A DNA stretch of 38,740 bases, from IMG/VR virus record IMGVR_UViG_3300021375_001524, positions 1 to 38,740 of that record; one strand, given 5' to 3'. Source of the stretch: a virus. Below are positions 1 to 38,740 of this stretch, piece by piece. The position numbers were made by a program, and so were the translations under genes. Positions within the stretch are counted from its first letter, which is position 1, and every line of letters starts with the position of its first letter. The notes below the pieces were generated by a model that was not told the origin of the DNA, did not search any database, and was given only the letters and a program-made list of their open reading frames with translations.

Positions 1-805
1 TTGTAACATTAGGTTCTAGTGGAGTGTTACGTCTCACTGCTTCTACTATTTGCATATTACTATAACCTTCTTTGTTGCCTAAGTTAAAACGATATGCGCC
101 ATCATTTGCATTTGTATATTCAATTGCTTTGTGTATTCCGCTAGCAACATCTTCTACATGAACATAGTCACGTACACATGTTCCATCAGGTGTATCAAAG
201 TCTCCACCGTTTAATGTAAAGTCTTTGCCTTGCATAGTCATTTCTATAAGTTTAGCAATGATATGTGTAGCGTCTTTTTCTTGTCCCATTTCCATTAATG
301 AATCTGCACCAGCAACATTAAAGAAACGCAAACTAACGCTATTGATTCCGTATGCAGTAGCATAATCACTTAACATGATCTCTGTCATACGCTTGCTCCA
401 ACCATATGGATTCATAGGAGTGTGTTGTTCTGTTTCTAAACACACACCACTTTCGGGTTCACCATAAGTTGCCGCACTACTGGCAAACACAAAACTCTTA
501 ACACCTTGATTCTTACATGCATCTAAGAGTTTTAGTGTGCCTACAACATTATTATTATAGTATTTGCTAGGGTCTAAAACACTAGGTCCTACTAAACTAG
601 TTGCACCAATATGAACAACGCTATCAACGTCTACTATTAACTGTTGCACTTCAAAGTCTGCATAGTTTCCAATATAACTGTCAACGCAATAGTTATGGCG
701 AAGATTATTTCTATCAACTCCTACCACTTTATGTCCATTGTCACTTAGAAATTTACATGTCTGTGAGCCTATATACCCACCTGCTCCTGTTACTAGTACT
801 TTCAT
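1..805 (-). CDS. galE: UDP-glucose 4-epimerase (GalE-like), C-terminus cut by the window edge
   Basis: My translation from ATG at 805 begins with the NAD-binding glycine motif VTGAGGYIG (residues 5-13). It continues with the SDR catalytic region SSAATYG (about 109-115) and the YGWSK active-site Tyr/Lys (Y134, K138), then the GalE-typical SLRFFNVAGA and CVRDYVHVEDVA. These are hallmarks of extended SDR sugar-nucleotide epimerases, which interconvert UDP-glucose and UDP-galactose. The start has an AGGAGAAA ribosome site 8 nt upstream and lies one base after the glycosyltransferase gene, so the pair probably supplies and transfers a sugar. About 268 codons are visible out of the usual 330-340; the stop lies outside. 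A related UDP-sugar epimerase is possible, since substrate choice is not readable. Confidence 0.9.
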   Translation of the reverse strand, partial: MKVLVTGAGGYIGSQTCKFLSDNGHKVVGVDRNNLRHNYCVDSYIGNYADFEVQQLIVDVDSVVHIGATSLVGPSVLDPSKYYNNNVVGTLKLLDACKNQGVKSFVFASSAATYGEPESGVCLETEQHTPMNPYGWSKRMTEIMLSDYATAYGINSVSLRFFNVAGADSLMEMGQEKDATHIIAKLIEMTMQGKDFTLNGGDFDTPDGTCVRDYVHVEDVASGIHKAIEYTNANDGAYRFNLGNKEGYSNMQIVEAVRRNTPLEPNVT

Positions 806-806
806 A

Positions 807-1988
807 TTAATATTTCTCCTCTGCTACGTGGTCACGATATCTATTGCCACTGCGTAGCCAATTGTTGTGTTTATAACTGCCTTCCATAATGTCAAGCATA
901 CGATCAATAGTACCATTAGTCCAATCACTAATCTTACCCATCTTATCACTAGGTGCTTCTATACCTGCTAGGATTTTACTTACTGCATCTTCCTTGCTCC
1001 AAGGCATATAAAGTCTAGTATGATCATTTGCAAAAGTTTCTGGAAAACTTCTGTATGCAGGATAAACAACATTACAACCCAATGCATCTGCTTCACTAAC
1101 TGTATTAGATACCCAGTCTTGCAATGCACAATTAAACATTACTTTAGAATCATTAACTACATTATAGTAATCATTCTTCTGTAAGTCTTTTAGGATTGTA
1201 AGTTTGCCATCCGCTTCCATTTGTAAAGCTCTAGTCAAATACTTTTCGTTGTTACTACGCAACGGTCCGCCACTTAGTACTGCGAATTCAATATTAGGAT
1301 TAATAGCTTTCACCATCTCAATAACATCCATGAAGAAGTCTGGTTGCTTCTCCTGATCAAAACGTGCGGCAAATACCACTCTGTCACTGCGTTCTGTCCA
1401 TGGCTTAACTTGGTTGTTAATTCTGGAGAGCACTTCCCTCTTGCCAAAACTTAAACCTGAAATATTATAGATAGGTGCATTCCAATTAGCAATACGCATA
1501 TGTGCAACCATTTCTTCATTGGTTGCAAGAATATGTACATTAGGAATCTCATTACACATTTGTTCGTATAAAGACATCCACTTGCTCATACCCCATACAT
1601 GAACAAAGTCATCTGGGTCCACTGCTTGTGCTAAACAACGTAAATAAATCTTTGGTCGTTGTTCTTCTGGAATCTGACACATAATATATGGAAGACTTTC
1701 AATACCTGGCTGAAACATATCTTCAAAAAATACTACATCTTCTCCTCCGCACTCTCCGTTACGCATCATTTGTACCAGGTTCATGAGCTGGCTCATACCA
1801 AAGTATGAACGCCCATGTGCGTCTAACACTTGTCCAACTGAAATTGATTTAGTATTGTCAATAGTTTCGCCTGGCACGATTACATAATCTATACCACGCT
1901 CTTTAAAAGCCGCTTCACTCCAGTCTTGCAACTGTAATGTATAACGGCCTTCGTAGGGTTCCAAGCCCATGTAAAATAGCTTACGCAT
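807..1988 (-). CDS. GT-B fold glycosyltransferase
   Basis: This is a 393-residue protein. The stretch VVFAARFDQEKQPDFFM (residues 204-220) is the start of the nucleotide-sugar-binding half of GT4-type GT-B glycosyltransferases, and a C-terminal segment with SEADALGCNVVYPA fits the donor-binding Glu region. It would transfer a sugar from a nucleotide-sugar donor. The acceptor is unknown: phage DNA bases, the virion or host surface glycans are all possible. The gene overlaps its upstream neighbour by 8 nt and is followed immediately by galE, which supports a sugar-transfer pair. The family call is good; the substrate is unresolved. Confidence 0.8.
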   Translation of the reverse strand: MRKLFYMGLEPYEGRYTLQLQDWSEAAFKERGIDYVIVPGETIDNTKSISVGQVLDAHGRSYFGMSQLMNLVQMMRNGECGGEDVVFFEDMFQPGIESLPYIMCQIPEEQRPKIYLRCLAQAVDPDDFVHVWGMSKWMSLYEQMCNEIPNVHILATNEEMVAHMRIANWNAPIYNISGLSFGKREVLSRINNQVKPWTERSDRVVFAARFDQEKQPDFFMDVIEMVKAINPNIEFAVLSGGPLRSNNEKYLTRALQMEADGKLTILKDLQKNDYYNVVNDSKVMFNCALQDWVSNTVSEADALGCNVVYPAYRSFPETFANDHTRLYMPWSKEDAVSKILAGIEAPSDKMGKISDWTNGTIDRMLDIMEGSYKHNNWLRSGNRYRDHVAEEKY

Positions 1989-2361
1989 CTTTACCTGCTT
2001 CCTTGGCTCTGTCTACTTCGTACCAAAGTTTACCTACGTGAATTTTTAGCTTCTTAGGGCTTCTATCCTTTTGCATTTTGATTTGAATATCAAAAGTAAT
2101 TGCATTTTCTTTTTCAGTATTTGCAATTTCAAAAGAAAAGATCTTGTAGCTTCTTTTTAAGTCGCCCAAGTATGAATTAAAAACACTAATAAGTTTATTA
2201 GTTTCTACTTCATTGTACATATAGCCATCATATGGAGCAATAATTTTAAGTAAATCATACTTAATATCATTGATATTATAATAGCCCATTAGTTTAAAAT
2301 AATTACCTGTACCGGGATTATTAACTGCTGGTGTTTTGTATTTTATTGTTTCATCTGACAT
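1981..2361 (-). CDS. hypothetical protein, 126 aa
   Basis: I do not recognise this protein. It is a soluble mixed alpha/beta sequence rich in Lys, Tyr and Asn, with no signal peptide or membrane segment. The C-terminal third (KMQKDRSPKKLKIHVGKLW) is basic and could contact nucleic acid, but no domain is visible. It starts 6 nt after the QueD-like gene and overlaps the glycosyltransferase by 8 nt, so it is translationally coupled inside the clamp-to-galE operon. Confidence 0.6.
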   Translation of the reverse strand: MSDETIKYKTPAVNNPGTGNYFKLMGYYNINDIKYDLLKIIAPYDGYMYNEVETNKLISVFNSYLGDLKRSYKIFSFEIANTEKENAITFDIQIKMQKDRSPKKLKIHVGKLWYEVDRAKEAGKDA

Positions 2362-2367
2362 AATATG

Positions 2368-2760
2368 TCATCCTTGTTTAGGGTTAAAAGTCATTGTTGC
2401 ACCGTTCTCATTATCCTCTGCAACACTAATTGTTATTGAACGTCCAGGATACTTGTTGTGAATTTCCTGTGCTAATTCCTCTGCAATCATCTCACAACTA
2501 CGATGATTTAATTCTAATATATCTGAAGCATACAACGATTCCAACCAACGTTTGAATTGAATAAATTCAATATCTCTGTCATCGTGGAATACATCAATTG
2601 CTACACGGAAGTGAAAGATATGCCTGTGTGCAACACCTAGGAATGAAACATCATCCCATCCACCTGTTGCTAATGCTGGATCATCTTTAGCGGCAGGGTA
2701 CAAGTGTACACCTTCCTTTTGAAAAGTAACCCATATTTGTCTTTGTGTTACATCAAGCAT
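2368..2760 (-). CDS. QueD/6-pyruvoyl-tetrahydropterin synthase-like protein
   Basis: The 130-residue length and layout resemble the QueD/PTPS family. The HRHIFH cluster (H45, H47, H50) resembles the zinc-binding histidines that precede a long beta strand. A later NHRSCEMIAEELA segment resembles the helix that in QueD carries PTxENLA, and a final acidic/NGATMTF strand closes the domain. QueD makes 6-carboxy-tetrahydropterin on the route to preQ0, the precursor of queuosine and of 7-deazaguanine DNA bases. The catalytic Cys normally found before the His motif is absent; the only Cys is C89. Activity is therefore uncertain and a diverged role is possible. The DpdA/TGT-like gene lies three genes upstream in the same operon. 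Confidence 0.5.
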   Translation of the reverse strand: MLDVTQRQIWVTFQKEGVHLYPAAKDDPALATGGWDDVSFLGVAHRHIFHFRVAIDVFHDDRDIEFIQFKRWLESLYASDILELNHRSCEMIAEELAQEIHNKYPGRSITISVAEDNENGATMTFNPKQG

Positions 2761-2959
2761 TATTATCCTCTTCCTTATCTACAAGTTTCTTTTGGATTTT
2801 TAGTATTTCCCATAGTTTCCAATCAATAGCTTCTAGATATTTCATAAGTTGTCTTACAACTATATCGTTACTACCTGCAGGAGCCTCAGTAGATTCTAAT
2901 GTTACTTGAACATCAGCTTCATCTTTAGCTTCATCTGTTAAACGAATTTTCTTAGTCAT
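2753..2959 (-). CDS. small acidic protein, 68 aa
   Basis: This unrecognised, strongly acidic protein has a predicted helical second half (VRQLMKYLEAIDWKLWEIL) that could form an amphipathic or coiled-coil helix. It overlaps the QueD-like gene by 8 nt and starts behind an AGGAGAAT ribosome site. It sits between two conserved-looking genes of the clamp operon, so it may be a partner peptide for one of them; this is inference from position only. Confidence 0.6.
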   Translation of the reverse strand: MTKKIRLTDEAKDEADVQVTLESTEAPAGSNDIVVRQLMKYLEAIDWKLWEILKIQKKLVDKEEDNNA

Positions 2960-2968
2960 AGCATTCTC

Positions 2969-3502
2969 CTATTCAATTATTTCGTCTTGTTTATATTGGT
3001 TCCAGTTTGTGAACTTTTTAGGGTCCATTAATGAGTGTACTGAATGTGTCCATACACCTTTGTTTGTAGCATTAAAATCAACATCGTCAATCTTAATGTT
3101 AGCATTGTACCCCAACTGTTCAATGTATGGAACTTTAACACTGATCATTGGAATAAAATTATTGTTTTCTGAGTAACCACTTTCTTGTACCCATTCTAAA
3201 TCTTCGAGATCAAAGTCAAGCGTGACTAGATAGCCTGCACCAATACACAAGTTAACCATTAGGTCCCAACCTGCTTGCTCGGCATCAGTTCCATGTTCTC
3301 CAGTAATCTCAAAACTTTGATTAGCACCTAAGTAAATGTGTTCAACATTATTCTTTACTGCCATTTCCATTATTTCGTCTGCATCTTGTATGCCTACTAC
3401 AAATAGTGTTTTCTTTCCAAATGCAAGTGTGTGTTCGATTTCATTACCTACAAAATAAGTAACACCTGTAACATCACTACTTGAACTATAATCTCTTTCC
3501 AT
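2969..3502 (-). CDS. conserved-looking phage protein of unknown function, 177 aa
   Basis: This is a soluble alpha/beta protein without signal or membrane segments. The N-terminal region (IEHTLAFGKKTLFVVG) and regularly spaced hydrophobic strands (VEHIYLG, AGYLVTLDFDL, FIPMISVKVPY) suggest a compact barrel or Rossmann-like fold, but I cannot name a family. It lies between the QueD-like and DUF465-like genes and two genes from the TGT/DpdA-like gene, so a role linked to deazaguanine chemistry is conceivable but unproven. Confidence 0.65.
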   Translation of the reverse strand: MERDYSSSSDVTGVTYFVGNEIEHTLAFGKKTLFVVGIQDADEIMEMAVKNNVEHIYLGANQSFEITGEHGTDAEQAGWDLMVNLCIGAGYLVTLDFDLEDLEWVQESGYSENNNFIPMISVKVPYIEQLGYNANIKIDDVDFNATNKGVWTHSVHSLMDPKKFTNWNQYKQDEIIE

Positions 3503-3503
3503 T

Positions 3504-3716
3504 TTATTTTCCGGCTTCTAAATTGTTTATTGTTTCTGTTAAGGACGCTATTTCTTGCTTTAAATGTAGTTTGTCCAATTTAAGTGGTTTAACAACATCA
3601 TCGCTCATATGTTTATTGTATAACATAGTTACTTCTTTGTCAAGTTCTCTATGTTTTTCAACTAGATGTGCTAGATGTCTTTTCTTACTATTAATTGTTC
3701 CTGTTCCCATATACAT
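3504..3716 (-). CDS. DUF465/YdcH-like coiled-coil protein, 70 aa
   Basis: The pattern LVEKHRELDKEVTMLYNKH followed by DDVVKPLKLDKLHLKQEI matches the short helical hairpin of the DUF465 (YdcH-like) family: a H-x2-LD element, then a LKxxKLxLKxEI element. That family is common in alphaproteobacteria and its molecular function is not established. The start at 3716 has GGAG five bases upstream. The gene sits directly downstream of the TGT/DpdA-like gene. Its presence in a phage is a mild hint of an alphaproteobacterial host. Confidence 0.7.
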   Translation of the reverse strand: MYMGTGTINSKKRHLAHLVEKHRELDKEVTMLYNKHMSDDVVKPLKLDKLHLKQEIASLTETINNLEAGK

Positions 3717-3727
3717 TCTCCTTTGTT

Positions 3728-5221
3728 TTATAGGTGTTCTAAAAAGTCCTCTGCCGCTTCGGCTTGTTCTGATGTAAACTCTCCATCTGACTCTTCTTGA
3801 ACTGTATCTCCCGAATCAAATAAACTATCAAATGCACCTTGTGATGTTTTAATAGATTTCATACCACTGAAGTGTGTTAGCATTGCTTCGCCTTCATTTA
3901 ACATTTGCATCGGGGTTTCGCTTTTAAACAATTTGTTTACAAATTCAGTAACGTAAATTACATCACGTGGAACCCATAAATCAAATTCACTTTGCCCAGG
4001 CTTAACTTTATTCCATTCTAAGTGACTAGGCTTATATCTTGTTGTAGCAATGTCGGCTAATGTATTAGCACGTTGACATGCTTCAATGTGTTGATAAACA
4101 TTATGTGCCATTAACAAGAAGTATGAGAAACTATCCCAACTTGTTTTACCTTCTTTGCCTAACTTGTTCAGCATACCTGGACCCATGTAACATAAGTCAC
4201 CCATGTTCATACGCTCTCCAATAGGACTGTTAAATGGGAAAGGTATTTCACTGTGCTGAAAACGTTTATCGTCTACTGCTTGTTCCATAACATAACTAAA
4301 CTTACTATTCCTGTGTACATGTTGTGTATACGCTTGACCTTTAGCAGTAGTAATAAAAGGGCTTGCCGCATCATATGTTACCATCATGTTAGGGTTAATA
4401 GTTTCTCTGATGTTACGCTGAATTGCTGTAAATATACAAGACCAATTCAATTTACTTGTACCCAAGTAGTGAATTAAATCTCTACCTGGATCGAGCATCT
4501 TCTCATCACGCATAACAATAAGTCTGCGTAATGCAAGATGTAATTGCTTCATGTTGTAACCAGCCATTGCCCAACCTTCAAATGGATAATGCTTAACTGC
4601 CGCATACCAATCATCTGCTTGTTGTTCATTGTTGCCTTGCAATACATTTAAGAACTTAGTTTTACCTTGCCTGTTACGAACAAAGTAATCGTTATTAAAC
4701 ATTGTGTATTCCAAACAATCAACCCAGTCAGTTAATCCTGTTTTAGCATTAAGCGGTGGTGCCGCTGCCAATGTAGGAATATCGAGTACCATACTATAAT
4801 CTGCGGTATGCTCTAACCAATTTAGAATTGTTTTACGCAAGTCATCATCTGTTTTAAAGTTAGGCCAATCACATTTGATTACACCTGTAGCAATCTGGAA
4901 CCCACCACTATCGCCAAGGATAAAACTATTCTCCCTGTCACGCTTTTGGATCATTGGTTCCTGCACATCACTCTTTGCAGTATCTCGAGTGGCATGTCCG
5001 GCAGAGTAAAGACCCCACTTGTAATTGTAATAATTGTCTTTGGGTTTTAAAAAGTCAAAGCCATCTATCCCATATTCAAAGCCTTTAGGCATACGTTCAG
5101 GCTTAACAAAGTCTGGACGCTTTTGTGCTTGTGCTATGAACTTAGAATAGAAACTACTGATGCTCGGCAAGAACACACTGTAGTCTTTATTACTAGTTGT
5201 TAGATCTTTTCTGTCTGCCAT
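3728..5221 (-). CDS. tRNA-guanine transglycosylase-like protein (DpdA-type candidate)
   Basis: This 497-residue protein carries TGT-superfamily marks: FILGDSGGFQIA (D104 in the position of the TGT general acid/base Asp), VLDIPT (D147), LNVLQGNN (Q195-G196, like the substrate-binding QG), HYLG (251-254), and VTYDAASPF, where D284 could be the nucleophilic Asp. TGT enzymes exchange guanine for preQ1 in tRNA; the DpdA branch inserts 7-deazaguanines into DNA in phages and bacteria. I do not see the CxCxxC-His zinc site of bacterial TGT, which favours the DpdA side. An acidic C-terminal tail (about 455-497) is extra. It is directly downstream of the sliding clamp gene and upstream of a QueD-like gene. 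The superfamily is well supported; DNA rather than tRNA as target is inference. Confidence 0.75.
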   Translation of the reverse strand: MADRKDLTTSNKDYSVFLPSISSFYSKFIAQAQKRPDFVKPERMPKGFEYGIDGFDFLKPKDNYYNYKWGLYSAGHATRDTAKSDVQEPMIQKRDRENSFILGDSGGFQIATGVIKCDWPNFKTDDDLRKTILNWLEHTADYSMVLDIPTLAAAPPLNAKTGLTDWVDCLEYTMFNNDYFVRNRQGKTKFLNVLQGNNEQQADDWYAAVKHYPFEGWAMAGYNMKQLHLALRRLIVMRDEKMLDPGRDLIHYLGTSKLNWSCIFTAIQRNIRETINPNMMVTYDAASPFITTAKGQAYTQHVHRNSKFSYVMEQAVDDKRFQHSEIPFPFNSPIGERMNMGDLCYMGPGMLNKLGKEGKTSWDSFSYFLLMAHNVYQHIEACQRANTLADIATTRYKPSHLEWNKVKPGQSEFDLWVPRDVIYVTEFVNKLFKSETPMQMLNEGEAMLTHFSGMKSIKTSQGAFDSLFDSGDTVQEESDGEFTSEQAEAAEDFLEHL

Positions 5222-5232
5222 ATTCTATTCTC

Positions 5233-5982
5233 TTATACTGTAAGTGCTGGTAAAATGTAATCGTACTTGCCAATTCCAGAATCAACTGAAATCATTAATG
5301 CGCCTTTTTTACTAATTTGCATTACACATGTTCCTGACATTCCTAGTTTTAGGATTGCTAATACTTGTGCTAGTGGCCATGCATAACCTTCTGTAATCTC
5401 ACCAGTTACATTTTTTGCAAATGTACGCTTACCTGTAAATGATCCGTCAGCTGCACCTACTGTTACAATTAAGTCTGTGCCTTCTGTCTTAACAGTAAAG
5501 TTAGGTTCAATGCCTCCGTAAATGCCTGCTACTTGTTGTAGTTCATTTACTTTTGCTTTAGTAGGTTCTAGTGTAACATCCCACTCAACACCCTTAAACT
5601 TTACAGTTTGTAATGTTTGTTCAATAATCTCTTTACTCATAAAGCGATACTGATCTGTGTTGCCATCTACATCTCGAAACATTAAATGATCTGGACTTGA
5701 AACTCCATTACGATCTCGTGCTACAACATCTACTGTAGAATCTTCTGCTTGATAGTTACTTAATGCAGTAACACCTGCTAAGAAACCTAAGTTGCCTAGT
5801 CCAAACTCACCATTGAATTCTTCAACTGTGTTGTGTAATTTTGCTTGTAGAATAACTGTACGATCTGCATCCATGGCGTCAAGTGTAGTTGATTCATCTG
5901 TTCCTGTGACTTTTACTGATGTAATAAAGCCTAGTCCGGCTGTGTGCTTAACAATGTCTTGCACTATATCTCTGGTACTCAT
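5233..5982 (-). CDS. DNA polymerase sliding clamp, T4 gp45-like
   Basis: The 249-residue protein shows the two-domain layout of T4-like clamps: an N-terminal half with NTVEEFNGEFGLGNLGFLAGV, a central RFMSKEIIEQTLQ, and a C-terminal half ending in a hydrophobic strand series with CVMQISKKGALMISVDSG and YDYILPAL. T4 gp45 is about 228 residues and forms a trimeric ring that tethers DNA polymerase and also activates late transcription. This gene is the main evidence that the window is from a T4-like phage. It is first in an operon behind a TTGACA-N17-TACAAT promoter at 6012-6040 and has an AGGAGAAA ribosome site. Loader genes gp44/62 are not in the window. Confidence 0.8.
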   Translation of the reverse strand: MSTRDIVQDIVKHTAGLGFITSVKVTGTDESTTLDAMDADRTVILQAKLHNTVEEFNGEFGLGNLGFLAGVTALSNYQAEDSTVDVVARDRNGVSSPDHLMFRDVDGNTDQYRFMSKEIIEQTLQTVKFKGVEWDVTLEPTKAKVNELQQVAGIYGGIEPNFTVKTEGTDLIVTVGAADGSFTGKRTFAKNVTGEITEGYAWPLAQVLAILKLGMSGTCVMQISKKGALMISVDSGIGKYDYILPALTV

Positions 5983-6011
5983 ATCATATTTCTCCTAATT
6001 GATTAACTGTT

Positions 6012-6040
6012 ATTGTATAATAGTATTTAGAAAATGTCAA
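6012..6040 (-). promoter_or_regulatory. sigma70-type early promoter for the sliding clamp operon
   Basis: On the minus strand TTGACA (6040-6035) is followed after exactly 17 bases by TACAAT (6017-6012), one mismatch from TATAAT. The clamp ATG lies at 5982, giving a leader of about 25 nt that contains the AGGAGAAA ribosome site. The same spacing recurs in the other promoters of the window. Confidence 0.8.
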
Positions 6041-6094
6041 GTAAAAAGGCATTTTATGGCTTTAAAATTGATATTCTCTAATATTTGTTTCATG

Positions 6095-6892
6095 TTATAG
6101 CCACTTTGGCTTTTTGATTTTCTTAAAAGGCTTTGTTATTGTGTCTGCAGCCTTAGTTGTTTCTTTTGCTACAGTGTCTGCAGCCTTAGTTGTTTCTTTT
6201 GCTACAGTGTTTGCATCATTTGTTACAGTGTTTGCAACTGAATTTGCTGAATCTTCTACAAACTCTTGTGCTGGCTTAGTATCAACTGATACACTTGCAT
6301 CAACATCAACACCTGCCAATAGTGCTACTTTGCCATCTACACCAACTGTTGCTACGCCGTCATCCATAGTTGCACCACCGCTAACATTAGCACCTACTTG
6401 AGCACCAACACTAACACCTGCTCCTACTTCAGCACCATTGCCGCTTTCGTCATAAACTCCTGTGCTTGCACCTGCTCCTACACTTGCACCAGCAATTGCA
6501 CCAGCATGACCTTCAGCACCATCTTTGCCTACTGATCCACCAACGCCTGCTTTTGCATATGTTTCAGCACCTGCGTTTGCTTCTGTCGTACTTGTAACTC
6601 CGCCACCTAAATCTGATTCAGATGATGCGTTTACACCTGCACTTGCACCAACTTCAACGCCTGCTTCTGCACTTGCATTTCCACCCGATACACCTGCACT
6701 TGCGCCTGCATTTGCGTGTACTTCTGCTTCTGCTCCACCACTTACTGTAGTGTTACCTGTTGTAACTGATCCGCCTGCAACTGCACTTGCGTTAGCTTCT
6801 GCTTGGGCACTTGCACTTGTATCTGTTACTTCTGTTCCTGCATCAGCTTTTGCTTTTGCATTTAGAATTTGTTGCTCTGTCATTTCTGCCAT
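6095..6892 (-). CDS. Ala/Gly/Val-rich low-complexity repeat protein
   Basis: I choose the ATG at 6892 (MAEMTEQQILN), which has an AAGGAAA site upstream; an in-frame ATG further up would run into the exonuclease gene. The 265-residue protein is almost entirely alternating small residues (AEAEVHANAGASAGVSGG, ASVGAGASTGV) with Asp/Glu turns, resembling a glycine/alanine-rich beta-helix or polyglycine-type adhesin. The tail has two copies of TVAKETTKAAD (an exact 33-nt DNA repeat), then a basic end KPFKKIKKPKWL. There is no signal peptide. Such composition occurs in phage tail-tip adhesins and other structural proteins, but no specific family is recognised. Confidence 0.7.
   Translation of the reverse strand: MAEMTEQQILNAKAKADAGTEVTDTSASAQAEANASAVAGGSVTTGNTTVSGGAEAEVHANAGASAGVSGGNASAEAGVEVGASAGVNASSESDLGGGVTSTTEANAGAETYAKAGVGGSVGKDGAEGHAGAIAGASVGAGASTGVYDESGNGAEVGAGVSVGAQVGANVSGGATMDDGVATVGVDGKVALLAGVDVDASVSVDTKPAQEFVEDSANSVANTVTNDANTVAKETTKAADTVAKETTKAADTITKPFKKIKKPKWL
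6141..6206. repeat. two exact tandem copies of a 33-bp unit inside the Ala/Gly-rich gene
   Basis: Positions 6141-6173 and 6174-6206 are identical. On the minus strand the unit encodes an 11-residue segment containing AKETTKAAD. Exact identity suggests a recent slippage duplication. Confidence 0.9.
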
Positions 6893-6903
6893 TGTTATTT
6901 CCT

Positions 6904-7443
6904 TTATTTTAGTGTTAAACCCAATTGTTGGATTGTTTGTTGTACACATAATGCTTGGACCTTACAGTCTTCTAATGCATTATGGGCTGCAAAGTCTATT
7001 GCTTTGCGTGGATCTACTGGCATAATGCCAAATAGTGTTCTACTATCTCGTATCTTCCAAAACGGCCACGGTGTGTGATGATTATATTGTTTAAGTAGAT
7101 TTTCTAATATAACTATATCAAATGCAGGACCTTGACACCAAATAGTATCTGCACTAACACACCATTTGTTTAGTGCTTGTAATACTTCTAATACTGGTGT
7201 ACGATTTTGATCACCTAATGCTTCTTCACGTACACTTGCTTCTTGTTTACCCCACCACTCAAGTGTACTCTCTTGCGTAGTTCTGCCTTTTTCTAATTGT
7301 TCGTCTACTTCAAATCTGTAGTAAAATTCTTCCCAATGTTCGCTAATTGTATTTGGATTAAACTTAACACCACCAATAGTTAATACTACACATTCAGGAC
7401 CAGTGCCTAATGTTTCCAAATCAATCATTGCGTGTGTTGTCAT
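6904..7443 (-). CDS. DEDDh 3'-5' exonuclease (RNase T/DexA-like)
   Basis: The 179-residue protein has the four acidic ligands and His of DEDDh exonucleases: AMIDLETLG (D8, E10), GPAFDIVILENLL (D109), and HNALEDCKVQ (H154, D159). The wording MIDLETLGTGPECVVLTIGGVKF is typical of the Rv2179c-like/DexA subgroup of short phage and bacterial exonucleases. It would degrade single-stranded RNA or DNA from the 3' end with two metal ions. T4 DexA is somewhat longer (about 227 aa). The start overlaps the stop of the SWIM-finger gene by 4 nt, implying coupled translation. RNA or DNA preference is not readable. Confidence 0.85.
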   Translation of the reverse strand: MTTHAMIDLETLGTGPECVVLTIGGVKFNPNTISEHWEEFYYRFEVDEQLEKGRTTQESTLEWWGKQEASVREEALGDQNRTPVLEVLQALNKWCVSADTIWCQGPAFDIVILENLLKQYNHHTPWPFWKIRDSRTLFGIMPVDPRKAIDFAAHNALEDCKVQALCVQQTIQQLGLTLK

Positions 7444-7700
7444 TGGGCAAGCTCCATTCTGTATTGTGGGTGTTTGTCATCTAATGCTATCTCTACTCGT
7501 GTTAGCACTTCTAAACTATGCTTGCACTTGCCACGGAATGTAAAGCCTGGGCAATCACAAGTAAAGCCTTTGTCTGTGCAAGTAACATCATATGTGTCTG
7601 TGCCTTTTGAGTTAGGTTGTTTCCATATCAAGCCTTCAAACACAGAGCCTTTAGGTTTAAACAATGTAGGTTTAAGATATCGTTGTGTAGGTTTACTCAT
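7440..7700 (-). CDS. SWIM zinc-finger protein, 86 aa
   Basis: The CDCPGFTFRGKCKH stretch (C48, C50, C59, H61) fits the SWIM signature CxCx(n)CxH, which binds zinc and usually mediates DNA or protein contacts. The protein is otherwise small, with a basic N-terminus. It overlaps the exonuclease gene by 4 nt and the upstream 168-aa gene by 4 nt. The tight pairing suggests the SWIM protein may guide or regulate the exonuclease; that is inference. Confidence 0.75.
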   Translation of the reverse strand: MSKPTQRYLKPTLFKPKGSVFEGLIWKQPNSKGTDTYDVTCTDKGFTCDCPGFTFRGKCKHSLEVLTRVEIALDDKHPQYRMELAQ

Positions 7701-8203
7701 TCGTTTAATCCAAATACTTTTAATTTATCTTTGTCATGTGTATCCCAATTATTAGTGTAAGCATCGCCCCAATGTATTGTCTTTACTTTACTAATACATT
7801 CCTGCAATGTTTCTATATCTAATGCCTCCATTGCACCAATAATGTATTGCATAGCGAATGCTTTAGGTACGCATCTATGCTCGTCTTCTAAGTAAGTTAT
7901 AATTGATTGTTTATTGTCTTCCGGATGATCGTGTATGTATTTTGCTATATTATAATATGTATCTTCTACAAAATGCGTATCAGTAACATTTCTTCCCATT
8001 GTAGCTCGTGTTGATTCATTAGTCAACACAAACTTATCTGTGTATAAAGCCTGCCAGTTTACATTATCTGGAAATCGTTGTTTAAATCTAGCACATTGTT
8101 TCGAGATTCTTGTAACGTAGAATGCCGTGAGCATATAATTATAATAGTTATACCAACTTTTATAGTCTTTTGCAAACGATTGCCCTGCTAAGTGTAAGTC
8201 CAT
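7697..8203 (-). CDS. hypothetical protein, 168 aa
   Basis: I do not recognise this protein. It is largely helical and rich in Tyr, Asn and His, without signal peptide or membrane segment. It is the first gene behind the consensus promoter at 8242-8270 and overlaps the SWIM-finger gene by 4 nt. GGAG lies about 11 nt before the ATG, a loose spacing. Being first behind a very strong host-type promoter, it may act early in infection. Confidence 0.65.
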   Translation of the reverse strand: MDLHLAGQSFAKDYKSWYNYYNYMLTAFYVTRISKQCARFKQRFPDNVNWQALYTDKFVLTNESTRATMGRNVTDTHFVEDTYYNIAKYIHDHPEDNKQSIITYLEDEHRCVPKAFAMQYIIGAMEALDIETLQECISKVKTIHWGDAYTNNWDTHDKDKLKVFGLNE

Positions 8204-8241
8204 TTAGCGTATTACTCCGATTTTTATGTTATTGTTAAGTA

Positions 8242-8270
8242 ATTATACGTGATTATAGTAGGTTTGTCAA
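8242..8270 (-). promoter_or_regulatory. perfect sigma70 consensus promoter
   Basis: TTGACA (8270-8265), 17 bases, TATAAT (8247-8242) on the minus strand. It reads into the 168-aa gene with a leader of roughly 30 nt. It lies in the only gap (8204-8283) of this part of the minus-strand block. Confidence 0.9.
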
Positions 8271-8283
8271 CCTATATAAATGA

Positions 8284-9480
8284 CTATTTGATAGAGAGTT
8301 TGTTATAAAAATCTTCAAATTCTGGGAACGCCTCAATAAAACTATTTTTGTGCCATTTATCATAATCTGTTGAATCGTTTTTTATCCATGTGCTTGCCTT
8401 GTTATTAGGATTAGAGTTTACACGTTTAAACATTTCTGATACTTCTGGATAATCCTTCCACCAAACACTTAAATCATCTAATCTGTCTTGGGGTAATTGC
8501 TCTAGACTTAACGCATTTGGCGTACTAATTAAATTCCATCGTTGTTGCACATCGGGTAGTAAAGATGTTAATTCATTAGCAACCCAATCAAACACGTGTC
8601 TAGCACCATATGAATTTGGCCAGCCAATAGCACTTCTTATTCCTATCCGTGTTGTAGTCTTTTTATTTTGTGGTTGCTCATTCGCCCATTTTGCCATTGT
8701 GATAGTATTGTTATACACTGCATCCCAAGAACCTTTTTGCCTCCAATAGTTATGTTGATCACCTATTGCATCTACACTTATTGAAATGAATACACTTTTA
8801 AATCCTTCAAGTAGTTCTAATAAATTATCGCTATCTCGATGTAGCAAACTAGCATTAGTAGTAATATTCATATTAATCTTATGTTGCAAGTTACGTTTTC
8901 TTATTTCTTTTAAAATAATATACATAGAATCAGTTAATACCGGCTCGCCGCCCAAGAACATAACGTAAACCACTTCATCTAATCTGTCTAAGTACATTTG
9001 TAATTTGTGCGGGTTTTTTATTATTCCAGTTTTGCCATACATGCCTTGAATCTTTGCATGTGTACTACTTAATGCAGGTCCACACATCTTACAACTAAAA
9101 TTACAGAAATTACTTTCTCTATAATCTAACCACAACTGCTTATATTCATTAGGGTTAAATTTATATGATCTTTCTCTCTCAGCAATTTCGACTGCATCGT
9201 CAAGTGCCATACGCATTGACCAATCATTTCCTGATTTTTCTAATTTCTTACAATGTAAACAACCAGCTGGAAGAGTATCAATATCATCTCTATCGGCTGC
9301 CAGTAATTGTGATTTCACTTTTTCTATAGCAGGATGATTGAATCTATCTTCCAAACTCATGTGTTCTCTTGTTTTTACTAATGAACCACCTTGCCATTCA
9401 CAGCAAGGAACAATTTCTCCTGTACTATATTCATATGTTGTTACCCATGGAGCATAACAGGCTGGTCTTTTATTACTCAT
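8284..9480 (-). CDS. radical SAM protein with N-terminal twitch/SPASM-like domain
   Basis: The radical SAM [4Fe-4S] motif is CNFSCKMC (C126, C130, C133), followed by a GGEPVLT-type strand that binds SAM. Unusually, the auxiliary cluster domain comes first: ACYAPW..GEIVPCCEW (C8, C26, C27) and AGCLHCKKL (C74, C77) form a twitch-like cysteine set before the core. Proteins with this N-terminal twitch order are known; their substrates are mostly unknown. The enzyme would cleave SAM reductively to start radical chemistry, often on peptides. At 398 residues it appears full length. The gene abuts the upstream 117-aa membrane-anchored gene. Confidence 0.85.
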   Translation of the reverse strand: MSNKRPACYAPWVTTYEYSTGEIVPCCEWQGGSLVKTREHMSLEDRFNHPAIEKVKSQLLAADRDDIDTLPAGCLHCKKLEKSGNDWSMRMALDDAVEIAERERSYKFNPNEYKQLWLDYRESNFCNFSCKMCGPALSSTHAKIQGMYGKTGIIKNPHKLQMYLDRLDEVVYVMFLGGEPVLTDSMYIILKEIRKRNLQHKINMNITTNASLLHRDSDNLLELLEGFKSVFISISVDAIGDQHNYWRQKGSWDAVYNNTITMAKWANEQPQNKKTTTRIGIRSAIGWPNSYGARHVFDWVANELTSLLPDVQQRWNLISTPNALSLEQLPQDRLDDLSVWWKDYPEVSEMFKRVNSNPNNKASTWIKNDSTDYDKWHKNSFIEAFPEFEDFYNKLSIK

Positions 9481-9834
9481 TTAATGATGCCTCTGATCTA
9501 TTATCATTACTTTATTCTCATCTCTAGTTTCAGCACTTGCGTCTTTGAGAATTTCGTCTACTTCTTCTTTTGAACTGCCTAATGCAATTAAGGCTTCTTC
9601 ACAAGGTAATGTTATATCTTTTTCTTTAGTGTATGCATTATCATACGATGCCCAAAAGGCATTTTGTATATCTTCTTCTACTTCTCTTTCAATCATAACT
9701 TCCGTTAATCTCGATTTAAGTCTTGTTAGTTTAGGGATATCTTCTTCGCATGCTTGCACTAGTCCGCCGGCAGTTGTTCCTACGATCATTGCGGCCAAAA
9801 CATTAGGTATTGCATTGAGAAATAGTTCTATCAT
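9481..9834 (-). CDS. hypothetical protein with N-terminal membrane segment, 117 aa
   Basis: An N-terminal hydrophobic stretch (LNAIPNVLAAMIVGTTAGGLV, residues 5-25) is followed by an acidic helical domain rich in Glu and Lys. I do not recognise a family. No ribosome site is visible; instead AATAAATA ends 6 nt before the ATG, so the message may be leaderless. It is followed without gap by the radical SAM gene, which it may anchor or accompany. Confidence 0.6.
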   Translation of the reverse strand: MIELFLNAIPNVLAAMIVGTTAGGLVQACEEDIPKLTRLKSRLTEVMIEREVEEDIQNAFWASYDNAYTKEKDITLPCEEALIALGSSKEEVDEILKDASAETRDENKVMIIDQRHH

Positions 9835-9840
9835 GTTATG

Positions 9841-9852
9841 TATTTATTTATT
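9841..9852 (-). promoter_or_regulatory. possible late promoter motif (overlapping AATAAATA copies)
   Basis: On the minus strand two overlapping AATAAATA octamers (9852-9845 and 9848-9841) lie just before the ATG at 9834. T4-type late transcription starts about 6 nt after the octamer, which would fall at or next to the start codon. In such AT-rich DNA the motif also occurs by chance. Confidence 0.35.
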
Positions 9853-10942
9853 TGAATTGTTCAGCATAAGGATCAAACTCTGTTCCACACTTCTGAGCAC
9901 ATACACCTAGCTTGCCTTCTTTAATACTATTGAATGCCCAACTGCGTTGTATGTTTTTCATAATGCCACTAGCAAACACACCTTCAATGCCATTTACTTT
10001 GGCACTAATTCCATCCTTGCCACCTGCTGCATCTATGAAGTCCCATATCTGTTCTACTTTAGGATCACTGTGCCACCATTTATACATACGACCAGCAGTC
10101 CAACAACAAGGCATAACTAATCCTTCTGCGGTAATAAAAATACTTTTAGTATCTTTACCTGCTACCTTACATTTTACTGTGGCTTGATTATAGTAGTCCA
10201 TCATACTGCCGTATGTCTTTTCAATCTCTTCTTGTTTTAATAATGCTAGGTTCTGATGCTCTGCTTTTTTAGGTTTAGCAAGTTGTTGCATGTCTGCACC
10301 TTTGCGATTCTTTGCTTGGTGTGTTTCTTTTTTCTCACTGTTTGCATTAATGAAGCGACCTGTTTTCTTTTTCATAAAACGTTCAACACCCCATTCTTTT
10401 GCTAGTTGTTCTGCACGTTCTACATCACATTCACTATGTTCAAAGATTAAGTAGTCCCATCTAGCTCTACCACCTGCGGCAATAAATGCTTTCATGTTAC
10501 GCTCTACTTTATCCCACTGTACGCCTTGTCTGTATAAGTGATTAGTTTCTTCTAGTCCATCTACACTAAAAATAACACAACCATTACGGCCAATTACTTT
10601 AGCAACTTCGGCCCACCATTCTGGATCTCTTGCACCTGCGTTTGTGTTCATACTTAACCACATATTAGGATTACAGTCGCGGAACCATTGGAATATTTCT
10701 AATGTATCTCTAGCACTAATAGGATCACCTAAGTTACCACACATATACATTGTCTTTAGTTGTGCAATAAAATCATGTGGGAACATGTCAATACAATCGT
10801 CAAGTGTTAGTTCTTGTAGGTTGTTTTTGATATGCTGATTAACTGGCCCGCCATTTTCATTACGGTCGCACATAGGACAACTTGCATTACAACGTTGTGT
10901 AACTTCTAAGTGAACCTCATTAATCTGTTTATATTCGTACAT
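9848..10942 (-). CDS. radical SAM/SPASM domain protein
   Basis: The N-terminal CNASCPMC (C18, C22, C25) is the radical SAM cluster motif. Core strands follow (MYMCGNLGDP, WLSMNTNAGARD, VIFSVDGLEETN). The C-terminal third holds a SPASM-type auxiliary cluster region with CKVAG, GLVMPCCW and a final CAQKCG. SPASM radical SAM enzymes commonly modify peptides (maturases, epimerases, thioether formation). The length of 364 fits. No precursor peptide is obvious next to it. It shares core wording (FSVDGLEETNHLYR) with the split radical SAM gene at 30.4-31.4 kb, so the two are related. The start overlaps the stop of the upstream membrane protein by one base. Confidence 0.88.
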   Translation of the reverse strand: MYEYKQINEVHLEVTQRCNASCPMCDRNENGGPVNQHIKNNLQELTLDDCIDMFPHDFIAQLKTMYMCGNLGDPISARDTLEIFQWFRDCNPNMWLSMNTNAGARDPEWWAEVAKVIGRNGCVIFSVDGLEETNHLYRQGVQWDKVERNMKAFIAAGGRARWDYLIFEHSECDVERAEQLAKEWGVERFMKKKTGRFINANSEKKETHQAKNRKGADMQQLAKPKKAEHQNLALLKQEEIEKTYGSMMDYYNQATVKCKVAGKDTKSIFITAEGLVMPCCWTAGRMYKWWHSDPKVEQIWDFIDAAGGKDGISAKVNGIEGVFASGIMKNIQRSWAFNSIKEGKLGVCAQKCGTEFDPYAEQFK

Positions 10943-11295
10943 TAAAACACTCCATCAAATATAAAGTAGTCAACTGCAAATGTCATTTCTGCTCCAATAA
11001 ATACTGCTAAGTAATAATTAAGTTTTCTTATCTGCCACAACCAATATATAAATGCCCATGCTATTCCTACTCTAAGTGTGTATAATACGTTGGCTTGTAT
11101 AAGCTCGTCCATTGAAGGTAATACTTGTGCTTGAAAGAACCAAGCAAATATTCCACCATCATATAAAAAACTTACTTGTGCCGCTATTAAAACTGCGGCC
11201 GAGTAGAACATATATTTATTAAAGAATTTTACAATATGTGCAGTTACTAATAATCTGTACCCAACATAAATTATGTTAGTTAATAATAATTCCAT
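10942..11295 (-). CDS. small polytopic membrane protein, 117 aa
   Basis: Three to four hydrophobic segments are visible (around residues 5-20, 30-50, 75-95, 98-115) with short charged loops (KFFNKY, QIRKLNY). No family is recognised. It is linked by one-base TAATG overlaps to the cupin gene upstream and the radical SAM/SPASM gene downstream, so all three are co-translated. Function is unknown; an inner-membrane location is expected. Confidence 0.65.
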   Translation of the reverse strand: MELLLTNIIYVGYRLLVTAHIVKFFNKYMFYSAAVLIAAQVSFLYDGGIFAWFFQAQVLPSMDELIQANVLYTLRVGIAWAFIYWLWQIRKLNYYLAVFIGAEMTFAVDYFIFDGVF

Positions 11296-11621
11296 TAATG
11301 TGATCTCTTTCCATCAAACACACATACAAAGTATAGTCCTTCTGGACCGCAACTAACTCTGTGGTGTACTCCATCTTCTATTAGTACTACATCGCCTGCT
11401 TCTACAAATCTAGGAACATTATCTAAGTACATAGTTCCTGCACCCTTTACAAAATAATATACTTCTTCTTGTCCAGGGTGTGTATGACCGTTTGTGCTTT
11501 GGTAAGGTTTTAAATCTGTTGAACTAACAACTAAATTATTTAAGTGTGTATTGTCTTTTAGTGTATAGGTACTGTTATCTTTAATTAGTTCTCCGCCTAT
11601 GTCTTTTATTTTTACTAACAT
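11295..11621 (-). CDS. cupin-domain protein, 108 aa
   Basis: It shows both cupin motifs: GHTHPGQEEVYYFVKG (metal ligands H46, H48, E52 or E53) and EAGDVVLIEDGVHHRV (H86 or H87). Small single-domain cupins of this kind bind a metal and act as sugar isomerases/epimerases, dioxygenases or sensors. The reaction cannot be deduced. The gene is joined by one-base overlaps to both neighbours in an operon that also has glycosyltransferase-like and methyltransferase-like genes, which favours a sugar or small-molecule role. Confidence 0.8.
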   Translation of the reverse strand: MLVKIKDIGGELIKDNSTYTLKDNTHLNNLVVSSTDLKPYQSTNGHTHPGQEEVYYFVKGAGTMYLDNVPRFVEAGDVVLIEDGVHHRVSCGPEGLYFVCVFDGKRSH

Positions 11622-11866
11622 TACTCCTCCATTATCAATTTTACATCTTTTCCTGGACCCATTTCGCTAGGAAAACCACCATGCTCTTCGCAATAATGAA
11701 TAATAACTGCTCTGTACCATAATTGGCTATTGTGGTGTGCTACTTTATTAAATTTATGAATACTATTATTATCAGCCTTCATAGTGCTTATAGCACGAGC
11801 GGCTTCTGTTTGTAACTCTCGTAATGAGAATCCATCAAGTATTACATTCCATAATTCTTTATCCAT
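11621..11866 (-). CDS. hypothetical protein, 81 aa
   Basis: This unrecognised soluble protein is mostly helical, with a His-rich middle (FNKVAHHNSQLWYRAVIIHYCEE). It overlaps the upstream paralogue gene by 8 nt and the cupin gene by one base, placing it in a tightly packed operon. No signal or membrane segment. Confidence 0.55.
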   Translation of the reverse strand: MDKELWNVILDGFSLRELQTEAARAISTMKADNNSIHKFNKVAHHNSQLWYRAVIIHYCEEHGGFPSEMGPGKDVKLIMEE

Positions 11867-12101
11867 TGTGAATTCCTTTTAGTTTTAATAGCATAGCTCG
11901 TCTTTCATCTACAAATTCAAATGCTATTATTTGTCTACCATTTTGTTCTTTATAATATACTTCTGCTAATCTAACATCTACTCCGTATACAAAATTTTCT
12001 GATCTTAGTATTGATGATATGTTTCCTATAGCATCATATGTAGCAAACATATCTTTGTTACTTGTGTACTCGTCTGTGTAAAACTTTATTACTGCTGGCA
12101 T
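11859..12101 (-). CDS. small protein, first of a tandem paralogue pair, 80 aa
   Basis: It aligns by eye with the neighbouring 83-aa gene: a beta-type start, a central YGxD, a Tyr/Glu strand, then the shared end F.F.D.R.AML.KL.G. The pattern suggests a small beta-alpha-beta domain and a local gene duplication. No family is recognised. It follows its paralogue after 5 nt and overlaps the next gene by 8 nt. Confidence 0.6.
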   Translation of the reverse strand: MPAVIKFYTDEYTSNKDMFATYDAIGNISSILRSENFVYGVDVRLAEVYYKEQNGRQIIAFEFVDERRAMLLKLKGIHNG

Positions 12102-12106
12102 GATGT

Positions 12107-12358
12107 TTAATGTAATGTTCTTGCCGCATGTAATGGTTGTACACCTGATAACTTAACTAACATAGCTTCATGCTTGTCCATAAATCCAAACTTGAGAATC
12201 ATTGTTTCATCTTCTTCGTATGATTCATGAAACCAAAAGTCTGGACCATATGTTAATCCTTTTGCTCCTAGCTCTGCTGATATTTTACAACACGCATCAA
12301 TTTCAGAATGTTCAGTGAAATCATTCATAACAAATTCTATGTATACTACATCTTCCAT
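12107..12358 (-). CDS. small protein, second of a tandem paralogue pair, 83 aa
   Basis: The C-terminal pattern FGFMDKHEAMLVKLSGV matches FEFVDERRAMLLKLKGI in the adjacent 80-aa protein, and both have YG.D at the middle. The pair therefore arose by duplication and has diverged strongly elsewhere. The start overlaps the stop of the methyltransferase-like gene by one base. Function is unknown. Confidence 0.6.
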   Translation of the reverse strand: MEDVVYIEFVMNDFTEHSEIDACCKISAELGAKGLTYGPDFWFHESYEEDETMILKFGFMDKHEAMLVKLSGVQPLHAARTLH

Positions 12359-13293
12359 TACTTAACACCTATTAACATAAATCTATTATATAGTTCTGTA
12401 TCTAATTCACCTTCGTACATTACACTTTGCATGGGATATTTGTTTTTGGCTTCTTCTAAATCTTTACAACAATTACTATGTTGTGGATTATCAAAATAAT
12501 CATTTGTGTGTAGTACTACAAATGTTCCATTAGGTAAGTTTTCATACCATTCGTTATTCATATGTTCACAACTTGTATTAACAACCATATTCACCTGTTC
12601 TTCATGTTCTGAATGATGGACATTATATACCATACTATTACCATTCCATTTAAGTTTATTAACATCGTGTGTAATAGCAAAGAATTTACCTTCGTTAACT
12701 TCTTTTCTATATAAACGTTCAGTTGGTTGAATAACAGTAGGGTCAGTATCAATGCTATACACTTTATCTACTTCAAACTGTGAAAACAAAAAATATGCTA
12801 CAAAGTTATACCAGCCACCATAAAATACTACATTACCTAGTTTACCTTCAACACATTTTGCTAGTTCAGTTGCTAACCAAATCTTGCTTTTTACTTGCCC
12901 ACGTGATAAGAAATCGCCTAAGTCAGGTAATAGCATATCAGTGTTATGATCTACTGTAAAATAATCAATGAACTTAGCAATACGATCAACAAAGTCATCT
13001 TCTGATACAGTAGCAATTAGACTAGTAATTAATTCTGTTTTTACTTCTACATCATCCATATGTTCGTTTAGTAGCATGTTTGTCCAAGACCTAAGCAAAT
13101 GATCAGGAACCTTATCCATACCTTCATATTTTTTAATCATTAGTTCATGTAATATATCACGTTTGCGATAATAGTTTTGATGATATAATGCTTTAAATAT
13201 TGGCTCGTATTTTTCTTCTTGCTCAGTTGCACGAAAGTATTCACTTATTCCATTTAGCCAGTGAAACTTACTTGTAAACTCAGAGTGCTTCAT
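12358..13293 (-). CDS. class I SAM methyltransferase-like protein, 311 aa
   Basis: The middle contains a Rossmann-type start, LGNVVFYGGWYNFVAYFLF, followed by VDKVYSIDTDPTV, where the acidic residues fit the ribose-binding position of class I methyltransferases. Later VNTSCEHM resembles motif IV of a group of phage-encoded methyltransferase-like proteins. The N-terminal 130 residues are helical and extra. Substrate is unknown. It overlaps the glycosyltransferase-like gene upstream by 14 nt. The family call is moderate because the glycine loop is atypical. Confidence 0.55.
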   Translation of the reverse strand: MKHSEFTSKFHWLNGISEYFRATEQEEKYEPIFKALYHQNYYRKRDILHELMIKKYEGMDKVPDHLLRSWTNMLLNEHMDDVEVKTELITSLIATVSEDDFVDRIAKFIDYFTVDHNTDMLLPDLGDFLSRGQVKSKIWLATELAKCVEGKLGNVVFYGGWYNFVAYFLFSQFEVDKVYSIDTDPTVIQPTERLYRKEVNEGKFFAITHDVNKLKWNGNSMVYNVHHSEHEEQVNMVVNTSCEHMNNEWYENLPNGTFVVLHTNDYFDNPQHSNCCKDLEEAKNKYPMQSVMYEGELDTELYNRFMLIGVK

Positions 13294-13984
13294 TAAATGT
13301 TTCCTTTAACCAATTCCAGTCATTAATCTTACGTAATGCTTCTGTATTACCTTTATAGTGCGTTCCAAAGTCTCGCCCTTGTTGAGCACCTAGTATTGCA
13401 TAATCACCATAGCGTCTGTTCTCACCACGTGTACACCATACTTCTAATCTGTATGCATCATCAACTTGTTTGTTGTGATCAATAATATTACTTGCTAACT
13501 TAGTACATTCTCTAAATCCACTACGCCATGTGTTAAATGGATCTGTATTGAATGCAGTAGTGTTTGCAATCTCAAACTTAGGTACAAACTTTGCACCAAT
13601 GCTTGTAGTCATGTCTACTTTAAATTCTGTTACTGCTAATAGATTCTTTTTAGGAAATAGTTTAAGTCCACCATATCCGTATATCAAATCATTAATAGGA
13701 TTATGACTACGATAAGTAAACACACATTCTGTTTCTTTTACACCTGGATATGTTTCTCGTCTATCACTAGGCTCAAACTTAAATGCAAAGTTTTCTTGTA
13801 TTACTGCATCTGCATCACATACATAAAAATAACCTGTGCGTGATTCTTCTGCTGCGGCCTGGTGTGCTTGCAATAATCCTTGTACATTGTCTATGCGTTT
13901 GGCATGTGGGGCTTTTAGTTTTAGTATTTCAAAATTTTCATCTGCTTCGGGTTCACCGAATGTTAACATAAAAACGTCTAACAT
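13280..13984 (-). CDS. GT-A-like glycosyltransferase candidate, 234 aa
   Basis: The stretch TGYFYVCDADAVIQENF contains DAD (D57-D59), placed after a beta strand as in GT-A glycosyltransferases that bind a metal-nucleotide sugar. The N-terminus (MLDVFMLTFGEPEADENFEIL) also fits a GT-A start. The remainder is not diagnostic. It would transfer a sugar to an unknown acceptor. It lies between the P-loop gene and the methyltransferase-like gene in one operon. Confidence 0.55.
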   Translation of the reverse strand: MLDVFMLTFGEPEADENFEILKLKAPHAKRIDNVQGLLQAHQAAAEESRTGYFYVCDADAVIQENFAFKFEPSDRRETYPGVKETECVFTYRSHNPINDLIYGYGGLKLFPKKNLLAVTEFKVDMTTSIGAKFVPKFEIANTTAFNTDPFNTWRSGFRECTKLASNIIDHNKQVDDAYRLEVWCTRGENRRYGDYAILGAQQGRDFGTHYKGNTEALRKINDWNWLKETFNEAL

Positions 13985-13996
13985 ATAATTCTCTCT

Positions 13997-14617
13997 TTAA
14001 CTTTCATTTACTGCTTTATGAACTTCATCATCTAGCCAGTATTCTTGTACATCTTTTATGTACTTCTTATTAGCATCATTAGTAAGTATTTCATCTACAT
14101 TTAGATAAGCAATAGGCCAATCTAATTGTTTACTTACTTGTTTTAAATAATCTACTTTGTATAATGCAAGTAACTCTTGACTTAAAAAACTACATTGCTG
14201 GTTTTTAAATAACCATTTAAAACTATTAAGTGCAATTTCAGTAGTGTGTTCTTTACGTACTCTTAGCTGTTGATACTCTAAAATAGTTTGATCTCTTCCA
14301 ATAATTGCTACATCAATTTGGTCTACATATTGCTTTGCTGTTTCAATAAATTTCTCATAATTAGGAACAACTGCTTGTTTATTTTTAAAATAAGGACAAC
14401 TGACACTTGTTACAAAGTATTCTGATTGGCTCCAATTAAACTCATGTAGTAGTTCTGGATCTTCCCATGCATCAGCAAATGGCTCATGATGATGACCTTC
14501 CCAATAAGTGTTTAGTAGAGATTTCCATCCATATACATCTTCGTGTACTGCTAAACATTTACTGAATAAGTGATTACCACTGCCTTGTGGTCCTGTTATT
14601 ATTAATAGTCTTGTCAT
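13997..14617 (-). CDS. P-loop protein, sulfotransferase- or kinase-like, 206 aa
   Basis: The protein opens with a beta strand and P-loop, LLIITGPQGSGNHLF (GPQGSGNH at 9-16). That fits a phosphate-binding loop for ATP/GTP or for the PAPS 5'-phosphosulfate. A later strand IDVAIIGRDQTILEYQQLR resembles the 3'-phosphate-binding Arg/Ser region of sulfotransferases. The Asn-His end of the loop, instead of K-S/T, argues for a sulfotransferase-like rather than a classical kinase fold. It is the first gene after a consensus promoter whose -10 box ends only 10 nt before the ATG, so the mRNA leader is nearly absent. Confidence 0.55.
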   Translation of the reverse strand: MTRLLIITGPQGSGNHLFSKCLAVHEDVYGWKSLLNTYWEGHHHEPFADAWEDPELLHEFNWSQSEYFVTSVSCPYFKNKQAVVPNYEKFIETAKQYVDQIDVAIIGRDQTILEYQQLRVRKEHTTEIALNSFKWLFKNQQCSFLSQELLALYKVDYLKQVSKQLDWPIAYLNVDEILTNDANKKYIKDVQEYWLDDEVHKAVNES

Positions 14618-14627
14618 TGTATACCTT

Positions 14628-14656
14628 ATAATACATTAAATAGAGTGAAATGTCAA
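14628..14656 (-). promoter_or_regulatory. sigma70-type promoter close to the P-loop gene start
   Basis: TTGACA (14656-14651), 17 bases, TATTAT (14633-14628) on the minus strand. The ATG is at 14617, so transcription would start about 2-5 nt before it. It drives the operon down to about 9848. Confidence 0.8.
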
Positions 14657-14684
14657 GTGTTTGTATGTGTTTCTTTAAGTATAG

Positions 14685-14692
14685 TTATATTT
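14685..14692 (-). promoter_or_regulatory. weak late-promoter-like octamer (CATAAATA)
   Basis: CATAAATA on the minus strand lies about 68 nt before the P-loop gene start, just upstream of its sigma70 promoter. It fits NATAAATA but may be chance in AT-rich sequence. Confidence 0.25.
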
Positions 14693-14704
14693 ATGATAAT
14701 ACAA

Positions 14705-14727
14705 AACACCCCCCATTAGGAGGTGTT
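14705..14727 (-). terminator. rho-independent terminator of the envelope-protein operon
   Basis: On the minus strand AACACC-T-CC and GG-G-GGTGTT form a stem with one mismatch around the loop TAATG, followed by TTG TATT. It sits 10 nt after the stop of the gene ending at 14737 and before the next promoter. Confidence 0.75.
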
Positions 14728-14736
14728 GTATTTTAT

Positions 14737-15246
14737 TTATTGAGCTAGTGGATTATCTAATGCTCTTTGTAGTCTTTTGTTAAGTCTACTTTCTAATTCT
14801 TTAAGTTTTAAGTCGGTACTTGTTGTTAAACTATCTGCTTTTTGTTGGTAATCAGTTAGCAACTGGTCACGCTTGTTTTCAAAACGTTGATCAGCTAAAT
14901 CAATTTGCTCACGTGTTTTATCTTCAACTTTGTTTACATCATCTTCTACTTGATCAACAATACGTTCTAGTCTAACAATATCATCACGCAATCCGTTTTT
15001 AATGTCTTTAGAATAGTCTAGTGCTTCATCAAGTTTAGTGTTGACTACCTGTAGTTCTGCTCTAATTCCGCTTAGGTCTGGTGCTACATAGCGTTCTATC
15101 TTGGCTTTCATATTTCTATAGTCATTATAGAATTCAAAACCTCCCCATGCTGCTCCGCCTAAAGTAGATAATATAGTAATAACTAAAAATAGTTTACCTC
15201 CAGTAAACTTTAATCCACCTACTTCTAATGTTGTTTTATCACTCAT
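14737..15246 (-). CDS. membrane-anchored coiled-coil protein, 169 aa
   Basis: After a short N-terminal region comes one hydrophobic segment (LFLVITILSTLGGAAWGGF, about 19-37). A long charged heptad-type coiled coil follows (about 50-160: LDEALDYSKDIKNGLRDDIV, VEDDVNKVEDKTREQIDLA). The layout resembles a spanin-like or envelope-tethered rod, but I cannot name a family. It is the last gene of the late five-gene envelope unit, overlapping its neighbour by 8 nt and followed by a terminator. Confidence 0.65.
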   Translation of the reverse strand: MSDKTTLEVGGLKFTGGKLFLVITILSTLGGAAWGGFEFYNDYRNMKAKIERYVAPDLSGIRAELQVVNTKLDEALDYSKDIKNGLRDDIVRLERIVDQVEDDVNKVEDKTREQIDLADQRFENKRDQLLTDYQQKADSLTTSTDLKLKELESRLNKRLQRALDNPLAQ

Positions 15247-15670
15247 CGTTTGTTACCTCTGTTTTCTTGCGTACTCCAGCACACATTGTTCTTACTTCAG
15301 CAAACTCTTCACCTAGTTCAAGTCCTTGATACCTTGCACAAAGTTTAAGCATTTCTAACTGTTGCTTCAGTAATTCATTTGTCATCATTGTTTGTTTATA
15401 TTTTTTAGTGCAAGTTGAACCCAATGGAATTGATAACCTTATGCCAAATCTCAATGAGTTTCTGTCACTGTTGTTGTTATAGCTACTGTCGCCACCGTTA
15501 ATAGATAAGCTATCTTCTGTGCTTTTTTCTATGTATGGTTCTAGTGTTGCTGATTGACAATGGCCTCCACCATATTGTAAATATTCATTGGCAGCCTTTG
15601 CCGGTTTGCTCCAGAAAGCCATTACAACTGCAACTACAATAAGAATACCAAAATACATATATTTGTTCAT
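15239..15670 (-). CDS. exported Cys-containing protein, 143 aa
   Basis: It has a hydrophobic N-terminal signal (YFGILIVVAVVMAF) ending in SKPAKA, a plausible signal peptidase site near residue 26. A mature part follows with a beta segment (LRFGIRLSIPLGSTC) and a helical C-terminus (TNELLKQQLEMLKLC). Four cysteines could form disulfides outside the cytoplasm. Function is unknown. It lies 1 nt after the 150-aa coiled-coil gene. Confidence 0.65.
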   Translation of the reverse strand: MNKYMYFGILIVVAVVMAFWSKPAKAANEYLQYGGGHCQSATLEPYIEKSTEDSLSINGGDSSYNNNSDRNSLRFGIRLSIPLGSTCTKKYKQTMMTNELLKQQLEMLKLCARYQGLELGEEFAEVRTMCAGVRKKTEVTNDE

Positions 15671-15671
15671 T

Positions 15672-16124
15672 TTAATATCCTCCGTTAAGTTGTCTTTGCA
15701 TCTCTTTCAAGTCATATTTTAATTGAACGATTGAATCATTCAACTTATAATAACTTTGTTCCATTGCTCGTAGTTCAGCTTCACTTGCCAGTTTATACTG
15801 ACCATCTCTTAGTGATTCTGCTAATACTTGTATTCTAGCAATCTGTGTAGCAAAGTTAGTCATCTCAAGTAGCATCTCTTCTCGTCCTTGCTTATACAAC
15901 TCATTAACAGCCTTTAAACGAATGTCTAGTTTTTCTACTTCACTATTCATCATTGTGTCTAACGATTGATAATTGTTTCCAGTTGACATTTGCAAACTTG
16001 CAATATGCTTTTCATTTGTTTCTATTGTGTTCTGCAATCCAGTTACATATTGTAACCCTCCATACAACGAAGCCACTACGGCTGCTATCGCTGGTATAAT
16101 TGCTAAGTATTTTATTATTCCCAT
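15672..16124 (-). CDS. membrane-anchored coiled-coil protein, 150 aa
   Basis: One N-terminal transmembrane segment (IIKYLAIIPAIAAVVASLYGG, residues 3-23) is followed by a long helical coiled-coil region to the C-terminus. It repeats the architecture of the 169-aa protein two genes downstream, without clear sequence identity, suggesting partners or distant relatives. It starts 11 nt after the Cys-rich repeat protein gene in the late envelope unit. Confidence 0.65.
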   Translation of the reverse strand: MGIIKYLAIIPAIAAVVASLYGGLQYVTGLQNTIETNEKHIASLQMSTGNNYQSLDTMMNSEVEKLDIRLKAVNELYKQGREEMLLEMTNFATQIARIQVLAESLRDGQYKLASEAELRAMEQSYYKLNDSIVQLKYDLKEMQRQLNGGY

Positions 16125-16135
16125 ATTATGGCTCC

Positions 16136-18547
16136 TTAATCCATTCCCTCATACTGCATGTCAACCATCTTCTTGTGAAGTAGCTCACTTGCTAGTCCGT
16201 TCCTTAAACCTCGCAAATTCTCTGGAACTTTTTTATCTTTGTAAATTTCATCTTGATTATAAAAATCTACTCCTGGTATTGCTACTTGTCCATAAGCATT
16301 AAATCCAGGAACATAGTTAATTAAGGCAGCAATGATTTGTTGTAAGGCTTGTTGAGCCTCTAGTGTTTGTGCTTTGCCCATATCTTCTGCTAACTTATTT
16401 AACTTATCTTTAATAATTTCTTTCATCTTTTCTTTCTTTGCTTTTTCTTTTTGTGCCTTTGTTAGTTTTTTAATATTCTTTTTCTTTACAACTGGTTTCT
16501 CTTCTGTAGTTTCGTCTTCAGCAGCTTCTTCTTCTGTAGTTTCGTCTTCAGCAGCTTCTTCTTCAGTGCTTTCCTCTTCGCTTGATTCTTCCTCAGTAGC
16601 TTCTTCTTCGGTAGACTCTTCTTCTGTGCTTTCTTCTTCAGTAGTTTCATCTTCTGTACTTTCATCTTCTGTGTTTTCCTCTACTGTTTCCTCGGTATCT
16701 CCTTCAGTATCCTCAGTGGAACTATCTTCTTGTGATGATTCTGAGTCGTTACTATCCTCATCTGGTCCGTCATTATCCACTGACTGTTCCACATCACTAC
16801 TGGGCTCTTCTTCTTGGGATTCATTTGGCATCTCCATTTCTGGTTCTGGTTCGACATCAATCGATAATTCTAATTCAATCTGTGCTTCTACTTCAGCTTC
16901 AATTTGTTGTACTTCAGGAGCAAGATCTGTTTCTAATACTGGTGCTACTATAACTGGTGCGTCTATTACTACAATTTCTGTTGGAATAACTACTACCTCA
17001 ATTGGTTCTGGTTCGGGTGCTGATGGCTGTGGTAGTATAATTACATCTGGCATACGAGCTGGCGGTAATGATATAATATTATCAACAACACTATCACCGG
17101 TGCCGGGTATTCCAATGTCGCCTACTTCTGGTACATCTACAACTGGTGCTTGATATCCTTGACACAAGCTATCATATTGCGGGTTATACAAACATTGTTG
17201 ATTAAAGTATGCCTCGCTATAGCCAGTACACTGACTGCTATACAATGTATTAACTTCACACTGTGCTTCAAAGTGCCCGGTACAACTTGCATCATATAAA
17301 GGATCAGCAGTACATTGTTGATTTAGATATGCTTCTGCGTAACCTGTACATCCACTATCATATAATGGATTAGCAGTACATTGTTGAGTGTAGTATGCTT
17401 CAGCATACCCTGTACATCCACTATCGTATAATGGATCTGCACTACACTGATAATTATAGTAAGCAGTTTCATAACCTGTACATCCACTATCATATAATGG
17501 ATTAGCAGTACATTGTTGAGTGTAGTATGCTTCGGCATATCCTGTACATCCACTATCATAGAGTGGGTCTGCACTACATTGTTGATTGTAATATGCTGTT
17601 GCATAGCCACTACATCCACTATCATATAATGGATCCGCACTACACTGTTGATTGTAATAAGCTGTCGCATATCCTGGACAGCCACTGTCGTATGTAGCAT
17701 CAGCAGAACAGGCTGTGTTGTATTCGTATGTTGCTAATGCGTCTGCATAGCCTGGGCAACTAGAATCATATAATGCTGTGTCATTGCATGGGTTTGCTCT
17801 GTAAGTAAACCAAGTTTTCATATCTTTTATAATAGGACCATAGTATCCATCCCAATTACCTTTGTCGTATCCTGTTATTCTAAACCTTACATCACCCACA
17901 CTATTTGGTGTGCGTATTGTTCCTGCATTTGTTGTGTGATTGTATATTTCTATATTATCTTCGTGTATCTGCCAATAGGTTGATCCTTCTTGGACTTCGT
18001 TACTACTGTGAGCGTTACTTGATGTCCATTCATACCATGTGTCCATGGTCCATGTTTTAGTTTCAACTACATTGCCACTACTATCTGTGACTTCTACGAC
18101 CACAACTAATTCGTCCCACGAAGTATTATCCGTGATTGCGCCTGTGTTTGTATTAACTCTGTTTTCAATATTTGCACTACAAAATTCCCTAGTTCCATTA
18201 CCGTCATCAGTGTTGAAACAATGTATATATTTCCATTCATAGTGAGCTTTGTCTATGCTGACGCCTGTGCCTGCTAATGCTTGATTAATTGCATATGATA
18301 TTGCGAACGTGTTTACACATTCACCAAAACGTATTCCTGTTTCACCTGTGTGGATCATAGCACTAGTTCCACTTGGGCATCCAAATGTTGGACTCGTCAT
18401 TGTTCCATCATCTGGATCAAATGTATAAGGAGTTGTAGTAGTCGGGTTATCTGGTGCTGTAGTATCTGTTGCTAGTACGAAACTAGAGTAAAAACAAAAG
18501 CAAACCAACAATACCAATGCCTTGCATAGCACCTTCAAGTTTGTCAT
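16136..18547 (-). CDS. secreted 803-aa protein with ten Cys-rich 22-residue repeats
   Basis: Domains in order: signal peptide (1-26, ending FVLA); a Cys-containing N-terminal domain (about 45-250); ten tandem repeats of about 22 residues (about 254-470) with consensus CSADPLYDSGCTGYAEAYYNQQ split as C-x8-C-x12; a Pro/Val linker; an extremely acidic Thr/Glu tract (about 610-690); a Lys-rich segment KKKNIKKLTKAQKEKAKKEK; and a helical C-terminus. Two cysteines per repeat suggest a disulfide-braced solenoid outside the cytoplasm. I do not recognise a named family. The start overlaps the preceding gene by 65 nt. It is the centre of a late-promoter unit, so a structural, adhesion or lysis-stage role is inferred. 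Confidence 0.75.
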   Translation of the reverse strand: MTNLKVLCKALVLLVCFCFYSSFVLATDTTAPDNPTTTTPYTFDPDDGTMTSPTFGCPSGTSAMIHTGETGIRFGECVNTFAISYAINQALAGTGVSIDKAHYEWKYIHCFNTDDGNGTREFCSANIENRVNTNTGAITDNTSWDELVVVVEVTDSSGNVVETKTWTMDTWYEWTSSNAHSSNEVQEGSTYWQIHEDNIEIYNHTTNAGTIRTPNSVGDVRFRITGYDKGNWDGYYGPIIKDMKTWFTYRANPCNDTALYDSSCPGYADALATYEYNTACSADATYDSGCPGYATAYYNQQCSADPLYDSGCSGYATAYYNQQCSADPLYDSGCTGYAEAYYTQQCTANPLYDSGCTGYETAYYNYQCSADPLYDSGCTGYAEAYYTQQCTANPLYDSGCTGYAEAYLNQQCTADPLYDASCTGHFEAQCEVNTLYSSQCTGYSEAYFNQQCLYNPQYDSLCQGYQAPVVDVPEVGDIGIPGTGDSVVDNIISLPPARMPDVIILPQPSAPEPEPIEVVVIPTEIVVIDAPVIVAPVLETDLAPEVQQIEAEVEAQIELELSIDVEPEPEMEMPNESQEEEPSSDVEQSVDNDGPDEDSNDSESSQEDSSTEDTEGDTEETVEENTEDESTEDETTEEESTEEESTEEEATEEESSEEESTEEEAAEDETTEEEAAEDETTEEKPVVKKKNIKKLTKAQKEKAKKEKMKEIIKDKLNKLAEDMGKAQTLEAQQALQQIIAALINYVPGFNAYGQVAIPGVDFYNQDEIYKDKKVPENLRGLRNGLASELLHKKMVDMQYEGMD
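16501..16560. repeat. two exact 30-bp tandem copies in the acidic Thr/Glu-coding tract
   Basis: 16501-16530 and 16531-16560 are identical. They encode a Glu/Ala/Thr-rich decapeptide unit (AAEDETTEEE) of the 803-aa protein. Confidence 0.9.
17150..17790. repeat. ten degenerate 66-bp protein-coding repeats (Cys-rich 22-mers)
   Basis: The DNA repeats with a period of 66 bp in frame with the 803-aa protein. The central copies are nearly identical at the protein level (CSADPLYDSGC / CTANPLYDSGC alternating), while the outer ones are diverged. This fits expansion from the middle by recombination. Confidence 0.85.
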
Positions 18548-19031
18548 TCTTTCTAGTCTCCTTCTCTTTGTTTATAGGTTTTAAATCTTTATTAGCATCC
18601 CACTTTTTCTGGGCTTCATCACCAATTTTACCTAAAAACGGACAAGGAGTACCTGCCATTTCCATAGCTCTAAATACTCTGTCGTCTTGACACATCACAC
18701 TTACGGCTGCGACTTTCATACCCATGTCATAGATTGTTTTTGCTATTTTTAGCCTTTCACAATTTAGATCACGGATAGTTGAACCGCCACTAATACCGAG
18801 TATCTGTGTTTGAACTGCACCTGATATGCCAACAGTACATAAATCACTATTACTGCTGTTAATACTAGGTGAAATTGCACTTGGTGGTGGGCTTTTGACT
18901 GTTGTTTTGTTGTCACCTTTTGTTGTGACTGTACTGTTACTAGTACTTTCTGTTACAATAGGATCAGCATATGCAAAGTTGCTTCCTAGTACTAAAAATA
19001 ATAGCGCCAATGTTTGTAATAATACTTTCAT
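18483..19031 (-). CDS. exported protein with signal peptide and C-terminal hydrophobic tail, 182 aa
   Basis: A signal peptide (LLQTLALLFLVLGSNFAYA, cleavage near 22) precedes a Ser/Thr-rich linker, a Cys-containing helical core (LCTVGISGAV ... CQDD ... GTPCPFLG) and a basic stretch. The tail IGIVGLLLFLL is hydrophobic. No family is recognised. It is the first gene after the late motif at 19061-19068, has an AGGAGAA site, and overlaps the 803-aa gene by 65 nt in another frame. Confidence 0.7.
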   Translation of the reverse strand: MKVLLQTLALLFLVLGSNFAYADPIVTESTSNSTVTTKGDNKTTVKSPPPSAISPSINSSNSDLCTVGISGAVQTQILGISGGSTIRDLNCERLKIAKTIYDMGMKVAAVSVMCQDDRVFRAMEMAGTPCPFLGKIGDEAQKKWDANKDLKPINKEKETRKNDKLEGAMQGIGIVGLLLFLL

Positions 19032-19060
19032 TAGTATGCTTCTCCTTAATTAACTACTAC

Positions 19061-19068
19061 TATTTATT
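19061..19068 (-). promoter_or_regulatory. T4-like late promoter motif AATAAATA
   Basis: AATAAATA on the minus strand (19068-19061), with the ATG at 19031. The expected start at about 19055 gives a leader of about 24 nt containing AGGAGA. It lies in a true intergenic gap after the TctC terminator. Confidence 0.65.
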
Positions 19069-19119
19069 ATTTTCAGCAATTTCTTTAACCTATGCTTTAA
19101 TAAAATGCTAGTCATAAGA

Positions 19120-19143
19120 AAAGGGCAACAGGAGCTGCCCTTT
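19120..19143 (-). terminator. rho-independent terminator after tctC-like gene
   Basis: On the minus strand AAAGGGCA and TGCCCTTT form an 8-bp stem around GCTCCTGT, followed by TCTT. It separates the transporter unit from the envelope unit. Confidence 0.85.
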
Positions 19144-19180
19144 AATGTAACCTAAGTTACGTTCCTAAGGTAGTTAGGAC

Positions 19181-20242
19181 TTATTGAGGGATAACATCTT
19201 CTTTAAAGATTGCTGGTTTACCTGTAAACTGCAAGAAGTCAACTAGGTTAGCATATGTATCACGCTCGATTTGGTTACGTAAAATGTCTAGTGCGCCTTT
19301 CATATCGTCGCCGATAATCCAGTCATACTTTCCAGTTTTTACATAAATCTTTGCCATTGACTCTGGGTCTGCTGCCATGGCACGGAATGCCGCAACAAGA
19401 GCCGGAGTGTTTGGGTTGTCTTTTTTAGTCCATAATGCTTTTTGCATTACGTCACGGAAGTTACGAACTAATTCGAATGCGTCCCAGAATTCACCTGAAG
19501 GAGCAACACCCCATTTTTGTTCAAACACTTCGTGGATTGATTGGTTTGGCCAGTTTGGATCTGCATCAATTTCGCCTGTTTCCAAGTTGAATACACCTTG
19601 TGAGAACCATACAGTTGAGTAAGGAGCATCGTTATAATATTTGTTATAAGCTGCTGTTGACTCACGTGTTACATTAAGCTCACCACGTTGATAAGACAAT
19701 CTACGCTCTCCACCTGACATACCTTTGATGTATTTGTATTGAGTTCTGAAGATTTCTTTACCTGCTTCCATAGTTAAACCTGGTCCACCTTTAAGTAAGA
19801 TGTGTGCCATCATATCTGGATTCATACCTGAACCAGCTGAGAACAAAATCTTATCTGTATATGGATCAATTGACTTTTGGTGACCATTAATAATTGTAAG
19901 GTTCATCATACCAATTGGATCATACTGATAGTAATCATAGTCTACATCATCTACTAGATAACTTACACCATTACCACCATGTGATACCATAACCGTCTTG
20001 TCGTCTGACTGTAAATCATTATGGAATTTATTAAATCCAGGAATGTCGTTTGCACCTGGAATGTTTACGATCTTGATCTTTTCACCTAAGTGCTTCTCAA
20101 GTTCTTTTGCTACAATCGATGTCCACACAGATGTTCCTGAGCCAGGCTTCTGTGGTACAATGAAAGTATATTCTGCCCATGCTGGAACAGAGAATGACAT
20201 TGCTACTGCAACTGCCAAAAATGTTTTCATTAACTTATTCAT
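19181..20242 (-). CDS. TctC-like periplasmic solute-binding protein (tripartite tricarboxylate transporter)
   Basis: The 353-residue protein has a clean signal peptide (1-23, ending VPAWA). Its mature start EYTFIVPQKPGSGTSVWTSIVAKELEKHLG is the TctC/Bug-type opening, where the loop after the first strand binds the carboxylate ligand. A KIVNIPGANDIPGFNKFH segment corresponds to the family's second strand region. Such proteins deliver carboxylates to the TctA/TctB membrane complex. The gene follows the TctA-like gene by 9 nt and ends before a strong terminator. It is somewhat longer than usual (about 300-330). The substrate cannot be read; marine versions bind diverse organic acids. Confidence 0.75.
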   Translation of the reverse strand: MNKLMKTFLAVAVAMSFSVPAWAEYTFIVPQKPGSGTSVWTSIVAKELEKHLGEKIKIVNIPGANDIPGFNKFHNDLQSDDKTVMVSHGGNGVSYLVDDVDYDYYQYDPIGMMNLTIINGHQKSIDPYTDKILFSAGSGMNPDMMAHILLKGGPGLTMEAGKEIFRTQYKYIKGMSGGERRLSYQRGELNVTRESTAAYNKYYNDAPYSTVWFSQGVFNLETGEIDADPNWPNQSIHEVFEQKWGVAPSGEFWDAFELVRNFRDVMQKALWTKKDNPNTPALVAAFRAMAADPESMAKIYVKTGKYDWIIGDDMKGALDILRNQIERDTYANLVDFLQFTGKPAIFKEDVIPQ

Positions 20243-20251
20243 ATTTTACTC

Positions 20252-21712
20252 CTATACGAATTCTATTTTTGCTTTGTTAAAAAACAAACCCCAAATTGCA
20301 GCCAAAACTGCCAACACGAGGAATGTTGCGGGTAACCAATTTGTAATCAAATCGATCCATTCATACAATCCTGTAAATTGCAAATAACTTGCTTCAATTC
20401 TTGCACTAAGAATGAAACCAATTAAGAAACTTACACGACTAAACTTACAATACTTTAAGAATACACCAACTACACAACAAATAGCAAACATATAATAGTC
20501 TTCTATAAGTCCTGTGTATTGTGTACACGACCATACCAGCGATGCTAGTATTGGCCAAAAGTAATATCTAAAGGGTATATTTGTAATCCTAACTGCATAC
20601 TTGATAAACAAATATGAGATAGGTAAAATGATAATCAAACTTGCTAGATAACTGCTAAGTAGATGATCAAAAAATACTCCATCTGCGAGAACACTTGGAG
20701 TACCCAACTCCAAGCCAACATACATTAAGAGTCCCATTACAATAACTTCAAACGGTGCACCAGGAATTCCAAACAAAATTGTTGGTACATAGCTAGTAGC
20801 TTTTTGGGCATTGTTGGCACCTTCGCAACCAATTACACCTCTTACACTACCTTTTCCAATTCCTATCTCACCCTTTTCTTCGTCTTTGTTAGCAACTGCA
20901 ACTGTTTGACTATAAGCAAACCAATCTGCAATGTTGCCACCTATACCTGGAATTAATCCAACAAAGCCTCCGATGAAGCCACCTCGTAATCCATCCCATT
21001 TATATTTCCAACTATCTTTTATACCTTGAACTAACTGCGATTTAATCTTTGCAGAATCAAGATATATCTTTTCGGCTTTCATGCGATATGCACTTAGTAA
21101 TTCAGGAAATGCTAACACACCTGCCATTACAGGAATCATTTGTATTCCATCTCCTAAGTAATCCCAACCCATTGTCCAACGAGTAGCCGCAGTTTCGGGA
21201 TCCATACCTATGTGTCCAACCATAAAGCCGGCGATCAATGCAATAATGCCTCGTATCCAATACTTGCTACTAATGAATATTACACATGTCATTGCAAATA
21301 TTAAGAACGCAAACATTTCTTTAACGCCAAAGTACAACACAATTTTAGCGTACCAAGGTAAGAACAGGAATACGAGTAAGCCCCATATTAATCCGTTAAC
21401 CCAACTTGTGCTAATTGCGGCACTTAATGCTCTAGCTGCCTCGCCTCTGCGACTCATAGGAAAACCATCAATCATTGTAGCGGCGGCACCTCCAGCACCT
21501 GGAACGTTCATAACTACACCACAGAAGCTATCTCCAATACTACTTGTTACTACAACCGCTGTTGTAAACACCACTAGCATATAAGGATCGTCAAAGTATC
21601 CTACAAATGCATATATGGCTATCAATCCTGTTGTGGCACCAGCAACTGGTACTAGTCCTACAAAGAATCCATATATAACGCCTAGCATTAAAAACATTAA
21701 GTATGCTTCCAT
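20252..21712 (-). CDS. TctA-like permease of a tripartite tricarboxylate transporter
   Basis: At 486 residues with about ten or more membrane spans it matches TctA in size. It carries both family hallmarks: VMNVPGAGGAAATMIDGFPMS followed by RRGEAARALSAA in the N-terminal half, and GLIPGIGGNIADWFAYSQTV in the middle. TctA is the large sodium-coupled permease that works with the binding protein TctC and the small membrane subunit TctB. TctC is next door, but no TctB (about 150 aa, four spans) is recognisable nearby, so a host TctB or a TctB-independent mode is implied. The leader upstream is about 170 nt and GGAG lies 7 nt before the ATG. Confidence 0.9.
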   Translation of the reverse strand: MEAYLMFLMLGVIYGFFVGLVPVAGATTGLIAIYAFVGYFDDPYMLVVFTTAVVVTSSIGDSFCGVVMNVPGAGGAAATMIDGFPMSRRGEAARALSAAISTSWVNGLIWGLLVFLFLPWYAKIVLYFGVKEMFAFLIFAMTCVIFISSKYWIRGIIALIAGFMVGHIGMDPETAATRWTMGWDYLGDGIQMIPVMAGVLAFPELLSAYRMKAEKIYLDSAKIKSQLVQGIKDSWKYKWDGLRGGFIGGFVGLIPGIGGNIADWFAYSQTVAVANKDEEKGEIGIGKGSVRGVIGCEGANNAQKATSYVPTILFGIPGAPFEVIVMGLLMYVGLELGTPSVLADGVFFDHLLSSYLASLIIILPISYLFIKYAVRITNIPFRYYFWPILASLVWSCTQYTGLIEDYYMFAICCVVGVFLKYCKFSRVSFLIGFILSARIEASYLQFTGLYEWIDLITNWLPATFLVLAVLAAIWGLFFNKAKIEFV

Positions 21713-21886
21713 TTTTTATCTCCGATATAGTCTATGAAATTTTGTCAATAAGAATCCGTGCCAAAGACACGATCTTCAACACTCAATAAAACATCTATGT
21801 AATTTGATGAGTTACACCTTGGAACCCTAACACTCGTCTGGGTGTGGTGTATGACAGGAATAATACAGTTCTGTATTATTATAATA
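21713..21886 (-). ncRNA. structured 5' leader upstream of the tctA-like gene
   Basis: From the late motif at 21888-21895 to the ATG at 21712 there are about 170 gene-free bases. On the minus strand they hold three possible hairpins: AATAATACA/TGTATTATT around GAAC (about 21858-21879), TACACC/GGTGTA enclosing an inner ACCC/GGGT (about 21815-21852), and CGTGTC/GGCACG with a 3-nt loop (about 21757-21771). No known riboswitch consensus is recognised. The leader could regulate transporter expression or stability. Confidence 0.4.
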
Positions 21887-22582
21887 TTATTTATCTTTTC
21901 TTAACACAAAGTAGTATCTAGAGCCTTTTTCACCGTCTTCTTGTCTAATATCAACAATACTACAGTTCAATGTTGAAGCACTATTAATAATAAATTGGCT
22001 ATTCCAGTTAAAAAATTCAATCCACTTAGCCTCTGGTGCTTTGTGTTGTATTCCTGGATTTGCTCTAAAGTAAAGTAGCCCACCTGGTGTAGTTAAATTA
22101 ACTGCGTGTTCAAGTTCATTATAAACTTTATCTACAGTGCCAAAGTTGATGCTTCCTAAACAAATAGTAACATCAAATAAGTCTTGGCTACGATAATCTA
22201 GTATACTACTTTGCACATCTGCTTTTGTATTATATGGATCAACTCCAGTTAGGTTACTTATTTTACCTTTGAACTCATTGTATCCGCAACCCAAGTCAAG
22301 TACGCTTCTAGGCTTTAACGCATTAACTTCGTCAATGATAGTTAATCCACTGTACTTGTACTTCTTTGTTTTTGGTTGCCATACTTTACTAAAGTAGTTC
22401 TTTAGTACTGCATAGTCAATGATTGCAGCGAGTTCGTTAATGTCTTTGTGATAAAGATCATTTGTTTTTATACTTACTCCAAACGTTCCATTAATGGCTT
22501 GACTTAGTAATGCATTGTCTCGCATTAGTTGTGGACTAGCCATTAAAAGAGTATTCAGTTCATTTGTTATTTTACTGTTCAA
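21887..22582 (-). CDS. class I SAM-dependent methyltransferase, 231 aa
   Basis: Motif I RSVLDLGCGYNEF (92-104) and a following TGVDPYN with the ribose-binding Asp identify a class I methyltransferase. The later DVTICLGSINFGTVDKV and NLTTPGGLLYFRANPG match motifs IV-VI. The start is TTG at 22582, overlapping the TGA stop of the preceding Lys-rich gene, with AAGGTGG upstream, so translation is probably coupled. The next in-frame ATG (22543) lacks a ribosome site. The substrate is unknown. It is the last gene of the early unit from 23502. Confidence 0.75.
   Translation of the reverse strand: MNSKITNELNTLLMASPQLMRDNALLSQAINGTFGVSIKTNDLYHKDINELAAIIDYAVLKNYFSKVWQPKTKKYKYSGLTIIDEVNALKPRSVLDLGCGYNEFKGKISNLTGVDPYNTKADVQSSILDYRSQDLFDVTICLGSINFGTVDKVYNELEHAVNLTTPGGLLYFRANPGIQHKAPEAKWIEFFNWNSQFIINSASTLNCSIVDIRQEDGEKGSRYYFVLRKDK
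21888..21895 (-). promoter_or_regulatory. late promoter motif GATAAATA upstream of the tctA leader
   Basis: GATAAATA on the minus strand (21895-21888) overlaps the TAA stop of the methyltransferase gene. It is the only promoter-like signal found ahead of TctA. Its long distance to the ATG makes the call moderate. Confidence 0.45.
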
Positions 22583-22860
22583 AACGGTAAGTCCACCTTG
22601 TCCGTTTGTTTTGTTTTCTTTATAGTCTTTGGTTTTTCAGCAGTCAGTTTCTTACTGGTTGCCTTCTTACCTTTAGCCTTAGAAGTCGACGAGCTCACCT
22701 CCGTAATAGCCTTCTTCTTGGTTGTGCTTTTTTTAGACTTTTTACCTTTGCCCGTTAGGTATGCAGGTGTTTTATTTTCACCTCTATACGTTGCAGGGTT
22801 AACACCTTTACCAAAAAACAATTCAGTTAAGGTAGGTAAATCTTTAAGTGATTTCCACAT
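22579..22860 (-). CDS. Lys/Ser/Thr-rich basic protein, 93 aa
   Basis: A short N-terminal head (MWKSLKDLPTLTELFFGKG) is followed by a low-complexity tail dominated by Lys, Ser, Thr and Ala (TGKGKKSKKSTTKKK, KPKTIKKTKQ), like the C-terminal tail of H1-type or HU-extension proteins. It probably binds nucleic acid non-specifically. It follows a small H1-like gene and a cold-shock gene in the same early unit. No family name is certain. Confidence 0.65.
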   Translation of the reverse strand: MWKSLKDLPTLTELFFGKGVNPATYRGENKTPAYLTGKGKKSKKSTTKKKAITEVSSSTSKAKGKKATSKKLTAEKPKTIKKTKQTDKVDLPF

Positions 22861-22872
22861 TTTGGATTCCCC

Positions 22873-23049
22873 TTATAGATTGTTTTTCTTTTCTTGGATC
22901 TCTTTACGTCTTTCTTTTGAAAGTTTTCCAATGTTGCCTAGTGCTTTTCTGGCACGAGCGGCTGAGGCTTTCACGCCTTTATCTTCAAAGTTTTGATGCT
23001 CTGCAAGATATGTTTCGTAGCTTACTACGATTTCATCATGTGTATTCAT
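22873..23049 (-). CDS. small basic helical H1-like phage protein, 58 aa
   Basis: My translation from ATG at 23049 gives a helical protein with an acidic first half (MNTHDEIVVSYETYLAEHQN) and a basic second half (ASAARARKALGNIGKLSKER). The Ala/Arg/Lys pattern RARKAL..I.KL.KERRKEIQE resembles small histone-like proteins found in marine T4-like phages. A nucleoid-binding or DNA-packaging role is plausible but not shown. GGGAGAAAA lies upstream, and the Lys-rich gene starts 12 nt after the stop. Confidence 0.7.
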   Translation of the reverse strand: MNTHDEIVVSYETYLAEHQNFEDKGVKASAARARKALGNIGKLSKERRKEIQEKKNNL

Positions 23050-23068
23050 AATGTTTTCTCCCTTGTTA

Positions 23069-23284
23069 TTATTCGCTAATAGCGACTTTTTTGATATTCA
23101 CAGCGGTAGTTTTACCTCTGTTTTCTCCTATATCGAAAGTAACATTGTCACCCTCTGTTATAGTTTCGATTCCAGCTTCCTGCAATGCAGAAATGTGTAA
23201 AAACACATCACTATCTTGTTCGCTAGTCTCAATAAATCCATATCCTTTACTTGGATTGAACCATTTTATTTTACCTGTAGTCAT
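23069..23284 (-). CDS. cold-shock domain protein (CspA family)
   Basis: This is a full-length, 71-residue single cold-shock domain. GKIKWFNPSKGYGFIE (RNP1) and DVFLHIS (RNP2) are present, as is the closing EGDNVTFDIGENRGKTTAVNI. Cold-shock proteins bind single-stranded RNA/DNA, melt RNA structure and may aid phage translation or replication. It is the second gene behind the consensus promoter at 23474-23502, next to two other small nucleic-acid-binding candidates. The start has AAGGAAA upstream. Confidence 0.92.
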   Translation of the reverse strand: MTTGKIKWFNPSKGYGFIETSEQDSDVFLHISALQEAGIETITEGDNVTFDIGENRGKTTAVNIKKVAISE

Positions 23285-23296
23285 TATTTCCTTTTC

Positions 23297-23431
23297 TTAG
23301 CCAAAGTGCTTTGTTACACTTTTTGGCATCTTTTGTTTAATTGGATTCCATATAGCTGCTTCTGCCTTACCTATTAATTTAGGTCTAGGCACTAGCCATC
23401 CTATTAAAATCCCGAGAATAAAATATCCCAT
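23297..23431 (-). CDS. small single-span membrane peptide, 44 aa
   Basis: Translation from ATG at 23431 (AGGAGAAA upstream) gives a hydrophobic N-terminus (MGYFILGILIGWLVPRPK) followed by a basic, amphipathic tail (NPIKQKMPKSVTKHFG). It is the first gene behind a perfect consensus promoter, so it is likely made early and in quantity. Function is unknown; a membrane-acting early peptide is possible. Confidence 0.65.
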   Translation of the reverse strand: MGYFILGILIGWLVPRPKLIGKAEAAIWNPIKQKMPKSVTKHFG

Positions 23432-23473
23432 TTATTTCTCCTTTTCTTTGCATTTAGTTGCAAATTCTCTATT

Positions 23474-23502
23474 ATTATATAATAAAATAAAGCTGTTGTC
23501 AA
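23474..23502 (-). promoter_or_regulatory. perfect sigma70 consensus promoter
   Basis: TTGACA (23502-23497), 17 bases, TATAAT (23479-23474) on the minus strand, reading into the small membrane peptide, cold-shock and basic protein genes. The -35 box overlaps the stop region of the upstream methyltransferase gene. Confidence 0.9.
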
Positions 23503-24083
23503 CTCTTTTTCCATATAATTATATTATGGTATTGCTTTTCGCCTTCAGGAGTAGTTAAACTGTGTATAGTTTCCATACTAACTACTTCCAAATCTTTTTG
23601 AGCATCCCAGCCCCCTTCAACAAACCAATCACCATCGTGCAAAGACATACTGCAAAATAATAATCCTTCATCTGTTAAACTATCTGCAAGGTTCTTAGAT
23701 GCACTTGCATCCACATGACCTTGTGTTAATACTCCTATTGCGGTAATGCAATCATATTGTTTTGATAATGGTGCTGATGTAATATCGTGTATTTGTTTTG
23801 ATCTATAATTCTTTGCTATAAATCTATCAAGCATGCCTTGGTTAACATCATATCCGTCTATCAAATATAATCCTTGATTAATTCCAAAACCCACTTGTCC
23901 ATTACCACATCCTATGTCTGCTACTTCTGTACCATTATTAAAATTAGCAGTAATCCATTCTGATGCTAATGTATGACACTTCCATCCTAGTTCTTCTATT
24001 ACTTGTTCATTGTAGTTGTCCCAATTGTCGTATAACTGACTATTAGTCTTTGCATATACTTCGTCTAACCATTTTTTAGTCAT
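23499..24083 (-). CDS. class I SAM-dependent methyltransferase, 194 aa
   Basis: Motif I EVADIGCGNGQVGFG (53-67), the following IDGYDVNQGML with the acidic SAM-ribose ligand, and the hydrophobic CITAIGVLTQGH region are standard class I methyltransferase features. A compact single domain without extra recognition domain suggests a small-molecule substrate. It is the last gene of the operon with two dioxygenases, an adenylate-forming enzyme and a nitroreductase, overlapping the latter by 8 nt. It would methylate the operon's product or intermediate (inference). Confidence 0.8.
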   Translation of the reverse strand: MTKKWLDEVYAKTNSQLYDNWDNYNEQVIEELGWKCHTLASEWITANFNNGTEVADIGCGNGQVGFGINQGLYLIDGYDVNQGMLDRFIAKNYRSKQIHDITSAPLSKQYDCITAIGVLTQGHVDASASKNLADSLTDEGLLFCSMSLHDGDWFVEGGWDAQKDLEVVSMETIHSLTTPEGEKQYHNIIIWKKS

Positions 24084-24765
24084 AATACTTTACCATTTCA
24101 TTTATATCTTGTCTTATAGTTCTATAATTATTAATTGGCTTACTAGGATCTTCGTATCCCATACTCATGCCACATAAAACTATTTTGTCTTTGTATTCGG
24201 GTAATTCTTCTCGTACAATGTCTGCGTATTCACTTAGTGATCCTTGTGGACATGTTGCTAACCCATTTTCTGTTGCTAATAACATAATGCTTTGTAGAAA
24301 CATTCCATAATCAACATACGAACCCTTGCCTAGTTCTTTATCTATAAAAAATAATAACATTACTGGTGCATCAAAGGCTCTGTAATTCTTTGCATATAAA
24401 TCATCTTTCTCTGCTTGCATTTCTCTAGTTATACCTAATTGAGAATATAACGCTAGTCCACATGCTTTTCTGTTTTCTTTGTATCTGCCAAACCATTTAG
24501 TATCCTTTTCAGACTTTTTGTTTTGTGGGTAATATCCATAATCCATTTTGGGTTTCTTGCCCGATCTAAATGCTTCTTCTAACTTAGTACATAAACTGTT
24601 TTTTGCTTCTCCTGACAATACTGCTATATCCCATGGCTGATGATTATCTCCACTAGGTGATCGCTTTGCTTGTTCTAGTATTTTAACTACAATATGTGGA
24701 TAAACTTGCTTATCTAAAAAAGCTCTAGTTGATCTACGTTTCTTTATTGCATCGCTAACATTCAT
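24076..24765 (-). CDS. nitroreductase-family FMN oxidoreductase, 229 aa
   Basis: The N-terminal AIKKRRSTRAFLDK holds the FMN-phosphate Arg/Ser pattern, SPSGDNHQPWDI (37-48) the flavin-contacting segment, and LCGMSMGYEDPSKPIN the C-terminal family motif. Nitroreductase-fold enzymes reduce nitro or quinone groups or act as flavin dehydrogenases in natural product pathways. Length is typical (about 220). It overlaps the adenylate-forming gene by 4 nt, so in this context an oxidation or reduction step on an activated small molecule is more likely than detoxification. Confidence 0.85.
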   Translation of the reverse strand: MNVSDAIKKRRSTRAFLDKQVYPHIVVKILEQAKRSPSGDNHQPWDIAVLSGEAKNSLCTKLEEAFRSGKKPKMDYGYYPQNKKSEKDTKWFGRYKENRKACGLALYSQLGITREMQAEKDDLYAKNYRAFDAPVMLLFFIDKELGKGSYVDYGMFLQSIMLLATENGLATCPQGSLSEYADIVREELPEYKDKIVLCGMSMGYEDPSKPINNYRTIRQDINEMVKYYD

Positions 24766-26195
24766 ACTTGAGAGTGATCCTTAACATGAACATGGTTCAG
24801 TATCTGATTAGCGGGTCCATTTAATACAATACCCGCTAACTTGCTTTTTTGTAACTTTTGTGGAGTTCTTGTATCGTCTGTTTGCCCAAAGAATAGTTTA
24901 TCAGTAACTTGATATATTTCATGTGGTCTTTTTGATGGTTGCATTTCTTTAAAACTTTTTGCCATATTGTGTATGTCAGCGGTTCCTGTATAAATCAAAT
25001 AATGTAATTCGTCTTTACTACAACTAGCAACATTTTCAATGCCTGGTGTCTGTAATGCTTTTGCTTCAATCATTCCTGTGTAAATCTTAACACCACCTTT
25101 CATAAAGATAACATCATCAAATGCTCTACCTTTGTAAAACCATGCTCCGTCTCTTTCTTCAAACTTATCTCCATCTGTTTGCCAGTCACGGGTTCCATAC
25201 TTATACCATAGTACACCTTCTTCGTCATATTTAAGTTCGCCATTATAAAATGCAGGGTCATAAACAAATCCATAAAACTTTTCTATTGGATCACCTGGTC
25301 TATACTCTGCACGTGAATGACAGTCTGCTTCTGTTGATGCCATCATGTTATGCATACATACAAAGTTAAACTTCTTTTCAATACTACGCACAACTGATTC
25401 TGGTGTATGTCCACCCGAACATTCCCAATACTTAATGCCACTCCAGTTAAAATCATCAGGACAAGCGGCTACTATATTCTTAACTGCAATAGGATATGAA
25501 ATGCAACAATTAGGATTTGCTTTTTGTATTTGTTCTGGAATGTTATCTCCGTAATTTAAAAAGTGTAATCCACCGCCAACATAATACATTCTCAATAAGT
25601 TATACGGATTGTATGTTGCAGTAAATCCATGTGTACAAAGTATATAAGGTCTTTCATCTTGTTCAAACTCTGGTGCAATAGCAAACAAATGCTGAGTTGA
25701 TGCATGTGCTGTGCAACCTAATAATGTTTCTCCGTCTACAATTGCATTTTCGTGATCTTCATAATCCCAAAAGAAAGGATACATTTCAAAGAACTCTTTA
25801 ACTGTAGTTCCACTTGTCATACCTCTGTAAATCTCTAATGGATGCAGTATTGTAGGTGTCAAATCGTCTGTTAGCATGGTGATCTCGTTGCTACGTATAA
25901 TACATATTGCTTTGGACCCTGCAATTAATCCATCTAATTCCATTTTACTTTGTCTGCCGTCGGCTTGTGTTGCACTGCCACCATTCTTAATACTAGCAAG
26001 AATCCACAAGTAATCATCTATTGTAACTTGTTGTTCTGCTATTACAAAAACAACGTGAGGTCCAATACCATGTTCTTTTAGTCTTTCAATCTTAGCATCA
26101 AGGTTAGCGTGTAGTTCACCCCAAGTAATTTGTTCTGTTGATGAACTTAGAAATATTTGATCATCACTAAGTGGTGCTTGTTTTTGTTTTAACAT
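24762..26195 (-). CDS. adenylate-forming (ANL superfamily) ligase-like enzyme, 477 aa
   Basis: Core motifs of AMP-forming ligases are present in order: a diverged A3 phosphate loop RGMTSGTTVKEF (124-135), A5 MMASTEA (284-290), A7 QTDGD (339-343), A8 GRAFDDVIFMKGGVK (356-370), and a C-terminal RTPQKLQKSKL (443-453) containing the likely catalytic Lys of A10. The enzyme would activate a carboxylate as acyl-AMP and pass it to CoA, an amine or a carrier. No carrier-protein domain is fused. The glycine loop lacks the usual PKG end. It lies 5 nt after a dioxygenase gene and overlaps the nitroreductase gene, within a coupled late operon. Confidence 0.82.
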   Translation of the reverse strand: MLKQKQAPLSDDQIFLSSSTEQITWGELHANLDAKIERLKEHGIGPHVVFVIAEQQVTIDDYLWILASIKNGGSATQADGRQSKMELDGLIAGSKAICIIRSNEITMLTDDLTPTILHPLEIYRGMTSGTTVKEFFEMYPFFWDYEDHENAIVDGETLLGCTAHASTQHLFAIAPEFEQDERPYILCTHGFTATYNPYNLLRMYYVGGGLHFLNYGDNIPEQIQKANPNCCISYPIAVKNIVAACPDDFNWSGIKYWECSGGHTPESVVRSIEKKFNFVCMHNMMASTEADCHSRAEYRPGDPIEKFYGFVYDPAFYNGELKYDEEGVLWYKYGTRDWQTDGDKFEERDGAWFYKGRAFDDVIFMKGGVKIYTGMIEAKALQTPGIENVASCSKDELHYLIYTGTADIHNMAKSFKEMQPSKRPHEIYQVTDKLFFGQTDDTRTPQKLQKSKLAGIVLNGPANQILNHVHVKDHSQV

Positions 26196-26200
26196 ATTGT

Positions 26201-27121
26201 TTAGCCTTTGTTTGCTCGTTGTCTTGAAACGTATTTTTTATCTTCTATTCTTGGATCATATGCACTGTCTGGACCCAGTATGTTTGAATAATCAAACGCT
26301 GGTCGCCATATTACTCTTTCTATGCTTTGAACCCAGGACCGTCTATGTAGTGTATAATATTGGTCACAAATTAAAAAGTCGCCTTCTCTTAGAACAAAAT
26401 CTGTTATGTTTTTTCCTCTGACTAACGCTTTCCAAAATTTATCTTGTATCTCATCTACATTAATTGGATTTCCTTTGTACCATGCTTTGGTAATAAATGC
26501 TGGTTGCCATAATATAAATTCTTCACCAGTATATGGATGTATGTTAACTACATTTTGCCGTTCATCATCATAATGAAATATTGGAGTTTTATATGCTTCT
26601 TGAACCCCGTCAATTGCTTTCATACTTTGGTCACGTTTCATTTCTTCAACGGTTCCATATATTCCTTTTTCTTGGCCATTTAGTTGTGTTTCTACATTGC
26701 GCCAATATTCTTTTTCTTCTTCTGAGAATTCCTGAAATGCTTTATGAGTGTTTAATAAACTTAGTACTGTATCTGGACAAGAACCTACGCAATATAATCC
26801 TGTTAATAGTTCTTTAAACTCACCAAAATGACACATTCCACCATCGCCGTGATATACTAAATCAGTTGGACCAAACATACCGTGTGGTGACTTTCCTACT
26901 GGTTGTGTTGTGATAATAGAAAGGTCTGGGTTATCTGTAGGATTAAATTCCATATGTCCCATTGAAGGATTAGAATCATTTGTATCGCCGATACGTCTAC
27001 AGAATTCAATAAGCTCGTCTTGTGTTAGATATTGTTCGTGAAACATTACATGTCCATTATCTAACAACACGTCAACTGCTTCACGTAATTCTTTGTCTGT
27101 GTATTCTGTTATCTTTTTCAT
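26201..27121 (-). CDS. Fe(II)/2-oxoglutarate dioxygenase, TauD/TfdA-like, 306 aa
   Basis: The iron triad is readable: VYHGDGG gives H91-x-D93, and YYTLHRRS near the C-terminus supplies the distal His (H259) and the 2-oxoglutarate-binding Arg residues. Family-typical flanks include SCPDTVLSLLNT and GEEFILWQPAF. TauD-like enzymes hydroxylate, demethylate or desaturate small substrates such as taurine, betaines and amino acids. It is a paralogue of the next gene upstream (overlap 4 nt). The C-terminal tail (about 285-306) is basic and extra. Substrate is unknown. Confidence 0.82.
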   Translation of the reverse strand: MKKITEYTDKELREAVDVLLDNGHVMFHEQYLTQDELIEFCRRIGDTNDSNPSMGHMEFNPTDNPDLSIITTQPVGKSPHGMFGPTDLVYHGDGGMCHFGEFKELLTGLYCVGSCPDTVLSLLNTHKAFQEFSEEEKEYWRNVETQLNGQEKGIYGTVEEMKRDQSMKAIDGVQEAYKTPIFHYDDERQNVVNIHPYTGEEFILWQPAFITKAWYKGNPINVDEIQDKFWKALVRGKNITDFVLREGDFLICDQYYTLHRRSWVQSIERVIWRPAFDYSNILGPDSAYDPRIEDKKYVSRQRANKG

Positions 27122-27993
27122 TGATCTAGTGTACCTTTATAGTCTATAGCAACACGCCAAAGTTCTCTATTCTTATTCATTATTGGCGAACGTCTGTGTA
27201 GTGTATAAAACTGATCCATAATTAATATATCCCCTGGTCTAAACACAATATCTTTGATGTACTTAGTTCTATTAATAACTTTATCAAACTTTTCTTGTAG
27301 CTCATCTAAATCATTTATAAGTTTACCATCATGCCAGGCTTTAGTAATTAAAGGTGGTTGCCAATATAAAAACTCTTGGCCTCCAATTGGGTGAACATTA
27401 ACTACAGGCATACGCTCTTCACCTGTATGTTCTGCTACTTCTTTATATTCTTTTCTGTATCCATCATCAATAGGAATAACTCTATCTTCATCTGTCATTG
27501 CTTCTTTGCTTTTATGATAATACTTACCTAATATACTTCCGCCGTTATTGTTTAATTGTACTTCAACTTTACGCCACCATGCTTTTTCTTCTGGTGGTAA
27601 GTCTAAAAAAGCATCACGATTATTGCTCACTGACAAAACTGTATCAGGGCAGTAATCTTTACAGTATAAACATATTAACCATTCTTTGTGTCCCCATTTG
27701 CCATCAACTACATGATGTACAGTTCCATTTGAGTGCCATTCTAAATCGTTGTGTCCTAATAACATTCTAGGATCTGGTGATACTATTGATATATCTGGAT
27801 TGTCTTTGGGATTAAATTGCATATACCCCAACATATCATCATCTGTGCTACCGAATCTTCTGCAATAGTCAACTAACTCTGGCATAGTAAAGTCTTGATC
27901 TGCATGCAGTGTGAATCCTTCGCTTAAAATACGTCTAGCTTCTTCCATCATTCTTCTATCAGAGAAGTCTTTTATTTGTATTTCGTTGTTCAT
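27118..27993 (-). CDS. TauD/TfdA-like dioxygenase with altered iron triad (HxN), 291 aa
   Basis: It is clearly homologous to the neighbouring dioxygenase (shared YCRRFG, YMQFNPKDNPD, CPDTVLS, FYTLHRRSP), but the first metal motif reads EWHSNGT, giving H87-x-N89 instead of H-x-D/E. The distal H266 and following Arg residues are kept. Loss of the carboxylate ligand is seen in Fe/2OG halogenases (where it is Ala/Gly) and in some inactive or altered enzymes, so chemistry here may differ. It is the first gene after the late motif at 28019-28026, with an AAAGGAA site. Confidence 0.8.
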   Translation of the reverse strand: MNNEIQIKDFSDRRMMEEARRILSEGFTLHADQDFTMPELVDYCRRFGSTDDDMLGYMQFNPKDNPDISIVSPDPRMLLGHNDLEWHSNGTVHHVVDGKWGHKEWLICLYCKDYCPDTVLSVSNNRDAFLDLPPEEKAWWRKVEVQLNNNGGSILGKYYHKSKEAMTDEDRVIPIDDGYRKEYKEVAEHTGEERMPVVNVHPIGGQEFLYWQPPLITKAWHDGKLINDLDELQEKFDKVINRTKYIKDIVFRPGDILIMDQFYTLHRRSPIMNKNRELWRVAIDYKGTLDQ

Positions 27994-28017
27994 AATATTA
28001 AGTTCCTTTAATTAAAA

Positions 28018-28887
28018 CTATTTATAATCTCTCCACTTATCGTGTCGTTTGTTGTGTGCTTGTATAGTTCTATCAATGATAATTGCTAATGCAACGATAC
28101 TTAAACCACTTATAACTCCTAGTCCTAAGTATCCATTGCCTATTGAATTCATTACTTGTGAACCTAGTCCACGTACACCAATCATACTTGCAATTACAAC
28201 CATTGCTAATGCCATCATTACTGTTTGGTTTACACCTCCTAGTATAACATTACGTGCCAATGGTATCTCTATAAATGCTAAAATATGTTTTGGCTTTAAT
28301 CCCATTGATTGTGCTGTTTCAACTAAATTATAGTCTACATCACGTAAGCCAAGGTTTGTAAATCTAATCACAGGTGGAATAGCAAATACAACTATTGCTA
28401 TTAATCCTGGAACTTTGCCTAACCCAAATAACATTACTACTGGAATTAGATATACAAAACTTGGAATAGTTTGCATCAGATCTAATATAGGCGTTATGAT
28501 TCGTTGTGCTGTATTATTCTTTGCCATTAATACTCCTGTAGGAATACCAATTGTTATACAAACAAATGTGGAAACAAATACAATTGACAATGTTTGCATT
28601 GTGTCGTCCCACATTCCGACTAAACCAATTAATACAAAACTAATTAGAAAACCTAAAATAAGTTTCCAGTTGGCTGTTGCTTTCCAAATTATAAAACCAA
28701 ATACAATTAGGAAAACATACCAAGGTGTTGCTAATAATAACTTCTCAAGGTTAATTAATAACCATTGTAATGGAGAGAGCAAGTCTGTAAACCACTCTCC
28801 CCAATTTGCCGCAAATTCTCTAAACGTTGCATCGATTGATTTTTTGAAACTAGTTATAGTTCCTTTATCCAACGATGGAAAGTTCAT
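28018..28887 (-). CDS. ProW-like glycine betaine/proline ABC transporter permease
   Basis: This 289-residue polytopic protein has the binding-protein-dependent permease core. The EAA-type loop appears as NLVETAQSMGLKPKHILAFIEIPLARNVILGGVNQ, and IGIPTGVLMAKN and GLGSQVMNSIGNG are typical of ProW/OpuAB. It forms the membrane channel for osmolyte uptake driven by an ATPase (ProV), which is not found in the window. The gene starts 1 nt after proX, so the pair is coupled. The N-terminal region before the first span matches ProW in having an extra amphipathic segment. Confidence 0.88.
   Translation of the reverse strand: MNFPSLDKGTITSFKKSIDATFREFAANWGEWFTDLLSPLQWLLINLEKLLLATPWYVFLIVFGFIIWKATANWKLILGFLISFVLIGLVGMWDDTMQTLSIVFVSTFVCITIGIPTGVLMAKNNTAQRIITPILDLMQTIPSFVYLIPVVMLFGLGKVPGLIAIVVFAIPPVIRFTNLGLRDVDYNLVETAQSMGLKPKHILAFIEIPLARNVILGGVNQTVMMALAMVVIASMIGVRGLGSQVMNSIGNGYLGLGVISGLSIVALAIIIDRTIQAHNKRHDKWRDYK
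28019..28026 (-). promoter_or_regulatory. T4-like late promoter TATAAATA for the dioxygenase operon
   Basis: TATAAATA on the minus strand (28026-28019) overlaps the ProW stop codon. The predicted start near 28013 gives a 20-nt leader with AAAGGAA before the ATG at 27993. Exact T4 consensus and ideal placement. Confidence 0.65.
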
Positions 28888-28888
28888 A

Positions 28889-29875
28889 TTACTGTAACGA
28901 CTCTGTAATATTGCTAGCCGCGTCTGTTGTTACCCATGTTGTCCAAATTTCTGGATGTCGCTTTAGAAACTCAACTGCCATATCTTCTGCGGTTGCTTGA
29001 TTATCATCTGCCCAAACTAACATAGAAGTAATTACATCTCCAGTTAGTCCGCGAGCTGTTAAATAATCTGCTACTGCACTATTAATGTTTGGTGTTACAA
29101 TAGTTCCTGTTGCTGCACTCGGCCAGTTCATTGGTCTTGCATCTGTACAATCTAATTGTGCAATACAATCGCTCCAATGTGTTGAATCAAATTCAATATC
29201 AGAATCAAGTTTAACCATTCCTAAACGACCTACTAATACTGTAGGTGCCCAATAATATCCAAACACGCCTGCTTGTTTTAGTACTTGTCCTTCCCAATAT
29301 GCATTCAAGCCTGTGCCTGAACCTGGGTCAATAATCTTCCAACCTTTTGCTTCCATGTCAAATGCACGGAATAAGTTTTCGTTGTGTTTCTTACAACTCC
29401 AACCTTCTGGGCAAATTACAATTCCACCTTTGCTTGAATCTTCTGGGTGTGGGAACAAGTCTGGTCTTGCTAATACTTGTTCAATTGTTGTAAGTCCATG
29501 TTGCTCTACAATATAGTCTGGAACATACCAACCTTCACCTGCTCCTACTACAACTTCATCTCTTAATTGAACAAGAGAGTCGCTTGTATCAGAATTGATA
29601 TTAGCAGTTGCTTCGTCACCTAACAATGATGTCCATGCTTCTCCAAAGATATTTGGTGAGCCTGTAGCCATCATAGATGCAATTGTGGCGTCTATGCCGC
29701 CTGGTACTAATTCTGTGTCGTGTCCATATCCATGTTTTAGAATATAAGCATCAATGTTAGCAATCATTGATCCAGATTGCCAATTTAACTCAGCAATTTT
29801 AATGTCATCTGCCTTAACAACAGTTGCTGACATGATCATAATCATCATGCTTATGAGTGATGTTAAATATTTCAT
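28889..29875 (-). CDS. ProX-like glycine betaine/choline-type substrate-binding protein
   Basis: A signal peptide (1-22, ending VVKA) precedes IKIAELNWQSGSMIANIDAYIL, the OpuAC/ProX opening. Tyr/Trp-rich segments follow (GEAWTSLL, GWYVPDYIVE, FGYYWAPTVLVG, MNWPSA) of the type that cage quaternary ammonium ligands. The 328-residue length fits a periplasmic binding protein. It captures an osmolyte such as glycine betaine for the ProW permease; the exact ligand is unknown. It is first behind a perfect consensus promoter, so it is likely expressed early. Confidence 0.88.
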   Translation of the reverse strand: MKYLTSLISMMIMIMSATVVKADDIKIAELNWQSGSMIANIDAYILKHGYGHDTELVPGGIDATIASMMATGSPNIFGEAWTSLLGDEATANINSDTSDSLVQLRDEVVVGAGEGWYVPDYIVEQHGLTTIEQVLARPDLFPHPEDSSKGGIVICPEGWSCKKHNENLFRAFDMEAKGWKIIDPGSGTGLNAYWEGQVLKQAGVFGYYWAPTVLVGRLGMVKLDSDIEFDSTHWSDCIAQLDCTDARPMNWPSAATGTIVTPNINSAVADYLTARGLTGDVITSMLVWADDNQATAEDMAVEFLKRHPEIWTTWVTTDAASNITESLQ

Positions 29876-29919
29876 AATATTTCCTTATAGTAAAATTAAG
29901 CGTATTGCTTAATGTCTTA

Positions 29920-29948
29920 ATTATACGTTGTAATTCAACGTTTGTCAA
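29920..29948 (-). promoter_or_regulatory. perfect sigma70 consensus promoter for proX-proW
   Basis: TTGACA (29948-29943), 17 bases, TATAAT (29925-29920) on the minus strand. The ATG of the ProX gene is at 29875, leaving a leader of about 35-40 nt with AAGGAAA. The promoter overlaps the end of the 42-aa gene upstream. Confidence 0.9.
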
Positions 29949-30063
29949 GTTTGTTTTCCATTATTCCAGAGAATAATGTAAAGAGAAGAAAGGATACTAT
30001 TATAAGAATAAATATCCCCATTACTTGCATATCTGATAGTGGTGTATTTAATAATTCAATCAT
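29935..30063 (-). CDS. small single-span membrane peptide, 42 aa
   Basis: Translation from ATG at 30063 gives a short polar head (MIELLNTPLSDMQ), one hydrophobic span (VMGIFILIIVSFLLFTLFSG) and a charged tail (MENKLDKR). It starts 3 nt after the stop of the 99-aa membrane protein. The ribosome site is weak, so coupling is likely. The 3' end overlaps the ProX promoter. It may be an accessory subunit of the neighbouring membrane proteins. Confidence 0.55.
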   Translation of the reverse strand: MIELLNTPLSDMQVMGIFILIIVSFLLFTLFSGIMENKLDKR

Positions 30064-30066
30064 ATA

Positions 30067-30366
30067 TTAACTTGAAAAGTCCATTCGCCAAGGATACATT
30101 GTTTGTCCTAGTGGTTGTAAGAAGTATTCTTCAAACAATATAAGAACAACAATAGCAAACACAACCTTAACCCACTTGGGCCAAGTTGCTTGCCAACGAT
30201 GAAATGGTCTTAGTATAAACATAAAGAATTTACCTAATACATTTACAAATCTATCTTTTAAATTAAATGGTGGTGCTAAACAAATGACTGTCGCAATAAG
30301 TAACCACCAAAGCCAAGTTTCTTCACCATTTGGAAATATAAGAGGAACAGATAACCCTGCTACCAT
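30067..30366 (-). CDS. small membrane protein, 99 aa
   Basis: Two or three hydrophobic segments (WLWWLLIATVICLAPPF; FFMFILRPF; VVFAIVVLILFEEYFL) alternate with basic loops. No family is recognised. The ATG at 30366 has AGGA six bases upstream. The frame stays open to 30420, and a second GGAG (30413-30410) sits before an ATT codon at 30402, so a 12-residue longer product with an unusual start is possible. It follows the late motif at 30422-30429. Confidence 0.6.
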   Translation of the reverse strand: MVAGLSVPLIFPNGEETWLWWLLIATVICLAPPFNLKDRFVNVLGKFFMFILRPFHRWQATWPKWVKVVFAIVVLILFEEYFLQPLGQTMYPWRMDFSS

Positions 30367-30404
30367 ATATAATCCTATATATTTTTTGAAATGATCTAAA
30401 ATAA

Positions 30405-30761
30405 TTATTCTCCGATGCTTTTATTTATATCTTTTCGTACAGTATCTGCGCCAGTTGACGTTTTATCTGTGGTTCCGACATGTTCTGGGTCACTGCATGC
30501 TCCAACACATGTTCTGAGTGGAGTGTTTGTGTTCCATGTTTCTTCTATTCTCTGAAACTCTTTGCTTTTGTTAATTTCATCAAGTGTTTTACCAGACTTT
30601 AAATGGATATTTTTAATATCATCACCTAGTAGTTCTTTTAGTTCGTCAAATGCAAATTCTATTCCAAAAAAACAACAAGGTATTACATATCCATCATACC
30701 TAACGCCCATTGCATTCCCTGAGCTATCTTTGATTATATTTTTACATTTAGGATAAATCAT
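30405..30761 (-). CDS. stand-alone SPASM-like Fe-S domain (split radical SAM partner), 118 aa
   Basis: The N-terminus MIYPKCKNIIKDSSGNAMGV, the following YVIPCCFFG and the later LRTCVGACSD reproduce the SPASM arrangement that follows the core in the radical SAM protein at 9.8-10.9 kb (CKVAG ... GLVMPCCW ... CAQKCG). Here it is a separate frame that starts inside the end of the radical SAM core gene (14-nt overlap). It may act in trans with that core, be joined by a +1 frameshift, or reflect a mutated single gene. Confidence 0.65.
   Translation of the reverse strand: MIYPKCKNIIKDSSGNAMGVRYDGYVIPCCFFGIEFAFDELKELLGDDIKNIHLKSGKTLDEINKSKEFQRIEETWNTNTPLRTCVGACSDPEHVGTTDKTSTGADTVRKDINKSIGE
30422..30429 (-). 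promoter_or_regulatory. T4-like late promoter motif TATAAATA
   Basis: TATAAATA on the minus strand (30429-30422), inside the 3' end of the SPASM-domain gene, 56 nt before the ATG of the 99-aa membrane protein. Exact octamer, but AT-rich context makes chance possible. Confidence 0.5.
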
Positions 30762-31416
30762 TTAATACCTGTTTCCATGTTTTGCTATGTAATATCATTT
30801 CTTTTGGAGTTCTATCATCGCCTAGTATCACATTAAAATTGTCCAAGTTTAATTCCGTAGCAAATCGTTGTGCCTGTGCAACTTGATGATAATTATGCTC
30901 AAATACCAAGTATCTCCAAGTTATTTTTCCATTAAAATGTTCTCTTAGTGTACGAATTCCTAGCAATATACTTTCCCATTTTGCATTTACTCTATATATG
31001 TGATTAGTATCTTTTAGTCCATCTACTGCAAACTCTACCATGTCTGTATTTTGCAGATAGGTTGCAAATTGTTCCCACCATTGTGCATTGCGTCCACTTC
31101 CATTTGTACTGAAATGTAACTGTGGTCTTTGTTTGAGAGTAAGTAAGTATTCTAATTGTTCAAATAATGTTCCACTGTAAATTGGATCACTTAGTGCCAT
31201 ATTATAAGTTAAACCTTGTAGATTGTTTTCTGGCCTAACTAATAGTTTAAAATTTTCTATATCCAGATCAGTTATGGCAAATTGACCTCTGGTTTGAGTT
31301 CTATTACAACCTGGGCATAACAAATTACATCTTGTACTAGCTTCTAGATTAACTCGCCTTCGCCAATTACCCCACGAATCTACGTGAGAAAAGTTTGTGT
31401 TAAGTCCTTCGTACAC
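30748..31416 (-). CDS. radical SAM core protein lacking an attached SPASM domain
   Basis: NLEASTRCNLLCPGCNRTQ carries the CxxxCxxC cluster motif. LQGLTYNMALSDP, LHFSTNGSGRNAQWW and VEFAVDGLKDTNHIYRV parallel the core of the 9.8-kb radical SAM/SPASM protein. The protein stops just before the auxiliary-cluster domain, which continues in the overlapping frame. No ATG is available: I choose GTG at 31416, just after the previous stop; TTG at 31452 is an alternative adding 12 residues. The pair likely modifies a peptide or other substrate encoded nearby or in the host. Confidence 0.75.
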   Translation of the reverse strand: MYEGLNTNFSHVDSWGNWRRRVNLEASTRCNLLCPGCNRTQTRGQFAITDLDIENFKLLVRPENNLQGLTYNMALSDPIYSGTLFEQLEYLLTLKQRPQLHFSTNGSGRNAQWWEQFATYLQNTDMVEFAVDGLKDTNHIYRVNAKWESILLGIRTLREHFNGKITWRYLVFEHNYHQVAQAQRFATELNLDNFNVILGDDRTPKEMILHSKTWKQVLNDLS

Positions 31417-31417
31417 G

Positions 31418-31627
31418 TTAGTCTTTATCAGTTTTGCTGAATTCAATATCAAGATCTACTAACCCATGTTGAATATCACCTGCTAATGCACGAATATCTT
31501 CTAACATATATTGTACTTGTGCTTTATCGTAACTACCTGCGGTTTTATAACGTTCTCTGTGTAACATTAAACCTTTTGTGTGTAGTACTTTTATTTTGTC
31601 GTATACTTGTTCTATTGAGTGTGCCAT
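31418..31627 (-). CDS. small helical protein, 69 aa
   Basis: I start at ATG 31627 (MAHSIEQVYDKIK) because AAGGAATG lies directly upstream; a longer frame to 31711 would cover the small gene at 31639. The sequence is helical and charged (LHTKGLMLHRERYKTAG, VQYMLEDIRALAGDIQ) and has no known motif. It sits between a 34-aa peptide gene and the split radical SAM gene and could be a partner or substrate of it; that is speculation. Confidence 0.6.
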   Translation of the reverse strand: MAHSIEQVYDKIKVLHTKGLMLHRERYKTAGSYDKAQVQYMLEDIRALAGDIQHGLVDLDIEFSKTDKD

Positions 31628-31638
31628 AACATTCCTTT

Positions 31639-31743
31639 CTAGTCGTAAATAAATGGGTCCTTTTTCTTCAGTTCTTCTAGTTTCTTTTTCATTTTGCGTT
31701 TGTATTTCCATTCTGCAATTTTGTTCTTAATCCATTTAATCAT
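31639..31743 (-). CDS. short basic peptide with C-terminal RDPFIYD-like motif, 34 aa
   Basis: From ATG at 31743 the peptide begins MIKWIKNKIAEWKYKRKMKK and ends ELKKKDPFIYD. The amphipathic basic helix followed by K/R-DPFIY is a pattern I associate with very short conserved marine phage peptides, though without a known function. The start overlaps the carbamoyltransferase stop by 4 nt (ATGA), so it is translationally coupled. Confidence 0.65.
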   Translation of the reverse strand: MIKWIKNKIAEWKYKRKMKKKLEELKKKDPFIYD

Positions 31744-33257
31744 AGTTTGTCCTCTTTTGTGAATACCGGTACGTTATACTGTTCTTGCCAACGCTCTGCG
31801 TCTGCTTCAGTATCTACCATTGGCTCGCCTTTGATATTTAAACTAGTATTTAACAACATTGGACAATTTGTAGCCTTTTTCCATTCGGTTAGTAACTTGA
31901 ATAAGCCTGGATGTTGTTGTTGGTTTACAGTTTGTACTCTGCTTGTGTTATCTAAATGTGCAATAGCAGGAAACAATTCCGGTTGCTTACAAACACTTGT
32001 GTATTGCATATATGGTCCAACTGGTCCATCGAAGTAATCGCTTGCATCTGATTCAAGTATAACTGGTGCAAAAGGTCTGAATTCTTGTCTACGTTTAACT
32101 GTGTTTACTCTATCTTTAACATCAGCGCCACGTGGGTCTGCTAATAAACTTCTATTACCTAATGCTCTAGGTCCAAACTCTGCTTTGCCATTTGCAACAC
32201 CAACTAATCCTGTTGATTGTAATTGTTTTAGCGTATTGTTTACAGGATAGTCGCCTGCTATATTGTATCCTTGATAAGGACCTGTCCATTGTATAAAGTC
32301 TTGTTGATATGCCAATACTGCACCCAAACTACTACCTGCGTCACCTGGGTTAGGCATTATCCATACATTACCATTGTATTCATTGTATGCTATACTGTTT
32401 GCAACACAATTTAATGCACAACCTCCCATAACAACCAAGTTATCACTGTTTACTAATCGTTTTGTTTCTTTGATTAAATGTTTGAATACATATTCATACA
32501 CTGCTTGTGTACCTGCGGCAATATCTGCATAGTCTTGTATTGTATTAAGCTCTGGTGCCCAAGTTAAGCAACCTCTGTGTAAGTTCTCACGGAATCTAAC
32601 ACCAGCATTGCCTGGCTTTAGTGGTTTAAAGAAGTCATCATATATGCGTTTCTTATACTTGTCTGGGTCACCTAATGCGGCCCAACCCATTAATATGTAT
32701 TCATCTTCATTGGGTTTTAATCCTATTCGTTGTGTCATAGCACTATACCATAAACCAACGCTGTGAGGATATCCTTGTGAGTATACACGTTTTAGTTTAC
32801 GACCTTCACCCTTCCATACAGTTAGGGTTTCCCATTCGCCAATTGAATCAACAACTAATACGGCTGCATCTGTATAAGGACTTGTGTAGTAACCTGCGGC
32901 TGCGTGTGAATGATGATGTGCAATACTATTATACTTGCGTTGTTTGGGATTACCTTCTCTGTTTAACCAACCTAAATAGGGAATACAACTCTTTACTATT
33001 GGTTTGTTAAATGCAGTATGATATTGTCCTGCCCATATTTGTCTAGCACGTTTCCACATGTCACGTTCATAAAACACAACTGTATTTGGATACCCACCGG
33101 CATCTAGTGTTTGCATTACTGTATCGGGATGTAGGTCTCTATCGTTCTTTTTACGACTACTGCGTTCCGAATGTGCAGCGAATACTAATTCCCCATCTAC
33201 TACACTAGCAATACTGGAATCATGTGTTCCAACGTTTACTCCCCATACAGTACTCAT
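31740..33257 (-). CDS. NodU/CmcH-family carbamoyltransferase, 505 aa
   Basis: Family marks are clear: GVNVGTHDSSIASVVDGEL at the N-terminus, IAHHHSHAAAGYYTSPY (ATP/metal-binding His cluster), VVMGGCALNCVANSI, AEFGPRALGNRSLLADPRG and RRQEFRPFAPVIL. NodU/CmcH/TobZ enzymes transfer a carbamoyl group from carbamoyl phosphate via carbamoyl-AMP to a hydroxyl of a sugar or natural product. Related genes occur in marine T4-like phages. The length is slightly below typical (about 550-600). It overlaps both neighbours by 4 nt. With nearby glycosyltransferase-like genes, a carbamoylated sugar is a reasonable guess. Confidence 0.9.
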   Translation of the reverse strand: MSTVWGVNVGTHDSSIASVVDGELVFAAHSERSSRKKNDRDLHPDTVMQTLDAGGYPNTVVFYERDMWKRARQIWAGQYHTAFNKPIVKSCIPYLGWLNREGNPKQRKYNSIAHHHSHAAAGYYTSPYTDAAVLVVDSIGEWETLTVWKGEGRKLKRVYSQGYPHSVGLWYSAMTQRIGLKPNEDEYILMGWAALGDPDKYKKRIYDDFFKPLKPGNAGVRFRENLHRGCLTWAPELNTIQDYADIAAGTQAVYEYVFKHLIKETKRLVNSDNLVVMGGCALNCVANSIAYNEYNGNVWIMPNPGDAGSSLGAVLAYQQDFIQWTGPYQGYNIAGDYPVNNTLKQLQSTGLVGVANGKAEFGPRALGNRSLLADPRGADVKDRVNTVKRRQEFRPFAPVILESDASDYFDGPVGPYMQYTSVCKQPELFPAIAHLDNTSRVQTVNQQQHPGLFKLLTEWKKATNCPMLLNTSLNIKGEPMVDTEADAERWQEQYNVPVFTKEDKL

Positions 33258-33385
33258 GTAAAGAAGTACGATCTAAGTATGTTATCAAAGTAATTGTATA
33301 GTGCAATTGCACTTAGCATTAGCACAACTAATAAGCCTAGTCCTGCTGTTGCCCACAATTGACGTTTGGTTGTTTTATCAATCAT
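33254..33385 (-). CDS. small single-span membrane peptide, 43 aa
   Basis: Translation from ATG at 33385 gives a basic head (MIDKTTKRQLW), one span (ATAGLGLLVVLMLSAIALY) and a short tail (NYFDNILRSYFFT). It overlaps the 153-aa membrane protein gene and the carbamoyltransferase gene by 4 nt each, so the three are co-translated. Function is unknown. Confidence 0.65.
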   Translation of the reverse strand: MIDKTTKRQLWATAGLGLLVVLMLSAIALYNYFDNILRSYFFT

Positions 33386-33843
33386 AGTTCTGTGTTCTTA
33401 CCTGCTATGTAACCGGCTGCAAATGCTCCTGCGCCTCTGGCAGTTCGTTTTGCTGCATCTCGTCTTGCTTCTGCTCTTGCTTCTCTGTCCCACTGTTCAT
33501 ACAGTTCTGGATCATTAATTCTAGTCCATTCTTGGTAATCCCAAGTCTTTTTAGCAACTGTTCCAAAGTATCTGGCTGATCCAAATGCTCCAAATATAAA
33601 TGTTAGAAACAATCCCATACCCCAAAACGTACTACTAAACAATATTGGAAGTGCTGGCCACAATATGTATCCATATGTTAACATACCGCGAAGCTTGTTG
33701 CGTCTAACTACTAGTTCATATGGGATTTGTTTATCTTTGTATCCTTGTCCTAGTGGTAGAAATCTATATACAATGTGGGCAATTGTTAACCCCACAAACC
33801 ATATAAATCCAATTAATATTCCATATCCTTCTGCATCCGACAT
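33382..33843 (-). CDS. membrane protein with charged C-terminal helix, 153 aa
   Basis: Three hydrophobic segments (YGILIGFIWFVGLTIAHIV; LTYGYILWPALPILFSS; MGLFLTFIFGAFGSARYF) are followed by a charged helix (LYEQWDREARAEARRDAAKR) and a Gly/Ala-rich tail (GAGAFAAGYIAGK). No family is recognised. It is expected in the inner membrane with the helix in the cytoplasm. It begins 11 nt after the zinc-ribbon gene, with AGGAGAA upstream. Confidence 0.65.
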   Translation of the reverse strand: MSDAEGYGILIGFIWFVGLTIAHIVYRFLPLGQGYKDKQIPYELVVRRNKLRGMLTYGYILWPALPILFSSTFWGMGLFLTFIFGAFGSARYFGTVAKKTWDYQEWTRINDPELYEQWDREARAEARRDAAKRTARGAGAFAAGYIAGKNTEL

Positions 33844-33854
33844 ACTGTTCTCCT

Positions 33855-34109
33855 TTATTTCCTACTCATCCCACATGGTTCTGGGTTTAATCGTTGCCAT
33901 TCTTTGTATTGGTCAATGACTTCTTCTTTTACATCCTGATAAACCATATCATGAATGCTGCTTGTACACCACTCACAAAAGGTAACAGGTAATATACCAA
34001 AGTGTCCTTGTATTCCGCCTGCATCCTCATCATATGGGCTACTGCATATGCTACAAGTGTTTTTGGGTTCAAAAGCAGTTAATACGTCTTTTGGACTTGG
34101 CTTGGACAT
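33855..34109 (-). CDS. small zinc-ribbon-like protein, 84 aa
   Basis: Two CxxC knuckles, CSIC (about 19-22) and CEWC (about 45-48), are spaced as in a zinc ribbon, suggesting zinc binding and a nucleic-acid or protein contact. The C-terminal half is helical and acidic, then ends basic (CGMSRK). It starts within the stop of the preceding basic peptide gene (TAATG overlap). A transcription-related role is possible but unproven. Confidence 0.65.
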   Translation of the reverse strand: MSKPSPKDVLTAFEPKNTCSICSSPYDEDAGGIQGHFGILPVTFCEWCTSSIHDMVYQDVKEEVIDQYKEWQRLNPEPCGMSRK

Positions 34110-34243
34110 TACTTGATGCTTCCGTTAACTACACGTTTGCTATTGGGATGTCTCTTAGCAGTGTGTGTACTGTGACTCATGTTCTTACGTAATTGTTTCT
34201 TGTTGCGTTCCGATGTTACAAATGGTATATTCCTTTTTCCCAT
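34109..34243 (-). CDS. small basic protein, 44 aa (weak bL28-like pattern)
   Basis: Translation from ATG at 34243 (GGAGA upstream) gives MGKRNIPFVTSERNKKQL, then NMSHSTHTAKRHPNSKRV. The pattern N-x-SHS-x3-T-KR-x-PN recalls the conserved core of ribosomal protein bL28, and the peptide is strongly basic, as rRNA-binding peptides are. The similarity is short and may be chance. It is the first gene behind the late motif at 34273-34280. Confidence 0.6.
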   Translation of the reverse strand: MGKRNIPFVTSERNKKQLRKNMSHSTHTAKRHPNSKRVVNGSIK

Positions 34244-34272
34244 TTTTATTCTCCATTAAGTGATATTATAAC

Positions 34273-34280
34273 TATTTATA
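34273..34280 (-). promoter_or_regulatory. T4-like late promoter TATAAATA
   Basis: TATAAATA on the minus strand (34280-34273) in the intergenic gap, 30 nt before the ATG at 34243. The expected leader of about 24 nt contains GGAGA. It probably drives the long unit through the carbamoyltransferase. Confidence 0.65.
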
Positions 34281-34378
34281 CAACTCTGCTTCAGTTTCCG
34301 TTTGTTCCTAGTCCTATTAGCTTTGACAGGTTAAACCATGAATCTCCGCGAACATTTATTGTTAAAAGCAGAATAAAA

Positions 34379-34396
34379 CCCCAGCCTAAGCTGAGG
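34379..34396 (-). terminator. rho-independent terminator of the 75-aa gene
   Basis: On the minus strand CCTCAGC and GCTGGGG form a 7-bp stem (one G-U) around TTAG, followed by TTTTATT. It lies 17 nt after the stop of the gene ending at 34413. Confidence 0.85.
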
Positions 34397-34412
34397 TTCG
34401 TTTACGCTAGAA

Positions 34413-34640
34413 TTACTTTCCTGCATCTACAAAAGCATATAGTGCCTTTGCTTCTGCTAGTATTTCTGCACTAGTTGGATATAACGGAGCATCTTCTATC
34501 GATAGTATCTGTCCTGTTTCAGGATGTCTATCTTGAGATTGTTCCCAATTGTTCCTAACTGAATGAAACCTGTCTGTTATCAGGTCTTTGGCCATTGCCA
34601 GCACTTCTGTGCGTATTTCGTATGCGTTTTTGTTTTGCAT
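34413..34640 (-). CDS. conserved-type small phage protein, 75 aa
   Basis: I start at ATG 34640 (MQNKNAYEIRTEVLAMAKDL), which has AGGAGAAA upstream, rather than a longer frame with no ribosome site. The opening NAYEIRxEVLxMAKD and the closing AEILAEAKALYAFV are a pattern I associate with small proteins of T4-like marine phages; no function is known to me. It is a single-gene unit between a perfect promoter and a strong terminator, so probably abundant early. Confidence 0.7.
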   Translation of the reverse strand: MQNKNAYEIRTEVLAMAKDLITDRFHSVRNNWEQSQDRHPETGQILSIEDAPLYPTSAEILAEAKALYAFVDAGK

Positions 34641-34693
34641 AATGTTTCTCCTGTGTGTATGTGTGTTACGTAATAGTATTCTATTACCCATAT

Positions 34694-34722
34694 ATTATAA
34701 CATAACAATAGGTGTATGTCAA
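34694..34722 (-). promoter_or_regulatory. perfect sigma70 consensus promoter
   Basis: TTGACA (34722-34717), 17 bases, TATAAT (34699-34694) on the minus strand, for the single 75-aa gene. A plus-strand late-type octamer lies just to its right. Confidence 0.9.
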
Positions 34723-34735
34723 TGCTCTAAGACAC

Positions 34736-34743
34736 GATAAATA
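34736..34743 (+). promoter_or_regulatory. late-type motif GATAAATA immediately before a start codon
   Basis: GATAAATA is followed by five bases and then ATG at 34749. A T4-type late start site (sixth base after the octamer) would coincide with the A of the ATG, giving a leaderless message. No ribosome site is present. Confidence 0.5.
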
Positions 34744-34748
34744 GTACT

Positions 34749-35435
34749 ATGAAGGACTTTGACATATATTCAGTGGAATACAGTGCAGGCTGGGGCGGAA
34801 CTTGGTTGACTTGGCTTATTAATCAACATTTAGATACAAAAATTGAACTAAGTCTTGATTACGATCCAGCTCAACAAGACTTTGGCTTAGGCGAATCTAA
34901 AACAGTAGACGACAAACCCTTAGAGCAGAGTCCATTTCATTGGCATCATACAACAGAATCGTTTGATCAATTTGTAGAGAGATCAGGACATACTGAAAGT
35001 TTTTGCTATAAACTATTTCCCATGCACAATTGGTTTGAGCCAGAAGGTAGAGCCATGAAGCCACACTACACTAAGTTTAGATTTATGCCGTATATTGATC
35101 AAATACTAGCAAAGGAATTCATATTGCGTAAAATAATTGCTATAAACGTCAACGACAGTTGGCGTTCTACACGAACAAGTGAAAACTTTATAAACGATCC
35201 TTATAGATTTGGAAAAGACGTAGCTAGTCAACCGTTAAACCGACTAAAGCAACACAGCAGTAATCCTATTCATAAGAACATAATTCCCATAGACATGGGT
35301 AAACTATTAAACAATGATAAGAACGAATACAACAAAATACTAGAATCTATAGAATGCGAACCATTGTCTGATATAGAATCACATTGTTCAATGTATGTGG
35401 AACAAGCATTACATACTAGAAACAATCCCTTATAA
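34749..35435 (+). CDS. sulfotransferase-like candidate, 228 aa
   Basis: The N-terminal strand-loop-helix IYSVEYSAGWGGTWLTWLIN (6-25) resembles the PAPS-binding opening of sulfotransferases (SGTTWL type) without being canonical. A later KIIAINVNDSWRSTRTS could supply the Arg/Ser contacts. The remainder is not diagnostic, so the family call is tentative. The gene is on the strand opposite to most of the window. It has no ribosome site and may be leaderless. The next gene begins 2 nt after its stop. Confidence 0.45.
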   Translation: MKDFDIYSVEYSAGWGGTWLTWLINQHLDTKIELSLDYDPAQQDFGLGESKTVDDKPLEQSPFHWHHTTESFDQFVERSGHTESFCYKLFPMHNWFEPEGRAMKPHYTKFRFMPYIDQILAKEFILRKIIAINVNDSWRSTRTSENFINDPYRFGKDVASQPLNRLKQHSSNPIHKNIIPIDMGKLLNNDKNEYNKILESIECEPLSDIESHCSMYVEQALHTRNNPL

Positions 35436-35436
35436 A

Positions 35437-35976
35437 ATGCTAAGAGTAGACGGACACGATTGCTGGCATGAATTGTTAAACAACGATCCCACTACCAATC
35501 TCCATACTCAAGATGCACTACGAATTAGACTTGTGGATGCTGAAGCTATCTGTACAGAGATAAGTTGGTTGAACATCAATGAAGCAGGTGATATATTAAA
35601 AGAGTATCTACCCGAATTCCCCAATATAAAACGTGCAGTATTTTATAGATCACCGGTTCCTTATCTCAATCCCCAATACAGCAACTCAATAGATCTAGTA
35701 GATTTTAATATATTTCAACACAGCAATCACAAAATTGACGTAGAGTTCCAGGACTTGGATAAACTAGTAGAACAACAATTGGAAATGCCAAAACTACACG
35801 TAGATCAAAGTCTCAATCATTTAGAAAGTTTATATTGGATAAAGGAAGATGAAGAATTTTACTTCAAAGTCAAGAAAGAAGAAACCTACTACAAATGGTA
35901 TCAGATAATACATCTAAACAAACCCGAATACAGTTTAGATGATTATCATTCAATGATTCGATCTAAACTATTGTGA
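35437..35976 (+). CDS. hypothetical protein, 179 aa
   Basis: I start at ATG 35437, two bases after the previous stop; an upstream in-frame ATG (35395) would overlap the preceding gene by 41 nt. I do not recognise a family. The protein is acidic, soluble, and rich in Asp, Leu and Asn, with a helical C-terminal half (WIKEDEEFYFKVKKEETYY). Its end overlaps the convergent HNH gene by 14 nt. Coupling to the sulfotransferase-like gene suggests a shared task. Confidence 0.6.
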   Translation: MLRVDGHDCWHELLNNDPTTNLHTQDALRIRLVDAEAICTEISWLNINEAGDILKEYLPEFPNIKRAVFYRSPVPYLNPQYSNSIDLVDFNIFQHSNHKIDVEFQDLDKLVEQQLEMPKLHVDQSLNHLESLYWIKEDEEFYFKVKKEETYYKWYQIIHLNKPEYSLDDYHSMIRSKLL

Positions 35977-36358
35977 ATCGTCTACTACCAGTTCTCCAAC
36001 CATTATTATCTCCGTTGCGTTGACTCTTATAAGCATGACAACTAACACACAATTCATCTAGATTCTCTAGTACATTGTTGTGTGGATTGCCATCTCGATG
36101 ATCTATTTGTGTGCGTCCCTTAAAGTCCTCTGGCATCTTAGTAAAATCAGTCCAACATTCAAAGCCCAAATGACCATCACTGTTAGAACACTGTCCTGTA
36201 ACAAACGGAGTTACACCCTTTGCATAGGGATGTTTTCCATAGTTAGCTCCTTGACAATGCCCACAAACAGGACGATATCTGGGATTGGGATCACTTAGTT
36301 TACCTGTATTACAACATACTCCTTTGGAGCATCCATGGTTACAACATGTAGGTCTCAT
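35963..36358 (-). CDS. HNH endonuclease with zinc-binding cysteines, 131 aa
   Basis: The C-terminal half contains the HNH core: QIDHRDGNPHNNVLENLDEL (D86-H87, N94/N95) followed by CVSCHAYKS (C104, C107, H108). The N-terminal half adds further zinc ligands (CCNHGC, CCNTG, VCGHC). Such small HNH enzymes are often free-standing homing endonucleases in T4-like phages or host-DNA nucleases. It has its own promoter (36396-36424) and points against the plus-strand genes, consistent with independent insertion. The target is unknown. Confidence 0.85.
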   Translation of the reverse strand: MRPTCCNHGCSKGVCCNTGKLSDPNPRYRPVCGHCQGANYGKHPYAKGVTPFVTGQCSNSDGHLGFECWTDFTKMPEDFKGRTQIDHRDGNPHNNVLENLDELCVSCHAYKSQRNGDNNGWRTGSRRFTIV

Positions 36359-36395
36359 AGTTTTAGTTCCTCTTATAACTAGTATCTATAACCAC

Positions 36396-36424
36396 AGTAT
36401 ACGACAAGACATCTTGCTTGTCAA
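36396..36424 (-). promoter_or_regulatory. sigma70-type promoter for the HNH gene
   Basis: TTGACA (36424-36419), 17 bases, TATACT (36401-36396) on the minus strand, reading into the HNH gene that starts at 36358 after AGAGGAA. Confidence 0.85.
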
Positions 36425-37310
36425 CCTTTCTAAAGTGTTTTAACGATATGCGTTGGGCGAGGTTGCAAGTTTAAAAAGAAACAAGATACTTACCGAAGGT
36501 CTGCACAAAATTTTTTCAACCCCTTATAGTTCTACATATAGTAGTGGATAGTTCTATATAGTAGGGAGTTCTTCGTGCGGACAGCGTTCGTGCTAGCTCA
36601 TACAATCGCTGGCACTACACGCTTGAAGAAACCCCACTCTGACTCCGTGCTAGGTGACTTCAATAGTAGATATAGTTATAGTATACACCAATATAGTTTT
36701 AGACATCTTCGCTGGCGTGAGTTCTAAGTATAAACATAGTAGTATAACATTCCAAGCCGAAGTCAAGTAAGAACTCTTATATAACCTATATAGATAGTAA
36801 CAACAACTAGGATAGTATACTACTAAAACTAATAACCAATGCTAATAGTAGTAACAATACACATAGTAGCTATAGTTTATATAGTAGTAGTATAGTAAAG
36901 AACATAGTAGACTATAGTTAAAGCATAGTAGACTCGTACAGTAAGCAACGTCTACCACGTATCCGTTGTACAACTGTGGTGCTACGCACCGTAGTCGTAG
37001 TTGACTCAAACAACGCATACGGGCGATCTATGGTTGATTATAGTGTGACATAGTGTGGTTTAGAATAGGTATTCTTTTTCTAAAACCGTGGTTGGCAATG
37101 GGCTCGAAATAATCAGGAAGGGTATGATTCAGCCTATATATCGTATCGTATGGTGTGTAACGAGCCGGTTAAGGTGTATATGTATGGCCATGATGGTGTC
37201 AAATTTGCTCATATACCGTACAAAACCACAATATAGGGGTATGTTCTCTACTATAGGGAATACCGGTTCTAAATGGTGTCAAATAAAGCTGATAAACCAA
37301 GACTTTTCGG
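36425..37310. other. gene-free divergent region with ATAGTAG-type repeats
   Basis: No convincing gene is seen on either strand. From 36538 to 36931 the heptamer ATAGTAG occurs at least nine times (for example 36538, 36558, 36663, 36845, 36881), four of them as CATAGTAG (36735, 36862, 36903, 36924), with many further TATAGT copies. A GC-richer segment (36570-36660) and a GGTGC/GCACC hairpin (about 36978-36990) interrupt the AT-rich array. The region lies between divergent promoters. It could be a replication origin, a regulator-binding array or a source of non-coding RNA. Confidence 0.6.
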
Positions 37311-37339
37311 TTGACAAAGGGTGTAAAATAGTGTATACT
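37311..37339 (+). promoter_or_regulatory. sigma70-type promoter with extended upstream element
   Basis: TTGACA (37311-37316), 17 bases, TATACT (37334-37339). The 14 bases before the -35 box match those before the promoter at 38609 with one difference (CCAAGAC-T/A-TTTCGG). Confidence 0.88.
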
Positions 37340-37374
37340 ATATAGTATAATATGAGAATAACTGAAAGGACAGT

Positions 37375-37458
37375 ATGATCAGAATAGGGTTAATGATACT
37401 AGTAGGACTAAGCATCTATTGGTTATTACACAGTTTCGCTACTACCGTGGGTTTATAA
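37375..37458 (+). CDS. very short membrane peptide, 27 aa
   Basis: ATG at 37375 follows AAAGGA and opens MIRIGLMILVGLSIYWLLHS, a single hydrophobic span, ending FATTVGL. Its stop overlaps the next ATG (TAATG). Strong promoter, good ribosome site and coupling support translation despite the size. Function is unknown. Confidence 0.55.
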   Translation: MIRIGLMILVGLSIYWLLHSFATTVGL

Positions 37459-37688
37459 TGAATAATTGGATTACTACTACTGCGTATAGTATACTATGTA
37501 TCGTAGCAGTTACATGGATGGTATTAATGATTTGGTTGGGTTTTGGTATACTGGATAGGCTCACTTATATAGCCGAAAGTTCAGACTATCATATACAACT
37601 ATTAGATAACATATGGGGCGAATTAGATCCGCTGGGAGACCTGGGTTTACTAAGTCATAACCGGAGCTTTAGTTGTGAAATAAATTAG
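37458..37688 (+). CDS. small membrane protein, 76 aa
   Basis: I use ATG at 37458 (MNNWITTTAYSILCIVAVTW), coupled to the stop of the 27-aa peptide. A hydrophobic N-terminal region (about 8-32: AYSILCIVAVTWMVLMIWLGFGI) spans the membrane and a short acidic cytoplasmic or periplasmic tail follows. No family is recognised. It is part of the short early unit from the promoter at 37311. Confidence 0.6.
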   Translation: MNNWITTTAYSILCIVAVTWMVLMIWLGFGILDRLTYIAESSDYHIQLLDNIWGELDPLGDLGLLSHNRSFSCEIN

Positions 37689-37689
37689 G

Positions 37690-37718
37690 TTGACAACGGC
37701 AAGATTTCTTGCTATAAT
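37690..37718 (+). promoter_or_regulatory. perfect sigma70 consensus promoter
   Basis: TTGACA (37690-37695), 17 bases, TATAAT (37713-37718), about 30 nt before the 102-aa gene, whose GAGGG ribosome site lies in the leader. Confidence 0.9.
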
Positions 37719-37754
37719 GTGTGTATAAATTGAAATAAACTGTGAGGGTTAACT

Positions 37755-38063
37755 ATGACTATATTAGAGAAGACTGTAACCGCCGAAGATGTGGTATGGG
37801 AAATGGATTCAAACGAATTCAATGTGCCAGACGGAGAATATCGATTCCGTACTACTATGTTTGACTATAAACAGGACAACAACATCAGCTTAGTATGGGA
37901 GTCAGACCTGCCTGTAGAGGTTAATCAAGGCTACATGGACAAGGATTCCGCACTAGCAGCCGCGGCCCATCTCATAGATAGCTGTGGATATTGGGGTCGA
38001 TTCTTAGAAGATATTCGTTACGAACCCATTAGTAACACGTTTGATATTAGCATAGGTTCATAA
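37755..38063 (+). CDS. hypothetical protein, 102 aa
   Basis: This acidic, soluble protein has alternating beta-strand-like segments (EYRFRTTMFDY, ISLVWESDLPVEV) and an Ala-rich helix (DSALAAAAHLIDSC). No family is recognised. It is the first gene behind a perfect consensus promoter and is followed after 2 nt by the 63-aa gene, so it is probably an early host-takeover type protein (inference). Confidence 0.65.
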   Translation: MTILEKTVTAEDVVWEMDSNEFNVPDGEYRFRTTMFDYKQDNNISLVWESDLPVEVNQGYMDKDSALAAAAHLIDSCGYWGRFLEDIRYEPISNTFDISIGS

Positions 38064-38065
38064 TC

Positions 38066-38257
38066 ATGAGTAATATCAACATAACCAAACAACAAGCAGA
38101 CAAAATTACGGAGGAATCCGTTAAAGAATACTTAGCCCGTGGTGGAAAAATCACGGTATGTGAAGCTGGTGCCCGCACTGAGAACATTCAGGTGGGTCAA
38201 TGGACACGCAATCGCAGGCGTAGTCCAGCTAAAAGCCCACCAGCCACAGAAGAATAG
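38066..38257 (+). CDS. hypothetical small protein, 63 aa
   Basis: A helical N-terminus (KQQADKITEESVKEYLARGG) leads to KITVCEAGARTENIQVG, a pattern I associate with very small marine phage proteins of unknown role, and a basic, proline-rich tail (RNRRRSPAKSPPATEE). It starts 2 nt after the previous gene. The basic tail may contact nucleic acid. Confidence 0.6.
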   Translation: MSNINITKQQADKITEESVKEYLARGGKITVCEAGARTENIQVGQWTRNRRRSPAKSPPATEE

Positions 38258-38368
38258 GCAACTATTCAATCTCCATCTGGGAGATCAGTGTAGTACGCTA
38301 GGTTGCTACAGTGTAGAAACGGTCACCATCCCTTGTGTTTAGGGGTTGGCTCCTTAACTAACTATACT

Positions 38369-38400
38369 AACCCGCTAGTGTTGAACCGTGCTAGCGGGTT
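38369..38400 (+). terminator. strong rho-independent terminator
   Basis: AACCCGCTAG (38369-38378) and CTAGCGGGTT (38391-38400) form a perfect 10-bp stem around a 12-nt loop, followed by TCTT on the plus strand. It ends the unit with the 102- and 63-aa genes. Confidence 0.85.
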
Positions 38401-38455
38401 TCTTATGACCTAAGGTTCAAACATATATATGATATCAACTATATGACCCCACCTT

Positions 38456-38471
38456 TTGCATACGTATGCAA
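38456..38471. promoter_or_regulatory. perfect 16-bp palindrome, operator candidate
   Basis: TTGCATACGTATGCAA reads the same on both strands with no spacer. It lies in the gap between the terminator at 38400 and the promoter at 38609, where a dimeric regulator could bind. A restriction or methylation site role is also possible. Confidence 0.45.
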
Positions 38472-38608
38472 CCGTTTGTTGTATTAATCATACATCATAT
38501 ATACTATATCATATATATGACCGGCTATGATATACCAAGATGTCTAACAATACCACAACCATTCTGGGTCAATAACGAACAATCTATATGAATACCAAGA
38601 CATTTCGG

Positions 38609-38637
38609 TTGACAATATGTATTCTTTCATGTATAAT
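38609..38637 (+). promoter_or_regulatory. perfect sigma70 consensus promoter with extended element
   Basis: TTGACA (38609-38614), 17 bases, TATAAT (38632-38637), preceded by CCAAGACATTTCGG, shared with the promoter at 37311. It reads into the gene starting at 38671. Confidence 0.92.
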
Positions 38638-38670
38638 ATAAGTATATTCAACAATAAAGGAGTACCTTTT

Positions 38671-38740
38671 ATGACAGTAACAGACAAAATGCTTACAGAT
38701 ACTATGGGTTTGGTTCACAATATGAACGCAGATCAAGTAG
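38671..38740 (+). CDS. start of a gene cut by the window edge
   Basis: ATG at 38671 follows AAGGAG with about 8 nt spacing and opens MTVTDKMLTDTMGLVHNMNA, frame open to the window end. Only 23 codons are visible, too few to identify the product. The perfect promoter and ribosome site support a real, strongly expressed gene. Confidence 0.6.
   Translation, partial: MTVTDKMLTDTMGLVHNMNADQV

Follow-up and report, generated by a model that had tools for sequence, protein, structure and literature searches.

Phage transport genes are usually regarded as single genes borrowed from a host. The locus described here, in a 38.7-kb viral record from IMG/VR that was analysed at its full length (the window), raises the question of what a virus does with a receptor and permease of the tripartite tricarboxylate-type transporter (TTT) family when the standard third subunit, TctB, is missing. 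In contrast to a single borrowed gene, this receptor and permease belong to a deep clade of their own that is mainly viral, lack the standard subunit and travel with a methyltransferase. We argue, with rather more confidence than doubt, that the pair imports an organic anion, that it is expressed late and works with two components and without TctB, and that it is tied to that methyltransferase.

Phage tctA had previously been noted only as a domain match or in a passing mention. It was recorded by protein-domain match in SUP05 phage contigs (eLife 2014, PMC4164917), in a report whose accessible text contains no analysis of TctC or TctB, and ‘tricarboxylate transport’ genes are mentioned in passing for a marine myovirus (ISME J 2020, PMC8115048). 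Both concern TTT genes in viruses, as here, and neither report, as far as the accessible text of the first goes, describes a clade, a linkage or a leader. In the open-licence literature we found no paper that describes the clade, the missing TctB or the link to the methyltransferase. New here are that link, the combination of late-promoter-like motif, covarying hairpin and terminator, and a 117-aa protein that abuts tctAC in some relatives.

A TctA permease and a divergent TctC receptor

The pair consists of two genes:
20252–21712, minus strand: tctA, TctA large permease of 486 aa with no TctB extension (Pfam TctA match; viral clade supported at 100/100)
19181–20242, minus strand: tctC, TctC/Bug-type periplasmic substrate-binding protein of 353 aa (PDB profile, fold and viral relatives)

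The tctA product covers the full Pfam model PF01970 (E = 1.4e-89; 301 bits against a cut-off of 28.9). In a tree whose root is unsettled and some of whose branches are long, viral, Omnitrophota and Pelagibacter metagenome-assembled genome (MAG) sequences form one clade (100/100), and its viral and Omnitrophota members lie far from canonical TctAs. The tctC product, which has an apparent signal peptide ending ...AWA-E and is 80–92% identical to its counterparts in close viral relatives, matched no Pfam family, PF03401 included; the best viral member of the family scores 21.5 bits against the PF03401 cut-off of 27, so the label TctC-like rests on profile and fold rather than on Pfam membership. 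Searched against the PDB, a profile of 42 relatives matched BugD (E = 4e-10) along with further TctC structures, and a second profile, made exclusively from viral sequences, matched genuine cellular TctCs (best E = 9e-23). Fold comparison of a deep-alignment model (pLDDT 95.3, pTM 0.92) returned TctC/Bug proteins for all of the top 11 entries (Z 18.8–22.6; the next entry, 13.5), with BugD (2f5x) the best match at Z 22.6 and BugD, AdpC, MatC, Bug27 and TphC the closest structures. A first model, built from close relatives alone, was discarded as poor (pLDDT 57). Profile-level homology and the modelled fold together confirm a TctC/Bug receptor, and the sequence-only reading, which had proposed a phage-encoded TctA and TctC, is upheld by Pfam for the one, by profiles and fold for the other and by the viral context of the relatives.

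Both proteins depart from their families at motifs that we took from a review of these transporters (PMC5812351). In TctA, the G-Hy3-G-Hy3-G-Hy2-P-G-Hy-G motif of TM7 retains PG[LIV]G in 71 of the 71 family sequences in which it was found. The copy in TM1 keeps G...G...G..P, with PG changed to P[V/S/A/I/M/T]AG in 64 of 74. The TctC pincer motif P-F-x-A-G-G-x-x-D retains its P and first G; F is replaced by Q in all 85 sequences and D by S or T in 80 of them (D is kept in four). Hydroxyl substitution at such pincer positions has been described for TctC proteins, in which distal ligand contacts are reported to be variable (PMC5812351). Loss of the PG glycine of TM1 in most members and the Q and S/T changes in the pincer, set against an intact TM7, suggest an altered ligand site. 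Both genes are under purifying selection (dN/dS 0.05–0.08 for tctA where dS is unsaturated, and about 0.05–0.11 for tctC).

Set beside known TTT systems (TctABC, BctCBA and the Bug receptors), the phage permease likewise belongs to the TctA family and the receptor shares the TctC/Bug fold and an apparent secretion signal, whereas the permease lies in a deep separate clade with an altered TM1 PG motif, the receptor has a changed pincer motif, TctB is absent, the gene order is tctA–tctC instead of tctC–tctB–tctA, and a methyltransferase is linked. The PBP2_Bug_TTT proteins of uncultured Caudovirales in BFVD (for example, A0A6J5T247) show the same fold in viruses, but are only 10–14% identical to the phage TctC and represent a different lineage. 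Other phages have, next to the ProXW–TauD cassette, a TctC/TctA pair that is far more distantly related (27%/34% identity; L237:3237-4648 and L240:3237-4648).

Absence of TctB and candidate partners

The tctA and tctC open reading frames (ORFs) are 9 bp apart, with tctA first. Of the non-redundant TctC types, 51 in all, 49 sit at loci that also carry TctA (the exceptions, L104 and L128, have no placed tctA); where both genes are placed, tctA is upstream, mostly abutting tctC or overlapping it by 4–8 bases. A TctB concealed in the gap between them was rejected on the four larger gaps that were inspected, which contain other genes. The TctB Pfam model, PF07331, found nothing in the 38.7-kb window or in any of 49 viral relatives (14 close and 35 more distant, in records of up to 192 kb), nor in the draft genome of the Omnitrophota member, which has tctA–tctC. 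As a positive control, the same model gave matches in 85 of 197 sampled SAR11 draft genomes and in three control genomes. The earlier remark that TctB was not recognisable thus stands after a profile search, in which the TctB elsewhere in the phage that would have refuted the sequence-only reading did not appear, and on these counts we label the unit a TctB-less variant and not a member of the tripartite system. TctB is poorly conserved in sequence, so a very diverged TctB could escape detection. A SAR11 locus (L092) considered as a cellular TctB-less case was withdrawn, its TctA running off the contig and SAR11 having TctA–TctB fusions.

A host could instead supply the subunit, so that phage TctA and TctC assemble with host TctB and redirect the host's own tricarboxylate-type transporter, as the sequence-only reading had supposed. 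TctB is standard in cellular TTT systems, where the canonical neighbourhood is tctC–tctB–tctA, and if the host is SAR11 the 85 of 197 sampled drafts with any TctB can be read both ways: a partner is available in these, but only in these. The phage TctA is about 24–33% identical to cellular TctAs that have TctB neighbours, and the Omnitrophota draft genome, again, has no TctB for its own pair to use. We consider pairing with host TctB unlikely. Independence of TctB is the simpler reading, given a clade without TctB throughout, its one apparently cellular member included, and tctA and tctC genes that usually touch or overlap. Archaeal TctA without TctB or TctC is on record (Winnen et al. 2003, as cited in PMC5812351); as cited there, it lacks TctB like the phage unit but, unlike it, lacks the receptor too. 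The same review reports a view of TctB as accessory and notes that in TRAP transporters the small subunit corresponding to TctB is essential (PMC5812351).

Subunit borrowing is suggested by a second transporter in the window. Positions 23499–29875 encode an OpuAC/ProX-like binding protein, a ProW/ChoW-like permease, two TauD-like dioxygenases, an AMP-binding enzyme, a nitroreductase-like protein and a methyltransferase, which resembles a phage set for betaine/choline-type uptake and oxidation that lacks an ATPase of its own. Its binding protein occurs in 25 viral loci, about ten of which carry most of the cassette, and neither the window nor the flanks of these 25 loci show an ABC ATPase signature. 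Since this ProXW-like ABC pair has no nearby ATPase, borrowing host subunits may be a habit of the phage, which lends a little indirect support to the use of a host TctB.

Another candidate partner is encoded by the window itself:
10942–11295, minus strand: small membrane protein of 117 aa whose two halves resemble each other, probably with four helices (no more than a candidate accessory subunit)

This family, known from 47 viral loci, has a twofold internal repeat, AV-I-A[QE]-[ST]F--D, and in one record (L169) two overlapping ORFs encode homologues of the two halves. As an unrelated replacement for TctB it initially looked strong: the repeat implies a likely four-helix protein, 32 of the 47 loci found with the 117-aa query alone carry this TctC, and in several distant relatives (L143/L208, L209, L212, L224, L226 and L229) it abuts or overlaps tctC or tctA in varying gene orders. 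The case was weakened by absences and by context. Twenty-three viral records with tctAC lack the protein, among them one whose tctAC is 89–91% identical to that of the window (G007), whereas some records that have no tctAC encode it; a radical-SAM gene block surrounds it in the window and in several tctAC-free relatives; and it has no profile similarity to PF07331 (hhalign probability 0.2%). That it is the missing third subunit now seems to us distinctly improbable.

Two further proteins were seen near tctC. A second hydrophobic family of about 75 aa (VKYASAVTIL...GWIYVGYRWNEKAIILNFLPQ) lies directly 3′ of tctC in about ten loci and is patchy in distribution:
L159:7001-7291, L120:2355-2582 and L138:2587-2811: examples of the ~75-aa hydrophobic family, directly downstream of tctC

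At 16136–18547 the window encodes an 803-aa secreted-looking protein with CSADPLYDSGC-GYA repeats and an acidic Thr/Glu-rich stretch, which is 60–67% conserved in three relatives.

Linked methyltransferase and the tctA leader

Upstream of tctA lie a methyltransferase gene and a leader, with a hairpin at the other end of the unit:
21887–22582, minus strand: class I SAM-dependent methyltransferase linked to tctAC (Methyltransf_23 and linkage)
21888–21895, minus strand: late-promoter-like GATAAATA with core ATAAATA (core conserved in relatives)
21713–21886, minus strand: intergenic tctA leader
21859–21880, minus strand: leader hairpin with a 9-bp stem and GAAC loop (covariation)
~19120–19143, minus strand: terminator-like hairpin 3′ of tctC (also in several close relatives)

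The methyltransferase matches Methyltransf_23 in 11 of 11 members, although the window protein itself falls below the cut-off, and it adjoins or lies near tctAC in 36 of the 49 non-redundant loci. The linkage is reciprocal for the subfamily near the query: scanning from the methyltransferase alone and taking the best 80 of 516 matches, we obtained 62 non-redundant loci, 53 of them with this TctA/TctC, and tctAC was present at 40 of the 43 methyltransferase loci whose flanks each extend for 2.5 kb or more. This linkage and the wide viral spread of the unit had been missed in the sequence-only reading.

Because a simple promoter and terminator scan of the window did no better than shuffles, conservation in relatives was used instead; the simple terminator scan left the tctC 3′ hairpin unflagged. 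Within the window the 8-mer GATAAATA is no more frequent than expected by chance for its pattern, but six relatives share its ATAAATA core without change where the leader begins. The leader hairpin, which begins 7 nt after the motif, shows compensatory changes in six of eight pairs, with 95.8% of cells paired in an alignment of six stems that were cut by hand beforehand. A covariance model of the leader found no second copy in the window, gave its best matches among close relatives upstream of tctA and, beyond these, had two matches (L192 and L193; E ~0.01), each about 200 nt upstream of a tctC–tctA operon of another type. Comparison with Rfam gave no match. In several close relatives the hairpin 3′ of tctC recurs with arms that differ in sequence. 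The proposal of a dedicated unit with a late-type motif, leader and terminator holds up on the invariant core, the covarying hairpin and the 3′ hairpin.

We infer late expression, transport activity, TctB-independence and the link between cargo and methyltransferase. Late in infection, tctA–tctC would probably be transcribed as a unit from the late-type promoter, with the structured leader and terminator. TctC would be exported to the periplasm and capture a small organic anion, and TctA, as an ion-coupled permease, would take the anion from TctC and import it without TctB, which would make the pair a two-component form of the tripartite system. The imported compound would probably be consumed by, or supplied to, the neighbouring SAM-methyltransferase or some other pathway under phage direction. 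That the cargo feeds energy or carbon metabolism during infection, as proposed earlier, is a guess. More tentatively, and with doubt outweighing confidence, the methyltransferase, a TctB-independent TctA, a divergent TctC and the structured leader may constitute a mainly virus-borne module that brings a specific metabolite into the infected cell for methylation; if so, a two-component class of tricarboxylate-type transporter is kept chiefly by phages. The identity of the ligand would reveal what these viruses draw into infected cells, and a TctA and TctC that act alone would bear on the open question of the role of TctB.

The two proteins might instead alter the surface or membrane of the infected cell, for example by taking up periplasmic or membrane space against a second phage or by sensing, and not import a nutrient at all. 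Bacteria commonly have orphan TctC proteins that lack a membrane partner (PMC5812351), and the signature residues of the TctC pocket are altered; against this, permease and receptor are kept together under strong purifying selection, and the TM7 motif of TctA is intact in 71 of 71 sequences. We regard a surface or sensory role as highly improbable, and the importer as the preferred reading.

Viral origin and spread

Close relatives of the pair (76–92% identity) lie on 16 and 13 viral contigs, and a broader scan found at least 277 viral contigs encoding this TctC. T4-type gp23 is present on 7 of the 17 relatives tested and terminase on the contigs of four; on a 34.7-kb contig (G610), tctAC at about 21.7–24.2 kb has terminase (18.5 kb) on one side and gp23 (33.8 kb) on the other. 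From these markers and this position, the tctAC unit is viral and resides on bona fide viral genomes, as a viral auxiliary metabolic gene should, and the best explanation for the window is that it is part of a T4-type tailed phage. The cellular collection, scanned with two short peptide patterns, yielded only two contigs with close relatives, one from an Omnitrophota MAG and one from a Pelagibacter MAG; as the better pattern is present in only 33 of 47 family TctAs, cellular members can have been missed. The Omnitrophota contig has a cellular-looking neighbourhood and is the sole apparently cellular member found. The Pelagibacter contig (L031) is viral-looking and groups with phage contigs G610 and L171, which suggests phage DNA binned into the MAG. 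Wider sampling of Omnitrophota and Pelagibacter gave no other relatives as close. The unit looks like a nutrient-uptake device retained mainly by viruses. An origin of tctAC in host chromosome, which the sequence-only reading had named among its refutations, or in mis-assembly, for which the window's lack of a gp23 or Terminase_6N match might speak, is rejected as next to impossible, given gp23 and terminase on the relatives' contigs, tctAC within the structural region of G610, and a family spread over hundreds of viral contigs with only one apparently cellular genome. Some viral contigs of jumbo size, 300–343 kb, also carry relatives of the methyltransferase/tctAC module (L270, L311, L321 and L220).
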